From Flavobacterium jejuense (lineage in GTDB: Bacteria > Bacteroidota > Bacteroidia > Flavobacteriales > Flavobacteriaceae), in assembly GCF_006491595.2 (NCBI RefSeq), contig NZ_VEVQ02000001.1, positions 186,001 to 250,000 of the forward strand: a stretch of DNA of 64,000 nt, read 5' to 3'. Shown piece by piece: positions 1 to 64,000 of the stretch (within the stretch, counting starts at the first letter, position 1; every line of letters begins with the position of its first letter). The notes under the pieces were generated by a model that searched no databases, was not told where the DNA came from, and saw nothing but the letters and a program-made list of their open reading frames with translations. A program made the translations under genes and the position numbers.

Positions 1-632
1 AAAAATTAGCCCAAGGTTTTCGTTGTATTAAACTGAAAATAGGAGCTATTGATTTTGAAAAAGAATTGGAATTATTAAGCTTTATTAGACAAAATTTTGA
101 TGAAGATACTATCGAAATTCGAGTGGATGCTAACGGTGCATTTGGTTTAAATGAAGCTTTAAGTAAGATAAATCAATTGTCTGAATATAAAATACATAGT
201 ATTGAGCAACCTATTCAAAAAAACAATACTGACAGTATGGCAGTACTCTGTAAAACAACACCTTTTCCAATTGCATTAGACGAAGAACTAATTGGTGTTT
301 TTGGAATAGAAAATAAAACTAATTTACTAAAAAAAATTCAACCACAATACATTATTTTGAAGCCTAGTTTAGTTGGTGGTTTTAGAGGTACTTTAGAATG
401 GATTTCAATTGCTAAAAAACTAAAAATTCAATGGTGGATTACTTCTGCTTTAGAAAGCAATATAGGTTTAAATGCTATTACGCAATTCACTTACATACTT
501 CAAAATTCATTGCCTCAAGGTTTGGGAACTGGAGGTTTGTATACCAATAATTTTGACTGTCCTCTGGAGATTAAAAAGGGACATATTTGGTATACTAATT
601 CTTTAGATTGGAACATAAAATTATTAGAATAA
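1..632 (+). CDS. menC: o-succinylbenzoate synthase, 3' part (5' end outside window)
   Basis: This is the C-terminal two thirds of an enolase-superfamily enzyme; the frame is open from base 3 and the start lies upstream of the window. Visible superfamily marks, in order, are the KLKIG catalytic-lysine strand at the edge, RVDANGAF and EQP (metal-binding Asp and Glu), ALDEEL, and KPSLVGGF with the second catalytic Lys, then SALESNIG. This arrangement fits MenC, which dehydrates SHCHC to o-succinylbenzoate in cytoplasmic menaquinone synthesis. Other superfamily members, such as dipeptide epimerase, are less likely but cannot be excluded without the N-terminal capping domain and the men neighbours. 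It ends just before a clear hairpin terminator. Confidence 0.82.
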   Translation, partial: KLAQGFRCIKLKIGAIDFEKELELLSFIRQNFDEDTIEIRVDANGAFGLNEALSKINQLSEYKIHSIEQPIQKNNTDSMAVLCKTTPFPIALDEELIGVFGIENKTNLLKKIQPQYIILKPSLVGGFRGTLEWISIAKKLKIQWWITSALESNIGLNAITQFTYILQNSLPQGLGTGGLYTNNFDCPLEIKKGHIWYTNSLDWNIKLLE

Positions 633-640
633 ATAGCAAT

Positions 641-672
641 AAAAAGAGCCAACAGTTTGCTGGCTCTTTTTA
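641..672 (+). terminator. Rho-independent terminator after menC
   Basis: AGAGCCA pairs with TGGCTCT around a short loop, flanked by A and T runs, so it can end transcription of menC and also of the convergent small lipoprotein gene. Confidence 0.85.
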
Positions 673-702
673 TTATTTCGCATTGTAATAGGTTACTATT
701 AT

Positions 703-936
703 TTATTTATCCGTGTCGATGTCAACTTCTGTTTTCTTATCTCCATCTTTAGTAGAGAACTCAACACCATCATTACTGATGCTTAATGAAGTTCCATCGT
801 TTTCTTCAGGTTGTTTTTCTTTTTCTATTACAACTGTTTCCGTCTTTTCAACTACTGTTGGCTCTTCTTTTTGCTCTTTACAACTTACACTAGCTAAAAT
901 CACTAGGGTAGCTATAATTACTGTTACTTTTTTCAT
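703..936 (-). CDS. small lipoprotein, unknown function
   Basis: A 77-residue protein with a lipoprotein signal: a Lys-Lys start, a short hydrophobic stretch and a lipobox ending ASVSC, so the mature protein would begin at Cys19. The mature part is highly charged and low in complexity, rich in Glu, Lys, Thr and Asp, with no recognisable domain. The antisense frame is also open, but the lipobox and the ATG after an A/T-rich leader favour this strand. It probably sits as a monocistronic gene convergent with menC, sharing its terminator. Function not recognised. Confidence 0.6.
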   Translation of the reverse strand: MKKVTVIIATLVILASVSCKEQKEEPTVVEKTETVVIEKEKQPEENDGTSLSISNDGVEFSTKDGDKKTEVDIDTDK

Positions 937-1096
937 ATTATTTGTGTTTAAAATTATAAGTGCAATTTAGGTCGACTTTCAGTAGTTGGTCTTATGACAT
1001 TTATTAAGATTCTTATATAATTACCATTTGAAGTACAAGAGTACTTGAATGTGATAGTAAATGTTTAAATTTGCTGTTGTAAAATGATATTCTATT

Positions 1097-1678
1097 ATGT
1101 TCCGATTAAAATTACCAACAGATCCAAGATGGGCGAATATTGCAGAGGGCAATTTAGAAGAAATTCTAACGGACCACGCTTGGTGTGAACAAAAAGCTGC
1201 TTCAAATGCTATTATGTTAATTACGATGTTACCTGAATTCACTGAAATTACTACTGAATTAATTAAAATAGCAAAGGAAGAATTAGATCATTTCGAACAA
1301 GTACACGAAATTATAAAAGCTAGAGGTTGGGTTTTAGGTCGTGAACGAAAAGATAGTTATGTAAATGACTTGTTTAAATTCATGAAACCAGGTAATCGCA
1401 AACATATTATTGTGGAGCGCATGCTTTTTGCAGCCATGATAGAAGCTAGAAGTTGTGAACGTTTTAAAGTATTATCAGATAATATAAAAGATCAAGATTT
1501 AGCCACTTTTTATCGCGAATTAATGATTTCAGAAGCCAATCATTATACTGCATTTTTACAATTTGCTCATGATTTAGCTGAAAAAGGCTATGATGTAAAG
1601 AAAAGATGGGAAGAATGGTTGGAACACGAAGCTAAAGTAATTGCTAGTTATGGAAATAGCGAAGCGATACATGGATAG
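1097..1678 (+). CDS. miaE: tRNA-(ms2io6A)-hydroxylase-like protein
   Basis: A 193-residue ferritin-like diiron protein of the MiaE family, which hydroxylates the isopentenyl group of ms2i6A37 in tRNA. Diiron ligands are visible as paired motifs: EELDHFEQVH (E..H), IEARSCERF, and SEANHY (ExxH type) on the last core helix. The start ATG gives the usual MFRLKLPTDPRW opening of the family. The stop lies at the left edge of an inverted repeat (AGTGTTCAGTA/TACTGAACACT). The family assignment is firm; whether the organism makes the ms2i6A substrate is not shown here. Confidence 0.88.
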   Translation: MFRLKLPTDPRWANIAEGNLEEILTDHAWCEQKAASNAIMLITMLPEFTEITTELIKIAKEELDHFEQVHEIIKARGWVLGRERKDSYVNDLFKFMKPGNRKHIIVERMLFAAMIEARSCERFKVLSDNIKDQDLATFYRELMISEANHYTAFLQFAHDLAEKGYDVKKRWEEWLEHEAKVIASYGNSEAIHG

Positions 1679-1764
1679 TGTTCAGTATTCAGGTTTAGTT
1701 GGCAGTTTATAGAACTGAGTATAGAAACTGAGCACTGAGAGTTGAACACTCCTTACTGAACACT
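1677..1764. repeat. intergenic inverted repeat AGTGTTCAGTA ... TACTGAACACT
   Basis: Two perfect 11-bp arms (1677-1687 and 1754-1764) enclose 66 bases that contain further ACTGAG/CACTGA-like units. The left arm overlaps the miaE stop; the right arm encodes the last residues and stop of the convergent glycosyltransferase. It may work as a bidirectional end structure or be a dispersed intergenic repeat. Confidence 0.6.
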
Positions 1765-2988
1765 ATTCTTCAACTCAATCCACTTGCTCATGAATTTTGT
1801 ACTTTGCAAGGTTTGATGTTGGAAAACTTGTCCAAGAAAATTTTGATTTCGGTGTTGGTTTAGGTTTGCCAATAAATGATTTATTTTAGTGAAAAATTTG
1901 TTTTCAAATAAAGATTTTTCAAAACGTTTATTGATTAATTCAATTCCATTTTTTTGAGATTGTTGCCAAAGTGTATTATCTTGATACAATTCAATTGCTT
2001 TTTCAATAAAATCTTCATCAGTTGTAGAAATAAATCCATTCCATTCTAGATCACCTTGCATGCCTTCTGAACCTATTTCAGTAGTAACATTGGGTAAACC
2101 AAAAAGCATACTTTCTAATAATTTTCCTTTTAAACCAGCACCATAAGGAATAGGAGCAAGTAATACTTTTACTGAATGAAAGACTGCTTCCACACTTTCA
2201 GCACGACCTCTCACAAGAAAACCTTCTTTTACATTATGCAATTGCTTGGCTTTTTCAGTTGCATACGAACCATAAACATGTAATTCTGCCTCAGGAAGGA
2301 CTTTTTTAATCGATTTCCAGAGTTTTTTTAGCTGTAATACTGTTTGCCAATTCGGTTCGTGTAAAAAGTTACCTATGCTTACAAAATGTTTTCTTTCTGA
2401 AAAAGCAGGAATGCTGTTTAAGAGCGATTTTGAAATTGGGTCAACCAAAAATGGAATATAATGTAAAATAGATGTATCTACTTTGAAAGTTTGGGTTAAC
2501 AATTCCATTTCGTGTTCGGAAATAATCAAACTTAGATCACAACGATATATGGAAGCTAATTCTCTTTTGAAAATATCCGATAAATAATCTTCTGGCTGTA
2601 CTATTCTATCTTGTTTAAATGCAGTTTCTCTAGCTTTTCTAAGAAAGTGTAAATCTTCAGTGTCCAAAATTCGTAAAGCATTCGGACAATTTTTAGCTAC
2701 TCTCCAACCAAATTGTTCTTCTATCATGAATCGATCAAATAATACAATGTTTGGGTTTAATACAGATAGTAAACTATCAAAGCTAGTATCATTTAACTTT
2801 ATAGGATGCGTTGTAATATTTAGGTTTTCTAACGGATAAGAATAATCGGATTTAGATGCAGAAGATAAAAACGTAATTTGATATTGTTCTTTTTGGAACA
2901 TCGCAATTAGTTGAAGCATTCTAGTTCCTGCTGCGGTTGAAGTTGGTTCAGGCCAAACACTTCCAATAATTACTAAATGGTTTTGCAT
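1753..2988 (-). CDS. glycosyltransferase, GT-B fold (GT4/GT1-like)
   Basis: A 411-residue cytosolic glycosyltransferase. The N-terminal Rossmann domain opens with a strand and the loop GSVWPEPTSTAAGTRM, typical of GT-B acceptor domains. The C-terminal donor domain has SIGNFLHEPN, ELHVYG, then LAPIPYGAGLKGKLLESMLFG followed by TTEIGSEGM, equivalent to the family's GxGxK...E(7)E sugar-nucleotide site. It stands alone, convergent with miaE, with no polysaccharide cluster around it, so donor and acceptor cannot be inferred. Its last codons (NSVQ and stop) fall inside the intergenic inverted repeat, suggesting the repeat shaped the C-terminus. Confidence 0.8.
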   Translation of the reverse strand: MQNHLVIIGSVWPEPTSTAAGTRMLQLIAMFQKEQYQITFLSSASKSDYSYPLENLNITTHPIKLNDTSFDSLLSVLNPNIVLFDRFMIEEQFGWRVAKNCPNALRILDTEDLHFLRKARETAFKQDRIVQPEDYLSDIFKRELASIYRCDLSLIISEHEMELLTQTFKVDTSILHYIPFLVDPISKSLLNSIPAFSERKHFVSIGNFLHEPNWQTVLQLKKLWKSIKKVLPEAELHVYGSYATEKAKQLHNVKEGFLVRGRAESVEAVFHSVKVLLAPIPYGAGLKGKLLESMLFGLPNVTTEIGSEGMQGDLEWNGFISTTDEDFIEKAIELYQDNTLWQQSQKNGIELINKRFEKSLFENKFFTKINHLLANLNQHRNQNFLGQVFQHQTLQSTKFMSKWIELKNSVQ

Positions 2989-3142
2989 GAGGCAAATTTA
3001 GAATTTAGAACTTAGATTTTAGAATGAAATGGATGTTTTTTTGGAACAGTGATTAAAAGAAATTAGAGAAATCTTCAATTTTTTTGATTTTTGAAGTTGT
3101 CATTGATTTTTGAAATAGCTTTATATTTACAAAAAAACTATA

Positions 3143-3658
3143 ATGAAATCTTTCTTTAACTATTGTCCGAACTGTAAATCTACTAATTTTACTTTTGAAA
3201 ATAATTTTCGTTTCCATTGTTTAGCTTGTGATTTTACCTATTACCATAATATTGCAGCTGCAGTTGCTGTAGTTTTTACTTATGAAGATAAGATTTTATT
3301 TACTGTTCGTAATGTGGATCCAGATAAAGGAAAGTTAGATTTACCAGGTGGTTTTGTAGATCCAAATGAAACAGCAGAAGAAACTGTTTGTAGAGAAATC
3401 AAAGAAGAATTAGGTTTGGATTTATTGCCTAAAGATTTGAAATACATTACAACATCACCTAACAATTATTTGTACAAAAATGTACCCTACCGAACTATGG
3501 ATGTTTTTTACGAATGTAATTTGCAAACAGATATTGTTTCAGTTGCAGCAAAGGATGAAATTCAAGAATTACTTTGGGTAAAACGCTCTGAAATAGATTT
3601 GGAAAAAATTGGTTTCACTTCTATACGAAAAGTTATTGGTGCTTATTATTGTAATTGA
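3143..3658 (+). CDS. Nudix hydrolase with N-terminal zinc ribbon
   Basis: A 171-residue protein with two CxxC knuckles near the N-terminus (CPNC and CLAC), a zinc ribbon like that of NudC/NUDT12-type enzymes. Then comes a Nudix fold with a complete Nudix box, GGFVDPNETAEE followed by REIKEELGL. It should hydrolyse a nucleoside diphosphate-X substrate such as NADH or ADP-ribose in the cytoplasm; the substrate is not readable from sequence. It lies 7 bases upstream of a histidine kinase gene and is probably co-transcribed with it. Confidence 0.85.
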   Translation: MKSFFNYCPNCKSTNFTFENNFRFHCLACDFTYYHNIAAAVAVVFTYEDKILFTVRNVDPDKGKLDLPGGFVDPNETAEETVCREIKEELGLDLLPKDLKYITTSPNNYLYKNVPYRTMDVFYECNLQTDIVSVAAKDEIQELLWVKRSEIDLEKIGFTSIRKVIGAYYCN

Positions 3659-3665
3659 TTTTTAG

Positions 3666-5471
3666 ATGTTAAAGGTTGCTTTTACTTATATATGTTTATT
3701 CTTTGTTGTTTATTTTGGTTTTTCAAAAGAAGATCCTATATCATTTCAGGTTTCTTATTTAGAGGATTCAAAACGTATTCTTGCTATTGAAGATGTAATT
3801 CAGTTAAAGTTTATTACTCTAGCTGATAAGAGCATGTTGAATTTTGGGTTTACCAAATCTAATATTTGGGTAAAATTAGATTTTGAAAAATTGGTACCTA
3901 ATTCTAAATATAAAATTTTACTAAATACGATTATAAATGACTCAATTGAAGTTTATACAAAAGAATTAAACACTTTAAAAAAAATATTTCTAGGAGAAGC
4001 TTTTTCATCAAAGAGTAGATATTCTACTTACTCTTTTATACCAGAAAAAGAAAATTGTACCATTTATTTTAAGGTTATAGGAAGAGATCAACCTTTATTT
4101 TTCCCATTTGAAGTTTTTAAATTAGAAGATACAGAAAAATCAGATTTGAGTGAATTAGTACTTCTGGGTATTATTTATGGTGTCGTTTTTCTAATTCTAC
4201 TATTAAATTTGGTCTTATATATAAATACTTTAGAACGTATTTACGTATATAGTATGTTTTTTAATGTGTTTTCTTTAGGAGTACTTTTTTATTTTGATGG
4301 CATAATTAAACTCTATTTTTTTCCTAATTCATTGTATTGGAATAATCAATTTATTGCGATTGCATTTTGTGGGAGTTTTATTTTTACAAACTATTATATT
4401 GTTGAATTTTTAAATTTAAGGCAACATAAAAAGAGATTAAGTACATATTTTCTTATGGTAAATAGTGCTTTCTTACTTATTTTAGGAGTGTCTTTCTGGC
4501 ACCCAACAGGATTTAATTGGTATTTAAAGGGTAATTTAGTACTCACTACTGTAGAGGTAATTGTGTTGTCTTACAGTATTCTTTACATTCGAAAAAAAGA
4601 AAAAGATTACTTTTTGATACAACTTCTTAGTGTGATTTGTCTTAATGTATTTGGAACAATTTCTCAATGTACTTTTTCAGGTTTACTACCAATTAATTTT
4701 TTGACAAATCATTCTGTACATTTTGTGATTTTACCACAAATATTGATTCAAGCCTTTGCCCTAGGGAAGCGATTCTCTATTTTAATAAAGCAACAAACAA
4801 TAATGCGTAAGTCGCTTCAAGAATCGGCACAAGTTTATTCTCGTTCCTTAATTAATACCATTGAAGAAGAGAGAAGAAGGCTTTCAAAAGATTTTCATGA
4901 TAGTATAGGTCAAAATTTATTAGTCATTAGAAATGGTATGCTTCGAATTCGAAAAGATAATATTGAAGATAAGCATCGTGAAAAGTTAAATGAATTAATG
5001 TATATTACTTCGGATACTTTAGATGAAATCAGAATGATTTCTCAAAATTTGAGACCTACTATGCTTGATTCGATTGGGTTAACGGCTTCAATAGAAAGTA
5101 TGATTCGTAAGTTAAACGAAGTTGTAGAAATAAATTTTATTTTAGATTGCCCTGAATCTGTTGATAATGTAGTGCAAAGCGAGTTAGAAATTAATATCTA
5201 TCGAATACTTCAAGAACTAACAAACAATAGTATAAAACACGCTAAAGCTCAAAATGTAACTATTGCTATATCTAAAGAAAATGACATACTTTTGATTAGT
5301 GTCACAGATGACGGAATTGGGTTTGATATTAATTTTAAAGACTATATAAATCCAAAGAACGGTCTATCATCTATAAAAGAGCGAACAAATATTCTTAATG
5401 GGAAATTAAATATCGATAGTGTAAAAAATAATGGAACAAAAGTAACTATTTTGATTCCAGTGAATAAATGA
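3666..5471 (+). CDS. sensor histidine kinase, 7TMR-DISM / HisKA_3 type
   Basis: A 601-residue inner-membrane sensor. After a signal sequence, residues about 20-150 form a 7TMR-DISM extracellular (DISMED2-like) beta domain. Residues about 160-370 are seven hydrophobic helices (DISM_7TM). A linker leads to a HisKA_3 dimerisation domain with the motif RRRLSKDFHDSIGQN, phospho-acceptor His411. The C-terminal HATPase has NNSIKHA (N box), DDGIGF (G1) and GLSSIKER (G2). This class pairs with LuxR/NarL-type regulators, and exactly such a gene follows 18 bases later. DISM domains are thought to sense carbohydrate-like ligands, but the signal here is unknown. Confidence 0.9.
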   Translation: MLKVAFTYICLFFVVYFGFSKEDPISFQVSYLEDSKRILAIEDVIQLKFITLADKSMLNFGFTKSNIWVKLDFEKLVPNSKYKILLNTIINDSIEVYTKELNTLKKIFLGEAFSSKSRYSTYSFIPEKENCTIYFKVIGRDQPLFFPFEVFKLEDTEKSDLSELVLLGIIYGVVFLILLLNLVLYINTLERIYVYSMFFNVFSLGVLFYFDGIIKLYFFPNSLYWNNQFIAIAFCGSFIFTNYYIVEFLNLRQHKKRLSTYFLMVNSAFLLILGVSFWHPTGFNWYLKGNLVLTTVEVIVLSYSILYIRKKEKDYFLIQLLSVICLNVFGTISQCTFSGLLPINFLTNHSVHFVILPQILIQAFALGKRFSILIKQQTIMRKSLQESAQVYSRSLINTIEEERRRLSKDFHDSIGQNLLVIRNGMLRIRKDNIEDKHREKLNELMYITSDTLDEIRMISQNLRPTMLDSIGLTASIESMIRKLNEVVEINFILDCPESVDNVVQSELEINIYRILQELTNNSIKHAKAQNVTIAISKENDILLISVTDDGIGFDINFKDYINPKNGLSSIKERTNILNGKLNIDSVKNNGTKVTILIPVNK

Positions 5472-5489
5472 AATAAAACAACAATTATT

Positions 5490-6113
5490 ATGGATAAGCT
5501 AAATGTGCTATTAGTAGACGATCATCCTATTTTTTTAAAAGGACTAGTAGAAGTGATTCAAGATGAATTTCATGATTTTGTAATACATTCTTTTTCATCT
5601 CCTGAACTTGCTTTTGATAGTGCTAAAAGTCTAAAATATAACTTAGCTATTTCAGATTTAGATATGCCAAAAATGAATGGGATATCATTAATTACTGAAT
5701 TAAAAATTTTATATCCAGAGATTTTAACGATACTTTTAACCATGCATAAAGAACAAGATATAATGCGTTCTGCATTAGTAAATGGAATAGATGGCTATGT
5801 ATTAAAAGATGATGTTGTAGATGAACTAGTTATAGCTATAGAAGAAGTATTAAAAGGGAACAAGTATATTTCAGAATTAGAGGTTATAAATGAACAAGAT
5901 GAACAAATTGAAGAATTAAAATCATTAACTAAAACAGAATTATTGGTTTTAAAAGGGATTTCAGATAATAAAACTAGTAAAGAAATAGCCAATGATCTCT
6001 TTGTGAGTTTAAAAACAATTGAAAATCATCGTAATAACATTTCCAGAAAATTACGATTAAAAGGAAGTAATAGTCTTTTGAAATTTGCTATAAACAATAA
6101 AAACCTACTTTAA
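5490..6113 (+). CDS. LuxR/NarL-family response regulator
   Basis: A 207-residue two-domain regulator. The receiver (about 1-125) has the acidic pair VDDHP, the phospho-acceptor Asp56 in SDLDMP, a Thr/switch strand ending LLTMH and the Lys in VLKDD. The LuxR HTH (about 143-205) runs LTKTELLVLKGI ... SKEIANDLFVSLKTIENHR. It is the cognate partner of the DISM kinase directly upstream. Three downstream promoters carry an inverted repeat with half-sites matching the NarL heptamer pattern TACYYMT, and I infer that this protein binds them. A truncated paralogue lies at 7191-7598. Confidence 0.92.
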   Translation: MDKLNVLLVDDHPIFLKGLVEVIQDEFHDFVIHSFSSPELAFDSAKSLKYNLAISDLDMPKMNGISLITELKILYPEILTILLTMHKEQDIMRSALVNGIDGYVLKDDVVDELVIAIEEVLKGNKYISELEVINEQDEQIEELKSLTKTELLVLKGISDNKTSKEIANDLFVSLKTIENHRNNISRKLRLKGSNSLLKFAINNKNLL

Positions 6114-6127
6114 TATATTATGCTAAT

Positions 6128-6145
6128 ATGAGTAAGACTACCTAT
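6128..6145 (+). promoter_or_regulatory. candidate response-regulator operator, copy 1
   Basis: ATGAGTA (6128-6134), four bases, TACCTAT (6139-6145). The two halves are inverted relatives of the NarL-type heptamer. The site ends 22 bases before the -7 element TAGTTTTG at 6168-6175, so its centre falls near -42, where an activator can stand in for a -33 box; no well-spaced -33 TTG is present. Confidence 0.65.
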
Positions 6146-6167
6146 TTTTTTGGTGTAAGGTTTGTAT

Positions 6168-6175
6168 TAGTTTTG
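6168..6175 (+). promoter_or_regulatory. -7 promoter element (TAGTTTTG) of the T9SS cargo gene
   Basis: A perfect match to the Bacteroidota TAnnTTTG -7 consensus, 67 bases before the ATG at 6243, at the same distance from the operator as in the two other copies. Confidence 0.6.
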
Positions 6176-6242
6176 CTTTAAATTATGTAAGTATTTACCA
6201 AGGGTTTACTTGAAAAGAATAGAACGAATATAAATTTAAATC

Positions 6243-6982
6243 ATGAAAAAAAATTACAAAATCCTTATTCTATTAGTTTTTCTTTTTAATTTTTCACTGA
6301 AAAATTATGCTCAGATAGCGGCAACTTATAATTCTAATACTTTTGGAACTTTATCGGGTGTTCCTTTTGCAGTGACAAATATAAATACAATTGGAAATTA
6401 TACTGCAAATATGTCTTGGAATGCTTATGCGGTAGCTCCATTACCTAATTCACCTACTCTACAATATCTTTCAACAGATAATATAGCTGTAACTTTCAAT
6501 ACTCACCCAATTTGAGGTTGTATTTTGTCTATTGGCGAGCTGGTGAATATGCATTTGACCAACCTTTTACTATTTTATCTGGAAATGATATACAGAGTAC
6601 TCTGGGAAATACTATAGTAGTTTCTTCTGCTGGTTCAGGAATAATTGAATTTACTAATCCTATTACAACTTTAAACGTATCAGTCATTTCTGCAACTACT
6701 GGATATATGAGTACAACGTTTGGCTTAAGTGAAACCTTATCAATTGACTCAAATGAAAATATAATTAACAAAATTAAAGTATTTCCAAATCTTTCAACTG
6801 ATTTTATTCAGATAAAGGGCTTTTCTGAAGATGAAAAATATAGTATATATAATATGCTAGGACTAGAGATAATGAAAGGCTTTTGTACTGAAAATAAAAT
6901 GATTAATATTCAAGAATTAGCAAAGGGGATGTATTTTTTTAAAGTAAATAATACACAAAATATTAAATTTTTTAAAGAATAA
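6243..6982 (+). pseudogene. secreted protein with type IX sorting domain, frameshifted
   Basis: Two overlapping frames make one protein of about 245 residues. The first (6243-6513) has a signal peptide ending NYAQ and a short extracellular region. It stops at TGA right after NTHPI. The second frame continues from about 6512 as LRLYFVYWRAGEYAFD and ends in a type IX secretion C-terminal domain (about 80 residues: KIKVFPNLSTDFIQIKG, IYNMLGLEIMKG, LAKGMYFFKV). One extra A in CCCAATTTG would join the frames as HPNLRLYF, so either a one-base deletion or a sequencing error is present. The middle of the protein matches nothing I recognise. It has operator copy 1 upstream. Confidence 0.75.
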
Positions 6983-7027
6983 AAGTATAAAAAAAGCAAG
7001 AGTCTTTTATAATCAAAATTTAAAAAC

Positions 7028-7070
7028 CATAAAAGGATATGACTAAATGATAAGGGCATATTCTTTTATG
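7028..7070 (+). terminator. 14-bp hairpin, probable terminator
   Basis: CATAAAAGGATATG (7028-7041) pairs along its whole length, with one G-U, to CATATTCTTTTATG (7057-7070). It follows the frameshifted secreted-protein gene by 46 bases. No T run comes after it, so a role as an RNA end or stabiliser rather than a classical terminator is possible. Confidence 0.45.
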
Positions 7071-7190
7071 CGTTTATAGAACTAACAAAAATAAAATTCA
7101 TTCAAATAGTTGCACTAAGATGGTTTTAGATTGTAATTAGGCAAATTAAATCTATGATAATATTAAAACCTTAAAAAAAAATATTTATGT

Positions 7191-7598
7191 ATGAAGAATG
7201 AAAAAAAAGTTTTACTGGTAGATAATCATTCCGCTTTTTTAAAAGGGCTTATGGAAGTGATTCAAGAGGAGTTTGTGTTTTTTAATTTATTTTCTTTTTC
7301 CTCATCTGAGGAAGCCTTGTATAGTGCAAAAGAAAACAAATATGACTTAGCCATTTTTGATCTAGAAATGGCTGAAATTAATGGTATTTCATTTCATAAA
7401 GAGCTAAAGTTACTAAATCCTGAAATACTATCGATACTTTTAACTTTACACAAAGAACAAGATATTTTGCAATCAGTTTTTGAAAAAGGACTTGAAGGTT
7501 TTGTTTTTAAAGATAATATTCTTGATGAATTAGTAATTGCCATAAAAGAAGTGCTAAAAGGGAATAAATATTTTTCAAAATTAGATGCTTTAAATTAG
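7191..7598 (+). CDS. stand-alone receiver, truncated paralogue of the LuxR regulator
   Basis: 135 residues aligning along their length with the receiver of the regulator at 5490 (shared segments include FLKGL.EVIQ.EF, LAI.DLEM, LVIAI.EVLKGNKY). The phospho-acceptor Asp57 (IFDLEM) is kept, but the acidic pair is reduced to DN and the Met-Pro after the Asp became Met-Ala. The ORF stops where the linker to the HTH should start. About 30 bases on, one frame reads FTRKLGF, similar to the ISRKLRLKG tail of the full-length HTH, so the DNA-binding domain looks deleted. It could compete for phosphate from the kinase or be decaying. Confidence 0.75.
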   Translation: MKNEKKVLLVDNHSAFLKGLMEVIQEEFVFFNLFSFSSSEEALYSAKENKYDLAIFDLEMAEINGISFHKELKLLNPEILSILLTLHKEQDILQSVFEKGLEGFVFKDNILDELVIAIKEVLKGNKYFSKLDALN

Positions 7599-7689
7599 TA
7601 ATGTTAAAAAAGCAATAGTAAGCATGGTTTACTAGAAAATTAGGTTTTACTATAGATTTTAAAAGAAGAAGTGGTATACTTCAAAATGA

Positions 7690-7726
7690 AAAAGTACAAT
7701 TATAAGATATAGTTGTACTTTTTTTA
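7690..7726 (+). terminator. terminator in repeat copy A
   Basis: AAAAGTACAA pairs with TTGTACTTTT over a loop, followed by a T run; it ends the transcript of the stand-alone receiver gene. Confidence 0.75.
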
Positions 7727-7754
7727 TTTAAAAAAGTCACATAAAATCTAAAGA

Positions 7755-7772
7755 ATGAGTAGGAATACCTAT
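7755..7772 (+). promoter_or_regulatory. candidate response-regulator operator, copy 2
   Basis: ATGAGTA (7755-7761), GGAA, TACCTAT (7766-7772). The -7-like element TTATTTTG (7795-7802; one mismatch to TAnnTTTG) begins 22 bases after the site, the same spacing as in copies 1 and 3, although the bases between differ. Confidence 0.65.
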
Positions 7773-7974
7773 TTTAATTTATCCATACATTCTTTTATTT
7801 TGTCTTGTAAGTCTATTAACCAGTATTAGTAACCAATTGTAATGAAATAACGTTATAAACGGATGCGAAATAGAAGATTTACAAAGTGTACCTTATATTA
7901 ATAGTATTTGTTTATTTTTTTTCCATTCCTCAATAATGTAATTATTTCAAAATAATTATTAAACAAATTTAAGA

Positions 7975-9630
7975 ATGAAAAACAAAGATGAAAATCAAAT
8001 TTTACTTCAACAAGAAGAAAATTTAAACGAACAAAGAAAAAGTTATTGGACACCTAAAAGTATTACATTCGAAGATGTACAATTGTCTGACAATGGAATA
8101 AGTCCTGATCAAAGAAAAAGAGCGTTAAATCAACTTTCAGAATATGTTAAAGATTCTCAAGAAAATTTTTTAGGCTATCAAGCTACCCAAAGGATGGATT
8201 TTTCAGAATTTTCTAAATACTTAGATGTATCTATAAATAATCTAGGTGATTCCTTTTCAAGTCCTAAATGGGATAGTAATCAAGTACCTCCTGATGGTTA
8301 TTTTAGAATGAACGATAAGTGGATTGAGCGAGCCGTATTAGACTATTATGCAAAATTATGGAATGCAAAAAGCCCAAGACTTGTAGAAGAAGATAAAGAA
8401 GAAGGTTGGCTTGAAACTTATTGGGGATATATTTTGACTATGGGAAGTACAGAAGGTAATCTTCTCGCTATGAGAAATGGTAGAGATTATCTCAATGGTA
8501 CTTTATTGCAATATGATCCTAAACCTCAAACAAATACAAATAATACTTTTGTAAATAAATCACTTGAAGAAGTAGGCTATGTTCAAGCAGTTCAAGACGA
8601 AACAAATCTAAACGCACTTACTCCAGTACTTTTTTATTCAGAAGCCACTCATTACTCTATAAAAAAGTTAGCTCAAGTTTTACAAATAAAAACCTTTGCG
8701 CAAATTGCTATAGAAAGAGGATTTGAAAACCCTTTCACAGAAGATAGAAAATGGCCTAATACAATTCCAATAGATAAAACGGGAGCTATTAAGGTTGATG
8801 AATTGGTTAAATATGCTACATTTTTTATACAAAAAGGTTTTCCTATTCTAGTGAATTTTAATTATGGAACAACTTGGACAGGAGCTTATGATGATGTAGG
8901 AGAAGCTGTTGCGAAATTAAAGCCAGTTTTAGATAGATTTGGAATGTTTGATAGAAAAATCAGAATTAGAGGAAAAGAATATGAAAGAAATGGCTTTTGG
9001 TATCATGTTGATGGTGCTCTTGGTGCAGCATTTGTCCCTTTTATAAAAAATGATGTTGAAGATGGTGATGAAATCTCAAAAGAGTTTCCAGATTTTGATT
9101 TTAAACTGCATGTTCATTCCATCTCTACAAGTGGTCACAAGTGGGTAGGAATGCCATGGCCATGTGGTATCTATATGACAAAAAATAAATATTTAATTTC
9201 AAATGATGTGCCAGATTATGTGGGTTCGCTAGATTCTACACTCGCAGGATCGCGTAATGGATTTTCTGCGTTATTAATGTGGGATTATTTATCTAAAAGA
9301 TCTAAAGATGATTTAAAAGCAGAGGTGCTAAATGCATTGAAAACTGTAGAATATACTAAAGGAGAATTAGAAAAAATATATCCAAGAAAAGTTTTACATG
9401 TACCAGGCTCGTTAGTTGTTATTTTCCCAAAACCAACAAAAATTGACATCATTAAGAAGTATTCTCTTGCATCTTCAGGTAATTTTTCTCATATTTTCAT
9501 TATGAGACATGTAACTGAAGAGATGATCGACAATTTGATAATAGATTTAAAGAAGAATCTATTAAAAGAAGAACCTTTATTAACCAGTAAAACAGATAAT
9601 GATACTGTTGACCATAGTTTTGGCTGGTAA
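7975..9630 (+). CDS. PLP-dependent group II amino-acid decarboxylase family protein
   Basis: A 551-residue fold-type I PLP enzyme. TMGSTEGN binds the cofactor phosphate, WYHVDGALGAA has the Asp that contacts the pyridine nitrogen, and STSGHKWVGMPWP carries the Schiff-base Lys389. The length and the SxHK motif fit the histidine/aromatic group II decarboxylases, but I cannot assign a substrate, and unusual inserts (about residues 180-200) and a charged N-terminus set it apart from well-known members. It is monocistronic, has operator copy 2 upstream and lies between two copies of an 86-base repeat, so it looks like a regulated single-gene cassette. Confidence 0.82.
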   Translation: MKNKDENQILLQQEENLNEQRKSYWTPKSITFEDVQLSDNGISPDQRKRALNQLSEYVKDSQENFLGYQATQRMDFSEFSKYLDVSINNLGDSFSSPKWDSNQVPPDGYFRMNDKWIERAVLDYYAKLWNAKSPRLVEEDKEEGWLETYWGYILTMGSTEGNLLAMRNGRDYLNGTLLQYDPKPQTNTNNTFVNKSLEEVGYVQAVQDETNLNALTPVLFYSEATHYSIKKLAQVLQIKTFAQIAIERGFENPFTEDRKWPNTIPIDKTGAIKVDELVKYATFFIQKGFPILVNFNYGTTWTGAYDDVGEAVAKLKPVLDRFGMFDRKIRIRGKEYERNGFWYHVDGALGAAFVPFIKNDVEDGDEISKEFPDFDFKLHVHSISTSGHKWVGMPWPCGIYMTKNKYLISNDVPDYVGSLDSTLAGSRNGFSALLMWDYLSKRSKDDLKAEVLNALKTVEYTKGELEKIYPRKVLHVPGSLVVIFPKPTKIDIIKKYSLASSGNFSHIFIMRHVTEEMIDNLIIDLKKNLLKEEPLLTSKTDNDTVDHSFGW

Positions 9631-9658
9631 TAAATTATAAGTGAAATAGAATAAATTT

Positions 9659-9698
9659 AAAAGTACAATTATAAGATATAGTTGTACTTTTTTTTTAT
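9659..9698 (+). terminator. terminator in repeat copy B
   Basis: AAAAGTACAA (9659-9668) pairs with TTGTACTTTT (9682-9691), followed by T residues; it ends the decarboxylase transcript. Confidence 0.75.
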
Positions 9699-9723
9699 AA
9701 AAAAGTCTCGTAAAATCTAAAGA

Positions 9724-9741
9724 ATGAGTAGGAATACCTAT
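9724..9741 (+). promoter_or_regulatory. candidate response-regulator operator, copy 3
   Basis: ATGAGTA (9724-9730), GGAA, TACCTAT (9735-9741), again 22 bases before a -7-like element TTCCTTTG (9764-9771; one mismatch). Confidence 0.65.
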
Positions 9742-9802
9742 TTCATTTTTGGAGTTTAGTTTGTTCCTTTGAAGTATGAAATTCTTATTAATAAGTCTTT
9801 AA

Positions 9803-9894
9803 TTTATAAGTAGGTAGGCCACCTAAAAATTAAAAGTAGAGTTCAGAAACTACTAAATAAACGAAGCGGAATCCGAAAAGCTATATGAGTAGGT
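9803..9894 (+). promoter_or_regulatory. cluster of GTAG/CTAC half-sites in the 5' leader
   Basis: Between the promoter and the gene at 9917 lie ATAAGTAGGTAGG with ACCTA nearby, an AGTAG...CTACT inverted repeat (9835-9854) and ATGAGTAGGT (9885-9894). They resemble single halves of the operator. They may be weak extra binding sites or part of the leader RNA structure. Confidence 0.3.
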
Positions 9895-9916
9895 AAAACA
9901 AACAAATAAAAATATA

Positions 9917-10339
9917 ATGGCAAATTTAAGAAAATTCTTTTGGGAAGGTCTTCAATCAGGTATGAAAGTTGATTATTACACTAATAGATGGCCTCGTGTA
10001 GGAAATGGAAAAGCTGAAGTTATTGAAACATTAAGAGTGAAGTTATCAGGAGAGATTAGACTAGGAGGAATATTTACGGTTGAAATCATAATGCCTGACG
10101 AAAGTCTAAGAGGATTTTGTACTTTAATAGTTAACGGCGAAGCTGCAAATGACTGTGCGTATTTAGTTGAGGGAAATAAATTAAATATTAATCATCCTCA
10201 ATCACAAATTCAAATTCATGCAAATGACAAAAAATGGACATGGGCGAAATCTAGTCATCCACAAGGTTTACCTTGGATGGGAATGTGGCCAAGTGATATG
10301 AAAATGGATCATGAAGATAATTTTGGTGATGTCGAATAG
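9917..10339 (+). CDS. conserved-looking 140-residue protein, unknown function
   Basis: Not recognised. It has no signal peptide or membrane segment. The N-terminus (FFWEGLQSGMKVDYYTNRWPR) is aromatic and basic, the middle is predicted beta-rich with one Cys pair (GFCTLIVNGEAANDCAY), and the C-terminal third is rich in Trp, His and Met (KKWTWAKSSHPQG, PWMGMWPSDMKMDHED). The His/Met/Asp-rich tail could bind a metal, but this is speculation. It is transcribed alone from a promoter with operator copy 3 and ends at a strong terminator. Position suggests a shared response with the decarboxylase and the secreted protein. Confidence 0.7.
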   Translation: MANLRKFFWEGLQSGMKVDYYTNRWPRVGNGKAEVIETLRVKLSGEIRLGGIFTVEIIMPDESLRGFCTLIVNGEAANDCAYLVEGNKLNINHPQSQIQIHANDKKWTWAKSSHPQGLPWMGMWPSDMKMDHEDNFGDVE

Positions 10340-10360
10340 TTCTTTTAGCTAAATAAATTT

Positions 10361-10390
10361 AAGTCTCAAGTTTTTTCTTGAGACTTTTTT
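10361..10390 (+). terminator. Rho-independent terminator
   Basis: AAGTCTCAAG pairs with CTTGAGACTT followed by a T run; it separates the regulon region from the convergent YkgJ-family gene. Confidence 0.88.
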
Positions 10391-10393
10391 AGT

Positions 10394-11002
10394 TTAAGCA
10401 CAATTATGAAAACCATTTGGCATAGGTCTGTATGAATAATACTGTAATACTTCTTCAATAGCAAATTGTAATGCTTTGTTTATAGGTACTATTTGATTGC
10501 CTAACCTAAAGTCTATTTGTGAAAGATTCATGTAATAATCTGTAAAAATTGGAACTGAAAGACCGTTATTTATTGCTTCACTAGATTTTTCAAAATTTTC
10601 TTTTTGTCCTTCTTTAATTATTTTACAAGTTGCTAAACGATATTGACCATATTTGTCTTTATTTGCACCAAAACCAAATAATCGACATATCAAACCTCTG
10701 TATTTATACTCACTACAATTACCATTGTTTTTATCTAGTAAGGAAAGAGGATTGTAAATATAACAAGTAGATGTTGCTCTATTATTTAAATCTCGCAATA
10801 TTTTCTCTGCATTGCCATTTAAGTAAATATGAAAAGCCCAAGGTAAGAATTCAAGAGGTGAAGCATCGATTTCGGGATTGGTACAACATTTTCCACAACC
10901 TGTTAAACAACTTAGTTTTGTATGTGATTGAAATTCTGTAATTTCTAATTCAAGTTTATAAAATAATGCTTCCACTTGTAATACTCGCTTTTCTATCGAC
11001 AT
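10394..11002 (-). CDS. YkgJ-family cysteine cluster protein
   Basis: A 202-residue cytoplasmic protein with the CxxxCGKCC signature (CLTGCGKCCTNPEI), then conserved Cys residues in NCSEYKYRGLICRLFGFG and LATCK. This spacing matches the YkgJ/UPF0153 zinc- or iron-chelating family, whose biochemical role is poorly defined. It is a single gene convergent with the preceding unit. The start ATG gives a helical N-terminus without a signal peptide. The family call is sound; function is unknown. Confidence 0.82.
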   Translation of the reverse strand: MSIEKRVLQVEALFYKLELEITEFQSHTKLSCLTGCGKCCTNPEIDASPLEFLPWAFHIYLNGNAEKILRDLNNRATSTCYIYNPLSLLDKNNGNCSEYKYRGLICRLFGFGANKDKYGQYRLATCKIIKEGQKENFEKSSEAINNGLSVPIFTDYYMNLSQIDFRLGNQIVPINKALQFAIEEVLQYYSYRPMPNGFHNCA

Positions 11003-11072
11003 ATTTTTTATACAAGGTAGACTTTAAAAAAGCTATTTATACTTTGTTTGTGAAAAATTTAGGTTTATTCTT

Positions 11073-12182
11073 TTAGCGAATAGAATCTATTTTTTGATTT
11101 ACTACTGGTTTGGTAACAGATAAAGGAGAGGTTGTTGTTTTGGGTTTGCTATTTTTAGCTTTAACAGGAATTAAAATTTCTGTAATAAATTCAGAGGGTT
11201 TTGTGGTATTAGAACGGTCTTTTTTATGAATTTCAGTAATTTTATAATCTTGGTCTAAAATATATTCTTCATTTTGCTTTATAAAAGCTAAGGCTTTCTT
11301 CCAAGCTTCTTTCCTATGACTATAACTTCCTTTTAAAGTTATTTTTAAGGCACTATATTCTTCTTGGTAATGACCCGTTATATCACTCAAAGGTGTAGTT
11401 AAAATCTCTTCTTCTATTGGTATACAAGCTGCAAAATATAAAGGTTCATTATTAATGTTCCAAGTCGAAAATTGGATAAAAGCATCACCATTAATAATAA
11501 TATCATTTTGTTTTACAAATTTTTGTAAGTTTTGTAAAGCTTTGTTACTTCTTAATGGAAATTCAGCCAAACTACAAGAATCTTTTTGTTGTATATTATA
11601 ACTGGCATGGTTATTAACCACTCCATTAATTAAAATATTGAAATTACTTATTTCGTTAACTAAATAGTCATTAATTTTTTCAAGTCCTTCTTCTATTTTT
11701 GAAGTGTATATGAATTCGTTTCCACCTTTTAAGAATGCAAATAATTTCTCATTAAAGGTTAAGTTCCCTTTTATTCCCCAAATTACTTTTGTTTCTCCTT
11801 TTTCTTCTTGAAACTTCCAATATAAACTGTATTTTTTGTCGCCTTCTTGTTCTAATTGGTAAATAGAATCATTACTAAAAAGGTGTGTGGTTGTTATTTT
11901 AGTTTCATCCCATTTTATAAACGCTCCTTCACCGTTAGTAATTTCAGAATGTGAAGTTTTTGTACTAAAATTTAATTCAGGATACCAACTATTCCAATTT
12001 TTATAGTCATTAATATATTGAAAAATAGTGTTTTTCGGACTAGCTATTGTTTTTTCACTTTTGTAATTAAATTCATTAGGTTGGGTAGCAATAAATACAA
12101 TGAAAGCAATAGATAGTAGTAATAAAAGTAGAAAAATATATTTTGCTATTCTCATTTTTTTTGGAAATTTAGGGTTTTCCAA
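11073..12182 (-). CDS. membrane-anchored SRPBCC plus effector-binding (GyrI-like) protein
   Basis: A 369-residue protein with one N-terminal transmembrane helix (about 12-32). Residues about 38-180 form an SRPBCC/START-like ligand pocket (KTIASPKNTIFQYINDYKNW, WKFQEEKGETKVIWGIKG). Residues about 215-340 resemble the AraC effector-binding/GyrI fold, including HYQEEYSALKITLKGSY. The C-terminal 30 residues are Lys/Pro/Thr-rich. The same two-domain layout occurs in other Bacteroidota; no ligand is known to me. It is followed by nothing on its strand and preceded 10 bases upstream by a small membrane protein gene, probably in the same transcript. Confidence 0.75.
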   Translation of the reverse strand: MENPKFPKKMRIAKYIFLLLLLLSIAFIVFIATQPNEFNYKSEKTIASPKNTIFQYINDYKNWNSWYPELNFSTKTSHSEITNGEGAFIKWDETKITTTHLFSNDSIYQLEQEGDKKYSLYWKFQEEKGETKVIWGIKGNLTFNEKLFAFLKGGNEFIYTSKIEEGLEKINDYLVNEISNFNILINGVVNNHASYNIQQKDSCSLAEFPLRSNKALQNLQKFVKQNDIIINGDAFIQFSTWNINNEPLYFAACIPIEEEILTTPLSDITGHYQEEYSALKITLKGSYSHRKEAWKKALAFIKQNEEYILDQDYKITEIHKKDRSNTTKPSEFITEILIPVKAKNSKPKTTTSPLSVTKPVVNQKIDSIR

Positions 12183-12192
12183 ATATATAAAA

Positions 12193-12381
12193 TTAATCCT
12201 TTAAATAGAATTTTATAAAAAATAATAAGCCTATAAATAGAAGAAAGCCGAATAATATCCAATAAATGCCTTTATATTGAGATTTTAGCTCTTTTAGATC
12301 TCTGCGATACACATATATCATTACAAAAATAAAGGTAATAACAAAAAATAAAGCAAAATACCATTGACCTGTTGAAAACAT
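12193..12381 (-). CDS. small two-helix membrane protein
   Basis: 62 residues with two hydrophobic helices (about 7-25 and 40-59) joined by a charged loop (YRRDLKELKSQYKG). It is located just upstream of the SRPBCC protein on the same strand and likely co-transcribed. No function recognised; the topology resembles small membrane proteins commonly found beside metabolic genes in flavobacteria. Confidence 0.65.
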   Translation of the reverse strand: MFSTGQWYFALFFVITFIFVMIYVYRRDLKELKSQYKGIYWILFGFLLFIGLLFFIKFYLKD

Positions 12382-12456
12382 GATTATAAATTTTTTACAA
12401 AAGTAAGAAATGAAGTAGGCATTTAAATAAATTTACATGAATAAAATAGTGTAAAA

Positions 12457-12840
12457 ATGAAAAAACAATTAGAAGCAGTTGCTTTATTTCATAAAACGTA
12501 TGGCTTAGGAATTAGCAATGAGGTAAAAGCAAATATCAGTGAACAAAAAAAACAACTTCGTTTTGAATTAATGAAAGAGGAAAATGAAGAATATTTAGAA
12601 GCCGTTCAAAATAATGATATTATTGAAATAGCCGATGCTTTAGGCGATATGTTATATATTTTATGTGGTACTATTTTAGAACATGGTTTACAACATAAAA
12701 TTGAAGAAGTATTTGATGAAATTCAAAGAAGTAACATGAGTAAACTAGGTGAGGATGGAAAACCAATTTACAGAGAAGACGGAAAAGTAATGAAAGGGCC
12801 TAATTACTTTAAACCTAATTTTGAACTAATACTTAAATAG
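12457..12840 (+). CDS. MazG-like nucleotide pyrophosphohydrolase
   Basis: 127 residues, all-alpha NTP-PPase fold. The metal-binding motifs are ELMKEENEEYLEA (ExxEE type) and IADALGDMLYILCG (ExxD type), typical of the PRA-PH/MazG-like family that splits NTPs or dNTPs into the monophosphate and pyrophosphate. The C-terminal part (SNMSKLGEDGKPIYREDGKV) is shared with phage and bacterial house-cleaning members. Monocistronic, ending at a bidirectional terminator. Confidence 0.82.
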   Translation: MKKQLEAVALFHKTYGLGISNEVKANISEQKKQLRFELMKEENEEYLEAVQNNDIIEIADALGDMLYILCGTILEHGLQHKIEEVFDEIQRSNMSKLGEDGKPIYREDGKVMKGPNYFKPNFELILK

Positions 12841-12876
12841 TTATCAGCGCTTAGTTGGCAGAAAGAAAATAAACAA

Positions 12877-12907
12877 AAAAGCGGTTGTTAATTTGACAAC
12901 CGCTTTT
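12877..12907. terminator. bidirectional terminator between mazG-like gene and ilvE
   Basis: Twelve-base arms AAAAGCGGTTGT and ACAACCGCTTTT around a short loop; A and T tails on both sides suit both converging genes. Confidence 0.9.
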
Positions 12908-12937
12908 ATCTTTAAAATATTTTAACTGAATAGATGA

Positions 12938-14005
12938 TTAAATTTTAACCGTCCAACCAAAAGTATCTTCGTCAATTTTATACTGAATATTGTTTAGTTT
13001 TTCTTTTAATTCTAAAGCTAATGGATTATCTAATTTAGGTAATTCATAATATGTTTCTTTGTACTCAAAACCTACAATTGGATTAATTACTGCAGCAGTT
13101 CCAGCTCCAAAAATTTCTTGCAAAGTACCATTTTCTGTAGCTGCTACAAGTTCATCAACAAGGACTGGTCTTACTTCTACATTTACATTTTCTCTTTTCG
13201 CTAAGTCAATGATGCTTTTTCGTGTAATTCCATCTAAAATTCGTTCACTTGTAGGTGCTGTGTATAGCGTGTTATTAATTCTAAAGAAAACATTCATGGT
13301 TCCAGCTTCTTCTAATTTGGTATGAGTAGCATCGTCAGTCCAAATAATTTGTTGGTAGCCTTTGTCATTTGCTAATTTTGTTGGGTAAAATTGAGCTGAA
13401 TAATTTCCAGCCGCTTTTGCTGCACCAATTCCTCCATTAGCAGCTCTACTAAAATGCTCTGCAATTAAGACTTTAACTTCACCAGAATAATATGACTTTG
13501 CTGGAGAAAGTATAATCATAAAACGATAATAGACAGCAGGAGCAGCCACAACTCCTTTACCAGTTGCAATCATAAAAGGTCTTATGTATAAAGAATTACC
13601 TTTCCCTTTTTTAACCCATTCTTTTTCAATGTCTAATAATTGTTTTAAACCACCTAAGAAAACTTCTTCAGGAACTTCTGGCATAGCCATTCTAACAGCA
13701 CTTTTGTTAAAACGCTCATAGTTTTGATCAGGTCTAAAAAGCCAAACAGCATCATTTTCATCTTTGAAAGCTTTCATTCCTTCAAAAATAGCTTGGCCAT
13801 AATGAAAAACTTTAGCAGAAGGATCTATTGTAAATGGAGCATAAGGTTCTATTGAGGGTTTTTTCCAAACACCATTTTCATAATCACAAACTAGCATGTG
13901 ATCTGTAAAAATATTTCCAAAACTCAACTTTTCAAAATCGACTTCATTAATCTTTGATGTAGAAGCTAGTTTTATATCAATATCTGCTGTAGTTTTAATT
14001 TCCAT
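12938..14005 (-). CDS. ilvE: branched-chain amino-acid aminotransferase
   Basis: 355 residues, fold-type IV PLP enzyme of the long BCAT class. Visible are YGQAIFEGMKAF, LYIRPFMIATG, the catalytic Lys in AAGNYSAQF (AKAAGNY segment), and TKLEEAGTMNVFF and ERILDGITRKSI with the Glu and the phosphate-binding loop. It interconverts Leu, Ile and Val with their 2-oxo acids in the cytoplasm. Monocistronic here, with no leader peptide seen in the 190 bases upstream. Confidence 0.93.
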   Translation of the reverse strand: MEIKTTADIDIKLASTSKINEVDFEKLSFGNIFTDHMLVCDYENGVWKKPSIEPYAPFTIDPSAKVFHYGQAIFEGMKAFKDENDAVWLFRPDQNYERFNKSAVRMAMPEVPEEVFLGGLKQLLDIEKEWVKKGKGNSLYIRPFMIATGKGVVAAPAVYYRFMIILSPAKSYYSGEVKVLIAEHFSRAANGGIGAAKAAGNYSAQFYPTKLANDKGYQQIIWTDDATHTKLEEAGTMNVFFRINNTLYTAPTSERILDGITRKSIIDLAKRENVNVEVRPVLVDELVAATENGTLQEIFGAGTAAVINPIVGFEYKETYYELPKLDNPLALELKEKLNNIQYKIDEDTFGWTVKI

Positions 14006-14168
14006 TTTTTAGTTGTTTATTTCGTTTTATTAAAGAAAAATCAAAAGAAGTTGCTCCTCATAGATTTTCATTGCAAATTTAACAAAAAAAGATTTGTTCT
14101 TTAACATTGTTAAATAAAATAAATAATCATATTATCAGCAAAAAAATTTTATTTTTAAACAATTAAAT

Positions 14169-14176
14169 TATTTTTG
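14169..14176 (+). promoter_or_regulatory. -7 element TATTTTTG
   Basis: Perfect TAnnTTTG match 19 bases before the DUF4920 lipoprotein start, giving a very short 5' leader. Confidence 0.5.
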
Positions 14177-14195
14177 TAATAAATAAAACATAATT

Positions 14196-14702
14196 ATGAT
14201 GAAAAAAATATTTTTTGTTGCTGCATTTACTGCATTATTAGCAAGTTGTCAAGATAAAAAACAAGCAGAAATTACAGTTGAAGAGACTCAAAATGAAAGC
14301 CCTTATGCCTCTTTTGGTGATTCAATTGCTTCAGATGGAGCTTTGTCTTCAGCAGAGATGATGCAAAAATTTGAATCTTTAAAAGAAGGAGACACTTTAA
14401 ACGTTAAATTTAAATCTTCTATTAATAATGTATGTAAGAAAAAAGGCTGTTGGATGACTTTAGACTTAACAAATGAGAAAGAAACTTTTGTAAAATTCAA
14501 AGACTATGCTTTTTTTGTACCTAAAAATGCCGAAGAAAAAGAAGTTATTGTAAACGGAAAAGCTTTTGTAAGTGTAGAAAGTATAGAAGATTTACAGCAT
14601 TATGCTAAAGATGCAGGAAAATCGCAAGAAGCAATTGATAGTATTATAGAACCTAAAGTGACTTATTCTTTTCTAGCTGATGGTGTTTTAATTGCGAAAT
14701 AA
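14196..14702 (+). CDS. DUF4920-family lipoprotein
   Basis: 168 residues with a lipobox (ALLASC, mature Cys18). The body matches the DUF4920 family: YASFGDSI, then VCKKKGCWMTLDL with the conserved Cys pair, VKFKDYAFFVPKN and VNGKAFVSVESIEDLQHYAKDAG. The Cys-x4-Cys-Trp motif suggests a redox or metal site facing the periplasm; no activity is established as far as I know. Its stop overlaps the next ATG (TAATG), so it is translationally coupled to a haem-motif lipoprotein. A second ATG one codon in is an equal start. Confidence 0.83.
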   Translation: MMKKIFFVAAFTALLASCQDKKQAEITVEETQNESPYASFGDSIASDGALSSAEMMQKFESLKEGDTLNVKFKSSINNVCKKKGCWMTLDLTNEKETFVKFKDYAFFVPKNAEEKEVIVNGKAFVSVESIEDLQHYAKDAGKSQEAIDSIIEPKVTYSFLADGVLIAK

Positions 14703-15130
14703 TGAAAAAATATCTTTTACTAGTTGTTATTACATTTTACATTGGTTGTAACCAAAAAAATGAAAATAATGATATGCCAAATGAAAAGGAAGCATTTGAC
14801 ATGTATGAATTTTCTCAAATGGCAGGATTAATGGAGCAAATGTATGCTGAAAACAAAAAAATAAAGGAAAGCATTGAAAAAGGAGAATCAATTGGAGAAT
14901 TTCCTGAATACTTTTCAACTATTTATGAAGCAGAGCTAACTGATAAAAAGGATAGAGATTCTTTCTTTAATCAACAAGCTAGAATTTTCATCGAAGCACA
15001 ACAACTAATTTATGAAAACGATGAAAATGTTAAGGATCATTTTAATCTAGCAATTGATGCTTGTATTCAATGTCATCAGCAAAAATGTTTAGGTCCAATT
15101 CCAAGAATAAAGAAACTATATATTAAATAA
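14702..15130 (+). CDS. lipoprotein with a C-terminal CxxCH haem motif
   Basis: 142 residues; the lipobox is FYIGC. The mature region is helical and acidic. Near the C-terminus ACIQCHQQKCLGPIPRIKKL contains a single CIQCH, the covalent haem-binding motif, as in helical c-type cytochromes where CxxCH sits on the last helix. A fold like cytochrome c' is possible (four helices, CxxCH near the end). Coupled to the DUF4920 gene, suggesting a shared periplasmic redox job. Haem attachment is inferred from the motif only. Confidence 0.72.
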   Translation: MKKYLLLVVITFYIGCNQKNENNDMPNEKEAFDMYEFSQMAGLMEQMYAENKKIKESIEKGESIGEFPEYFSTIYEAELTDKKDRDSFFNQQARIFIEAQQLIYENDENVKDHFNLAIDACIQCHQQKCLGPIPRIKKLYIK

Positions 15131-15136
15131 ATAGAA

Positions 15137-15168
15137 TAAAGAGTTTAGGATTTTCTTAAACTCTTTTT
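15137..15168 (+). terminator. Rho-independent terminator
   Basis: AAAGAGTTTA...TAAACTCTTT stem with a T run after the lipoprotein pair. Confidence 0.82.
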
Positions 15169-15186
15169 GGTTAAAGTAATTCTACT

Positions 15187-15858
15187 ATGAAAAGAGAAAT
15201 TATTACTACAAATGATGGTTCTTCTAGCATTTTCTTACCAGAATGGAACGAGAGTTATCACTCCAAATTTGGAGCAATTCAAGAAGCCAAACATGTTTTT
15301 ATTAAAAATGGTTTAGATTTGATTCAAGACAAAGAAGTATCAATATTAGAAATTGGTTTTGGTACGGGTTTAAATGCTTTTATCACTTTAATAGAAGCAA
15401 AAAAAAGGAAACAAAAAATAAATTATATTGGAGTAGAAGCTTATCCAGTTCCGTTAGAAGAAATTGAATTATTGAATTATCCTGAACAGTTAGGAGTTAT
15501 AGAAGAAAAGGATTTGTTTTTGAAAATGCATCAAACAGAATGGGAAGAAATATATACGATATCAGATTATTTTGCAATAAATAAAAGGAAGCAGTTTTTT
15601 GATACTATAACAGATGAAAATACATTTGAATTAATTTATTTTGACGCTTTTGGATTTCGGGTTCAGCCTGAGTTATGGACAGAAAAAATATTTCAAAAAA
15701 TGTTTAATGCATTAAATCCAGGAGGAATATTAGTAACCTATGCTTGTAGAACTGTTATAAAGAATGCCATGCTAGCAGTTGGTTTTACAATTGAAAAATT
15801 ACCTGGAGCTCCAGGGAAACGAGAAATGTTGCGTGCAAAAAAACCTATTGATTTTTAA
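15187..15858 (+). CDS. mnmD: tRNA 5-methylaminomethyl-2-thiouridine methyltransferase, MnmD type
   Basis: 223 residues, equivalent to the N-terminal methyltransferase half of MnmC without the oxidase half. Signature pieces are TNDGSSS near the start, FGAIQEAKHVFIKNGL, the SAM-binding loop LEIGFGTGLNAF, and the catalytic-site strand YFDAFGFRVQPELW, followed by GILVTYACR and GAPGKREM at the C-terminus. It makes the last methylation of mnm5s2U34 in tRNA anticodons. Monocistronic, 18 bases beyond a terminator. Confidence 0.88.
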   Translation: MKREIITTNDGSSSIFLPEWNESYHSKFGAIQEAKHVFIKNGLDLIQDKEVSILEIGFGTGLNAFITLIEAKKRKQKINYIGVEAYPVPLEEIELLNYPEQLGVIEEKDLFLKMHQTEWEEIYTISDYFAINKRKQFFDTITDENTFELIYFDAFGFRVQPELWTEKIFQKMFNALNPGGILVTYACRTVIKNAMLAVGFTIEKLPGAPGKREMLRAKKPIDF

Positions 15859-16011
15859 ATTACTGATATTCAGTATTTTGTATTATTTGTTTTAAAATTT
15901 AGCATAATATTAGCAATATTTTCACATTTCCAAACGTTCTAATGTTGAAAAAAAAGGTATATTTACAATAAGTTCTTATCCCAAAGTCTAACAAATATTA
16001 ATTGAATTAGA

Positions 16012-16206
16012 ATGACTAGATCTATGTATTCCTATTCAAAATCTATACTTGAAAGAGTAAGTTTTGATCCAAAACTATTTTGTAAAGAGTTAGAAAAAGC
16101 AATAAAAATATTATTGCCTTATGAAATTGACCAATTAAGAGATTGGTTATTACAATTTACTAAAGAAAAACCAGAATTAAGGCAATGCTTAATTTACATA
16201 AACTAA
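16012..16206 (+). CDS. small conserved-looking protein, unknown function
   Basis: 64 residues, no signal or membrane segment; predicted helical, with KLFCKELEKAIKILLPYEIDQLRDWL as the core (shown in part). It has its own upstream AT-rich region and a strong terminator directly after the stop, which supports a real short gene. No domain recognised. Confidence 0.6.
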   Translation: MTRSMYSYSKSILERVSFDPKLFCKELEKAIKILLPYEIDQLRDWLLQFTKEKPELRQCLIYIN

Positions 16207-16210
16207 AATA

Positions 16211-16236
16211 AAAGGAGCATAACTGCTCCTTTTTTT
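16211..16236. terminator. bidirectional terminator
   Basis: AAAGGAGCA pairs with TGCTCCTTT. It serves the 64-residue gene and the convergent oxyR; the oxyR stop codon lies in the T run. Confidence 0.88.
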
Positions 16237-17176
16237 ATTTTTTAGCTATCGGACTTATTATTTCTACATCATGAAAAGCAATAGCACCTCTTACAACAGC
16301 GGTAATAGTATCTCTAAGGGCATTAATGATATGTATTTTTAATTCATTTTTTGGATAAATTAAACTAACTTCTCTTGAAGGTTTAGGGTTCTTAAATTGT
16401 CTAAGTTTTACTTTGTTCTTGTCATTTAAATCTAGACTGTGTAAGTAAGGTAATAAAGTAGTACCTAATCCTTCATCTGCTAATTTGATTAATGTTTCGA
16501 AACTACCACTTTCAATTTGAAAATGATTTTCATTTAAATAAGCATTGTTTTTACAAAGGTTCAGTATTCCATTTCTAAAACAATGACCGTCTTGAAGTAA
16601 AAGAATATTGTCTAAATCTAAATCGCTAATCTCAATTTCTTTTTTGTCAAAACTTTTATGATTATCAGGAATATAAGCTACAAAAGGTTCATAGTATAAA
16701 ACAATTTCTTTAATGTTTTCTTCCTCTAATGGTGTAGCAGCAATAGCACAATCTAGATGCCCATTTTTTAGCTTTTTAATAATGTCTTCTGTTGTGCTTT
16801 CTTCTATGATAAGATTTACTTTTGGATATCTAGATATAAAGTTATTGAGAAACATAGGTAACAGAGTAGGCATTATAGTTGGAATAATTCCTACTTTGAA
16901 TTCTCCTCCTACATACCCTTTTTGTTGGTCAACAATATCTTTTATTCTACCAGCTTCATTTACTATATTTTTGGCTTGATTAACAATTTTTTGACCTATT
17001 TCTGTTAATAAAATTGGTTTTTTACTTCTATCAAAAATTAAAATGTCTAATTCATCTTCTAATTTTTGAATTTGCATGCTTAATGTAGGTTGTGTTACAA
17101 AACACTTTTCAGCTGCTAGTGTAAAATTTTTATGTTCAGCAACAGCTAAAACATAATATAATTGTGTAATTGTCAT
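16235..17176 (-). CDS. oxyR: LysR-family hydrogen-peroxide regulator OxyR
   Basis: 313 residues from the start MTITQLYYVLAVAEHKNF; the frame is open 31 codons further upstream, but that stretch is AT-rich without similarity and is left out. HTH: FTLAAEKCFVTQPTLSMQIQKLE. The effector domain keeps the two redox cysteines in GHCFRNGILNLC, as in known OxyR proteins where they form a disulfide on peroxide. It is transcribed away from dps, a classic OxyR target, with the shared control region between them. Confidence 0.92.
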   Translation of the reverse strand: MTITQLYYVLAVAEHKNFTLAAEKCFVTQPTLSMQIQKLEDELDILIFDRSKKPILLTEIGQKIVNQAKNIVNEAGRIKDIVDQQKGYVGGEFKVGIIPTIMPTLLPMFLNNFISRYPKVNLIIEESTTEDIIKKLKNGHLDCAIAATPLEEENIKEIVLYYEPFVAYIPDNHKSFDKKEIEISDLDLDNILLLQDGHCFRNGILNLCKNNAYLNENHFQIESGSFETLIKLADEGLGTTLLPYLHSLDLNDKNKVKLRQFKNPKPSREVSLIYPKNELKIHIINALRDTITAVVRGAIAFHDVEIISPIAKK

Positions 17177-17283
17177 TGTATAAATATTTTCGATAAAAAT
17201 ATAAAAACTATCAATTTGATTTATGATAAATTTGATTTTTTTTGAAATAAATTTGTTGATAATAAACAATTAAAATTATAATT
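17177..17283. promoter_or_regulatory. oxyR-dps divergent control region
   Basis: 107 bases. A perfect -7 element TAAATTTG (17248-17255) serves dps. Upstream, about 17210-17236, lies an AT-rich imperfect dyad (ATCAATTTGAT repeated as AAATTTGAT), a candidate OxyR site. The exact site is uncertain. Confidence 0.5.
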
Positions 17284-17757
17284 ATGGAAATCAATGCGTT
17301 AGGGCTTTCAAAAAAAGAATCAGAAAAAAGTATTAAAAAATTAAATATACTATTATCTAATTTTCAAACATATTATCAAAATTTAAGAGGTCTGCATTGG
17401 AATATTAGAGGAAAGCGTTTTTTTGATTTACATGTGAAATTTGAAGAATTATATAATGATAGCCAATTAAAGATAGATTTAATAGCTGAAAGAGTACTCA
17501 CTTTAGGAGGTATTCCAATCCATACTTTTACAGAATACCTTGAAAATAATAGTTTAAAAATTGGTAAAAATATTTCAAAAGATACCGAAGCAATTCAATT
17601 AATAATAGATTCACTAACTGAATTATTAAAAATTGAAAGAGTAATTTTAAATGAGACTTCAGAAAATAATGATGAAGGAACAAATGCTATGATGAGTGAT
17701 TTTATAAAAGAGCAAGAGAAAACGATTTGGATGATGCACGCATGGATGGAAGAATAA
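17284..17757 (+). CDS. dps: Dps-family DNA-protecting ferritin
   Basis: 157 residues with the Dps ferroxidase signature: LRGLHWNIRGKRFFDLHVKFEELY (His, Asp and Glu ligands; quoted in part), followed by IAERVLTLGG. It should form a dodecamer that oxidises Fe(II) with peroxide and stores it, protecting DNA. The N-terminus has several Lys residues but no long basic tail. It is divergent from oxyR, so peroxide induction is expected. Confidence 0.92.
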   Translation: MEINALGLSKKESEKSIKKLNILLSNFQTYYQNLRGLHWNIRGKRFFDLHVKFEELYNDSQLKIDLIAERVLTLGGIPIHTFTEYLENNSLKIGKNISKDTEAIQLIIDSLTELLKIERVILNETSENNDEGTNAMMSDFIKEQEKTIWMMHAWMEE

Positions 17758-17814
17758 ATTAAAAATTATTTTTTTTTTAAGCAATCATAGATAAATTCAT
17801 TTTATATTTGTTTT

Positions 17815-18108
17815 ATGAAATTTTTGTGTAAAATAGTTTTATTATTTTTCATTACATTTTTGTCAACACCAACTATAATTAGTTTTCTTGACAAGGATGT
17901 AGATGTTTCTTCTTTTTATAATTTTTCTGAAGAGGAAGAAAATGAAAATGATATAGCTTTTCATGAAATACAATTAATATCAGAAACAATTTCTTATTTT
18001 ATATTTTCTTTTGTATTTAGAGAAGCAAAAATTTTTGATTTACATGATGATTTAATTATTTGTAATTATAAAGCTTCAATATTTATTCCACCTCCAGATT
18101 TAATTTAA
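17815..18108 (+). CDS. small secreted or membrane protein of unknown function
   Basis: 97 residues: a hydrophobic signal-like N-terminus (about 1-25), an acidic stretch (SEEEENENDIAF) and a C-terminus IFIPPPDLI. It lies 45 bases upstream of the SulP transporter on the same strand and may share its transcript. Not recognised; a role with bicarbonate transport is a guess from position only. Confidence 0.6.
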   Translation: MKFLCKIVLLFFITFLSTPTIISFLDKDVDVSSFYNFSEEEENENDIAFHEIQLISETISYFIFSFVFREAKIFDLHDDLIICNYKASIFIPPPDLI

Positions 18109-18153
18109 AAAATCAGTTTATTTTAAGTACTATTTTTTAAATTAATTTTTTCT

Positions 18154-19731
18154 ATGTTTAAATATTTAAAAAACGATATTCCTGCGAGTATTGTTGTGTT
18201 TTTTGTTGCATTACCACTTTGTTTAGGAATTGCTTTAGCCAGTGACGCCCCTCCTTTATCTGGATTGATTGCTGGTATAATTGGAGGTATCTTTGTTGGA
18301 GGTTTAAGTAAATCAAAAATTGGAGTTAGTGGTCCAGCAGCTGGTTTAGCTGCTATAGTTGCCAGTGCAATAAGTTCTTTAGGTAGTTTTGAGTTGTTTT
18401 TATCAGCAGTTGTTTTAGCTGGAGTAATTCAAATTCTTTTTGGTGTTTTGAGAATGGGAGTTATAGGATATTATTTCCCTAATAGTGTTATTAAAGGAAT
18501 GTTAACAGGTATTGGTATCATTATTATTTTAAAACAGATTCCACATTTTTTCGGATATGATTTAGAAGCAGAAGGTGCAGATAGTTTTTTTGAAAAATCT
18601 GGAGAGAATACTTTTTCCGCCATTGCACATGTAATTGATAATATAACTTTAGGTTCTTTAATTATAGGTGTTTTTGGATTAATACTAATCTTGTATTGGG
18701 ATAATATTTTATCAAAAAAGCATTCTTTTTTTAAACTTATTCAAGGTTCTTTAGTTGCAGTATTTGTGGGAACTATTTTGCAAGTTATTTTTAGTAAAAC
18801 TGAAAATTTTATAATTGAAGGGAAGCACTTAGTTCAAATTCCTGTTCCTGAAAAAATATCTGAGGTTGCTTCACTTTTACGTTTCCCAGATTTTAGTGAA
18901 ATTTTTACAATGGATGTTCTTATAATTGCTTTTACATTAGCCTTGGTTGCTAGTTTAGAAACTTTATTAAGTGTAGAAGCTACTGATAAACTAGATCCAG
19001 AGAAGAACATAACTCCTCCTAATAGAGAATTATTTGCTCAAGGATTAGGGAATATTTTTTCTGGTTTAATAGGTGGTTTGCCTATAACACAAGTTATTGT
19101 AAGGAGTTCTGCAAATGTTCAATCTAATGCGAAAACAAAATTATCAGCTATTTTACATGGTATATTATTGCTGATTTCGGTTTTAGCAATTCCAATGTTA
19201 TTGAATCATATTCCTAAATCGGTTTTAGCAGCTGTATTAATAATCGTAGGTTTTAAATTGGCAAAACCATCCTTATTTAAGAAGATGTTTTATTTAGGTT
19301 GGACTCAATTTGTACCATTCATAGCAACTGTTGTTGTTATTGTGTTTACCAATTTATTAATTGGAATTTTCACAGGTTTAGCTATTGGTGTAATTGTAAT
19401 TTTAGTCAAAAGTTATCAAAACTCTTTATTTTTACATAAAAAAGAATCTGGTGATAATAAAGTTATAGAAATGACTTTTGCAGAGGAAATAACTTTTTTA
19501 AATAAAGCATCGATTCAAAAGGAATTATTCAGTTTACCAGAAAATTCTCGTTTGGAATTAGATATTAGAAAAACTACTTATTTGGATTATGATATTGTTG
19601 AGATATTAGAAGATTTTGCAATACAAGCCAAGAATAAAAACATTTTTGTACATTTAAAATCAGAAAGAGGGATAGTCGATAATCCTTCGAGTTTTATTGA
19701 ATTTTTTAAACTAAAAAAACAATCTAGATAA
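18154..19731 (+). CDS. SulP-family anion transporter with STAS domain
   Basis: 525 residues. About 12 membrane helices over residues 10-415, including the SulP signature VGGLSKSKIGVSGPAAGLAAIV (in part) and SLETLLSVEATDKLDP. The last ~90 residues form a cytoplasmic STAS domain (RLELDIRKTTYLDYDIVEIL). It is followed 21 bases later by a beta-carbonic anhydrase, the pairing seen for bicarbonate-carrying SulP members, so bicarbonate uptake is the best guess over sulfate. Confidence 0.9.
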   Translation: MFKYLKNDIPASIVVFFVALPLCLGIALASDAPPLSGLIAGIIGGIFVGGLSKSKIGVSGPAAGLAAIVASAISSLGSFELFLSAVVLAGVIQILFGVLRMGVIGYYFPNSVIKGMLTGIGIIIILKQIPHFFGYDLEAEGADSFFEKSGENTFSAIAHVIDNITLGSLIIGVFGLILILYWDNILSKKHSFFKLIQGSLVAVFVGTILQVIFSKTENFIIEGKHLVQIPVPEKISEVASLLRFPDFSEIFTMDVLIIAFTLALVASLETLLSVEATDKLDPEKNITPPNRELFAQGLGNIFSGLIGGLPITQVIVRSSANVQSNAKTKLSAILHGILLLISVLAIPMLLNHIPKSVLAAVLIIVGFKLAKPSLFKKMFYLGWTQFVPFIATVVVIVFTNLLIGIFTGLAIGVIVILVKSYQNSLFLHKKESGDNKVIEMTFAEEITFLNKASIQKELFSLPENSRLELDIRKTTYLDYDIVEILEDFAIQAKNKNIFVHLKSERGIVDNPSSFIEFFKLKKQSR

Positions 19732-19752
19732 TTATTTATAAATCAATTAATC

Positions 19753-20388
19753 ATGGCAGAATTTTATAAAAAAATAATTGAAAACAATAAAAAATGGGTA
19801 GAAGAAAAACTAAAAATAAACCCAGATTTCTTTAATAACTTAGCAGAGGGTCAACAACCACCTTTGTTATGGATTGGTTGTTCTGATAGTCGTGTGCCTG
19901 CAAATGAAATAATAGGAGCTGAGCCAGGAGAAGTTTTTGTACATCGAAATATTGCCAATATGGTTGTACATAGTGATATGAATATGTTAAGTGTACTAGA
20001 TTATGCAGTAAATGCTTTAAAAGTCCAACATGTAATTGTTTGTGGACATTATGGTTGTGGTGGTGTAAAAGCGGCAATGGGCAATGATTCGATAGGAATT
20101 ATTGATAACTGGATTAGGCATATTAAAGATGTATATCGATTTCATCATAAAGAATTAGATGCAATAGAAGATGAGAAATCTCGTTTTAATAAATTTGTTG
20201 AGCTAAATGTTAAAGAGCAAGTTATTGATTTAGCAAAAACATCTATAGTTCAATCTGCTTGGAGAAGTGGACAAAAGTTAAGTATTCATGGATGGGTTTA
20301 TGGACTAAATTCTGGATATGTAACAGATTTAGGAGTAAATTTTAGTAGTAATCAAGATTTAGATGATGTATTTAAATTAAAATTTTAA
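19753..20388 (+). CDS. can: beta-carbonic anhydrase
   Basis: 211 residues. Zinc ligands and dyad are visible: WIGCSDSRVPANEI (Cys and the Asp-Arg dyad) and CGHYGCGGVKAAM (His and Cys). HRNIANMV and the C-terminal SIHGWVYGLNSG are also typical. It interconverts CO2 and bicarbonate in the cytoplasm and would trap or supply substrate for the SulP protein encoded just upstream in the same operon. Confidence 0.95.
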   Translation: MAEFYKKIIENNKKWVEEKLKINPDFFNNLAEGQQPPLLWIGCSDSRVPANEIIGAEPGEVFVHRNIANMVVHSDMNMLSVLDYAVNALKVQHVIVCGHYGCGGVKAAMGNDSIGIIDNWIRHIKDVYRFHHKELDAIEDEKSRFNKFVELNVKEQVIDLAKTSIVQSAWRSGQKLSIHGWVYGLNSGYVTDLGVNFSSNQDLDDVFKLKF

Positions 20389-20463
20389 AATAGAGAAAGA
20401 AGAAGCTAGTTAGATGTTTCAGAATAGTTAAAGAATTCAAATTTTCAATTTGTTTTTTGTAAC

Positions 20464-21657
20464 TTATTCTTCTAGATTTTCATTAAAAGCAGAAGGTAAT
20501 AATTGAGGAATATATTTTACTAGAATAGGCAATAAAATTCCTCCTCCAGGAAGTAAAAAAATAGTTAAGGACGGTATAGTTTTACAAATGTCAAGTAACT
20601 GTTTTTTTACTTTCTTTTTTTCGTCTTTATCTAATTCTCTAGAGGTAGATTGTGCTAACAAAATCATTAATTCTTTACTTTCTGATATTTCTTTAATTAA
20701 TCTTTTTTTGTTTCTAGTAATTAATTTTGAAACGGTTTTATTTGTTTGATCGTAAAAGTGTTTTACTGGATTAGAGTAATTAAAATAAGAAATTTCACCC
20801 TTGTGAGTAGTAATAAAATCTTCAATAGTTATGATGCTGCTTTCTAAATAATTGTTTTCTAAATTTAATTTTGAGCCAATTGACTGTAGAAATTTATATT
20901 CGTTTAATTCTAATTTTTTATCATTCCACATAGCCATCTCTACTAAATCTAAAATATATAATTTTTCTATTTTTGATTCAAATTGTTTAAAATTAATTTC
21001 ATCAATGGTTAATGTGTCTATATTTTGAAATTTTGAGTAGCGAAGTGAATTTTCAAAAAGTTTAATTAATAATTCGTCATACTTAGATTTATTGTTTTTT
21101 ATTTTGAAAGCTAATGAAACGACTTTCATGCAATTGGATTCAAATTCCTTTAAATATTTCTCCGAAAAATCAGAATTATTGATAAAATTATCATAGCCCA
21201 AAACATCTAAAAAAAGCATGGCATTAATAACAATATGAGAAAAACTTTTAGTAACTATATTTTGATTGGTTTGTATACGATCATTTATAATACTTTCTAG
21301 TTGTACACTATCTGAAGAAGAAGGTAGAAGTTTTGTTAAGAAGGTATAATTTTCTTTTTGAATGGATTTGTAAAAAGAATTAATACTCTCTAAAAAATCA
21401 GAAATATTCTTGTTTTTTGTTTTTATACAAAAAACAGTATATAAATTATTTAAAAAGGAAATCTTAGTAATTTCATCAAGAGATAAACCAGAAAGATCAA
21501 TAGTTTTTTTTAAATTAATGCTTATGGGATGACCATAAATAAAACCAGATTTTCTGAGATCTTTGTAAAAAGTTTCATAATCAAAATAATTATTAAAATT
21601 AGTCTGATTTTCTTGAAAAAATTTATCTATCCAACCGTTAATTGAAGGGTTTATCAT
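20464..21657 (-). CDS. LETM1-related protein
   Basis: 397 residues, largely helical. The C-terminal segment (KDEKKKVKKQLLDICKTIP ... FLLPGGGILLPILVKYIPQLLPSAF, quoted in pieces) closely resembles the LETM1 motif of the mitochondrial inner-membrane protein, where a Pro-Gly-Gly turn separates hydrophobic helices. The N-terminal 300 residues are helical, possibly TPR-like, and unrecognised. Related flavobacterial proteins have been described as LETM1-related and biofilm-associated; the molecular role is unknown. It is divergent from the antiporter gene, so shared control or an ion-homeostasis role is possible. Confidence 0.72.
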   Translation of the reverse strand: MINPSINGWIDKFFQENQTNFNNYFDYETFYKDLRKSGFIYGHPISINLKKTIDLSGLSLDEITKISFLNNLYTVFCIKTKNKNISDFLESINSFYKSIQKENYTFLTKLLPSSSDSVQLESIINDRIQTNQNIVTKSFSHIVINAMLFLDVLGYDNFINNSDFSEKYLKEFESNCMKVVSLAFKIKNNKSKYDELLIKLFENSLRYSKFQNIDTLTIDEINFKQFESKIEKLYILDLVEMAMWNDKKLELNEYKFLQSIGSKLNLENNYLESSIITIEDFITTHKGEISYFNYSNPVKHFYDQTNKTVSKLITRNKKRLIKEISESKELMILLAQSTSRELDKDEKKKVKKQLLDICKTIPSLTIFLLPGGGILLPILVKYIPQLLPSAFNENLEE

Positions 21658-21747
21658 TTTAAAAATATTGCAACAAAGTTAAAAAATTCTTATTTCCATA
21701 ATGTTAAATTTATAAAGTATTTATATCTTGCTAAAAAATATTCTTGT

Positions 21748-22974
21748 ATGAATTTTGCCATAATTATAACTATTTGTGTATTACTATTATTAGCTTATGC
21801 ATTTACCATAAGTTCATCAAAAACAAAAATACCTTCAGTAATTTTGTTATTACTTTTGGGTTGGGTTGTAAAGCAAATTACTGATGTTTTACACATTGTT
21901 ATTCCGGATTTAAATTCGTTGTTGCCCTTTTTTGGAACCCTTGGATTAGTTTTAATTGTTTTGGAAGGTTCACTTGAGTTAGAATTAAATCGAAAAAAAT
22001 TACCATTTGTCGGTAAAACAATTGTTACAGCTGTAATTCCTTTATTTATAACAGCTTTTGTAATAGGACATTTTTTTTACTATTTTTTAGATTCTAGTTA
22101 CAAAGATGGTTTGATCAATGCGGTTCCATTGTGTATTATCAGTAGTGCGATTGCAATATCTAGTGTTGGACATTTAAATGCTTTTAATAAAGAATTTGCT
22201 ATATATGAAAGTAGTTTATCTGATATATTAGGAGTGTTATTTTTTAATTTTATTGCTTTAAATTCGGTCATTAATCTAGATACTTTAGGAAATTTTGGTT
22301 TGCAAATTTTATTAATGTTATTAATCTCTTTTATTGCTTCAGCATTTTTAGCTTTTCTATTAAGTAGAATAGATCACCACATTAAGTTTGCACCAATTAT
22401 ACTTCTTATTATCTTAATATTTGCAATTTCAGAAATCTATCATTTACCAGCTTTAATATTTATTATGTTATTTGGATTATTTATTGGCAATTTTGATGAG
22501 CTAGAACGTTTTAAAGTGATTCAATTTTTAAAACCAAGGTCTTTAGATAAAGAGGTTAAAAAATTTAAAGAATTGATTATTGAAGCTGCTTTCCTAGTAC
22601 GGTCATTATTTTTCTTGTTATTTGGTTTCTTAATGAAAACAGAAGATATTTTAAATCCTCATACTTTTGAGTTAGCAATAGGAATTGTTGTTTTAATTTA
22701 TTCAGTTAGGGCGTTACAGTTAAAAGTATTTAAATTAAAGCTAATGCCTTTGTTGTATATTGCTCCAAGAGGATTAATAACAATTTTATTATTTTTAAGT
22801 ATTCCTACGGAAAGCAAAATTCCTTTAGTTAATAAAGCATTAATTATTCAAGTTATTGTTTTAACAGCTTTAATAATGATGTTTGGTTTGATTTTTAATA
22901 AACAAGAAGATAAAAAAAGTGTTGGGAAAAAGGGAGAGGAGAACCTTACCATTGATATAGATGTTCCTATTTAA
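21748..22974 (+). CDS. cation:proton antiporter (CPA family)
   Basis: 408 residues with about 11-12 membrane helices. The first helices carry KIPSVILLLLLGWVVKQ and LVLIVLEGSLEL, and the middle has SAIAISSVGHL, typical of sodium/proton exchangers. The C-terminus is a short charged tail without TrkA or STAS domains. It probably exports Na+ or K+ against protons across the inner membrane. Monocistronic; divergent from the LETM1-related gene 90 bases away. Confidence 0.83.
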   Translation: MNFAIIITICVLLLLAYAFTISSSKTKIPSVILLLLLGWVVKQITDVLHIVIPDLNSLLPFFGTLGLVLIVLEGSLELELNRKKLPFVGKTIVTAVIPLFITAFVIGHFFYYFLDSSYKDGLINAVPLCIISSAIAISSVGHLNAFNKEFAIYESSLSDILGVLFFNFIALNSVINLDTLGNFGLQILLMLLISFIASAFLAFLLSRIDHHIKFAPIILLIILIFAISEIYHLPALIFIMLFGLFIGNFDELERFKVIQFLKPRSLDKEVKKFKELIIEAAFLVRSLFFLLFGFLMKTEDILNPHTFELAIGIVVLIYSVRALQLKVFKLKLMPLLYIAPRGLITILLFLSIPTESKIPLVNKALIIQVIVLTALIMMFGLIFNKQEDKKSVGKKGEENLTIDIDVPI

Positions 22975-23302
22975 TAAGATAAGTTATTGATTAAAAGAAA
23001 TGCTTTATGTTTTAAACAATATCTATCTAATGTTGTAAGTAAATACAAAATATAGAGATTGGTTTTGGGTTAATAATTCATTTTCATTATTGAGGAAGAT
23101 AAGTAATACTTAAGATACATTAGCAATTATCATTTAATCTTGGGTGTCTTTGTTGCTTTTTAGGAATTAACTTAATTCTTATTTTTGTAATCTTAGATTT
23201 ACACGAAAAGTTTAATCATTTTCTTGTTTTTAGCAAAACTTTTTTACATCTATTACTCTTCATTTCCAAATTTTATCTTACATCAAAAAAAAATAAATAA
23301 AT
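22975..23302 (+). other. 328-base intergenic stretch, nothing recognised
   Basis: AT-rich sequence between two converging genes. I see no ORF with coding signs, tRNA, repeat or riboswitch; only the terminator at its right edge. Confidence 0.5.
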
Positions 23303-23331
23303 AAAAAATCCACTTATATAAGTGGATTTTT
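23303..23331. terminator. terminator of the fad operon
   Basis: AAAATCCACTTA pairs with TAAGTGGATTTT, flanked by A and T runs; it closes the minus-strand fad operon and may also serve the antiporter side. Confidence 0.88.
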
Positions 23332-23361
23332 AAACAAACTAAACCAAAAAATCACAGTTTT

Positions 23362-25152
23362 TTAGAAGCAATATTTATTTTCGCTAATTATTTTTGCTGC
23401 AATTTTTTCTCTTAAACCAATAACATTTGGCATATTGGTATATTTTGTAAATCTTTTTAGTCCCATTAACATAGCTCTTTGTTCATCACCTTCAGAGAAA
23501 GAAATAATACCTTCTTTTCCTTTTTGGTTCACAATATCAACTGCGTGATATAAATATAATTGAGCCATTGCAATTTGTTCTTGTACTTTATCAGCACCTT
23601 CTTTTTTAGCTAATTTTTCAGTTCTAAGAATAGTACTTTCAGCCATATAGATTTCGATTAGAATATCAGAAGCAGCCATTAATAACTGTTGGTGATCTTC
23701 TAATTGAGGTCCGAATTTTTGAACCGCAGAACCAGCGACCATTAAGAATACTTTTTTCAATTTTCCAATTAATTCTTTTTCTTCTGCAAATAATTCAGAA
23801 TAATCTGGAACATCAAATGAAGGAATTCCCATTAATTCTTCTCCTACAGCCATTGCAGGACCTAATAAGTCTACATGACCTTTCATTGCTTTCTTAACTA
23901 ACATTCCTACAGATAGCATTCTGTTGATTTCATTAGTTCCTTCATAGATACGAGCAATACGAGCATCTCTCCAAGCACTTTCCATTGGTGCATCTTCAGA
24001 GAATCCCATACCTCCAAAAATTTGAATTCCTTCATCAGTACAAGATTGTACGTCTTCAGAAACGGCTACTTTTAAGATAGAACATTCAATAGCAAATTCT
24101 TCTACACCTTTTAATTCTGCTTCTTGGTGCGAATTTCCTTCTTCTGTTCTAATGTGAATTCTTGTTTCAATATTGTGTGCTGCTCTATAAGAAGCACTTT
24201 CACCTGCATAAGCATTGGTAGCCATTTCAGCTAATTTAGATTGTATAGCTCCAAAGCTAGAAATAGGTGTTTTAAATTGTTGTCTTTCATTAGCATAAAC
24301 AACAGCACCTGTAATAGTTCTTCTTTGTGCTTCTAAACAAGCTGCAGCCAATTTAATACGACCAACATTCAATGCATTCATAGCAATTTTGAATCCTTCT
24401 CCACGACCAGCTAACATGTTTTCAACAGGCACTTTAGTTTCGTTAAAGAAAACTTGACGAGTAGAAGAGGAGCGAATCCCTAATTTGTGTTCTTCATCAC
24501 CTAAAGAAATTCCGTTAGCAGGGTCATTCTCTACGATGAAACCTGTAATGTTTTTATCATCTTCAATACGAGCAAAAACAATGAATACTTGACAAAAACC
24601 TGCGTTTGAAATCCACATTTTTCCACCAGTAATGCTATAGTATTTTCCATCTTCAGAAAGAACTGCTTTCGTTTTTCCTGAGTTTGCATCAGATCCTGCA
24701 CCTGGTTCTGTTAAACAGTAAGCACCAAACCATTCACCTGTTGCTAATTTTGATACATATTTTTGTTTTTGTTCTTCAGTACCGTAAAGTGTAATTGGCA
24801 TTGTTCCAATTCCTGTGTGAGCACCAAAAGCTGTTGAGAACGAACCAGTAGCACCTGAGATATAATCACAAACTAACATTGTATTTACAAACCCCATTCC
24901 CATTCCACCATAAGCTTCAGGAACCGAGATACCTAAATATCCTAGTTCTCCAGCTTTACGCATTACTTCTTCTGTTAATGCATAATCTTTCTTTTCAAAG
25001 CGTTCTTTGTTCGGCCACAATTCTTTATCTACGAATTCGATAACCGAATCACGCATCATAATTTGTTCCTCTGAGAAATCTTCTGGAGTGAAGATGTCTT
25101 CGCATTTTGTTTCTTTTACAAGGAATTGTCCTCCTCTAATGATATCTGCCAT
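23362..25152 (-). CDS. fadE: acyl-CoA dehydrogenase
   Basis: 596 residues, longer than the usual 380-400, as in Bacillus FadE-type enzymes with an additional C-terminal helical region. FAD and substrate motifs: YCLTEPGAGSDANS, WISNAGFCQVF, GIRSSSTRQV, and near residue 415 RDARIARIYEGTNEINR, whose Glu is the likely catalytic base. It performs the first oxidation of acyl-CoA in beta-oxidation. Last gene of the marR-fadN-fadA-(four-helix)-fadE unit, which matches the Bacillus fadN-fadA-fadE order. Confidence 0.92.
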   Translation of the reverse strand: MADIIRGGQFLVKETKCEDIFTPEDFSEEQIMMRDSVIEFVDKELWPNKERFEKKDYALTEEVMRKAGELGYLGISVPEAYGGMGMGFVNTMLVCDYISGATGSFSTAFGAHTGIGTMPITLYGTEEQKQKYVSKLATGEWFGAYCLTEPGAGSDANSGKTKAVLSEDGKYYSITGGKMWISNAGFCQVFIVFARIEDDKNITGFIVENDPANGISLGDEEHKLGIRSSSTRQVFFNETKVPVENMLAGRGEGFKIAMNALNVGRIKLAAACLEAQRRTITGAVVYANERQQFKTPISSFGAIQSKLAEMATNAYAGESASYRAAHNIETRIHIRTEEGNSHQEAELKGVEEFAIECSILKVAVSEDVQSCTDEGIQIFGGMGFSEDAPMESAWRDARIARIYEGTNEINRMLSVGMLVKKAMKGHVDLLGPAMAVGEELMGIPSFDVPDYSELFAEEKELIGKLKKVFLMVAGSAVQKFGPQLEDHQQLLMAASDILIEIYMAESTILRTEKLAKKEGADKVQEQIAMAQLYLYHAVDIVNQKGKEGIISFSEGDEQRAMLMGLKRFTKYTNMPNVIGLREKIAAKIISENKYCF

Positions 25153-25163
25153 TTTTATTTTTT

Positions 25164-25200
25164 TTTAGAGAAAAGAAGAAAGAAGCAAGAAAAAAGATTA
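25164..25200 (-). repeat. purine-rich flank left of the four-helix gene
   Basis: AAGAAGAAAGAAGCAAGAA with AAAAGATTA; its partner on the other side of the gene (25549-25590) is the imperfect reverse complement. Confidence 0.4.
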
Positions 25201-25548
25201 GCCCAATTTACTGATAAAACCAGTTGTCATTTTTTGGAATTCAATAATCTTATTTTCTATTTCAATCGTTTTTTCTATTGTTATATATTTATTTTGTAAT
25301 GCAATTAATAATTGTGTTTGTAATTCAAAAGAAGAACCTAAGCTAATATTCAAATAATGTTTAAAATGAGTATTTTCTCTATTTGAACCTTCTGCAATAT
25401 TTGAAGGCATCGAAACAGCTACTCTATTCATTTGACTAACTAAACCATAAACTTCATTTTTAGGAAAATCTAAACATAAATTATGAATATTGGAAGCAAT
25501 TTCCATTGCTAAAGTCCAAATTTTAAGATTCTTAAAGTTATGCTTCAT
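25198..25548 (-). CDS. four-helix-bundle protein (23S rRNA IVP / S23-like)
   Basis: 116 residues of the four-helix-bundle family first known from 23S rRNA intervening sequences and also as avd-like accessory proteins. Family marks: FKNLKIWTLAMEIA at the start, FPKNEVYGLVSQMNRVAVSMPSNIAEGSNR in the middle (in part) and LGSSFELQTQLLIA. It is basic and probably binds nucleic acid. It sits inside the fatty-acid operon between fadA and fadE, where it has no obvious job, and is flanked by purine-rich imperfect inverted repeats, so it looks inserted. Confidence 0.88.
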   Translation of the reverse strand: MKHNFKNLKIWTLAMEIASNIHNLCLDFPKNEVYGLVSQMNRVAVSMPSNIAEGSNRENTHFKHYLNISLGSSFELQTQLLIALQNKYITIEKTIEIENKIIEFQKMTTGFISKLG

Positions 25549-25590
25549 TAGTCTTTTATCTCTCTTCTTGCCTGTTTCTTCTAACTTCTA
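25549..25590 (-). repeat. pyrimidine-rich flank right of the four-helix gene
   Basis: Reading the minus strand it contains AGAAGAAACAGGCAAGAAG and AAAAGACTA, resembling the left flank in inverted orientation. Confidence 0.4.
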
Positions 25591-26775
25591 CTTTAAAAAC
25601 TCATAAATTCCTGCTGTTCCTTGTCCGGTTCCGACACACATGGTTACCATTCCGTATTTTGCATTCCCACGCTTGCGCATTTCGTCAAACAATTGAACTG
25701 ATAATTTAGCTCCTGTACAACCTAGAGGATGTCCTAAAGCAATAGCTCCACCATTTACATTTACGATATCTGGATTTAATCCTAATTCACGAACAACAGC
25801 TAATGATTGTGATGCGAAAGCTTCGTTAAGTTCAATTAAATCTATGTCTGCCTGTTTTAAGCCAGCTTGTTTTAAGGCTTTTGGAATAGCTTTCACTGGT
25901 CCAATACCCATGATTCTTGGTTCAACTCCTGCAGAAGCAAAGTTTACTAATCTTGCGATTGGTTCAAGATTTAATTCTTTTACCATTTCTTCGCTCATTA
26001 CTAAAACAAATGCAGCACCATCACTCATTTGTGAAGAGTTACCAGCAGTTACACTACCATCAGCAGCAAATACAGGTCGTAAATTTGCTAAAGCTGCTAC
26101 AGAAGTACCAGCTCTTGGTCCTTCATCTTTATTTACTATGTAAGAACGCGTTTCTTTTTTACCGTTTTCGTTTACGAAAGTTTCTTCTACTGTGATAGGA
26201 ACAATTTGGTCATCAAATCTACCTTCCGCTTGTGCTTTTAAAGCTTTCATATGAGAATGATAAGCAAACTCATCTTGATCTTCACGAGAAACATTGAATT
26301 GTTTTGCAACAGCTTCAGCCGTTAATCCCATTCCCCAGTAGTAATCTTCATGCCCTTCTTTAGATACTTTATAATCTGGAGTTGGTTTGTAACCACCCAT
26401 TGGAATATAACTCATACTTTCTGCACCACCAGCGATGATACAATCTGCCATTCCGGATTGAATTTTAGCTGTAGCCATTCCGATAGTTTCGATTCCAGAA
26501 GCACAATATCTGTTTACTGTAACTCCAGGAACATCTTCTACTTTTAATCCCATTAATGAAATTAAACGCGCTACATTAAGTCCTTGTTCTGCTTCAGGCA
26601 TTGCATTACCAACCATAACATCGTCAATGCGAGTTTTATCAAAATTTGGTAATTCTTTCATCATGTATTCAATTGTTTCAGCAGCCAATTCATCTGGTCT
26701 TTTGAAACGAAAAACGCCTTTTGGTGCTTTACCAACTGCCGTTCTATATGCTTTTACTATATATGCTGTTTTCAT
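25588..26775 (-). CDS. fadA: acetyl-CoA C-acyltransferase (3-ketoacyl-CoA thiolase)
   Basis: 395 residues. All three thiolase signatures are present: the nucleophile Cys in NRYCASGIETI, NVNGGAIALGHPLGCTGA with the active-site His, and the C-terminal MCVGTGQGTAGIYE with the second Cys. It cleaves 3-ketoacyl-CoA with CoA in the last step of beta-oxidation. It follows fadN by only 4 bases and should form the trifunctional-type complex with it. Confidence 0.95.
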   Translation of the reverse strand: MKTAYIVKAYRTAVGKAPKGVFRFKRPDELAAETIEYMMKELPNFDKTRIDDVMVGNAMPEAEQGLNVARLISLMGLKVEDVPGVTVNRYCASGIETIGMATAKIQSGMADCIIAGGAESMSYIPMGGYKPTPDYKVSKEGHEDYYWGMGLTAEAVAKQFNVSREDQDEFAYHSHMKALKAQAEGRFDDQIVPITVEETFVNENGKKETRSYIVNKDEGPRAGTSVAALANLRPVFAADGSVTAGNSSQMSDGAAFVLVMSEEMVKELNLEPIARLVNFASAGVEPRIMGIGPVKAIPKALKQAGLKQADIDLIELNEAFASQSLAVVRELGLNPDIVNVNGGAIALGHPLGCTGAKLSVQLFDEMRKRGNAKYGMVTMCVGTGQGTAGIYEFLK

Positions 26776-26779
26776 AATA

Positions 26780-29170
26780 TTAATTTCTTAATGGTTTTCC
26801 TTTAGTTAACATGTGTTGGATTCTCTCTAAAGATTTTCTCTCACCTGTTAGTGATAAAAAGGCTTCTCTTTCTAAGTCTAATAAGTATTGTTCCGTTACC
26901 ATTGTTGGTTCAGATAAATCGCCACCAGCCATTACATAAGCTAATTTATTTGCAATTTTCTTATCGTGTTCCGAAATATATTTACCAGCTTCCATACTAT
27001 CTGTTCCAACTAAGAACATACCTAAAGCTTGTTTACCAAGAACTCTAACATCTTTTCTTTTTGGAGCTTGGGTGTAACCTAATTCAGCCATTTGTAACGC
27101 TACTTGCTTAGCTGTTGCAATTTGACGGTCTTTATTTACAACTACTAAATCTCTTCCTTTTTGTAATACACCTAAATCAAATGCTTCGTAAGCAGAAGTT
27201 GCCACTTTTGCCATACCTACTGTTAAGAAGTATTCTTGTAAAACGTTTAATTCCACATCATTTTTACGGAAAAGGTCAGAAGCTCTTAAAGCCATTTCTT
27301 TAGAACCACCACCACCAGGAATTACACCAACTCCAAATTCTACTAAACCAATATAAGTTTCAGCAGCAGCTACAGCTCTGTCAGCGTGCATTGTAAGTTC
27401 ACAACCACCACCAAGTGTCATTCCATGAGGAGCAGCAATAACTGGAATTGCAGAATAACGACAACGCATCATCGTGTCTTGAAACATTTTGATAGCCATG
27501 TTTAATTCATCATATTCTTGCTCAACAGCCATCATGAAAATCATTCCTAAATTAGCTCCTACAGAGAAATTTGTTCCTTGATTTCCGATTACTAATCCAT
27601 TATATTCTTTTTCAGCAATATCAATTGCTTTGTTAATCCCTTGTAAAACTCCAGCTCCGATAGAATTCATTTTTGAAGTAAATTCTAAATTTATAATTCC
27701 GTCGCCTAAATCTGTAATGATAGAATCGCTGTTGTTCCAAACTTTTTTACTTTCACGAATATTATTTAAGAGGATGAAGGCATCTTGACCAGGAATTTTT
27801 TCTACTTTTTTGTTTGTGATCGAGTAGTAGTAAGTTGCTCCCTCTTTTATAGAATAAAAAGAAGATATTCCAGAAGTTAGCATTTCAGTAACCCAAGTTG
27901 CTGGTGCATAACCTTCTGCTTTCATTAATTCGATTCCTTTTTCAACACCTATAGCATCCCAAATTTCGAATGGACCATTTTCCCAACCGAAACCAGCTTT
28001 CATGGCATCATCGATTTTATAGAAATCTTCTGTGATTTCAGGAATTCTGTTTGAACAGTATTGGAACATAGAAGAAAAGTTTTTTCTATAAAACTCACCC
28101 GCTTTGTCTTTTCCTTTTACTAAAACTTTGAATCTATCAATTGGTTTATCAATTGGTTTTGTTAATTCTAATGTAGCAAAAGAAGCTTTTTTACCAGCTC
28201 TATATTCTAAAGTATCTAAATCTAATGTTAGAATTTCTTTCCCTTCTTTTTTGTAAAAACCTTGACCTGTTTTGCTACCTAACCATTTGTTTTCCATCAT
28301 CGTGTTCACAAATGCAGGTAATTTGAATAATTCATGAGACTCGTCATTTGGACAATTTTCATAAATTCCGTTGGCTACGTGAACTAATGTGTCTAAACCA
28401 ACCACATCAACAGTTCTGAAAGTAGCCGATTTGGGTCTACCAATTACAGGTCCAGTTAATTTGTCCACTTCTTCAACTGTTAATCCCATTTCTTTTACTT
28501 GATGAAATAAACTTTGGATTCCAAAAATTCCAATTCTGTTTCCAATAAAAGCAGGAGTATCTTTAGCTACAACTGAAGTTTTTCCTAAGAACTTTTCTCC
28601 ATAACCATTTAAGAAATCCAATACTTCTTGTGATGTTTTTGGTCCAGGAATGATTTCAAATAATTTCAAATAACGAGCAGGGTTGAAGAAGTGCGTTCCG
28701 CAGAAATGTTTCTGGAAATCTTCGCTTCTATCTTCACTCATAAAATGAATTGGAATACCAGAAGTATTAGAAGTAATTAAAGTACCTGGTTTTCTGAATT
28801 TTTCAACTTGTTCAAAAACTAATTTTTTAATATCTAGTCTTTCTACAACTACTTCTATAATCCAATCAGCAGTTGCGATTTTATCCATATCATCCGTTGT
28901 ATTACCAGTAGTAATTCTATTGGCAAAACTTGGATGATAAATAGGTGAGGGCTTCGATTTTAAAGCATTGGTTAAATGTTCATTAACTAAACGATTTCTT
29001 ACTGCTTTACTTTCTAAAGTCAATCCTTTTTTTTGTTCTGCATCTGTTAATTCTCTTGGAACAATGTCTAGAAGTAAAACTTCCACACCAATGTTAGCAA
29101 AATGACAAGCAATTCCGCTTCCCATAATTCCAGAACCAATAACAGCAACTTTTTTAATATTACGTTTCAT
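26780..29170 (-). CDS. fadN: 3-hydroxyacyl-CoA dehydrogenase / enoyl-CoA hydratase
   Basis: 796 residues. The NAD-binding domain comes first (VAVIGSGIMGSGIACHFANIG), followed by NTSGIPIHFMS and the HAD C-domain (FIGNRIGIFGIQSLFHQV). The crotonase half is at the C-terminus (about 490-690), with NFSVGANLG and GMTLGGGCELTMHADR. This order is the reverse of E. coli FadB and equals Bacillus FadN (about 790 residues). It catalyses hydration and oxidation in beta-oxidation. Downstream of marR by 8 bases. Confidence 0.92.
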   Translation of the reverse strand: MKRNIKKVAVIGSGIMGSGIACHFANIGVEVLLLDIVPRELTDAEQKKGLTLESKAVRNRLVNEHLTNALKSKPSPIYHPSFANRITTGNTTDDMDKIATADWIIEVVVERLDIKKLVFEQVEKFRKPGTLITSNTSGIPIHFMSEDRSEDFQKHFCGTHFFNPARYLKLFEIIPGPKTSQEVLDFLNGYGEKFLGKTSVVAKDTPAFIGNRIGIFGIQSLFHQVKEMGLTVEEVDKLTGPVIGRPKSATFRTVDVVGLDTLVHVANGIYENCPNDESHELFKLPAFVNTMMENKWLGSKTGQGFYKKEGKEILTLDLDTLEYRAGKKASFATLELTKPIDKPIDRFKVLVKGKDKAGEFYRKNFSSMFQYCSNRIPEITEDFYKIDDAMKAGFGWENGPFEIWDAIGVEKGIELMKAEGYAPATWVTEMLTSGISSFYSIKEGATYYYSITNKKVEKIPGQDAFILLNNIRESKKVWNNSDSIITDLGDGIINLEFTSKMNSIGAGVLQGINKAIDIAEKEYNGLVIGNQGTNFSVGANLGMIFMMAVEQEYDELNMAIKMFQDTMMRCRYSAIPVIAAPHGMTLGGGCELTMHADRAVAAAETYIGLVEFGVGVIPGGGGSKEMALRASDLFRKNDVELNVLQEYFLTVGMAKVATSAYEAFDLGVLQKGRDLVVVNKDRQIATAKQVALQMAELGYTQAPKRKDVRVLGKQALGMFLVGTDSMEAGKYISEHDKKIANKLAYVMAGGDLSEPTMVTEQYLLDLEREAFLSLTGERKSLERIQHMLTKGKPLRN

Positions 29171-29178
29171 ATACCTGG

Positions 29179-29637
29179 TTATAATTTGTTTTCAAATTCG
29201 TTTTCTGTGTAAATTTTTTTATCAGCAATTAACTCATTAATAATTTCAGCAACTTCCATAAAGTGTATTAGTTTCTCTTCAGAAACATGTTCTTTTATAG
29301 TTTCATTAAATTTTAATACAGTTTTCTTGGACAATTCTCTTTTTTCTTGTCCTTCATTAGTTAATTGAATAATAACACCTCTACCATCAGAAGGATTTTT
29401 TTTTCGACTTATTAAGCCTTTTTCTTCCATAGATTTTAATGTTCTAGTAAGGCTTGTAGCTTCCATTCCCATCTTAGGGCCTAGCATGGTAGAAGGAGTA
29501 CCTTTATCTTTTTCAATACTAAGCAATGTAAACCCTGTAGCCATGGTTGCTCCATATTTTGAAGCTTCTTCATTATACATTCTAGCAACAGCTTGCCAAG
29601 TTGCCCTTAGTACATAATCTATTGTTTTATCTTTCAT
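29179..29637 (-). CDS. MarR-family transcriptional regulator of the fad genes
   Basis: 152 residues with a winged helix: LLSIEKDKGTPSTMLGPKMG, TSLTRTLKSMEEKGLISRKKNPSDGR (quoted in pieces) with the wing Asp-Gly-Arg, typical of MarR. First gene of the fad operon. A perfect 26-bp palindrome lies directly upstream over the promoter, and a second one lies before the acyl-CoA synthetase, so it probably represses both units and responds to acyl-CoA or fatty acid. The ligand is inferred from context. Confidence 0.9.
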   Translation of the reverse strand: MKDKTIDYVLRATWQAVARMYNEEASKYGATMATGFTLLSIEKDKGTPSTMLGPKMGMEATSLTRTLKSMEEKGLISRKKNPSDGRGVIIQLTNEGQEKRELSKKTVLKFNETIKEHVSEEKLIHFMEVAEIINELIADKKIYTENEFENKL

Positions 29638-29653
29638 AAAATGAATATAATTT

Positions 29654-29661
29654 CAAAGGTA
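29654..29661 (-). promoter_or_regulatory. -7 element TACCTTTG of the marR-fad operon
   Basis: Perfect TAnnTTTG on the minus strand, 4 bases downstream of the palindrome at 29666-29691, so a bound repressor would cover the region between -12 and about -37. Confidence 0.6.
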
Positions 29662-29665
29662 ATAA

Positions 29666-29691
29666 AAAATACTATGCATGCATAGTATTTT
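29666..29691. promoter_or_regulatory. 26-bp perfect palindrome, MarR operator 1
   Basis: Perfect dyad centred at 29678/29679 with core ACTATGCATGCATAGT and AT arms. It overlaps the marR promoter, as expected for autoregulation. Confidence 0.78.
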
Positions 29692-29734
29692 GTGTTTTTT
29701 TTATTTTTTATTTTTGAGTAAAATAGTGGATGCA

Positions 29735-29762
29735 TAAAAAAAGCCCACATTTAAGTAGGCTT
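29735..29762 (-). terminator. terminator of the acyl-CoA synthetase gene
   Basis: On the minus strand GCCTAC...GTGGGC followed by TTTTTTT, just below the stop codon; one mismatch in the stem. Confidence 0.7.
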
Positions 29763-29769
29763 CTTAATA

Positions 29770-31542
29770 TTATCCATAAATTTTTGTATATAAATTTCTA
29801 TAATTCCCAATAATAATCTTTCTTTTTAATTTCATTGTAGGTGTTAAGTGACCTCCTTCAATTGACCAAATATCAGGTGTTAGTTCAAAACGTTTTACTT
29901 TTTCCCAGTTTCCAAATTTTTCATTCGCATGATCAACTTCTTCTTGAATTCTATCAATTACACTTTGATTAGCTACGATTTCTTCATTTGTTGTTCCAAT
30001 TGAAATATTTTTACGATTTGCCCAATCTTTAATAAAATCAAAATTAGGTTGTATAAAAGCTGCAGGCATTTTTTCTCCATCACCTATAACCATTATTTGT
30101 TCTATAAATCTAGATTGCTTAAAAGTGTTTTCTAAAATCTGTGGAGCTACATATTTTCCACCAGAGGTTTTAAACATTTCTTTTTTTCGATCTGTAATCT
30201 TTAAGAAGCCATCTGCATCTATTTCTCCAATATCTCCAGTATGGAAATAACCATTTTCTAAAACTTCTTTAGTTTTTTCTTCATCTTTATAATAGCCTAA
30301 CATGACATTTGGCCCTTTACAAAGAATTTCTCCATCTTCAGCAATCTTTACATCTATGCCTTCAAGAACTTTCCCAACACTACCTATTCTAAAACCAGAA
30401 CCTTTCATTACATTAACAGAAATTACGGGTGAAGTTTCTGTTAAGCCGTAACCTTCCATTACGGGGATATTGGCAGCACAAAAAACTTTAGTAAGTCTTG
30501 TTTGAAGAGCGGCACTTCCACAAACTAATAATTCTAATTGACCACCTAAACCTTCTTGCCATTTTGAAAAAATTAGTTTTCTTGCCATTTTTAATTTGAG
30601 TTCATACCAAAACCCGTTTTCTCCGTATGGTTTGTAATCCATTCCTAGATCTAATGCCCAGAAAAATAATTTCTTTTTTATTCCTGTTAAATCTGTTCCT
30701 TTAGCATATATTTTATCATATACTTTTTCAAGTAGTCTTGGTACTACTGTCATGACATGAGGTTTAACTTCTTTTAAGTTATCACTCATTTTTTCAATAC
30801 TTTCAGCAAAATAGACTGAAATACCATGATATTGGTATAAATACAAAAGCATTCTTTCAAAAATATGACAAATTGGTAAAAAACTTAAAGCAATAGAGTC
30901 TCCATCTCTAAGAGGAACTCTCGGAGAACTCATTAATACGTCTGTTACTATGTTTTCATGAGACAACATAACTCCTTTTGGTCTACCAGTTGTTCCAGAT
31001 GTATAGATTATAGTTGCTAAATCTGTAGTTAAAACATTGTTTTTTCTATCTTCAACAACATCTTGATTGGATTCATCTGTACCTAATTCTAATATTTCTT
31101 TCCAACTTTTACACCCTTTGACATCATTAAAAGAATATACTTCTTTTAAAGTTGGAACGTTTTTTCTAATTGAATTTAGTTTATCAAAAACTTCTTGATC
31201 AGAAACAAAACAATAAGAGGAACCTGAATGGTTTAAAATATACTCATAATCTTCTTCAGTAATAGTAGGATAAATAGGAACATTCTGAGCACCTGTTTGT
31301 AAAATACCTATATCACAAATATTCCATTCTGTTCTATTATTTGAAGATATAAGAGCTATTTTATCGTTTTTTTGAACCCCTAACCTAATTAAAGCTCTAG
31401 ATACGGTATTGGCTTTCTCTAAATATTCTTTAGTAGAAGTCTTAATCCATTCATTATCATATTTAGTAACTAAAGCATCAGATAAATTATATTTTTCTAA
31501 TTGATAATATGCGAAATCAAAAAGCCGAGTAATTGTAGACAT
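29770..31542 (-). CDS. fadD: long-chain fatty acid--CoA ligase
   Basis: 590 residues, AMP-forming adenylate enzyme. Motifs: IIYTSGTTGRPKGVMLSH (P-loop A3), EGYGLTETSPVIS (A5), YFHTGDIGEIDADGFLKITDRKKEM (A7-A8, in part) and LTPTMKLKRKII near the C-terminus with the catalytic Lys. It activates long-chain fatty acids for the beta-oxidation enzymes encoded next door. It forms a separate transcript with its own terminator and its own MarR-type palindrome about 100 bases upstream. Confidence 0.92.
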   Translation of the reverse strand: MSTITRLFDFAYYQLEKYNLSDALVTKYDNEWIKTSTKEYLEKANTVSRALIRLGVQKNDKIALISSNNRTEWNICDIGILQTGAQNVPIYPTITEEDYEYILNHSGSSYCFVSDQEVFDKLNSIRKNVPTLKEVYSFNDVKGCKSWKEILELGTDESNQDVVEDRKNNVLTTDLATIIYTSGTTGRPKGVMLSHENIVTDVLMSSPRVPLRDGDSIALSFLPICHIFERMLLYLYQYHGISVYFAESIEKMSDNLKEVKPHVMTVVPRLLEKVYDKIYAKGTDLTGIKKKLFFWALDLGMDYKPYGENGFWYELKLKMARKLIFSKWQEGLGGQLELLVCGSAALQTRLTKVFCAANIPVMEGYGLTETSPVISVNVMKGSGFRIGSVGKVLEGIDVKIAEDGEILCKGPNVMLGYYKDEEKTKEVLENGYFHTGDIGEIDADGFLKITDRKKEMFKTSGGKYVAPQILENTFKQSRFIEQIMVIGDGEKMPAAFIQPNFDFIKDWANRKNISIGTTNEEIVANQSVIDRIQEEVDHANEKFGNWEKVKRFELTPDIWSIEGGHLTPTMKLKRKIIIGNYRNLYTKIYG

Positions 31543-31640
31543 ATATTTACTTTTTTTATAGTATGCAAATTATAAAATTATTATTAATTAACCAATTATT
31601 TGTGAATATGTTAAATCTTTTAATTAATTATTTGAAAGTT

Positions 31641-31666
31641 AATATATTATGCATGCATAATATATT
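31641..31666. promoter_or_regulatory. 26-bp perfect palindrome, MarR operator 2
   Basis: Perfect dyad centred at 31653/31654, sharing the core TATGCATGCATA with operator 1. A -7-like TAACTTTC on the minus strand (31634-31641; one mismatch) touches its edge. Confidence 0.76.
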
Positions 31667-31768
31667 GTTTTGATTTTGATTTTTGTTATTAAGTGCCTTA
31701 AAGAAAACTCTTTTTAATCTATTTATAACTTTTTTTTGCAATTTTTTTAAAAATTTGCTCTGTCTTAC

Positions 31769-31799
31769 ACCTATTTTTTTTCTAAATATAAAAATAGGT
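31769..31799. repeat. inverted repeat ACCTATTTTT-N11-AAAAATAGGT
   Basis: Perfect 10-bp arms about 110 bases upstream of the LTA-synthase-like gene. Could be an operator or an RNA hairpin; no T run follows. Confidence 0.45.
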
Positions 31800-31908
31800 T
31801 AGAATTCACAAATCTAAATTTATTAAAAAAATCAAATACAATGTTAAAAGTTTATCTTCCGCCATATTATTGTTATTTTTGCAATAAATTTTTATTAAAG
31901 AGTTATTG

Positions 31909-33849
31909 ATGAAATCATTTTTTAGGTTAGAAGAGTATAAAGTTTTATTGTATAGAATTTTGTTAGTTTATTTTTTTTATTTTGTAGCAAGAATACTATT
32001 CTATTTTTATAATTCAGATATAGTTGAAGTAAGTTCTATTTTTGAGTTTCTAAAAATTACCTATCATGGATTAGCATTTGATACAACTGCAATCTTATAT
32101 ATAAACGGACTTTTTATTTTATTATCAATTTTACCATTTTTTATAAATACGAAACCATTTTATCAAAATTTACTATTTTGGTTGTATTTCATAAGTAATT
32201 TGATTTTTTACGCATTAAATTATATAGACTTTATATATTATAAATATAATTTTTCGAGATTAACATTAGCTGCTTGGGATATTGTTAAGCATGAAGAATC
32301 AAAAGGAGATATGTTTTTTCGTTTTTTATTGACTTATTGGCACGTGTTTGTAATCTATGTTATAGTTGCTGCTCTATGGATATTTTTATACAAAAAAGTA
32401 AAAATTAAACATAACTTGAGAGAAGATTCTAGGTTTAAATATATAATAAAATCAGTAATAGGAGTTTTGATAATTGCAACTTTAAGTGTTGGAGGAATAA
32501 GGGGAGACTTTAAAAAAAGTACTAGGCCTATTAATTTAGTTGATGCCAATAGACATGTAAAAAAAATCAAACAAGCTGATTTAGTTTTAAATTCTCCGTT
32601 TACTTTTTTAAGAACAATTCGAGTAAATTCTTTTAAAAAACAAAATTTCAATGTTTCTAAAGAAGTGATTGAGGAAAATTTTAAGCCTATTAAATTTTAT
32701 AATTCAAATGATCCTTCTAAACCTAATATTGTTTTAGTTATAACAGAGAGTATGGGTAGAGAGTATATTGGAGCATTTAATAAAAATGCAGGTATAAAAG
32801 ACTATGTAAGTTATACTCCTTTTTTAGACTCTTTGGCACAACATAGTATGATTTATACTAATGCTTATTCAAATGGTTATAAATCGATTCATGGAATGTC
32901 TTCTATTATTTCAGGAATACCTTCTTTTAAAGATGCTTTTACTTCTTCTCCTTATGCACAACAAAAGATTGAATCTATGGTTTCTTGTTTAAATAGTGAA
33001 GGTTACGATACTTCTTTTTTTCATGGTGCACCAAATGGTTCAATGGGCTTTTTAGGATATAGTAATATATTAGGTTTCGATCATTATTATGGTAAGACAG
33101 AATATGGTAATGATGCTGATTTTGATGGTTCATGGGGAATTTGGGATGAACCATTTCTACAATTTATGAATGCTACAATAAGTAAAAAAAAGCAACCGTT
33201 TTTTAGTACTGTTTTTACAGTTACTTCTCATGAACCTTATGTTATTCCTGAAAAATATGATGGTAAGTTTCCAAAAGGAAATGTTCAAATGCATCAATGT
33301 GTAGGTTATACGGATTTTGCGTTTAAGAAGTTTTTTGAGGCAGCTAAGAAAGAGCCCTGGTTCTCTAATACTATTTTTATAATAACAGCGGATCATTGTA
33401 ATCAGGTAAGTTATAAGGAACATTTCTATGATAATATTATGAATAGAAATGCTGTTCCTATTCTAATTTATAAACCAAATAGTAATTTAATAGGTGAGAA
33501 CAATGAAATTGCTCAACATATTGATATCTATCCTACAGTTATGGACATGATTGGGTATAATAAACCTTTTAGGAGTTGGGGAAGAAGTTTAGTAACCAAA
33601 CAAAATGATATAGAACCTTATTTGATTAATTATAATTCTAACATCTACTATTTCATGAAAGAAGGTTATATTTGCTTGTTTGATGGTGTTAATGCCATTG
33701 GCTTTTATGATGTAAAAGATGTAACATTGTCAAATAATTTAATAGCCAATAGAAATCAAAAAATGAATGACCTTGAACTTCAGTGTAAAGGGTTTATTCA
33801 AGATTATTTTGATAGAATTTTAGATAAAAACCTTTCAACAGTTAAATAA
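31909..33849 (+). CDS. LTA synthase-family membrane phosphotransferase (sulfatase fold)
   Basis: 646 residues from the ATG at 31909 (a TTG one codon earlier is not preferred). Five membrane helices fill about residues 12-195. A periplasmic alkaline-phosphatase/sulfatase domain follows: NIVLVITESMGREYIG (metal Glu), NGYKSIHGMSSIISG with the candidate Ser nucleophile, SHEPYVIPEKY and FIITADHCNQ. In Gram-negative bacteria such proteins add phosphoglycerol or phosphoethanolamine to glycans or lipids. The substrate here is unknown. It is followed 5 bases later by a Cys-phosphatase gene. Confidence 0.85.
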   Translation: MKSFFRLEEYKVLLYRILLVYFFYFVARILFYFYNSDIVEVSSIFEFLKITYHGLAFDTTAILYINGLFILLSILPFFINTKPFYQNLLFWLYFISNLIFYALNYIDFIYYKYNFSRLTLAAWDIVKHEESKGDMFFRFLLTYWHVFVIYVIVAALWIFLYKKVKIKHNLREDSRFKYIIKSVIGVLIIATLSVGGIRGDFKKSTRPINLVDANRHVKKIKQADLVLNSPFTFLRTIRVNSFKKQNFNVSKEVIEENFKPIKFYNSNDPSKPNIVLVITESMGREYIGAFNKNAGIKDYVSYTPFLDSLAQHSMIYTNAYSNGYKSIHGMSSIISGIPSFKDAFTSSPYAQQKIESMVSCLNSEGYDTSFFHGAPNGSMGFLGYSNILGFDHYYGKTEYGNDADFDGSWGIWDEPFLQFMNATISKKKQPFFSTVFTVTSHEPYVIPEKYDGKFPKGNVQMHQCVGYTDFAFKKFFEAAKKEPWFSNTIFIITADHCNQVSYKEHFYDNIMNRNAVPILIYKPNSNLIGENNEIAQHIDIYPTVMDMIGYNKPFRSWGRSLVTKQNDIEPYLINYNSNIYYFMKEGYICLFDGVNAIGFYDVKDVTLSNNLIANRNQKMNDLELQCKGFIQDYFDRILDKNLSTVK

Positions 33850-33854
33850 AGAAA

Positions 33855-34427
33855 ATGAAAAAGAAAATTTTAATTCTTGTAATAGTAATAGGAGCCATTT
33901 TTGGAGGTAAATACTATTATGATATGAACCTTAATCATAATTTTGAAACGATTACTGAAGGAAAAGTATACAAGAGTGGTGTTATTCCTCCTGATGAATT
34001 ACCTAAATATATAAAAGAACATAATATTAAAAGTGTAGTTGATTTACGTTTTCCAGGTACTGGAGACGATGTAAATAACCCTGAAATTCCTGCTGAATTA
34101 ACGGCAGAGAAAGAGGCTATTGCTAAATTGGATGGTATAAACTATTTTAATAACGGTTCCGATCAAGTCCCAAAAGAACATAATTTAAAGATGTTTTTTG
34201 AGATTATGGACAATCCTGATAATTATCCTGTTTTGATTCATTGTTATCATGGTGTAGGAAGAGCAGAAATGTATTCGGCTTTATATAGAATCGAATATGA
34301 AGGAATGGATCCAAACGAGGCTAGACAGAATACCCGTTTTTTAACAAAATGGAGTTCCTTTGATTTGGGTAAACCAAAAGGTGATTATCTCTTTAATTAT
34401 AAAAGCAGAAAAGATAGTTTAAAGTAA
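33855..34427 (+). CDS. membrane-anchored or exported dual-specificity-type phosphatase
   Basis: 190 residues: an N-terminal hydrophobic helix (about 3-20), then a tyrosine-phosphatase fold with VYKSGVIPPDELPKYI, a general-acid loop around VVDLRFPGTGDD, and the P-loop HCYHGVGRAE with nucleophile Cys130 and the invariant Arg (CX5R). Co-transcribed with the LTA-synthase-like gene. Phosphatases of this class next to phosphoglycerol transferases suggest a job on a phospholipid or phosphoglycan, but protein substrates are possible. Confidence 0.8.
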   Translation: MKKKILILVIVIGAIFGGKYYYDMNLNHNFETITEGKVYKSGVIPPDELPKYIKEHNIKSVVDLRFPGTGDDVNNPEIPAELTAEKEAIAKLDGINYFNNGSDQVPKEHNLKMFFEIMDNPDNYPVLIHCYHGVGRAEMYSALYRIEYEGMDPNEARQNTRFLTKWSSFDLGKPKGDYLFNYKSRKDSLK

Positions 34428-34428
34428 G

Positions 34429-34707
34429 CTATCTTTTCGAAATTTTATTATTGGTAATCTGTCTTTGTAATTTACACTTAAATCTTCCTTCTGAAAAAGA
34501 ACGTAATTTTTCGTGTTTCGTTTTCCGATTTGCAACTCTTTTTCTCCATAATTTATAACTAGAGCGTTTTAATTCTTTTCGCATCAAAGCTTTCGTATTC
34601 ATTTCTGAAAGACCAAATTGAAATAAAATGGCTTCAAAAGGTGTTCTATCTTCCCATGCCATTTCTATTACTCTATTTATTTGTTCAACTGTTAAATTGT
34701 GGTCCAT
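34429..34707 (-). CDS. TIGR03643-family protein
   Basis: 92 residues; the N-terminal two thirds read LTVEQINRVIEMAWEDRTPFEAI and FGLSEMNTKALMRKELKRSSYKLWRKRV (in pieces), the typical sequence of the TIGR03643 family. The tail is very basic, so nucleic-acid binding is plausible. Family members often lie near photolyase/cryptochrome genes, none of which is visible here. Its start overlaps the end of the preceding gene by 23 bases. Convergent with the phosphatase gene, one base apart. Confidence 0.85.
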   Translation of the reverse strand: MDHNLTVEQINRVIEMAWEDRTPFEAILFQFGLSEMNTKALMRKELKRSSYKLWRKRVANRKTKHEKLRSFSEGRFKCKLQRQITNNKISKR

Positions 34708-35119
34708 AATTGCTATTTAGAAATTCTTCTTTTAAGGCTAATACTTTAGCTATGAATTTATTATTCTTTTGAATATATTGATTTCTTCTCAATTTAATAA
34801 ACATTCCATTTGCATGAATAGATAGCGTTTCTGATTGAAATACTATTAATTTGTAGTAAGGAATAATCCAAGAATAATTTTGCAACCCTTTATTAATATG
34901 GAAAATGATTCCTTTTGGTCTCAATTCTATATTGGCATAATTAATATCAGAATTAGTATTTAACACATTTCTAAAATGCGGACTTACCTCCTGTATCATC
35001 ATTCTATGTGAACCTGTTCCGTTCATTTGAATGGCTTTAATAAAAGAGTAGGGTTTGCCCAAAAGACTATTAATCTTTCGGGTAACTTCATTGTCTACAT
35101 AAGTTGTATTAAATAACAT
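34685..35119 (-). CDS. conserved-looking 144-residue protein, unknown function
   Basis: No signal or membrane segment; mixed alpha/beta with GTGSHRMMIQEVSPHFRNVL and a beta-rich middle (IELRPKGIIFHI, SWIIPYYKLIVFQ). No domain recognised. It lies between the ABC1 kinase and the TIGR03643 gene on one strand with a 2-base gap and a 23-base overlap, so it is translated in step with them. Confidence 0.7.
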   Translation of the reverse strand: MLFNTTYVDNEVTRKINSLLGKPYSFIKAIQMNGTGSHRMMIQEVSPHFRNVLNTNSDINYANIELRPKGIIFHINKGLQNYSWIIPYYKLIVFQSETLSIHANGMFIKLRRNQYIQKNNKFIAKVLALKEEFLNSNYGPQFNS

Positions 35120-35121
35120 GA

Positions 35122-36432
35122 TTAATAATTAATGAAATTATTTATTTTTATGTTTTTTGCTTTAATATCGTGCATTAAATTATATAATCCGAAGAAGGTT
35201 CTGTTGATGTAAATAAAGTGTTTAGAACCTCTGTTACCATTCATATTTCTAATTTCTGTACTTTTAGAATAACGCTCTCCTAATTCAGCTATTTTGCCAA
35301 AGAAAGTTTCGTCTGAAAAATCAAATGTTTCTTTGTGAAAGGGTTGGGTAAACAAACTTAACATCTCGTGAAATAAATTAGAGAAAAACACTTTTTCAGT
35401 AGCTGTATCTTCTGGTTTAAGGATTTCTAATTCATATAGTTTTTGTTCAAAGAATACTGGGTTATCAATATTTTGTTTTTTGGCTAAATCAAAATAAGGT
35501 ACATAAAAGTCATTTGGAACTTCTTTCATACAACCAAAATCTAGAACAATTAAATTGCCTTCTTCAGAAACTAAAAAATTACCTGGGTGTGGATCTGCAT
35601 GTACTTTTTTAATGACATGCATTTGGTACATATAAAAATCCCATAAAGCTTGTCCGATTGTGTTTGCCAATTCCTGATTTGTATTTACTGCTGTGAATTC
35701 AGATAAATGTTTTCCAATCATCCAATCCATGGTGATGATTCTTTCAGAAGACCATTCTTCATAATAATTTGGAAAAACTAAATGAGGTAAATGTTTACAA
35801 GCTGCTACGATTGCTTTGCTTTGTTTTACTTCATTTAAATAATCCGTTTCTTCAATTAATTTATGTTCGACTTCTTTAAAATATTTATCGGAATCTTTTC
35901 CTTTTATGTTAAACATTTTAATGGCTATTGGTTTAACCAAAGCTAAATCTGAAGAAATACTATCAGCAACTCCAGGATATTGAATTTTAACTGCTAATTT
36001 TTTACCATTTAATTCTGCTTGATGGACTTGACCAATACTAGCTGCATTAATAGATTCTAGATTAAATGTATCAAATATCTCATTTGGACTTTTTCCAAAA
36101 TATTTTTTAAATGTTTTTAAGACTAAAGGAGCAGAAAGTGGTGGAACTGAAAATTGCGATAACGAAAATTTTTCAACATAAGCTCTAGGTAAAATGCTTT
36201 TCTCCATGCTAAGCATTTGAGCCACTTTTAAAGCGCTACCTTTCATTTGTTTTAAACCATCGTAAATGTCTTCAGCATTGGAGAGATTTAAACTCTCTTT
36301 TGCTTCTTCTTCTGTTTTGGTAAGCTTGTCACCATAATATTTTAAATAATTTACACCTACTTTTGCACCCGTTTGAATTAATTTTGAAGCGCGTTGAATT
36401 TTTGATGTAGGAATACTATCAAGTGATTTCAT
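35122..36432 (-). CDS. ABC1/UbiB-family atypical kinase
   Basis: 436 residues. ABC1 marks: KxGQ-like region as QMKGSALKVAQMLSME, AASIGQVHQAELNGKKLAVKIQYPG (Ala-rich loop and Lys, in part), HADPHPGNFLV (catalytic loop) and LDFGCMKEVP (metal-binding DFG). These kinases act as ATPases in quinone or lipid homeostasis; the exact role in menaquinone-using flavobacteria is unclear. Second gene of the TetR-ABC1-hypothetical-TIGR03643 unit. Confidence 0.9.
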   Translation of the reverse strand: MKSLDSIPTSKIQRASKLIQTGAKVGVNYLKYYGDKLTKTEEEAKESLNLSNAEDIYDGLKQMKGSALKVAQMLSMEKSILPRAYVEKFSLSQFSVPPLSAPLVLKTFKKYFGKSPNEIFDTFNLESINAASIGQVHQAELNGKKLAVKIQYPGVADSISSDLALVKPIAIKMFNIKGKDSDKYFKEVEHKLIEETDYLNEVKQSKAIVAACKHLPHLVFPNYYEEWSSERIITMDWMIGKHLSEFTAVNTNQELANTIGQALWDFYMYQMHVIKKVHADPHPGNFLVSEEGNLIVLDFGCMKEVPNDFYVPYFDLAKKQNIDNPVFFEQKLYELEILKPEDTATEKVFFSNLFHEMLSLFTQPFHKETFDFSDETFFGKIAELGERYSKSTEIRNMNGNRGSKHFIYINRTFFGLYNLMHDIKAKNIKINNFINY

Positions 36433-36451
36433 ATGTGTTTATTTAATAATA

Positions 36452-37105
36452 TTACATTTTTACTTTCTCTTTCCAAAGAAATTTACCAAAATCAATAATG
36501 TTTTTCAAAGGAGTCATATCCATTAAATCGAAACTAGCATGAACTGATTTTTCAATGAATATGTCTGTTTTCTCAAAAGAAGAAGAAGTATCATCTATCC
36601 AAAACTTAAACGTCATTAAAAATTGAACCCAAGCTAATTCAGAAATGCTTTTTTGCTGGATTTTTTCAATAGTTTCTTGAGGAATTTTTAAAGGTTCAAT
36701 TTCTAATGAATCAACAAAATCTTTGAAAAGAATTCTTAAACTACTTAGTTTTTTAAGATTTTTAAGTTGGTTTTTGTCTTCATGAAGCAAATGAATCACA
36801 AAACTTCTATTAGCAGTCATTTGTTCAAAATAAGTAAAATAAAAACTTAACAACTGCGTTTTTGCATCGTAAGTGGCATATTCTTCACTTGAGTTGAGTA
36901 ATTTAACTGTATTTTCAAAAAAAGAAGTGAATACAGTTTCTTCAATTTGTTCAAAACTAGTAAAAAATTGATAAAATTCATTTTCTTCTATTTTGAGTCC
37001 TTTACAGAAAAGGTAAATAGAGCTAGGTTTTCCCCCCTCTGTTAATATAAATTTTGAATATTCTGATAAGATTAGTTCTTTACTGAGGTTTATTTTCTTT
37101 GCCAT
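36452..37105 (-). CDS. TetR-like regulator
   Basis: 217 residues, all helical. The N-terminus (about 8-55: LSKELILSEYSKFILTEG ... FCKGLKIEENEFYQFF) follows the TetR HTH pattern but is divergent from the consensus. The C-terminal part is a ligand-binding helical domain. First gene of the unit with the ABC1 kinase, 19 bases upstream, so it probably regulates this cluster; the effector is unknown. Confidence 0.7.
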   Translation of the reverse strand: MAKKINLSKELILSEYSKFILTEGGKPSSIYLFCKGLKIEENEFYQFFTSFEQIEETVFTSFFENTVKLLNSSEEYATYDAKTQLLSFYFTYFEQMTANRSFVIHLLHEDKNQLKNLKKLSSLRILFKDFVDSLEIEPLKIPQETIEKIQQKSISELAWVQFLMTFKFWIDDTSSSFEKTDIFIEKSVHASFDLMDMTPLKNIIDFGKFLWKEKVKM

Positions 37106-37181
37106 AGCAATTTATTTTAACTCAAAGATACGGAAATATTGTTTATCAATTAATTAAAAATAGTTAAACAAAATATAAATT

Positions 37182-38207
37182 TTATAAGTAGTTCTCTTTA
37201 TTATTTTCATTTAATTCTTTCATAATTTCTGCAAACAATTTATAAGATTTTAAGCGATCATTACTTTCATATACATTAGTAACAGCAATAAGTTCATCAA
37301 TATTAGTTTGCCCAATGAAATCTTTTATTTGTTTCTTAACTTTTTCTTTATTTCCAATGAAGGAATATTTAATCATTTGTTGTACCGAAGGATGTTGTGA
37401 TATTTCTTCCAATTCAGCACTCATCTCAGATGGCTCTTCTAAGTAATCTTTTCTTTTACCAGTTAATAAACCAACAATCATTTTTATAAAAGAGGTAGCC
37501 ATTTTTTGAGCTTCTTTTTCTGTATCAGCAATAAAGATATTAACTCCAGCAATTATATATGGTTTTTCTATATTCTTAGATGGTTTAAACTCATTTCTAT
37601 AAATGTCAAGAGCATTAAATAGTTGAGCTGTTGCAAAATGACTAGCAAACGCATAAGGTAATCCTTTTTTTGCGGCTAAATGAGCACTATCTGTGCTAGA
37701 TCCTAAGATGTAAAGAGGAACATTAACGCCTTCTGCAACGGTTGCTCTAACTTTTTCATTTTTATTTTCGTTTGAAAAATAAGCTTCAATTTTGTTTATT
37801 TCTTCAGGAAATGATTGAGCAGCTTTAAAAAAATCTGATTTAATTGCATGTGCAGTTTCTTGATCTGTACCAGGAGCTCTTCCTAGTCCTAAGTCAATTC
37901 TGTTCGGGTATAAATTCCCTAATGTTCCAAATTGTTCAGAAACAATGAGAGGAGAGTGGTTTGGAAGCATAATTCCTCCAGATCCAACTCTTATTTTTGT
38001 TGTTGCTTGTGCTATGTGACCAATTAATATTGATGGAGCACTACTAGAGACACTTGCCATATTGTGATGTTCTGCAAACCAAAATCGTTTGTAGCCATAT
38101 TTTTCAGCTTTTTGAGCCAAAATAGTAGCATTTTCAAAAACCTCTTTTATTGTATGTCCTTTAGTAACTATTGCAAGTTCTAAAATTGAATATGCAGTTT
38201 GTTTCAT
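37182..38207 (-). CDS. LLM-class flavin-dependent oxidoreductase
   Basis: 341 residues of the bacterial luciferase-like TIM-barrel family: AEKYGYKRFWFAEHHNM, IRVGSGGIMLPNHSPLIVSEQFG (in part), DLGLGRAPGTDQ and LGSSTDSAHLAAKKGL. It should use FMN or F420-type flavin with oxygen on an unknown small substrate. It is encoded 53 bases downstream of an ArsR-type regulator on the same strand, and both have a similar AT-rich 13-mer in their upstream regions. Confidence 0.87.
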   Translation of the reverse strand: MKQTAYSILELAIVTKGHTIKEVFENATILAQKAEKYGYKRFWFAEHHNMASVSSSAPSILIGHIAQATTKIRVGSGGIMLPNHSPLIVSEQFGTLGNLYPNRIDLGLGRAPGTDQETAHAIKSDFFKAAQSFPEEINKIEAYFSNENKNEKVRATVAEGVNVPLYILGSSTDSAHLAAKKGLPYAFASHFATAQLFNALDIYRNEFKPSKNIEKPYIIAGVNIFIADTEKEAQKMATSFIKMIVGLLTGKRKDYLEEPSEMSAELEEISQHPSVQQMIKYSFIGNKEKVKKQIKDFIGQTNIDELIAVTNVYESNDRLKSYKLFAEIMKELNENNKENYL

Positions 38208-38260
38208 TTTTATATATTTATATATTTAAAAGTTTCAATGTATTGTTTAAATAAAAAAGC

Positions 38261-38530
38261 TCATAACTTTTTTAATGTATTTAAATAAGCTTCCCAAACC
38301 TTATCATTTAAAGAATAGTTATAATAACGACCTTCTTTATGTTGGTTTATTAATTCTGATTCAACTAATTTTTTGATGTGATGACTAATAGATGGTTGGG
38401 CAAGATTTAAGAGTGAACAAGTTTCATTGCATTCCATCTTTCCTTGATGTCTTTGCATATGTTGTAAAATTTTAAGTCTGTTAATATCACTCAATGCCTT
38501 TGCTATTTTTTCTACTTGTTTTAATTCCAA
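38261..38530 (-). CDS. ArsR-family winged-helix regulator
   Basis: 89 residues, a complete winged helix: ALSDINRLKILQHMQRH, LAQPSISHHIKKLVESELI (recognition helix) and the wing HKEGRYYNYSL. Cys residues (MECNETC) lie in the alpha-3 region where some family members bind metal, so a metal or thiol response is possible. It probably controls itself and the downstream oxidoreductase. Confidence 0.88.
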   Translation of the reverse strand: MELKQVEKIAKALSDINRLKILQHMQRHQGKMECNETCSLLNLAQPSISHHIKKLVESELINQHKEGRYYNYSLNDKVWEAYLNTLKKL

Positions 38531-38704
38531 AACACTCTGTTTTTATATTGATATATGCAAATGTATGAATTTAATATTGGTTTTTGCTATTATACTGTTT
38601 TTGAATGAGGTGAAATCCTCTCTTGAAATGCCAAATACATCTAAAATTATTTTAATTTATTTTAAGATGATTCTTAAATATTATTATTAAACTTAGTAGA
38701 TAAA

Positions 38705-38733
38705 AAAAACTCTGAGAAATTCTCAGAGTTTTT
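38705..38733 (-). terminator. terminator of yebC
   Basis: AAAAACTCTGAGA pairs with TCTCAGAGTTTTT, just below the yebC stop. Confidence 0.88.
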
Positions 38734-38752
38734 GTGTAGTTATAAATTGATT

Positions 38753-39472
38753 TTATTCTGCACTTTCTTGCATGGTGTGATAAACATTCATCACATCATC
38801 ATCTTCTTCTATTTTTTCTAATAATTTTTCAACGTCAGCCGCTTCCGATTCATTTAGTTCTTTGGTTACTTGAGGAATTCTTTCAAATCCAGATGAGAGT
38901 ATTTCTAATCCTCTGTTTTCTAATTCTTTTTGAATAGCACCAAAACTTTCGAAAGGAGCATACATTAAAATACCATCTTCATCTGCAAAAATTTCTTCTA
39001 CACCAAAGTCAATCATTTCTAGTTCTAATTCTTCTACATCTTGACCCTCAGCTGGAATTCTAAAATTACAAGTATGATCAAACATAAACTCTACAGAACC
39101 TTGTGTTCCCATAGTACCATTACATTTATTAAAATAACTCCTAATATTAGCAACGGTTCTATTGTTGTTATCTGTAGCTGTTTCAATAAGAATGGCTATT
39201 CCGTGAGGAGCATATCCTTCAAATAAAACTTCTTTATAGTTTGCAGTATCTTTGTCTGATGCTTTCTTAATAGCTCGTTCTACATTTTCTTTAGGCATGT
39301 TTGCAGCCTTTGCATTTTGTATTACAGCTCTTAATCTTGCATTAGATTCTGGACTTGGACCACCTTCTTTAACAGCAATAACAATATCTTTTCCTATTCT
39401 TGTAAACGTTTTTGCCATTGCAGACCAACGTTTCATTTTGCGTGCTTTTCTAAATTCAAATGCTCTTCCCAT
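38753..39472 (-). CDS. yebC: YebC/PmpR-family regulatory protein
   Basis: 239 residues with the family opening MGRAFEFRKARKMKRW and KTFTRIGKDIVIAVKEGG, then NMPKENVERAIKKA and LFEGYAPHGIAILIE. YebC proteins act as regulators and have been shown to help ribosomes through proline-rich stretches. The start region differs from the common AGHSKW opening and fits the YebC variant of Bacteroidota. Monocistronic. Confidence 0.9.
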   Translation of the reverse strand: MGRAFEFRKARKMKRWSAMAKTFTRIGKDIVIAVKEGGPSPESNARLRAVIQNAKAANMPKENVERAIKKASDKDTANYKEVLFEGYAPHGIAILIETATDNNNRTVANIRSYFNKCNGTMGTQGSVEFMFDHTCNFRIPAEGQDVEELELEMIDFGVEEIFADEDGILMYAPFESFGAIQKELENRGLEILSSGFERIPQVTKELNESEAADVEKLLEKIEEDDDVMNVYHTMQESAE

Positions 39473-39675
39473 TTCTAAATTGTTTTAATCTGAGCAAAAA
39501 TAATTTTTTTACAATCAATATCAAAATTAGTTAAAGAATAAACGACGAATATATAAGTTTAAACTTATATTGAATAATTATATTATTAGAGGTATAAAAG
39601 ATTAAATGCAAATAATCCATTTTTTTTAAATAATTTTATAGTATTACCAGATAAATCTTTATAAATATAAAATGA

Positions 39676-42513
39676 ATGGGTAAAAATAGTTACAATTTAA
39701 TTAATTGGTTTTTTAAAAGACCAAGAACTTCAGGAATTATAGTATTTGTTAGCTTATTTTTAGTTTTTACTTATATTGCTTTTCAACAATATAAGATTGA
39801 TAAAGAAAATAGAAGGATAGAAATGACTAACAAGTTAAATGCGATTTCTCAAAATATAGATCAAACTCTTAAAAATTGTTATACAACTGTCCTTACTTTA
39901 GCCTTAACAATAGATAATGAAGGTATTCCACAAGATTTTAATTTAATAGGCAGAAAACTTTTAGAATCTAATAGTAGTATAAATGCTGTTCAAATGGTGC
40001 CAAATGGAGTCATTAAGTATACTTATCCTATGATTGGTAATGAAGAAGCAATGGGATTGGATATTTTAAATTCTAAATTACTTCAAGATGAAGCATTAAA
40101 ATCTATTCAGACTCAAAAAATGTATTTTGCAGGACCATTTGAATTAAAACAAGGTGGACAAGCGATAGTAGGAAGACTTCCTGTCTATTTAAAGAATGAA
40201 TTTTGGGGCTTTTCTGCAGTTATTATAAAAATGGATAGACTTTTGGAAACTTCTGGAATAAATGCTATAAATAATAAAAATTTTAGTTTTCAATTATCAA
40301 AGATAAGTCCAACTACTTCAAAAGAGGTTTATTTTTTACCTCAAAAGGTGAAATTTAAAAAGGATAATTACGTAAGTAGTTTTATTCCAGATGGTGATTG
40401 GAATTTATATGTAATTGATAAAAAGGCAAGTGCTTTAACTAATAATTTTTTATTTAATGTTTTTTTAGGATTTCTATCAGCATTTATAGTTACTTTTTTT
40501 ATTGTTTTGTTATTAAGAAAACCTGAACAATTACAACAATTAGTATATGATCAAGCGGATAAATTAATTAATAGTGAGCTAAAATTCAAAACTATTTTTG
40601 AACAAGCAGCAATAGGAATAGCAAATGTTGATAGTTCAACGGGAAAGTTTATTGAAATTAATGAGAAATTTTGTAAGCTTTTAGGGTATACCGAAAATGA
40701 AATGAAAGACAAAGACTTTCAATCTATTACACATCCTGAAGATTTAGATAAAGATTTGGAATTATTGGAAAAAATAAACCATGGAGCTATTCAGCAATAC
40801 TCTATGGAAAAAAGATATTTTACAAAGGAAGGGAAATTGATATGGGTAAATTTAACAGTTGCACCTTTATTAATTAATAATTCTAAAGAGTTTACATTAA
40901 TTTCAATTGTAGAGGACATTACATTGAAAAAGGAAACGGAAAAGTTAATAAAAAAGAGTGAAAATCATTTTAAAAGCCTGTTTGAAGACTCTCCTTTACC
41001 TCTAAGAGAAGAAGATTTTTCCAAGGTAAAATTATATCTTGAAAAGTTAAATTTAATGGATAAAGATTCTGACTATGTAAATAATTATTTAAATCAGAAT
41101 AGAAGTCAAGTAGAAGAAGCTTATTCATTAATAAAACTAAATAATGCAAATAAAGCATGTTTAAATCTATATAAAGTAGATTCTATAAATGATCTTATTC
41201 CAACAAAGTCTGCATTATTTAACGTGAAATCATTTTTAGATTTTAAAAATCAACTAATTGCGATTACTCAAGGAAAAAAACAATATGCACTTGATACAGT
41301 AATTAGAACATCTGATGACGAATTAAGAAATATTGATTTAAGATGGAATATAATTAGAGGATATGAAAAATCTTTAAGTAGGGTAATAGTTTCTAATGAA
41401 GATATAACAGACCGGAAAATTAATGAACAAATAAGAGTAAACTCACAAAAAAGGATAGAATCTTTAATTAATACAATTGATGGAATTGTTTGGGAATGTG
41501 ATGCTATAACTTTTGAATTTACATTTATTAGCAAGAAAGTTGAAAATATTTTAGGATATACAGCAGAAGAGTGGTTGTCTAATAGAACTTTCTGGAAAGA
41601 TCACATTTATCATGAAGACAGAGAAAATGTTATTAATTTTTGTTCTGAAAAAACAAATAATAATTTAGATCATGATTTTGAATACAGAATGATTGCTAAA
41701 GATGGTTCAGTAATTTGGTTGAGAGATATTGTAAATGTTGTTAGTAATAACAATAAAGCTGTTAGTTTAAGAGGAATTATGATTAATATAACTAAAAATA
41801 AAGAAATCGAAAAAGATTTAAATAATTCTTTTAACTTGGTTTCTGAACAAAATAAGCGTCTTTTAAATTTTTCTTATATTGTTTCACATAATTTACGATC
41901 TCATACTAGTAATATTAGTTCATTAATTGGTTTGATAGAAACTACTGAAAATAAGGAAGAAAGAGAAGAGATGTTAGGTTTGTTAAAATCGGTGTCAAAT
42001 TCTTTGAATGATACTATGACAAATTTAAATGAAGTTGTAAATATTCAAACTAATCTTTCATTATCAATAGAAAAGATAAATTTAGTAAATTATGTTGAGG
42101 TAACATTAAAAGTTTTGTCGAACAATATTAAATCCAATGATGTAACTATTATTAATGAAATTCCTAATGATATTGAAATAAATTATAATCCAGCTTACAT
42201 GGAAAGTATACTTTTTAATATTATTTCTAATGGTATAAGGTATAGTCACAAAGAACGAAAATCAATCATAACTATAAAATATCAGATTGAAAAAGAAAGA
42301 AAATTTATTGAGATTTCTGACAATGGTATTGGAATAGATTTAGAGAAAAATAAAGATAAAATTTTTGGGATGTATAAAACTTTTAGTGCAAATAATGATT
42401 CAAAAGGAATTGGATTATTTATAACTAAATACCAAATTGAAGCTATGGGAGGAAGTATTACTGTTGAAAGTGAGCTTAATATTGGAACAACTTTTAAAAT
42501 CTATATTTTATGA
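39676..42513 (+). CDS. CHASE/PAS sensor histidine kinase
   Basis: 945 residues. A membrane helix (about 18-36), a periplasmic CHASE domain (about 45-250, with TYPMIGNEEAMGLDIL and AGPFELKQGGQAIVGRLPVY), and a second helix (about 262-287). Then come a PAS/PAC pair (about 300-415), a degenerate PAS region (about 425-575), a further PAS/PAC (about 585-710), and a kinase core with His738 in YIVSHNLRSHTSNI, N box NIISNGIRYS, DNGIGIDL and SKGIGLFITK. The HisKA-like motif SHNLRS is of the PAS-kinase type common in Bacteroidota. Its stop overlaps the next ATG (ATGA). Confidence 0.9.
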   Translation: MGKNSYNLINWFFKRPRTSGIIVFVSLFLVFTYIAFQQYKIDKENRRIEMTNKLNAISQNIDQTLKNCYTTVLTLALTIDNEGIPQDFNLIGRKLLESNSSINAVQMVPNGVIKYTYPMIGNEEAMGLDILNSKLLQDEALKSIQTQKMYFAGPFELKQGGQAIVGRLPVYLKNEFWGFSAVIIKMDRLLETSGINAINNKNFSFQLSKISPTTSKEVYFLPQKVKFKKDNYVSSFIPDGDWNLYVIDKKASALTNNFLFNVFLGFLSAFIVTFFIVLLLRKPEQLQQLVYDQADKLINSELKFKTIFEQAAIGIANVDSSTGKFIEINEKFCKLLGYTENEMKDKDFQSITHPEDLDKDLELLEKINHGAIQQYSMEKRYFTKEGKLIWVNLTVAPLLINNSKEFTLISIVEDITLKKETEKLIKKSENHFKSLFEDSPLPLREEDFSKVKLYLEKLNLMDKDSDYVNNYLNQNRSQVEEAYSLIKLNNANKACLNLYKVDSINDLIPTKSALFNVKSFLDFKNQLIAITQGKKQYALDTVIRTSDDELRNIDLRWNIIRGYEKSLSRVIVSNEDITDRKINEQIRVNSQKRIESLINTIDGIVWECDAITFEFTFISKKVENILGYTAEEWLSNRTFWKDHIYHEDRENVINFCSEKTNNNLDHDFEYRMIAKDGSVIWLRDIVNVVSNNNKAVSLRGIMINITKNKEIEKDLNNSFNLVSEQNKRLLNFSYIVSHNLRSHTSNISSLIGLIETTENKEEREEMLGLLKSVSNSLNDTMTNLNEVVNIQTNLSLSIEKINLVNYVEVTLKVLSNNIKSNDVTIINEIPNDIEINYNPAYMESILFNIISNGIRYSHKERKSIITIKYQIEKERKFIEISDNGIGIDLEKNKDKIFGMYKTFSANNDSKGIGLFITKYQIEAMGGSITVESELNIGTTFKIYIL

Positions 42514-42902
42514 AAAAAAAATCAATATGGATAATTGATGATGATTCAATTTATAAATTTGTTATTCAAAAGTTAATAGCTAAAACTGATTTATTTGAAA
42601 ATGTAAAAACATTTTCAAATGGAGAAGAAGCTTCAATAGCACTGAAAAATGAGCTGAATTTAATGACTCAATTACCAGATATAATTCTTCTAGATATTGA
42701 AATGCCTTTAATGGATGGTTGGGAGTTTATGTCAGAAATAGATACTTTAAAACCAAAAATTGAAGAAAAAAATATAAAAATTTTTATGTCAAGTTCTTCT
42801 ATTGCTCATGAGGATAAAATAAAAGTAGATAATAATCCAGATATAAAAGGATACTTGACAAAACCAATTTCTCTTGAAGATTTATTGAAAATAGCTTTGT
42901 AA
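42510..42902 (+). CDS. single-domain response regulator
   Basis: 130 residues, receiver domain only: acidic IDDDSI, phospho-acceptor Asp62 in LLDIEMPLMDGWEF, SSS after the fourth strand and KPIS Lys. There is no output domain, so it probably relays phosphate or binds a partner protein. It overlaps the CHASE/PAS kinase gene by 4 bases, so the two are translationally coupled partners. Confidence 0.92.
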   Translation: MKKKSIWIIDDDSIYKFVIQKLIAKTDLFENVKTFSNGEEASIALKNELNLMTQLPDIILLDIEMPLMDGWEFMSEIDTLKPKIEEKNIKIFMSSSSIAHEDKIKVDNNPDIKGYLTKPISLEDLLKIAL

Positions 42903-43018
42903 AATACAGAAAAATTGATAAGTGCTATATTATCAGGATTATAAGTAAATTGATCTGTTTTAAATCTTTCTTTTTTAACAAAGATTTCAATTGTTTAATC
43001 GTACTCTATTTTTATGAA

Positions 43019-45046
43019 TTATTTGATTAAATTATTTAGTATTTCTAATGCTTCAAATACAACTGCACTTGATTGAATTTCTTCTTTTTGTTTTTGTAAA
43101 TACTTTTCTGAATAATCATTAACGGTAGTATTCTCGATATCATACGTGTTTTTTTCTACTGAAAAATCAAATTTTTCTTTGGTAAGTTCGTTTACTTTGT
43201 CAAAAATAAAGGAAGTTTCATTAATTTCTTTAAAAACTCCATCAAATGTTAATACTACAACTCTATCTTCTTTATTGTTTACAAAAGAATCAATGTCTTT
43301 ATTGATAGCTAGAATTTTTTTGAAATAAGAATTAGTGTTTATTCTAGTTTTACTCGAAGCTATAATTTCAGAAAAATCATTATTATATACTTTGTAACGC
43401 GTATTTGTTATAATTTCATCATTATTTAAAACAGTTTTATATCTACTTTCTTTCGGAACAATATGTTCAAATAAATAAGGTAATTCTATATCAGGAATTA
43501 TACCTGTTGCTTGATGGCTCTTTCCAGTTATTCTATAGAATTTTTGTATGGTTAAGTTTATAAAATCTTTATTTAAATTAGAGTCTTCCACAGGAATAAT
43601 ACTTTGCATTGTTGCTTTTCCATATGTAGGATTTCCTATAATAATAGCTCTTTTATAGTCTTGTAAAGCATTTGCAAATAATTCACTTGCTGATGCAGAC
43701 ATTCCGTTGACTAAAACAACTATGGGTTCATTAAAAATAGCACCTCTATTATAGTCTTTTAAAATAGTTTGGTTTTTTTCATTATCTATTGCAACTGCTA
43801 TTGGACCAGCATCAATAAACATTCCTGCTAATTTTATAGCTTCATCTACATTTCCACCACCATTGTATTGCAAGTCAATTATTAATCCTTTTACTTTATC
43901 TTCTTTTAGCTTTATAATTTCTTTGGCTACATCATTTGATAATGTGTTTATACTGAATTCAGTAGAATAGAAGCTAGGAATTTTAATGTATCCAAAATTA
44001 TTTTCTTGATTTAAAACATAACTATAGGCAGAGTTTTCAATAGCTTTCATTATTTTTTTCTCTATGAGAGCACTGAAAATTTCTCCATTTTTTTTTCGAA
44101 AGGTAATTTCAAGTTCTTTGTAATTATCAGAGGCTATATAATTTGATATTTGTTCTATAGAACTACAACTCACAGAAAACTCATCTTCTCTGTATTTAAT
44201 CTTAAGTACTTGATCACCAGTTTCAATTTTGTCATTTTCAAAAGCCGAACTACCAGGAATAATCTCATTGACAAAAATCTCATCATTTTCATTAGCATCA
44301 AATAGCAAACCTAGGGAACTGTTATTAGAACTTACATTAGAAAGGAAACTGGATTTGTCATCATAAGAAAAATAATCTGTATGTGGATCAAAGTAGTTAC
44401 AAAACGATTTAAAAAAAGTATTCTTTATTTCCTCTTCAAATGCTTTTTCATCTTTTAAAAGATTTAGAATTTTACATTTATAGGTGTCAAACGTTTTTAT
44501 TTTTGCTTTGTTCGACAACTCAATAAAATGCATTTTTAATGAATCTTTATTTTTACTAATTAGAGCAATATCTTTTAGAGTTTCATAAGTAATTAATTTT
44601 TTTAAAATGCGTTTAATTCCTTCTTCATCTTTGTAAAAATTATTTTCACGTTTGGTAAAAAATAAAGTATCCTTTGTTGTAAGCGAAATGTTTTCTTTTT
44701 CTAAAAACTCAATTAGTTTTAGTTTTCTTTCTAATCCTTTTTTGTAATAAATAGCTATTTCATCTAGAAAGGCACATTTTTTATCTAATATATAATTATC
44801 AATATTGTATTTGTGTTTGGATAAAAGATCATATTCAGACTGTAAGAAAACATTTTTTTCTCTATCTAACTTTTCAATAATTGAATTAAAAACATATAAA
44901 GAAAGACTATCATCTACCAGTTTTGGTTGGTAATGATAGTCTTGTATAAGAGTATTTATTTTAAAAATAGTTATACCATTTTCTTGTTTATTTTGAGAGA
45001 AAATAAAATGTATAAAAAACAAGAAAGCATATAACTGTAATTTCAT
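43019..45046 (-). CDS. S41-family C-terminal processing protease
   Basis: 675 residues with a signal peptide. The N-terminal 220 residues are helical (Tsp/Prc-type N domain). A PDZ domain follows (about 235-320, SSLGLLFDANENDEIFVNEIIPGSSA in part). The S41 catalytic core has GLIIDLQYNGGGNVDEA, VNGMSASASELFANAL with the Ser nucleophile and NPTYGKATMQS with the Lys base. It cleaves proteins near unstructured C-termini in the periplasm. The C-terminal part is shorter and more divergent than in typical Tsp. Seven bases downstream of gcvT, an unusual pairing. Confidence 0.87.
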   Translation of the reverse strand: MKLQLYAFLFFIHFIFSQNKQENGITIFKINTLIQDYHYQPKLVDDSLSLYVFNSIIEKLDREKNVFLQSEYDLLSKHKYNIDNYILDKKCAFLDEIAIYYKKGLERKLKLIEFLEKENISLTTKDTLFFTKRENNFYKDEEGIKRILKKLITYETLKDIALISKNKDSLKMHFIELSNKAKIKTFDTYKCKILNLLKDEKAFEEEIKNTFFKSFCNYFDPHTDYFSYDDKSSFLSNVSSNNSSLGLLFDANENDEIFVNEIIPGSSAFENDKIETGDQVLKIKYREDEFSVSCSSIEQISNYIASDNYKELEITFRKKNGEIFSALIEKKIMKAIENSAYSYVLNQENNFGYIKIPSFYSTEFSINTLSNDVAKEIIKLKEDKVKGLIIDLQYNGGGNVDEAIKLAGMFIDAGPIAVAIDNEKNQTILKDYNRGAIFNEPIVVLVNGMSASASELFANALQDYKRAIIIGNPTYGKATMQSIIPVEDSNLNKDFINLTIQKFYRITGKSHQATGIIPDIELPYLFEHIVPKESRYKTVLNNDEIITNTRYKVYNNDFSEIIASSKTRINTNSYFKKILAINKDIDSFVNNKEDRVVVLTFDGVFKEINETSFIFDKVNELTKEKFDFSVEKNTYDIENTTVNDYSEKYLQKQKEEIQSSAVVFEALEILNNLIK

Positions 45047-45053
45047 TTTAGAA

Positions 45054-46136
45054 CTATTTTTTATAAAATGGTAATTTTACCACTTTAGCTTTTACATCTT
45101 TATTTCTGATTCTAATATAAATTTCAGAATCTACAGTAGATAAAGAAGTTGGAACATATCCTAAACCAATTGCAATTCCTAAAGATGGTGATTGTGTTCC
45201 AGAAGTTACAATTCCTACTACATTGCCGTTAGCATCTGCAATTTCGTAATCGTGACGAGGAATTCCTCTATCGACCATTTCAAAAGCAACTAATTTGCGA
45301 GAAACACCAGCTTCTTTTTGTTTTTTTAAATTTTCAGAATTGGTAAATTCTTTTGTGAATTTGGTTATCCAACCTAAACCCGCTTCTAATGGTGAAGTGC
45401 TATCATTGATATCATTACCGTATAAACAAAAGCCCATTTCTAAGCGCAAAGTATCTCTTGCAGCTAAACCAATTGGTTGTATACCAAAGGATGCTCCTGC
45501 TTCAAATACTTTGTTCCAGATTTGTTCTACCTCAGTATTTTTACAATAAATTTCAAATCCTCCAGAACCAGTATAACCTGTTGCAGAAATAATTACATGT
45601 TCGATTCCAGCAAAATCGGCTACTTCAAAATGATAATATTTAATTGCAGATAAATCAACTGAAGTTAAAGATTGCATCGCTTCTACTGCTTTAGGACCTT
45701 GAATAGCTAATAAAGAGTACTCGTCAGATAAATCTTTCATTTCGACACCTAAATCATTTTGGTCAGCAATCCAATTCCAATCTTTTTCAATGTTTGATGC
45801 GTTAACTACCAATAAATATTGCTCTTTTTTAACTCTATATATAATTAAATCATCTACAATTCCACCATCTTTATTTGGTAGACAAGAATACTGAGCTCGA
45901 CCAATTTCTAAAACAGATGCATCATTTGAAGTTACTTTTTGTATTAATGCTAATGCATTTTCTCCAGTTAATAAAAATTCTCCCATGTGAGAAACATCAA
46001 AAACACCAACACCGTTTCTTACGGTTTCATGTTCTGCATTAACTCCTTCATATTGAACAGGCATATTATAACCTGCAAAAGGAATCATTTTTGCTCCTAA
46101 ACTCTCGTGAATGTGTGATAAAGCTGTATTTTTCAT
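45054..46136 (-). CDS. gcvT: glycine cleavage system aminomethyltransferase
   Basis: 360 residues. The T-protein marks are [33 protein letters not shown], the folate/catalytic-site [12 protein letters not shown] and [20 protein letters not shown]. It takes the aminomethyl group from lipoyl H-protein to tetrahydrofolate. The gcvH and gcvP genes are not nearby. Monocistronic or with the S41 protease downstream. Confidence 0.95.
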
Positions 46137-46180
46137 CGTTTAAATTTTGTGGTGCTAAATTAATTAAAATTACTAGATAT

Positions 46181-46221
46181 AAAAATGCTTGATAGAACAT
46201 TATATTCTGTCAAGCATTTTT
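46181..46221 (-). terminator. terminator of the L,D-transpeptidase gene
   Basis: AAAAATGCTTGA...TCAAGCATTTTT with small internal mismatch; between the transpeptidase stop and gcvT start. Confidence 0.8.
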
Positions 46222-46259
46222 AAAGGAGGAGTGAACTTTTCTTTTTCTTAATTATTTTT

Positions 46260-47120
46260 TTAATTTTTATTTGTTGTATACGCATCTCTTATTTTTTCCT
46301 CTTTCTTAATTGTTTTTATATGTGGTTTTATTATTCTATTTAATTCATCTTCAGTTGTTTTTAATGCATTTGGATCGGTTTTTAGCGCTAACCAAGGTTT
46401 TGGTGCTTTAAAATCATATTTTCCAAAAATTATGACTGGAGTTCCTTTTACCTTAACAGAATCTTCATTTTCTAACACCCATTGTTCTGCAAAATTATAA
46501 AGCATTTTTGCATCTTTTTCCCTTAAACGCATGCAAGAATGAGAAGCAGGATAACCAGGTAATTCATATTGGTGAAAACCTACTCCAAGTCCATTTGCAA
46601 TATTAAAATTCCATTTTAAATGCCATTCATCATTTACAGTGCTTATAGTTTCTTTTGCTTTCCAATTGGTAAAAAATAATCCAGTAGGAGTTAAAGCTAT
46701 TTCTTTACCCATATTTGTAGGGCCTTCATGTGTTAAAATGCCATACTCATAGGTTGCAAATGTTTCACTTGGATAAGAGAAAAAGATAATTTTTTTTACA
46801 GAATCCAACGCTTTTATTTCAAAAGGGAAAGGTAAATAATAAGTAATATCACCAGATAAATCAGTTGGAACTAATATAGAGTCTGTTTTCTTTATATTTG
46901 TTTCATCCATTCTGTTTACTCCTAGAATGATATCTAATTCTTCTTGTTTTAGTGAATCTATATTAACCTTTTTTATATCCAAGTAAGAATAGGTAAAACT
47001 TTTAGGTTTTTTTCTTTCTGGAATTGTTCTTTTAAGCGTAGCATTAGGAATTGTTTCCTCTTTGTTACATGATGTAAGGATAAATGTAGATAATAGTATA
47101 AAGCCAGTAATTCGTTTCAT
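46260..47120 (-). CDS. L,D-transpeptidase (YkuD) lipoprotein
   Basis: 286 residues with a lipobox (FILTSC). The YkuD domain (about 95-250) ends in the catalytic motif SHSCMRLREKDA, with the Cys nucleophile, and has HEGPTNMGKEIALTPTGLFF and GVGFHQYELPG before it. Such enzymes make 3-3 cross-links in peptidoglycan or attach proteins to it. As an outer-membrane or periplasmic lipoprotein it acts on the cell wall. Monocistronic. Confidence 0.88.
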   Translation of the reverse strand: MKRITGFILLSTFILTSCNKEETIPNATLKRTIPERKKPKSFTYSYLDIKKVNIDSLKQEELDIILGVNRMDETNIKKTDSILVPTDLSGDITYYLPFPFEIKALDSVKKIIFFSYPSETFATYEYGILTHEGPTNMGKEIALTPTGLFFTNWKAKETISTVNDEWHLKWNFNIANGLGVGFHQYELPGYPASHSCMRLREKDAKMLYNFAEQWVLENEDSVKVKGTPVIIFGKYDFKAPKPWLALKTDPNALKTTEDELNRIIKPHIKTIKKEEKIRDAYTTNKN

Positions 47121-47248
47121 ATTTTATTTTTTTAGACATAATATTAAAATGAAATATTCCATGTCAATTATTATTATGTAAAATTGAAAAAAATACTAGC
47201 TTTTTGTTTTACATGATTTTTAAAATTAGTTATATAATTTTTTTTAGA

Positions 47249-48538
47249 TTATTTTAAAAGGTGATTTTTTAAATCATTATAAGTACTAATTTTTATACTC
47301 TTTTTTTCTTTATTTAGCACACTTTCTATTTGTTTTGGGATGCTTAATTTGATTTTTAAAATAGGTTCAACTACATCTAAAAATTTAATGGGGTGAGCAG
47401 TTTCTAAGAAAAAACCAATACTTTCAGGATGATTTTTTAATTCTTTTATTAAACCTAAATAGCCTACAGCACCATGCGGTTCTGCTATATAATTAGATTT
47501 TGTATAAATCTCTTTCATTGCTACTTTGGTTTCTTCATCATTGTAAGTATATGAGGAGAAATCTTTTTCGAATGCTGTCAAATCATGATCATACATTTCT
47601 AGAATTCTAACAAAATTACTTGGATTACCTACGTCCATAGCATTTGAAATTGTTGCAATTGAAGGTTTAGGTTCATATTTTCCATTTTCTAGGAATCTTG
47701 GAACCGTATCATTGGCATTTGTTGTAGCTACGAAATGTTGGATAGATAATCCCATTTTTTTAGCGATTATCCCTGCACAAATATTCCCAAAATTGCCACT
47801 TGGACAAGAAGTAACTAAGGGTTTATTGTTTTTTTTCAATTCTTTATAGGCAAAAAAGAAATAAAACATTTGAGGTAACCAACGAGCAATATTTATAGAA
47901 TTGGCAGAAGTTAAGTTTTTATGTTTTAAACTTTCATCTAAAAAAGCTTTTTTAACCATGTCTTGGCAATCATCAAAAACTCCATCAACTTCTAAAGCTG
48001 TTATGTTTTGTCCTAATGTGGTCAATTGTTTTTCTTGAATGTCACTTACTTTTTCAGAAGGGTAGAGGATGACTACATCAACTCCTTTTACATCAAGAAA
48101 TCCACTAGCGACAGCTCCTCCAGTATCTCCGGATGTAGCAACTAACACGATGTTTTTCTGATTTTTATTTCTATTAAAATAGGCAATACATCGCGACATA
48201 AAACGTGCTCCAACATCTTTGAAAGCCATCGTTGGTCCATGGAATAGTTCTAATGAAAAGACATTCTCTTCTATTTTTACCAATGGAAATTCAAAAGATA
48301 AAGTTTCAGTAACAATTTTTTTTAATTCATCTTCTGGAATTTCATTGCCAACGTAAGGTCTGATTATCTCAAAAGCAATTTCAATATTGGATAAACTTTC
48401 AATAGTATCAAAAAATGCTTGAGGTAATTTTGGAATTTCTATTGGGAAATATAAACCTTTATCTGGTGCTAATCCATTAGTAACAGCTTCTTCAAAAGAA
48501 ACTTGGTGATTTTTATTGTTTAGACTATAGTATTTCAT
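47249..48538 (-). CDS. thrC: threonine synthase
   Basis: 429 residues, fold-type II PLP enzyme. ELFHGPTMAFKDVGARFM carries the Schiff-base Lys, VATSGDTGGAVASGF binds phosphate, and TSCPSGNFGNICAGI is also typical. The N-terminus (YYSLNNKNHQVSFEEAVTNG) is that of the ThrC class. It converts O-phosphohomoserine to threonine. Last gene of thrABC, 42 bases after thrB. Confidence 0.95.
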   Translation of the reverse strand: MKYYSLNNKNHQVSFEEAVTNGLAPDKGLYFPIEIPKLPQAFFDTIESLSNIEIAFEIIRPYVGNEIPEDELKKIVTETLSFEFPLVKIEENVFSLELFHGPTMAFKDVGARFMSRCIAYFNRNKNQKNIVLVATSGDTGGAVASGFLDVKGVDVVILYPSEKVSDIQEKQLTTLGQNITALEVDGVFDDCQDMVKKAFLDESLKHKNLTSANSINIARWLPQMFYFFFAYKELKKNNKPLVTSCPSGNFGNICAGIIAKKMGLSIQHFVATTNANDTVPRFLENGKYEPKPSIATISNAMDVGNPSNFVRILEMYDHDLTAFEKDFSSYTYNDEETKVAMKEIYTKSNYIAEPHGAVGYLGLIKELKNHPESIGFFLETAHPIKFLDVVEPILKIKLSIPKQIESVLNKEKKSIKISTYNDLKNHLLK

Positions 48539-48580
48539 TGTGAACTGTATGTTGTAAGTTTTATAATATATTTTATGACT

Positions 48581-49498
48581 TTAGATAACTTTTATTCCTT
48601 GTTCATTTACTTTTGAAATATAGAAATCAAAAGGGATATTGGTTCTGGAATAGCTGTTTTGCATAGCTTTTGCAACTTCTTTAGCCAAATTTTCTCCTTT
48701 ACACAAAGCAAAAATTGAAGGTCCAGCACCAGAAATTCCAGCACCTAAAGCACCACTTTGTATGGCAGCAATTTTAACATCATCAAAATACGGGATGAGT
48801 TGTTTTCGAAAAGGTTCTACTAAAACATCATTTAAAGATCTACCTATTAACTCGTAATCATTTGTAAATAAACCGGCAATTAACCCTCCTAAATTTCCAG
48901 TTTGTGTAATTGCGTTTTTAAAAGGAACAGTTGGTTCAAGTACCGCTCTTGCATCAGCAGTTTTAACTTCAATATGCGGATGTAATACAACAGCATATAA
49001 TTCACTAGGAGAAGCAATTTTAATAACATCTAAGGGGTTGTAACCTCTTACTAAAGTAAAACCACCCAATAGGCAAGGAGCAACGTTATCGGCATGTTCA
49101 CTACCACTGGCAATGGCTTCACCTTTCATAGCAAAATCGACTAACTGATTTCTAGAAAGTGGTTTACCTAATAGTTCATTAACACCAAAAACAGCTCCAG
49201 CAGCACTTGCCGAAGAACTACCAATACCACTTCCTGCTCTTATTTTTTTGTGAATCTCGATTTCTATACCAAAATTATTTTCAACAGTATTTAGTAAAGC
49301 TAATGCTGCAACACCAGCTACATTTTTAGTTACTTCATAAGGTAAATTAGCACCTGTTATTTTGGTAATTTGAACACCTTTTGTTACTGATTTTCTAAAG
49401 ATCATTTCATCACCAATATTTTCAAGACATAAACCCATAATATCAAATCCACAATTTAAATTGGCTATTGTTGCTGGGCAGAATATTTTTATTTCCAT
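48581..49498 (-). CDS. thrB: homoserine kinase
   Basis: 305 residues, GHMP kinase: PATIANLNCGFDIMGLCL, the ATP loop RAGSGIGSSSASAAGAV and GAGISGAGPSIFALC. It phosphorylates homoserine with ATP. Nine bases downstream of thrA. Confidence 0.95.
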   Translation of the reverse strand: MEIKIFCPATIANLNCGFDIMGLCLENIGDEMIFRKSVTKGVQITKITGANLPYEVTKNVAGVAALALLNTVENNFGIEIEIHKKIRAGSGIGSSSASAAGAVFGVNELLGKPLSRNQLVDFAMKGEAIASGSEHADNVAPCLLGGFTLVRGYNPLDVIKIASPSELYAVVLHPHIEVKTADARAVLEPTVPFKNAITQTGNLGGLIAGLFTNDYELIGRSLNDVLVEPFRKQLIPYFDDVKIAAIQSGALGAGISGAGPSIFALCKGENLAKEVAKAMQNSYSRTNIPFDFYISKVNEQGIKVI

Positions 49499-49507
49499 GA
49501 TTTTCTG

Positions 49508-51955
49508 TTATACATTTCCAATTCTAATTACATCGGCAAAAATACCTGAAGCTGTTACTGCTGCACCAGCACCAGCACCTTTTATTAATAAGGGTTGATC
49601 AACATATCTATCCGTGTAAAACTGAACAATATTGTCTTTCCCTTCTAAATTATAAAAAGGACTATCTGATGGGATGAACTCTAAACCAACACTAGCTTTA
49701 CCGTTTTCAAATGTGGCAACAAATTTTAATCGACTACTTTTTGCTTTGGCTTGAGCTAATAAATTTTCAAAATGTGATGTGTGCTTAATTAAAGAAGCGA
49801 AGAAATCCTCATTATTTGAAGTCAACATACATTCTTCGGGAAGAAAGGAATTGTTTATAATATCCTCAATTTCCATTTTGTAACCACTTTCTCTAATTAG
49901 TATTAGTATTTTTCTAGCTACATCAATTCCGCTTAAATCAATTTTTGGATCTGGTTCTGTGAAACCTTGTATACCTGCTTCTTTTACTACATCATGAAAC
50001 GAGTAACTTTCACTAAAATTATTAAAGATAAAGTTTAAACTTCCCGATAAAACAGCTTGAATTTTATGGACTTTGTCTCCTGAAACGATAAGGTGTTTTA
50101 AGGTGTCGATTATTGGTAAACCTGCACCAACGTTAGTTTCAAATAAAAAGGGAGCATTGAATTTTCTTGATAAATTCTTTAAGTTTTTATAATTATCATA
50201 TTGAGAAGATGCGGCAATTTTATTACAAGTAACAACGGCTATGTTATCTGTTAAAAATTGGTCATAAATAGTGGCTACTTCATTATTAGCTGTAATGTCA
50301 ACAAAAATACTGTTACGATAATTACATGTCTTTGTTTTAGTAATAAATTCATTTCTATCAGCTTTTTCTCCTTCGTTTAATAATTGCTTCCAATCTTTTA
50401 GCGCAATTCCTTCTTCATCAAAATACATGTTTCTGGAGTTCGATAAAGCAATAACCCTTAAGTTTAGTTTTAAGTTTTCTTTTAAAAATTTCTTTTGTTG
50501 ATAAATTTGATCAATGAATTTTTCACCTACATTACCCACACCCATAACAAATAAATTCAATTGTTTCGTGTTGTCTTCAAAGAAACGTTCGTGTAATGTA
50601 TTTAATGCTTTTTGGACATCTTTTTTAGCTATAACTACTGAAATATTTCTTTCGGAAGCACCTTGAGCAATAGCACGAATATTGACATTGTTTTTACCTA
50701 AAGTACTAAACATTTTTCCACTTAAACCTTGGTGATTTTTCATATTTTCACCTACTAATGCAACAATACACAAATCTTTCTCTACAACACAGGCTTCAAT
50801 TTTGTTTTGAGCTATTTCGATTTCAAAAGTTGTATCGATTGCTAATTTTGCTTCTTCAGCATCTTGATTTTGTATTCCAATACAAATTGAATGTTCAGAT
50901 GATGCTTGAGTGATAAAAATAACATTTATCTTATGATTTGAAAGCGTTTCAAATAAGCGTTTAGAAGATCCTGAAACACCTATCATGCCAGATCCTTCAA
51001 TTGTTATAAGCGCAATAGATTCTATATGAGAAATTCCTTTGATAGGATTTCCATTAGTTTTTGAGTCATTTGAAATTAATGTACCAAAAGCTTCTGGTTC
51101 AAAAGTGTTTTTAATCCAAATGGGAATATTTGAATTTAGTACAGGTTGTATAGTTGGTGGATATAAAACTTTAGCACCAAAATGAGATAATTCCATAGCT
51201 TCTTGATAAGATATAGAAGCTATAGGTTGGGCTTGTTTCACAATTTTTGGGTTGGCTGTAAACATTCCATTTACATCGGTCCAAATTTCTAAAGAAAATG
51301 CATTTACTGCAGCCGCTAAAATAGAGGCTGTATAATCAGAACCACCACGTCCTAGTGTTGTTGTGTTGCCATTAATTGATGATGCTATAAAACCAGGTAA
51401 AAGGACTACAGCTGCTTCTACATCTTTGAAGTAATTTTGAATTAATGTATTTGTTATTTTAAAATCGACTGTTGCTTTTCCAAAGTTTGCATTTGTTTTT
51501 ATTATTTCCCTACTATCTTTAAAGAGAGAAGATGGGATTTTTTTTTCAAGTGCTACAGCAATAATTTGTGAAGATAATAATTCTCCAAAACTCAAAATAA
51601 TATCTAAAGTGCGTGGAGTTAACTCACCTAATAAAAAACAACCATCAAGTAACGTTTTTAACTGTTCTAATTCTTCGTCTAAAATTACAACTAAGTCATT
51701 TTTTTTATCAGATGTAATTAACGCTTCTACAACTTCTAAATGTTTAGTCTTAATCAAATTTAATTGTTTACTATAATTCTTGTCTTTTTTTGCAGCTGTA
51801 TTAGATGCTAAAAGTAATAAATCTGTTATACCGCTTAAAGCAGATACTACAACTATTAGTTTGTTGTTTTGTGATTTTTTTGTAACTATTTCAATTACTT
51901 TAGAGATATTTTGTGCATTGGCAACAGATGTTCCACCAAATTTTAATACGTTCAT
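49508..51955 (-). CDS. thrA: bifunctional aspartate kinase / homoserine dehydrogenase I
   Basis: 815 residues. Aspartate kinase domain (about 1-290: VLKFGGTSVANAQNI, GRGGSDYTASILAA), ACT regulatory domains (about 305-450), homoserine dehydrogenase domain (about 463-815: LFVMGVGNVGEKFIDQI, NVGAGLPIIDTLKHLI, DPKIDLSGIDVARKILIL). It does the first and third steps toward threonine and methionine. The ACT region implies feedback by an amino acid. It heads thrABC; a leader ORF rich in Thr and Ile codons lies 87 bases upstream. Confidence 0.95.
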   Translation of the reverse strand: MNVLKFGGTSVANAQNISKVIEIVTKKSQNNKLIVVVSALSGITDLLLLASNTAAKKDKNYSKQLNLIKTKHLEVVEALITSDKKNDLVVILDEELEQLKTLLDGCFLLGELTPRTLDIILSFGELLSSQIIAVALEKKIPSSLFKDSREIIKTNANFGKATVDFKITNTLIQNYFKDVEAAVVLLPGFIASSINGNTTTLGRGGSDYTASILAAAVNAFSLEIWTDVNGMFTANPKIVKQAQPIASISYQEAMELSHFGAKVLYPPTIQPVLNSNIPIWIKNTFEPEAFGTLISNDSKTNGNPIKGISHIESIALITIEGSGMIGVSGSSKRLFETLSNHKINVIFITQASSEHSICIGIQNQDAEEAKLAIDTTFEIEIAQNKIEACVVEKDLCIVALVGENMKNHQGLSGKMFSTLGKNNVNIRAIAQGASERNISVVIAKKDVQKALNTLHERFFEDNTKQLNLFVMGVGNVGEKFIDQIYQQKKFLKENLKLNLRVIALSNSRNMYFDEEGIALKDWKQLLNEGEKADRNEFITKTKTCNYRNSIFVDITANNEVATIYDQFLTDNIAVVTCNKIAASSQYDNYKNLKNLSRKFNAPFLFETNVGAGLPIIDTLKHLIVSGDKVHKIQAVLSGSLNFIFNNFSESYSFHDVVKEAGIQGFTEPDPKIDLSGIDVARKILILIRESGYKMEIEDIINNSFLPEECMLTSNNEDFFASLIKHTSHFENLLAQAKAKSSRLKFVATFENGKASVGLEFIPSDSPFYNLEGKDNIVQFYTDRYVDQPLLIKGAGAGAAVTASGIFADVIRIGNV

Positions 51956-52007
51956 GATTGTTTATTTATAAAAATAGAATTAAAAATTTATTTTTCGAAT
52001 GAAAAAT

Positions 52008-52026
52008 ATATAATATGGGATTATAT
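52008..52026 (-). terminator. AU hairpin with U run in thr leader
   Basis: On the minus strand ATATAAT-CCCAT-ATTATAT followed by ATTTTTC. The stem is weak, but the order stem plus U run is terminator-like. Its loop CCC can pair with GGGG of the hairpin before it. Confidence 0.35.
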
Positions 52027-52037
52027 GTAATAGAGTA

Positions 52038-52052
52038 TACCCCTACGGGGTA
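52038..52052 (-). promoter_or_regulatory. GC hairpin at the leader stop codon
   Basis: TACCCC pairs with GGGGTA around GTA; the leader stop codon (52043-52045) is inside it, so a terminating ribosome would open it. Confidence 0.5.
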
Positions 52053-52132
52053 ATAATTGTTGTAATAACAAAAGAGCCAACCGGAGTAATGGTTGGAAAA
52101 AGGATCTTATATGATTTTTTGTTATTTAACAT
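52043..52132 (-). CDS. thrL: candidate thr operon leader peptide
   Basis: A 29-codon ORF too short for standard gene calling. It starts ATG at 52132, with Leu-Asn-Asn-Lys-Lys following. Residues 13-18 read PTITPV and residues 22-29 read VITTIITP before TAG, so the last 17 codons hold five Thr and four Ile codons, the two amino acids that control thr operons by attenuation in enterobacteria. It lies upstream of thrABC on the same strand, right behind a good promoter and with hairpins inside and after it. The transcript would begin within a few bases of the ATG, so initiation may be leaderless. Sequence shows the ORF; the attenuation role is inferred. Confidence 0.68.
   Translation of the reverse strand: MLNNKKSYKILFPTITPVGSFVITTIITP
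52077..52096 (-). promoter_or_regulatory. hairpin inside the leader ORF
   Basis: CCAACC (codons for Pro-Thr) pairs with GGTTGG over eight bases, followed on the minus strand by CTCTTTTG. It could be a pause hairpin or an early terminator that translation disrupts. Confidence 0.45.
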
Positions 52133-52136
52133 TATT

Positions 52137-52164
52137 CAAATATAGATTATATTTTTTTGTTCAA
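52137..52164 (-). promoter_or_regulatory. thr operon promoter
   Basis: Minus strand: -33 TTG (52162-52164), 17-base spacer, perfect -7 TATATTTG (52137-52144). The predicted start of transcription is around 52130-52134, at the leader ATG. Confidence 0.6.
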
Positions 52165-52337
52165 AAAATATGAAATGCATTTTTACGAATACTTTACTTT
52201 ATACAGTTTTAAGTTGTATAAAAAATGGTTTTAATAAATTAGATACTATATGATTATCAATATGATAATAAAATAGTAGTTAAAATTGTTGCTTTTTAAC
52301 ATTTGTTTACGGAATTTTGGGCTTTTAATTACTGAAA

Positions 52338-53840
52338 ATGGAGACAATACATTATATAACTTCTGATTTACTTTCGATCGACCAAATAGAGAAAATTATT
52401 TTACAAGATTTAAAATTAGAATTATCTGAAGAAGCTAGAGCTAATATTGATAAGTGTAGAAAGTATTTAAATGAAAAATTAAAATCCAATGAGAAGCCTA
52501 TTTATGGAATTAATACAGGATTTGGTTCTTTGTGTAATGTTAAAATTTCGAATGAAAATTTATCTAAATTACAAGAAAATCTTGTAAAATCTCATGCTTG
52601 TGGTACAGGAGAAGAAGTTCCACTAGAGATTGTAAAAATAATGCTATTGTTAAAAATACAATCTTTGAGCTATGGACACTCTGGAGTTCAACTTGAAACG
52701 GTTGAACGTTTGATAGATTTTTACAATAATGATGTATTACCAGTTATTTATAATCAAGGTTCGCTTGGTGCAAGTGGAGATTTAGCTCCATTAGCTCACT
52801 TGTCACTTCCATTAATAGGAGAAGGAGAAGTGTATCAAGATGGATTTAGACAACCTACTTCTAAAGTGCTTGAGAAAATGGATTGGAATCCTATTTCTTT
52901 ACAATCTAAAGAAGGTTTGGCATTGTTAAATGGAACTCAATTTATGAGTGCATATGGAGTCTATATTTTAATTAAATCTACTAAACTTTCTTATTTAGCT
53001 GATGTTATTGGAGCAATTTCATTAGAGGGCTTTGATGGAAGATTGGAGCCATTTACGGATTTGATTCATTTAATTCGTCCTCATAAAGGTCAAGTACAGA
53101 CTGCTGAACATATTAGAGAACTATTAGAAGGTAGCGAAATTATTGAACAAGAGAAGAAACATGTTCAAGATCCTTATTCTTTTAGATGTATTCCGCAAGT
53201 TCATGGAGCTAGTAAAGACACCATAGATTATGTGAAAAGGATCTTTCGTACTGAGATTAATTCGGTTACTGATAATCCTAATATTTTTGTGGGTGAAGAT
53301 ATCATTGTTTCAGGTGGAAATTTTCATGGACAACCTTTAGCTTTAGCCTTAGACTTTCTAGGTATAGCTTTAGCCGAATTTGGAAGTATATCTGAAAGAA
53401 GGACTTATCAATTAATATCTGGTTTAAGAGATTTACCAGCTTTTTTAGTTAGTGATCCAGGTTTAAATTCAGGTTTTATGATTCCACAATATACTGCAGC
53501 AAGTATTGTTAGTCAAAATAAACAATTGGCTACACCTGCTAGTATTGATAGTATCGTTTCTAGTAATGGTCAAGAAGACCATGTGAGTATGGGAGCTAAT
53601 GCAGCAACTAAAACTTTACGAATTATAGATAATTTAGAACGTATTTTAGCAATTGAACTGTTAAATGCTTCGCAGGCAATAGAGTTTAGAAGACCTTTAA
53701 AATCAAGTGAATTTATTGAAATGTTTTTAAAATCATACAGAGAAGAAGTATCTTTTGTTGATGAAGATAGAATTTTGCATTATGATATTGAAAAAACAAT
53801 TTCTTTTTTGCAGAGTTTTCAAATTGAATTAGAGAACTAG
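52338..53840 (+). CDS. hutH: histidine ammonia-lyase
   Basis: 500 residues, MIO-dependent lyase. GSLGASGDLAPLAHLSLPLIG carries the Ala-Ser-Gly triad that forms the MIO group (quoted in part); YGINTGFGSLCNV and LVKSHACGTGEEV, with the His after Ser, favour histidine or tyrosine over phenylalanine. NPNIF and QEDHVSMGANAA are also typical. It turns histidine into urocanate. No other hut genes are adjacent, and tyrosine ammonia-lyase cannot be fully excluded. Monocistronic, ending at a strong terminator. Confidence 0.87.
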   Translation: METIHYITSDLLSIDQIEKIILQDLKLELSEEARANIDKCRKYLNEKLKSNEKPIYGINTGFGSLCNVKISNENLSKLQENLVKSHACGTGEEVPLEIVKIMLLLKIQSLSYGHSGVQLETVERLIDFYNNDVLPVIYNQGSLGASGDLAPLAHLSLPLIGEGEVYQDGFRQPTSKVLEKMDWNPISLQSKEGLALLNGTQFMSAYGVYILIKSTKLSYLADVIGAISLEGFDGRLEPFTDLIHLIRPHKGQVQTAEHIRELLEGSEIIEQEKKHVQDPYSFRCIPQVHGASKDTIDYVKRIFRTEINSVTDNPNIFVGEDIIVSGGNFHGQPLALALDFLGIALAEFGSISERRTYQLISGLRDLPAFLVSDPGLNSGFMIPQYTAASIVSQNKQLATPASIDSIVSSNGQEDHVSMGANAATKTLRIIDNLERILAIELLNASQAIEFRRPLKSSEFIEMFLKSYREEVSFVDEDRILHYDIEKTISFLQSFQIELEN

Positions 53841-53861
53841 TTTATAAATTATAAAAGCTTA

Positions 53862-53902
53862 AAAAGTCTTATTGAGTTTCTTATCAATAAGACTTTCTTT
53901 AT
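53862..53902. terminator. bidirectional terminator
   Basis: Thirteen-base arms AAAGTCTTATTGA / TCAATAAGACTTT between hutH and the convergent DUF1304 gene. Confidence 0.9.
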
Positions 53903-53906
53903 TATA

Positions 53907-54266
53907 TTAAAGGAATAAACTCAAAATTCCAAGAATTGCAGGAATTCCTTGTATAAAAAATATTTTTTTAGACACTGAAAAAGCACCATAGATTCCTGCA
54001 ATAAGTACACAATTTAGGAAAAACAGAGCTATATTTTTTGACCATATGCCATCTGTAATAAAAAGAGACCAAATTAAGCCAGCAGCTAGAAATCCATTAT
54101 ATAACCCTTGGTTTGCTGCCATTACTTTTGTTTTATCAAACATATCTGATGGAATAGTTTTAAATACTTTTCTTCCAACTGTAGTCCAAACAAACATTTC
54201 TAACCAAAAAATGTAAAGGTGAATGAATGCAACTAGCCCGATAATAATTTGCGATAAAATACTCAT
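53907..54266 (-). CDS. DUF1304 membrane protein
   Basis: 119 residues, four membrane helices. The family marks are FWLEMFVWTTVGRKVF after the first helix, NQGLYNGFLAAGLIW in the second and GIYGAFSV in the third to fourth region. Function unknown. It follows the TMEM175-like gene by 20 bases on the same strand and is likely in one transcript. Confidence 0.88.
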   Translation of the reverse strand: MSILSQIIIGLVAFIHLYIFWLEMFVWTTVGRKVFKTIPSDMFDKTKVMAANQGLYNGFLAAGLIWSLFITDGIWSKNIALFFLNCVLIAGIYGAFSVSKKIFFIQGIPAILGILSLFL

Positions 54267-54286
54267 AATTGATTTGTTTTAAATGT

Positions 54287-54859
54287 TTAAGTTAAATTAT
54301 TTTTAATTCTTCTGTCTGGAATAATCCATAATATTGCTACTAATATATATAAAATTGGAGCTATCCATGAAACAAATTGTAATGACAGAATTCCTATAGC
54401 ATAAATTACAATCGAAATTTTACCTTTGAAATCTTTACCTATTGCTTTTAATAGAAGAGATTTATTTCCCTCGGAATCAATTATTCTATTACTTAAAAGC
54501 CAATATGATACAGCAGCCATTAGTAAAATGAAGCCATATAAAGACATAGGATCACAATGAGTTATGTTTTCACCAACCCATGCAGTAGTAAATGGAATTA
54601 AAGACAGCCAAAATAAAAGATTCATATTTGCCCATAAAATGCCACTTGTTAATTTATTAACTGTATGCATCAAATGATGGTGATTGTTCCAATAAATAGC
54701 TAAATAGATAAAACTTAATACATAGCTTAAGAATTTTGGTGCTAGAATTGCCAAATTCTTAAATTCATATCCTTCTGGTACTTTTAATTCAAGTACCATT
54801 ATAGTTATTATAATAGCTAAAACACCATCGCTAAAAGTTTCTAGTCTATTTTTTTTCAT
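54287..54859 (-). CDS. TMEM175/DUF1211-family membrane protein
   Basis: 190 residues with about six membrane helices, one TMEM175 repeat. The first helix starts RLETFSDGVLAIIITIMVLEL (in part), the FSDG motif that lines the pore of TMEM175 potassium channels; WNNHHHLMH in the third helix is also typical. Bacterial members conduct K+ as tetramers. Its start is overlapped by a short membrane ORF upstream. Channel activity is inferred from the family. Confidence 0.87.
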   Translation of the reverse strand: MKKNRLETFSDGVLAIIITIMVLELKVPEGYEFKNLAILAPKFLSYVLSFIYLAIYWNNHHHLMHTVNKLTSGILWANMNLLFWLSLIPFTTAWVGENITHCDPMSLYGFILLMAAVSYWLLSNRIIDSEGNKSLLLKAIGKDFKGKISIVIYAIGILSLQFVSWIAPILYILVAILWIIPDRRIKNNLT

Positions 54860-54965
54860 GTAGTAAAAATTTAATTATTTGAACTATTAAATATAAAAAT
54901 GCTACTATTAGAATTGGAACAACTAGTATATTGAAAATTACGCATAGTAATGGAAAATCAATCAT
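54846..54965 (-). CDS. possible small membrane protein overlapping the TMEM175-like gene
   Basis: A 39-residue ORF from ATG 54965; one hydrophobic helix (CVIFNILVVPILIVAFLYL) and a basic end (HEKK). It stops 14 bases inside the following gene, a layout typical of translational coupling. The same frame is open back to 55037 and encodes another hydrophobic helix (LILIVLLFVLLGAISK), but without ATG or GTG, so a two-helix protein with a rare start (TTG or ATT) is possible. No similarity recognised. Confidence 0.4.
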   Translation of the reverse strand: MIDFPLLCVIFNILVVPILIVAFLYLIVQIIKFLLHEKK

Positions 54966-55088
54966 TTTTGATATGGCACCCAATAGGACAAATAGAAGTA
55001 CAATTAATATTAAATAAAAAGAAAGGGTTTTAATTGCTTAATCATAAATGTATAAGTGAATAAATTTTCCTTTGGTTATATATTAAAA

Positions 55089-56456
55089 TTATTTCCATTT
55101 AAAATTCTTTTCAATGGCTTTAATCATTTCTCCAGCAATGTCTTTGTTAGTTGCGCCCTCAATTCCTTCTAAGCCAGGTGAAGAATTTACCTCTAATAAT
55201 AAAGGACCTTTACTTGACCGTATAATATCTACACCTGCAACTTTTAAATCCATTGCTTTAGCAGCTTTTATTGCAATTTTCTTTTCATCTGGAGTAACTT
55301 TAACAATAGAAGCAGTTCCTCCCATATGAATATTGGCTCTAAATTCTCCTGGTGCAGCTTCTCTTTGCATCGCAGCTACCACTTTACCATCTACCACAAA
55401 TAGACGTAAATCTTTACCATTAGCCTCTTTAATAAATTCTTGCACTAAGATGTTAGCATTTAGACTTTTAAAAGCATTTATTACAGATTCTGCAGCTTTC
55501 TTAGTTTCGGCCAAAACAACACCTTTACCTTGGGTTCCTTCTAAAAGTTTTACTATTAATGGAGAACCACCAACCATTTTGATTAGGTCATCTGTGTCCA
55601 ATGGAGAGTTAGCAAAACCAGTTGTAGGAATATCTACTCCATTGTTCAAAAGAAGTTGTAAAGAGAATAATTTATCTCTAGATTGCGTAATTGCGGCAGC
55701 ATTGTTTAATGCAAATACTTTTAATGCTTCAAACTGACGTGTTAATGCACAGCCATAATAGGTCATACTTGGTCTTATTCTTGGTATAACAGCATCAAAA
55801 TCATTTAAAATTTTACCGCCTCTATAATGAATTTCAGGATTATCTGCATCTAATTTCATATAGCAATATTTCAAATTAAGAAAATGCATTTCATGTCCTC
55901 TCAATTCACCAGCTTCTATTATACGCTTGTTACTATATAGTTCAGGATTACTGGCTAAAAGTCCAATTCGTAAACCTTTCTTTTCTGTAGAATTATCAAA
56001 ATAAAATTCTTTTAATTTTTCATTTGTTGGTTGACCTAATAAATATTTTTTTTCTGGATCAACTAATATTCTTCCAGACATAGCTTCTCTACCTAATAAC
56101 ATTCTAAACCCCATAGAATCTCTATTAGTAAGAGTCAGTTCAACTTCCCACTTTTTACCTCCAATTTCTAAATTTGTTTTTATAACAAATCTTCTTTCTC
56201 TAAAACCACTTGAACTTTTTACAATTCTTTGATCTACTAATTGAGCCTCACAATGAATTATAGTTTTGGCATTATTTTGAATCGGGTTAATATCAAATTT
56301 AACCCAGTCAACACCATCTTTTTGAAATGATTTTAGGTTAGTTGCATGTAGAGCAGAAGTTTTTGCTCCAGAATCTACTCTTGCTTTTATAGTTGGAATT
56401 GCTAAGCTTGGGAATGAACACCATTCTTCACTACCAACGATTACTTTGTCTTGCAT
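55089..56456 (-). CDS. RimB-RimK fusion: retropepsin-like protease plus glutamate ligase
   Basis: 455 residues in two parts. Residues about 1-140 are an ATP-dependent zinc protease/RimB-like retropepsin domain with [12 protein letters not shown] and [14 protein letters not shown]. Residues about 160-455 are a RimK-type ATP-grasp ligase: [52 protein letters not shown] (in part), [28 protein letters not shown] with the metal-binding Glu/Asn. RimK adds glutamates to ribosomal protein S6 and makes poly-glutamate; RimB acts with it. Here both are one chain. The S6 tail was not visible in the window. Confidence 0.88.
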
Positions 56457-56521
56457 TTTTATTCTTTAATTTTGACTCTAAAGTAGTATTTTATTTTAAA
56501 TTTTATAATCTTTTGTACGAG

Positions 56522-56552
56522 AAAAAAAAACCTACTATTTAGTAGGTTTTTC
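56522..56552 (-). terminator. terminator of clpC, overlapping its stop codon
   Basis: AACCTACTA pairs with TAGTAGGTT with A/T tails. The clpC stop (56535-56537) and last codons (Pro-Thr-Lys) are in the stem. Confidence 0.85.
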
Positions 56553-59081
56553 TGATTTTTTAATCTTTATGGTCAATTCGTTGGAAGATTCATCTAGATC
56601 CATGAAGATTTGGTCACCCTCATGAATTTTAGAAGTTATTATTTCTTCAGCGAGAGCATCCTCAACGTATTTTTGAATAGCCCTCTTTAGCGGTCTTGCA
56701 CCAAACTGTTTATCAAAACCTTTTTCAGCAATGTAGTCTTTCGCTTTTTCAGATAATTTTAAATCATACCCTAGATCTTTTACTCTTAGGTATAATTTAT
56801 CCATTTCTATATCAATAATTAAATCGATATCTACTTTTTCTAATGCATTAAATACAATTACATCATCAATACGATTTAAGAATTCTGGTGCAAAGGCTTT
56901 TTTCAATGCATTTTCAATGATTCCTTTTGAATGATCATCTGCTTGAAGTGTTTTTGCTGTAGTTCCAAAACCAACTCCTTGCCCAAAATCTTTTAATTGA
57001 CGAGCACCTACATTGGATGTCATTATAATTATGGTGTTTCTGAAATCTATTTTACGACCTAAACTATCTGTTAAATGACCATCATCTAGTACTTGAAGCA
57101 TCATATTAAATACATCAGGATGCGCTTTTTCAATTTCATCAAGAAGAATTACACAATATGGTTTTCTTCTCACTTTTTCAGTTAATTGACCACCTTCTTC
57201 ATAACCGACATAACCCGGAGGAGCTCCAACTAGTCTTGATATTGCGAATTTCTCCATGTATTCACTCATGTCAATACGGATTAAGGCATCTTCTGAGTCG
57301 AATAATTCTTTTGCTAAAACTTTAGCAAGTTGTGTTTTACCGACACCAGTTTGACCTAAAAATATGAAAGAACCAATAGGTTTATTAGGATCTTTTAAGC
57401 CTGCTCTATTTCTTTGTATTGCTTTTGCTATTTTTTCAACAGCATCATTTTGACCAATAACTTTTCCTTTTATTAATTCAGGAAGTATTGCTAATTTATT
57501 ACTTTCAGTTTGAGCAATTCTATTTACTGGAATTCCTGTCATCATTGAAACTACATCTGCCACATTGTCTTCAGTAACAGTAACACGATTAGTTTTAGCA
57601 TCTTCTTCCCATTGTTCTTGAGCAATTGCTAATTCTTTTTCAATACGTTTTTCGTCATCCCTTAACTTAGCAGCTTCTTCATATTTTTGCTTTTTGACAA
57701 CTGTGTTTTTTAATTCTCGTACATCTTCTAATTGTTTTTCTAATTCCAAAATTTGTTTTGGAACATCAATATTAATAATATGTACTCTAGATCCAGCTTC
57801 GTCTAAAGCATCAATAGCTTTGTCTGGTAGAAAACGATCTGTCATATATCTATTTGTAAGCTTAACACATGCTTCAATTGCCTCATCAGTATAAGTTACA
57901 TTATGATGATCTTCATATTTACCTTTTATATTATTTAAAATAGTTATTGTTTCATCTACAGAAGTAGGTTCTACAATAACTTTTTGAAAACGTCTTTCTA
58001 AAGCACCGTCTTTTTCAATATACTGACGGTATTCATCAAGAGTTGTTGCACCTACACATTGAATTTCACCTCTTGCTAAAGCTGGTTTAAACATATTTGA
58101 AGCATCAAGTGAACCTGTTGCTCCACCTGCACCAACAATAGTATGAATTTCATCTATGAATAAGATAATGTCATCATTTTTTTCTAACTCATTCATGACA
58201 GCTTTCATCCTTTCTTCAAACTGACCACGGTATTTTGTTCCAGCAACAAGACTTGCTAAGTCTAAAGTAACTACTCTTTTATTAAATAAAATTCTTGAAA
58301 CTTTTTTCTTAACAATACGCAAGGCTAATCCTTCAGCTATTGCCGATTTTCCAACACCAGGTTCACCTATTAATAAAGGATTGTTTTTCTTTCTTCGGCT
58401 TAATATTTGTGAAACTCTTTCAATCTCTTTTTCACGACCAACTACTGGATCTAGTTTTCCTTCTTCAGCCATTTCAGTTAGATCGCGACCAAAATTGTCT
58501 AAAACAGGAGTTTTAGATTTTTTATTGGTTTTATTTCCAGAAGTAGGGTTGTTAAAACCACTATCTCTAGTACCTTCCTCTTGTCCAGAATCTTCATTAA
58601 ACTCTGCTTTAGGTAGGTCTTCTGTATAATCATTTTCGTTTGTTATCATAGCGGTGTATTGATCTTTAATCAATTCGTAATCTAATTTTAATTTATTTAA
58701 TAATTTGGTTGTTGGGTCATTTTCATTACGCAAAATACACAACAACAAATGAGCTGTACTAATAGTTGCACTATTATATAACTTAGCTTCTAAAAAAGTA
58801 GTTTTTAAGGCTCTTTCTGCTTGACGGGTAAGATGAAGGTTCTTTTTATCATTACTTTGAATCGAAACAGTACTAGAAGGACTTAAAACTTCAACTTTTT
58901 TTCTTAGATAATCAAAATCTACTGCAAGATTATTTAAGATAGCCATTGCTTTCCCTTGACCTTCCCTAAGCAAACCCAGTATAAGATGCTCAGTTCCAAT
59001 AAAGTCATGCCCTAATCTCAAGGCTTCTTCTTTGCTGAAAGAAATAACATCTTTAACTCTTGGTGAAAAATTATCGTCCAT
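56535..59081 (-). CDS. clpC: ATP-dependent Clp protease ATP-binding subunit ClpC
   Basis: 848 residues. Clp N domain repeats (1-145: FSKEEALRLGHDFIGTEHLILGLL), a Gly/Asn/Thr-rich linker (about 160-195), AAA-1 (Walker A GEPGVGKSAIAEG; Walker B IILFIDEIHT), a UVR-containing middle domain (EEAAKLRDDEKRIEKEL), and AAA-2 (GQTGVGKTQLAKVL; GYVGYEEGGQLTEKVRR; sensor region). It unfolds proteins for ClpP. Monocistronic, divergent from gyrA. The C-terminus reaches into the terminator stem. Confidence 0.95.
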   Translation of the reverse strand: MDDNFSPRVKDVISFSKEEALRLGHDFIGTEHLILGLLREGQGKAMAILNNLAVDFDYLRKKVEVLSPSSTVSIQSNDKKNLHLTRQAERALKTTFLEAKLYNSATISTAHLLLCILRNENDPTTKLLNKLKLDYELIKDQYTAMITNENDYTEDLPKAEFNEDSGQEEGTRDSGFNNPTSGNKTNKKSKTPVLDNFGRDLTEMAEEGKLDPVVGREKEIERVSQILSRRKKNNPLLIGEPGVGKSAIAEGLALRIVKKKVSRILFNKRVVTLDLASLVAGTKYRGQFEERMKAVMNELEKNDDIILFIDEIHTIVGAGGATGSLDASNMFKPALARGEIQCVGATTLDEYRQYIEKDGALERRFQKVIVEPTSVDETITILNNIKGKYEDHHNVTYTDEAIEACVKLTNRYMTDRFLPDKAIDALDEAGSRVHIINIDVPKQILELEKQLEDVRELKNTVVKKQKYEEAAKLRDDEKRIEKELAIAQEQWEEDAKTNRVTVTEDNVADVVSMMTGIPVNRIAQTESNKLAILPELIKGKVIGQNDAVEKIAKAIQRNRAGLKDPNKPIGSFIFLGQTGVGKTQLAKVLAKELFDSEDALIRIDMSEYMEKFAISRLVGAPPGYVGYEEGGQLTEKVRRKPYCVILLDEIEKAHPDVFNMMLQVLDDGHLTDSLGRKIDFRNTIIIMTSNVGARQLKDFGQGVGFGTTAKTLQADDHSKGIIENALKKAFAPEFLNRIDDVIVFNALEKVDIDLIIDIEMDKLYLRVKDLGYDLKLSEKAKDYIAEKGFDKQFGARPLKRAIQKYVEDALAEEIITSKIHEGDQIFMDLDESSNELTIKIKKSEKPTK

Positions 59082-59333
59082 ATGTGAAAATTGTAATTGT
59101 AAATATACTAAGATATCAGTTAATAAGCAAAAAATATGCCTTTTATAGAATGATTAGCTAAGTGACAAAAAAAATCTGATAAAAAAAAATTCTTGTCAGT
59201 TCTTTTGATATGTTTTTTCAAGAATAGATTGTTAATAAATCGTTTATATTTGTCAATCAAATGAGGGGAAAAAATGAGAAAAAGCTGTATATTGGCACGT
59301 TAAAGAAAAAATATAATTTTAATATAAATACTT
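59082..59333. promoter_or_regulatory. clpC-gyrA divergent control region
   Basis: 252 bases. A perfect -7 element TATATTTG (59245-59252) faces gyrA, leaving an 80-base leader. A partial dyad TGACAA...TTGTCA (59162-59197) lies upstream; no known stress operator was recognised for clpC. Confidence 0.45.
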
Positions 59334-61883
59334 ATGTCTGAAGGAGAAAAATTAATTCCTATTAACATTGAAGATGAAATGAAATCAGCTTACATTGATT
59401 ATTCAATGTCAGTTATTGTATCGAGAGCACTTCCAGATGTTAGAGATGGTTTAAAACCTGTACATCGAAGAGTATTATTTGGTATGCATGAATTAGGAAT
59501 TAGGTCTAATAGTGCTTATAAAAAATCAGCAAGAATTGTTGGAGAAGTTTTAGGTAAGTACCACCCTCATGGAGATACATCTGTATATGACGCTATGGTT
59601 CGTATGGCTCAAGAATGGAGTTTACGATATTTAATGGTTGATGGTCAAGGTAACTTTGGTTCTGTAGATGGTGATAGCCCTGCTGCAATGCGTTACACTG
59701 AGGCAAGAATGCGTAAGATATCTGAAGATATGTTGGCAGATATTGAAAAAGAAACTGTTGATTTTCAATTGAATTTTGATGATTCGTTAGAAGAGCCTAA
59801 AGTTTTACCTACAAAAGTTCCTACATTATTAATTAATGGTGCTTCCGGTATCGCTGTTGGTATGGCTACAAACATGCCTCCTCATAATATTTCTGAAGTC
59901 ATTGATGGTACTTTAGCATATATTGATAATAATGACATCGAAATTGATGAATTGATGCAGTATGTAAAAGCACCTGATTTTCCAACTGGCGGAATTATTT
60001 ATGGTTATGAAGGTGTAAGAGAAGCTTTTAAAACAGGAAGAGGACGTATTGTAATGCGTGCTAAAGCTGGTTTTGAAGAATCTAATAGTAGAGAGGCTAT
60101 TATTGTAACGGAAATTCCTTATCAAGTGAATAAAGCCGATATGATTAAAAAGACGGCAGATTTAGTAAATGATAAGAAAATTGAAGGAATAGCAACTATA
60201 AGAGATGAATCGGATAGAAATGGTATGCGTATTGTTTATGAATTAAAACGCGATGCTGTTCCTAATGTTGTTTTAAATACATTATATAAGTATACTCAAC
60301 TTCAAACTTCATTTAGTGTAAATAATATTGCATTAGTAAATGGTAGACCAGAGATGTTGAATCTTAAAGATTTAATACATTATTTTGTTGAACATAGACA
60401 TGAAGTTGTAGTTCGTAGAGCGCAATATGAATTAAGAAAGGCAGAGGAGAGAGCTCATATATTGGAAGGGTTAATTATTGCTTCAGATAATATTGATGAA
60501 GTTATTGCTTTAATTCGTTCATCTAAAGATGGTGAAGAGGCTAGAAATAAATTAATAGAAAGATTTAAATTATCTGAAATTCAAGCTAAGGCTATTGTAG
60601 AAATGCGTCTACGTCAGCTAACAGGTCTTGAACAAGATAAGTTACGTGCTGAATATGAGGAGATTATGAAGTTGATTAATGGTTTGAAAGAATTATTGGC
60701 AAGTAAAGAATTGCGAATGGAACTTATTAAATCAGAATTAGCAGAAATGAAAGAGAAATATGGAGACGAAAGACGTTCTGTAATAGAGTATGCAGGTGGA
60801 GATGTAAGTATTGAAGATTTAATAGCAGATGAGCAGGTTGTAGTTACTATTTCTCATGCAGGCTATATTAAAAGAACTTCATTGACAGAATATAAAACTC
60901 AAAATAGAGGAGGAGTTGGTCAAAAAAGTGCTGCTACTAGAGATCAAGATTTCTTAGAGCATTTGTTCGTTGCAACAAATCATCAATATTTGATGTATTT
61001 TACACAAAAAGGAAAATGTTACTGGATGCGTGTTTTTGAAATTCCTGAAGGGACAAAAGTGAGTAAAGGAAGAGCTATTCAAAATCTTATAAATATCGAG
61101 CCAGATGATAAAGTTAAAGCTTTTATTTGTACACAAGATTTGAAAGACGAAGAGTATATAAACAGTCATTTTGTCATAATGGCTACTAAAAAAGGTCAGG
61201 TTAAGAAGACACCATTAGAACAATATTCACGCCCTCGTCAGAATGGGATTAATGCTATTACGATTAAGGAGGATGATGAGTTACTAGAAGCAAAATTAAC
61301 GACAGGAAACAGTCAAGTTTTAATAGCGGTTAAGTCTGGTAAATTAGTTCGTTTTGAGGAAAGTAAGACACGTCCTATGGGTAGAACTGCTTCAGGTGTT
61401 AGAGGTATAACTTTAGCTAATGATAAGGATGAAGTAATAGGAATGGTTTCGGTTGAAGGAAAAGACGTAAATGAATCTCAAATTTTAGTTGTTACTGAAA
61501 ATGGTTATGGTAAAAGAACTAAATTAGAAGAAGAAGGAGAAGCTATTTATAGGATTACTAATAGAGGAGGTAAAGGAGTTAAAACATTAAATATTACTGA
61601 AAAAACAGGTGCTTTAGTGTCTATTAATAATGTTACCGATGCAGATGATTTGATGATTATTAATAAATCAGGATTAACAATTAGAATGGAAGTTTCTGAT
61701 TTACGTGTGATGGGTAGAGCTACTCAAGGAGTTCGTTTGATTAATTTAAAAGGGAAAGATTCTATTGCTGCAGTAACTAAGGTATTAAGAGAAGAAGAGT
61801 CTGAAATTGATCTAGAAATGGATGATCCTGAAAATTCTGGTACAGAATTTGATGAAACAAATACTAGTGAAACAAATGAATAA
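59334..61883 (+). CDS. gyrA: DNA gyrase subunit A
   Basis: 849 residues. Catalytic Tyr region RYTEARM, the quinolone-determining region [18 protein letters not shown] with Gly-Asp-Thr-Ser (Ser at the position often changed to Leu/Phe in resistance), and a C-terminal beta-pinwheel with the GyrA box QNRGGVGQK (GyrA rather than ParC). The tail is very acidic ([14 protein letters not shown]). It wraps and passes DNA with GyrB. A hairpin terminator follows directly. Confidence 0.96.
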
Positions 61884-61888
61884 AAAAT

Positions 61889-61920
61889 ATAAAGCCCAAA
61901 ATTAATTTTGGGCTTTATAT
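61889..61920 (+). terminator. terminator after gyrA
   Basis: AAAGCCCAAAATT pairs with AATTTTGGGCTTT, followed by T-rich sequence. Confidence 0.9.
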
Positions 61921-61952
61921 TGAAGATTAAACTATAAAAAAAGATTAGAAAA

Positions 61953-63059
61953 ATGAAACAATTATTTTTAGGAGTTGTTGCCTTAATTTCAATTACTACT
62001 TTTGGTCAAAAGGATGAGCTGAAAGTATTAAAAAAGATTTACAATAAAGATGTAATTTCTAATGAAGATTTAAATAATTATAAAGAAGCATCGGATAAGC
62101 TAAATGCTATAGCATCATCGGAATCTGATAAGGTGTATGCTAAACTATTTAAAGTGATGTATACTGCTGTTGAATTTGATTCGAAAGGAGCAAATGCAAC
62201 TATGAAAGATAAAGCTAAATTATTTAATCCAGATTTCTTAGCTGAATATGGAGTTACTATTGATAAAACTATTGCTTTTGAGAAAAAATCTGGAAAAAAA
62301 ATATATTCAGATGATTTAATTAGAAAAAAATATGAGTTTAGAGATTTTCTTTACGGAAATGCATCAAGGCTTTTTCAAGAATCAAATTACAGAGAAGCTT
62401 CATTGATGTTTCATAATTTATATGTTTTTGATCCTAAAAACGAAGGAATTGCTCTTAATAACTCTGCAGAATTAGCGGTACAGGCTCAAGACTATCTCTT
62501 AGCTGAAAAATTTTATGAAGATTTAAAGGAAAGTAATTATTTAAAAAACGGAATTAATTACTATGCCACTCCAAAAACAACTGGAAAAGAATCTTTGTAT
62601 CCTAATAAAGAAGATAGAGATAGACAGGTTCAATTAGGTCTTACAGAAAATCCAAGAGAGGAAAAAATGTCATCTAAAAAACCTGAGATTTATAAGATGC
62701 TTGCTTTGATTGCATTACAAAATAAGGATATAGAAAAGACTAAAAAAACGTTGGCAGAAGCTAAAGTTTTGAACCCTAATGATTCTGAATTGATTGATGC
62801 GGAATTTCAATTATATTTTACTCTAGGTTATGATTATTTAAAAGATGATAGTAAGTTAGTAGATGAAATTAATGCAAGTGTAGCTGATAAAGCCAAATAT
62901 GACCAACTAATGGAAAAAAGAAAGAAATTATTTAAGTCATCTTTGCCGTATCTTGAAAAGGCATATCAATTAAAAGCTACAGATGGTAATACCAAAATTT
63001 TATTGCGATCTGCTTATGAAATTCTTGATATGAAGGATAAGGCTGCCACTATTAATTAA
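61953..63059 (+). CDS. exported tetratricopeptide-repeat protein
   Basis: 368 residues, signal peptide ending TTFGQK (mature from about residue 19). Predicted TPR-like helices run from about 120 to 365, e.g. NYREASLMFHNLYVFDPKNEG, AQDYLLAEKFYEDL, KPEIYKMLALIALQNKDIEKTK (in pieces) and SSLPYLEKAYQLKATDGNTK. It is probably a periplasmic scaffold; function unknown. Own promoter after the gyrA terminator. Its 3' side is interrupted by an IS element. Confidence 0.8.
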   Translation: MKQLFLGVVALISITTFGQKDELKVLKKIYNKDVISNEDLNNYKEASDKLNAIASSESDKVYAKLFKVMYTAVEFDSKGANATMKDKAKLFNPDFLAEYGVTIDKTIAFEKKSGKKIYSDDLIRKKYEFRDFLYGNASRLFQESNYREASLMFHNLYVFDPKNEGIALNNSAELAVQAQDYLLAEKFYEDLKESNYLKNGINYYATPKTTGKESLYPNKEDRDRQVQLGLTENPREEKMSSKKPEIYKMLALIALQNKDIEKTKKTLAEAKVLNPNDSELIDAEFQLYFTLGYDYLKDDSKLVDEINASVADKAKYDQLMEKRKKLFKSSLPYLEKAYQLKATDGNTKILLRSAYEILDMKDKAATIN

Positions 63060-63078
63060 TTTTGTAGGTATATCACAC

Positions 63079-63102
63079 AAATAAAAAAATCCCACTTTAG
63101 AC
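63079..63102 (+). terminator. half terminator cut by the IS element
   Basis: AATAAAAAAATCCCACTTTAG looks like the left arm and loop of a hairpin of the common local type, but the right arm is missing where the IS end begins. Confidence 0.4.
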
Positions 63103-64000
63103 TGCATCCAAAATTTTAGACAAATTTATAATTAATTTTGATAATAATGAGTTCGATATTGTATCGGGCTCATTTTGTTTAAATTTGATTTAATTCTTTG
63201 ATTGTTGTAATAGATTATATACTGTTTAATTTCTTTTTTAAGTTGTTCTATTGATTTGATTTTTTGCGTGTAAAACATTTCTGATTTTAATATTCCGAAG
63301 AAGTTTTCAATAATTGCATTATCCAAGCAATTTCCTTTTCTTGACATACTTTGTTTGATTCCTTTTCTCTTTAGTAATTTTTGGTATTGTTTCATTTGAT
63401 ATTGCTAACCTTGATCTGAATGGAGTATCAAATTAGTATTATTTGGTATTTTCTTAAATGCTTTTTTAAACATTGTTACAACTTGACTAAATACAGGTCT
63501 ATCTGTTAATTCATAACTAATTATTTCTTGATTAAACAAGTCAATTATTGGTGATAAATACAATTTGTTTCCAGAGACATTAAATTCAGTTATATCAGTT
63601 GCCCATTTTTGATTTGGAGCCGAAGCTTTAAAATTACGTTCCAAAATATTTGGTGCTATTTTACCATTCTCACCTCTGTATGATTTGTGTTTTTTGATCC
63701 TAATAATACTTTTTAGTCCTAATGTTTTCATTAGTTTCAAAAATGTTTTGTGATTGATAATTATTCCTTTGTTTTGAAGTTCATTAGTTATTCGTCTATA
63801 ACCATAACGCCCTTTATGCTTGTGATAAATAGAGATAATGAGTTCTTTAATTAATTTGTATTTGTCGATTAGTTGCTGTTTTTTTTCATAGTAATAATAA
63901 CTACTTCGTGCCATATTGATATGATTTAATAAAATATTTAAATCATATTGATGCCTTAATTCTATTATGACTTGCGCTTTATGTTTTTGATTTCTTCGGC
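63103..64000 (-). mobile_element. IS3-family insertion sequence, partial (runs off the window)
   Basis: The left end is set at TGCATCCAAAATTTTAGAC (starting TG, as usual for IS3-family tips). A transposase on the minus strand fills the rest. The other end and the target duplication lie outside the window. Confidence 0.8.
63132..64000 (-). pseudogene. IS3-family transposase (OrfB), interrupted by an in-frame stop
   Basis: The minus-strand frame is open from the window edge to 63408 and again from 63404 to 63132. N-terminal part: LRHQYDLNILLNHINMARSSYYY, HKGRYGYRRITNEL. The DDE triad is visible: WATDITEF, ILHSDQG and NAIIENFFGILKSEMF. A single TAG (63405-63407) stands exactly where the family has Trp (HSDQGW followed by QYQ), so a TGG to TAG change splits it. 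It overlaps the end of a possible OrfA (about 63965-64000, reading KNIKRKS before TAA) in another frame, as expected for IS3 frameshifting. Inactive unless read through. Confidence 0.85.

Follow-up and report, generated by a model that had tools for sequence, protein, structure and literature searches.

In a 64,000-nt window of the Flavobacterium jejuense genome (the window being the whole stretch of DNA analysed), three promoters in a row carry an 18-bp operator, ATGAGTA-N4-TACCTAT, at a fixed distance upstream of a -7 box and next to the genes for a sensor histidine kinase and a NarL/LuxR-type response regulator (Table 1). These features most probably mark a small, largely self-contained two-component regulon whose regulator would activate all three promoters. 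Upon receiving a presumed signal, the 7TMR-DISM kinase would phosphorylate the neighboring regulator, a dimer of which would bind each operator at about -52 to -35, beside sigma-A RNA polymerase, and activate three weak promoters. The first would drive a T9SS-secreted protein, now frameshifted, probably in one transcription unit with the receiver-only regulator copy that lies between operators 1 and 2; the second, an amino-acid decarboxylase; and the third, a DUF805 RNA leader followed by a 140-aa orphan.

Table 1. Features of the operator locus, in window coordinates
Feature	Position	Strand	Basis
Sensor histidine kinase, 601 aa (7TMR-DISM extracellular and 7TM domains, HisKA_3, HATPase_c)	3666..5471	+	Pfam
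NarL/LuxR-type response regulator, 207 aa (receiver, GerE HTH), presumed operator binder	5490..6113	+	Pfam
Operator 1	6128..6145	+	14 nt after regulator stop codon
-7 box TAGTTTTG, promoter 1	6168..6175	+	Read from sequence
Secreted protein, T9SS C-terminal sorting domain, two ORFs (6243-6515, 6512-6982)	6243..6982	+	ORFs, Pfam, junction sequence
Receiver-only regulator copy without HTH, 60% aa identity over query 4-139	7191..7598	+	Pfam, similarity search
97-nt repeat copy a (AT-rich hairpin, T run, operator 2)	7684..7780	+	Repeat comparison
Operator 2	7755..7772	+	Exact pattern match
-7 box TTATTTTG, promoter 2	7795..7802	+	Read from sequence
PLP-dependent amino-acid decarboxylase, 551 aa	7975..9630	+	Pfam PF00282
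97-nt repeat copy b (AT-rich hairpin, T run, operator 3)	9653..9749	+	Repeat comparison
Operator 3	9724..9741	+	Exact pattern match
-7 box TTCCTTTG, promoter 3	9764..9771	+	Read from sequence
DUF805 RNA (RF03081), 5' leader of promoter 3	9831..9899	+	72.7 bits vs gathering score 51.1
140-aa orphan protein	9917..10339	+	No Pfam or NCBIfam match

Operator sites and their distance from the -7 box

A pattern search of the window returned three exact operators, all on the forward strand, and the pattern did not occur in any of 100 shuffled windows. Across the whole assembly (4,753,655 bases in 74 contigs) these were the only exact sites, each with a TnnnTTTG box starting 22 nt past it, and no scattered copies lacking promoter spacing were present; the three spaced copies described in an earlier note on this DNA are real. 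That note called the operators identical, which holds for the 14 fixed bases but not for N4 (AGAC in operator 1, GGAA in operators 2 and 3). It also described a constant 22-base distance with differing spacers; the spacers are indeed unlike one another, but copies 2 and 3 do not count as independent cases, both being parts of a 97-nt direct repeat. When 200,000 random triples were drawn from all window positions, one shared a TnnnTTTG offset in the range 10–35 and none did so at offset 22; none of 200,000 triples drawn from intergenic positions of the locus shared any such offset. A chance origin was rejected on the shuffles and random-triple tests.

According to passages of two published studies, the TAnnTTTG -7 box is a Bacteroidetes promoter element (PMC9723704, PMC7366714) and covers -12 to -5 in F. 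psychrophilum (PMC9723704); therefore, the operator would occupy -52 to -35, the position of a class II activator. The proposal that the site replaces the -33 box was not supported, as, according to a published passage, no motif at -33 was identifiable in F. johnsoniae. The locus resembles Bacteroidetes promoters as portrayed in those passages in having TnnnTTTG at a fixed distance, and departs from them in the added 18-bp operator at the predicted -52 to -35 and in two boxes without A at position 2: the full TAnnTTTG is present in one of the three, the other two reading TTnnTTTG.

The predicted arrangement is reminiscent of LuxR/TraR-type operators, 18–20-bp dyads near -42 that contact polymerase in class II, in that an 18-bp 7-4-7 dyad would be centered about -43.5 beside the promoter. 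Unlike in those systems, the protein presumed to bind is a response regulator of the phosphorylation type rather than an acyl-homoserine-lactone receptor, and the promoter belongs to the Bacteroidetes class, with its -7 box. By itself the position fits either mode of action: because the operator abuts the predicted seat of sigma region 4, the bound regulator might instead repress, or combine both modes, by obstructing RNA polymerase around -35. Repression is unlikely, however, since two of the three -7 boxes deviate from TAnnTTTG, as would suit weak promoters in need of help, and LuxR-class activators commonly sit near -42. Activation is thus the preferred reading.

NarL sites follow the consensus TACYYMT-N2-AKRRGTA (7-2-7). 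The remark that the operator halves fit the NarL heptamer is formally right, as TACYYMT matches TACCTAT as well as the complement of ATGAGTA; the 7-2-7 arrangement itself is absent, the halves here being reversed and 4 bp apart (AKRRGTA-N4-TACYYMT). The system is like NarL/FixJ regulators (NarL, DevR, VraR, EvgA) in its receiver and GerE HTH, its HisKA_3 partner, and its TACYYMT-fitting half-sites, and unlike them in that exact sites are found only at the regulator's own locus. An operator of this kind for a Bacteroidota LuxR-type response regulator was not found in the literature searched, most subscription papers lying outside its coverage.

The kinase–regulator pair and its orthologues

The regulator carries PF00072 and PF00196, the domains of NarL/FixJ regulators, and the adjoining HisKA_3 kinase carries PF07730 and PF02518, those of a NarL/FixJ-type partner. 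The footprint of orthologues comprised three genomes: Flavobacterium sp. J27 (regulator 82% identical, kinase 80%), a Cytophagales MAG (58%, and 42% over 593 positions), and a Sphingobacteriales MAG (54% and 45%). In all three (J27 and loci L188 and L189) the kinase gene also adjoins the regulator, and the recognition-helix region S-[IL]-KTI-[EQ]-NHR-[NH]-NIS is kept. Scoring was confined to the 15 or 7 top-ranked first-look candidates of each genome, and within that scope no regulator orthologue was detected in 198 other genomes of the genus at E 1e-40 or in 396 other family genomes at 1e-42.

An operator with a box 21–22 nt on stands beside the pair in each of these genomes. J27 has an exact operator 14 nt past the regulator gene with the box at 22 nt; the Cytophagales and Sphingobacteriales MAGs each have a single operator-like site (two mismatches and one, respectively) immediately ahead of the kinase gene, and a -7 box follows at 21–22 nt. 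In 60 Markov-random copies of each orthologue locus, the mean number of such sites was 0, 0.017, and 0. The Cytophagales site (L188) is the weakest of the three because four sites with at most two mismatches, the box not being demanded, occur across 714,834 strand-bases of loci L190–L226; among the more distant loci L190–L203, a boxed site with three mismatches was present in L193 alone. In both MAGs the kinase start codon lies only ∼4 nt past the box, which would imply leaderless kinase mRNAs. The operator before the kinase in two distant orders suggests autoregulation that was not kept in the window, where no operator precedes the kinase (the best match, at 3500–3700, has 4 mismatches).

The presence of operators beside orthologues in three orders is good support for the regulator at 5490 as the likely binder, as the earlier note had proposed. 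The source genome yielded 81 first-look response-regulator candidates and contains a further set of operators with this geometry, so a different LuxR-type regulator might use these sites. This is very unlikely, as exact operators stand beside the 5490 regulator alone and operator-like sites accompany its orthologues in other orders.

Genes and repeats behind the operators

The gene for the secreted protein is frameshifted near 6512 and now occupies two frames. In the receiver-only copy, N replaces the second acidic residue of the DD pair, and no HTH remnant scoring above shuffles follows it. The decarboxylase scored 224.3 bits against NCBIfam PRK02769 (histidine decarboxylase equivalog), under the cut-off of 305, and its closest solved relative is L-methionine decarboxylase 7cif (E 2.8e-93). 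A peptide scan of the genome contig collection found no orthologue; 13 of 198 other genomes of the genus hold partial matches only (35–43% identical), and 78 plasmid records match, all below 60% identity, with 44.5% the best among the matches listed.

Behind promoter 3, the DUF805 RNA match extends over the whole model, and the J27 leader likewise exceeds the gathering score (70.7 bits). Free energies of both leader RNAs were no better than those of shuffles; therefore, the assignment comes from the Rfam model alone. The ORFs behind the leader differ (140 aa in the window, 162 aa in J27): neither exceeds a Pfam cut-off, their alignment is unconvincing (raw score 32), and single-sequence structure models were useless (mean pLDDT 40.8 and 29.7, respectively). 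Relatives of the 140-aa protein among 299 family genomes were confined to its own genome at E 0.001, and none was found in plasmids at E 0.01. A terminator scan flagged one place only, 10361–10386, past the 140-aa gene. The notion of a compact regulon of a secreted protein, a PLP decarboxylase, and a 140-residue unknown must therefore be amended: the secreted-protein gene is frameshifted and followed by a regulator copy, and the third gene of the predicted regulon is not conserved in J27, whereas its promoter and leader are.

The 97-nt direct repeats are 92% identical, and the region of operator 1 is similar to them along just 21 nt. Their hairpin was not flagged by the terminator scan and gave only sub-threshold SpF36 matches in Rfam. 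Window positions 1–6147 align with J27 532–6658 and positions 9724–9909 with J27 6639–6835; thus, the extra 3.6 kb relative to J27 starts and stops at operators. The cargo genes behind the operator turn over between strains, and the repeats suggest that the operator–promoter unit spread by duplication beside the regulator. The duplicate shared by copies 2 and 3, and strain differences that break exactly at operators, would also fit recombination or insertion remnants devoid of regulatory role, their distance to the -7 box inherited through duplication. Such an origin is extremely improbable: the likeness of copy 1 is limited to 21 nt, yet its box is kept, the spacers differ, and two other orders each show one boxed site upstream of the kinase. 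A regulatory role through a duplicated operator–promoter unit is therefore preferred.

A second set of operators sharing the 7-4-7 layout

With three mismatches allowed, operator plus box was matched 30 times in the genome, compared with 8 times for the reversed control. Of the 30, 3 are the known sites, 13 belong to a second family built on ATACGTAT, and 14 are others, which exceed the control only modestly and are not claimed as further members of the ATGAGTA regulon. Half-sites at spacings 18–26 gave 62 matches in 33 of 198 genomes, 33 of them at 22. The 22 matches without TACGTA were spread over spacings 18–25, about as many as in the control (20), with operator 1 alone at 22; thus, the 22-nt peak consists of the ATACGTAT family and operator 1, and a wider half-site family at this spacing was rejected. 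Genus-wide conservation of the operator was likewise discarded, single exact matches in 7 of 198 other genomes being at chance level (9 for the reversed pattern).

The source genome contains 18 promoters with ATACGTAT-N2-ATACGTAT palindromes, 17 at 22-nt spacing, sharing the 7-4-7 geometry and spacing of the ATGAGTA operators; paired operators of this family stand 33 nt apart, and the pattern was absent from viral contigs. One such promoter heads a second kinase–LuxR operon, and five precede strong defence matches (Cas9, Hachiman, UG5-nitrilase reverse transcriptase, AbiU-like, and PD-Lambda-2-like). Several unrelated defence systems thus share one operator and probably one two-component system. 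The tie of this family to another LuxR-type operon, like the lack of exact ATGAGTA operators elsewhere, also speaks for the 5490 regulator as the binder at its own locus.

The chances appear evenly balanced that Flavobacterium LuxR-type two-component systems with 7-4-7 operators run regulons of exchangeable cargo, the ATACGTAT system jointly controlling defence and its own operon and the window locus being a small sister system whose cargo would swap while operator, promoter, and RNA leader stay fixed. For the window locus, sequence alone yields a regulator–operator pair, matching sites in three orders, and a predicted position and targets; the defence regulon, if true, would open the coordinated regulation of phage defence in flavobacteria to direct experiment.

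Operator copies and the genes behind them

Exact copies of the operator ATGAGTA-N4-TACCTAT number three in the window and zero in 100 shuffles, and a search of the 4,753,655-base assembly returned these three only. The fixed spacing described in the earlier note was likewise recovered, with TnnnTTTG found 22 nt past each of the 3 operators. Any common TnnnTTTG offset between 10 and 35 occurred in 1 of 200,000 random position triples, and the common offset of 22 in none of the 200,000. Operators 2 and 3 lie inside a 97-nt direct repeat (92% identical) and thus share a common origin; the repeat also contains an AT-rich hairpin and a T run, the hairpin receiving no flag in a terminator scan. Likeness of copy 1 to copies 2 and 3 is limited to 21 nt. 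The TAnnTTTG box of Flavobacterium psychrophilum is placed at −12 to −5 (PMC9723704). Combined with the 22-nt gap, this position would put the operator at −52 to −35, centered at −43.5. Class-II activators of the LuxR kind usually occupy this position. The earlier note's reading that the site replaces the −33 box is not supported; according to a published account, a −33 motif could not be identified in F. johnsoniae.

Features of the operator locus in the window
Feature	Position	Strand	Remarks
Histidine kinase, 7TMR-DISM/HisKA_3	3666-5471		upstream of operators
Response regulator, receiver-GerE	5490-6113		upstream of operators
Operator 1	6128	+	−7 box TAGTTTTG at 6168
Secreted protein with T9SS sorting domain	6243-6982		behind operator 1; two frames, split near 6512
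Receiver-only regulator copy	7191-7598		after secreted-protein gene; 60% identical to regulator
Operator 2	7755	+	−7 box TTATTTTG at 7795
PLP decarboxylase			behind operator 2; closest solved relative, L-methionine decarboxylase
Operator 3	9724	+	−7 box TTCCTTTG at 9764
DUF805 RNA (RF03081)	9831-9899		leader of promoter 3; 72.7 bits (gathering score 51.1)
140-aa orphan ORF			behind operator 3 and DUF805 RNA leader

Of the genes in the compact regulon proposed earlier, that of the secreted protein is frameshifted, being either a pseudogene or an assembly error. The decarboxylase scores below the cut-off of the histidine decarboxylase equivalog. An operator half, ATGAGTAGG, reappears at 9885-9893, in a conserved portion of the DUF805 RNA toward its 3' end, where the Rfam consensus is AuAuGAGUAGGA; this may be coincidence.

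When compared by blastn with the corresponding locus of Flavobacterium sp. J27, window 1-6147 aligned with J27 532-6658 (80%), 9724-9909 with 6639-6835 (84%), and 11151-12824 with 7609-9279 (80%). The 80% DNA match across the shared genes marks the window as Flavobacterium-type. These blocks indicate that the window has gained the 3.6 kb between operators 1 and 3 or that J27 has lost it, and each edge of the difference falls at an operator. At the DNA level, the receiver-only copy is 68% identical to the J27 regulator gene, consistent with an old tandem duplication of regulator plus operator. The promoter-3 leader with its DUF805 RNA is kept in J27 (RNA at 6757-6825), and similarity stops no more than 10 nt from the start codon behind it, the ORF there encoding 162 aa in J27 (6844-7329) versus 140 aa in the window. 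The 162-aa protein contains LKADNxxxLSR-type segments that resemble one another. Judged by eye it looks beta-trefoil-like, and no match to it in Pfam exceeded the cut-off.

The adjacent regulator and its relatives

Among the best 15 candidates from each of 198 other genus genomes, none qualified as a regulator orthologue at E 1e-40. A peptide scan of genome contigs detected at least 40 relatives, including, among the matches listed, three at 82, 58, and 54% identity. The operator adjoins the kinase-regulator pair in all three closest relatives listed, giving good support to the LuxR-type regulator at 5490 as the putative binder suggested in the earlier note. In J27, operator ATGAGTAGGACTACCTAT lies 14 nt past the regulator gene, with box TTTCTTTG 22 nt downstream. 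A Cytophagales MAG (L188) carries TTAAGTAACAATACCTAT, with 2 mismatches and box TAATTTTG 21 nt downstream, and a Sphingobacteriales MAG (L189) carries ATGAATAACAGTACCTAT, with 1 mismatch and box TATTTTTA 22 nt downstream, each operator immediately 5' of a kinase gene whose product is 42 or 44% identical, respectively, to the window kinase (tblastn). The kinase start codons in these MAGs (GTG/ATG, read by eye; L188:4158 and L189:4145) fall ∼4 nt beyond the −7 box, suggesting leaderless kinase mRNAs.

Sixty random copies of each of the J27, L188, and L189 loci contained a mean of 0, 0.017, and 0 such sites (≤2 mismatches). With the box ignored, the loci of the more distant relatives (L190-L226; 714,834 strand-bases) contain 4 sites at ≤2 mismatches, so the L188 site is not strong by itself. 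A hint of a further operator comes from a Chlorobiota MAG (L193:6651), where a 3-mismatch site with box TATATTTG at 22 nt lies 26 nt past the gene of a 41% identical regulator; it is the only 3-mismatch site with a box among L190-L203.

A sister operator family in the same genome

A whole-genome search for AT..GTA-N4-TAC..AT with a box at 22 nt yielded 14 sites, versus 0 for the reversed control pattern: the 3 window operators and 11 members of a ATACGTAT-N2-ATACGTAT family. At ≤2 mismatches, 36 such palindromes were found (control, 1), mostly paired 32 to 33 nt apart and making up 18 promoters by manual count (loci L058-L070 and L085-L087; e.g., L086:4196, L059:7366, and L058:3184). The TAnnTTT[GA] box begins exactly 22 nt past the proximal palindrome in 17 of the 18 (12 ending in G, 5 in A); in the eighteenth the proximal site is degenerate and the box lies at 23. 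Across 198 genus genomes, 4 carry the strict pattern (11, 6, 6, and 3 sites), and the control gave no match. Genome G061 has four near-identical palindrome promoters with 23-nt spacing (contig C1:1605408, 2788118, and 3662593; C30:274), which may belong to a mobile element.

The regulator of this family is likely the second kinase-LuxR pair of a conserved operon, ordered ∼104-aa protein, ∼212-aa membrane protein, kinase, and LuxR regulator (L065/L068 in the window's genome; also L140, L141, and L151-L153). The window genome's copy, whose ∼104-aa protein has no Pfam match, appears from gene order to be divided between two contig ends (C7 and C21). The second LuxR regulator was found at E 1e-45 in 22 of 199 genomes, the window's included. 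Operon loci were inspected in 17 others of the 22 and in G016, whose regulator missed E 1e-45. A palindrome (≤2 mismatches; ≤700 nt 5' of the small gene, ≤400 nt past the regulator gene, or 5' of the operon) was present at 9 of these 18 loci (G061, G149, G034, G189, G082, G037, G081, G115, and G016), not all of them with a box at 22, and missing at 9, including close orthologues G170 and G134; for G134, G034, and G189, the search covered the regulator side only. The predicted link between palindrome and operon is thus good but not complete.

PADLOC was run on 17 proteins from sister promoters of the window's genome, leaving out promoters L065, L068, L070, and L061:6412. Behind 5 of the 18 promoters stand genes that score ≥100 bits against a defence model: RT-UG5-nitrilase (820), HamA/HamB of Hachiman (436/799), AbiU-like (110), Cas9 (208), and PD-Lambda-2_B (116), the last being the second gene after its promoter. 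Subtilase (89), caspase-like (49), and trypsin-like (25) proteins gave weaker matches, and 8 of the 17 proteins lacked a match. Three proteins from other genomes were scored as well; two lacked a match, and the third reached at most 61 bits, with AriA. Among 10 control ORFs from the window, two matched, with scores of 44.9 and 19.6 bits, both below 100.

Such a regulon was not described in the literature searched, including parts of PMC5395568 and PMC10013973. The latter, which contains no word beginning with Bacteroid, describes control of CRISPR by RcsB-BglJ and, in Serratia, Streptococcus mutans, and Pseudomonas aeruginosa, by two-component or LuxR-family systems. The window locus is read as a genuine and compact two-component regulon whose predicted regulator-operator pair is well supported, and its main surprise is the sister system found through it.
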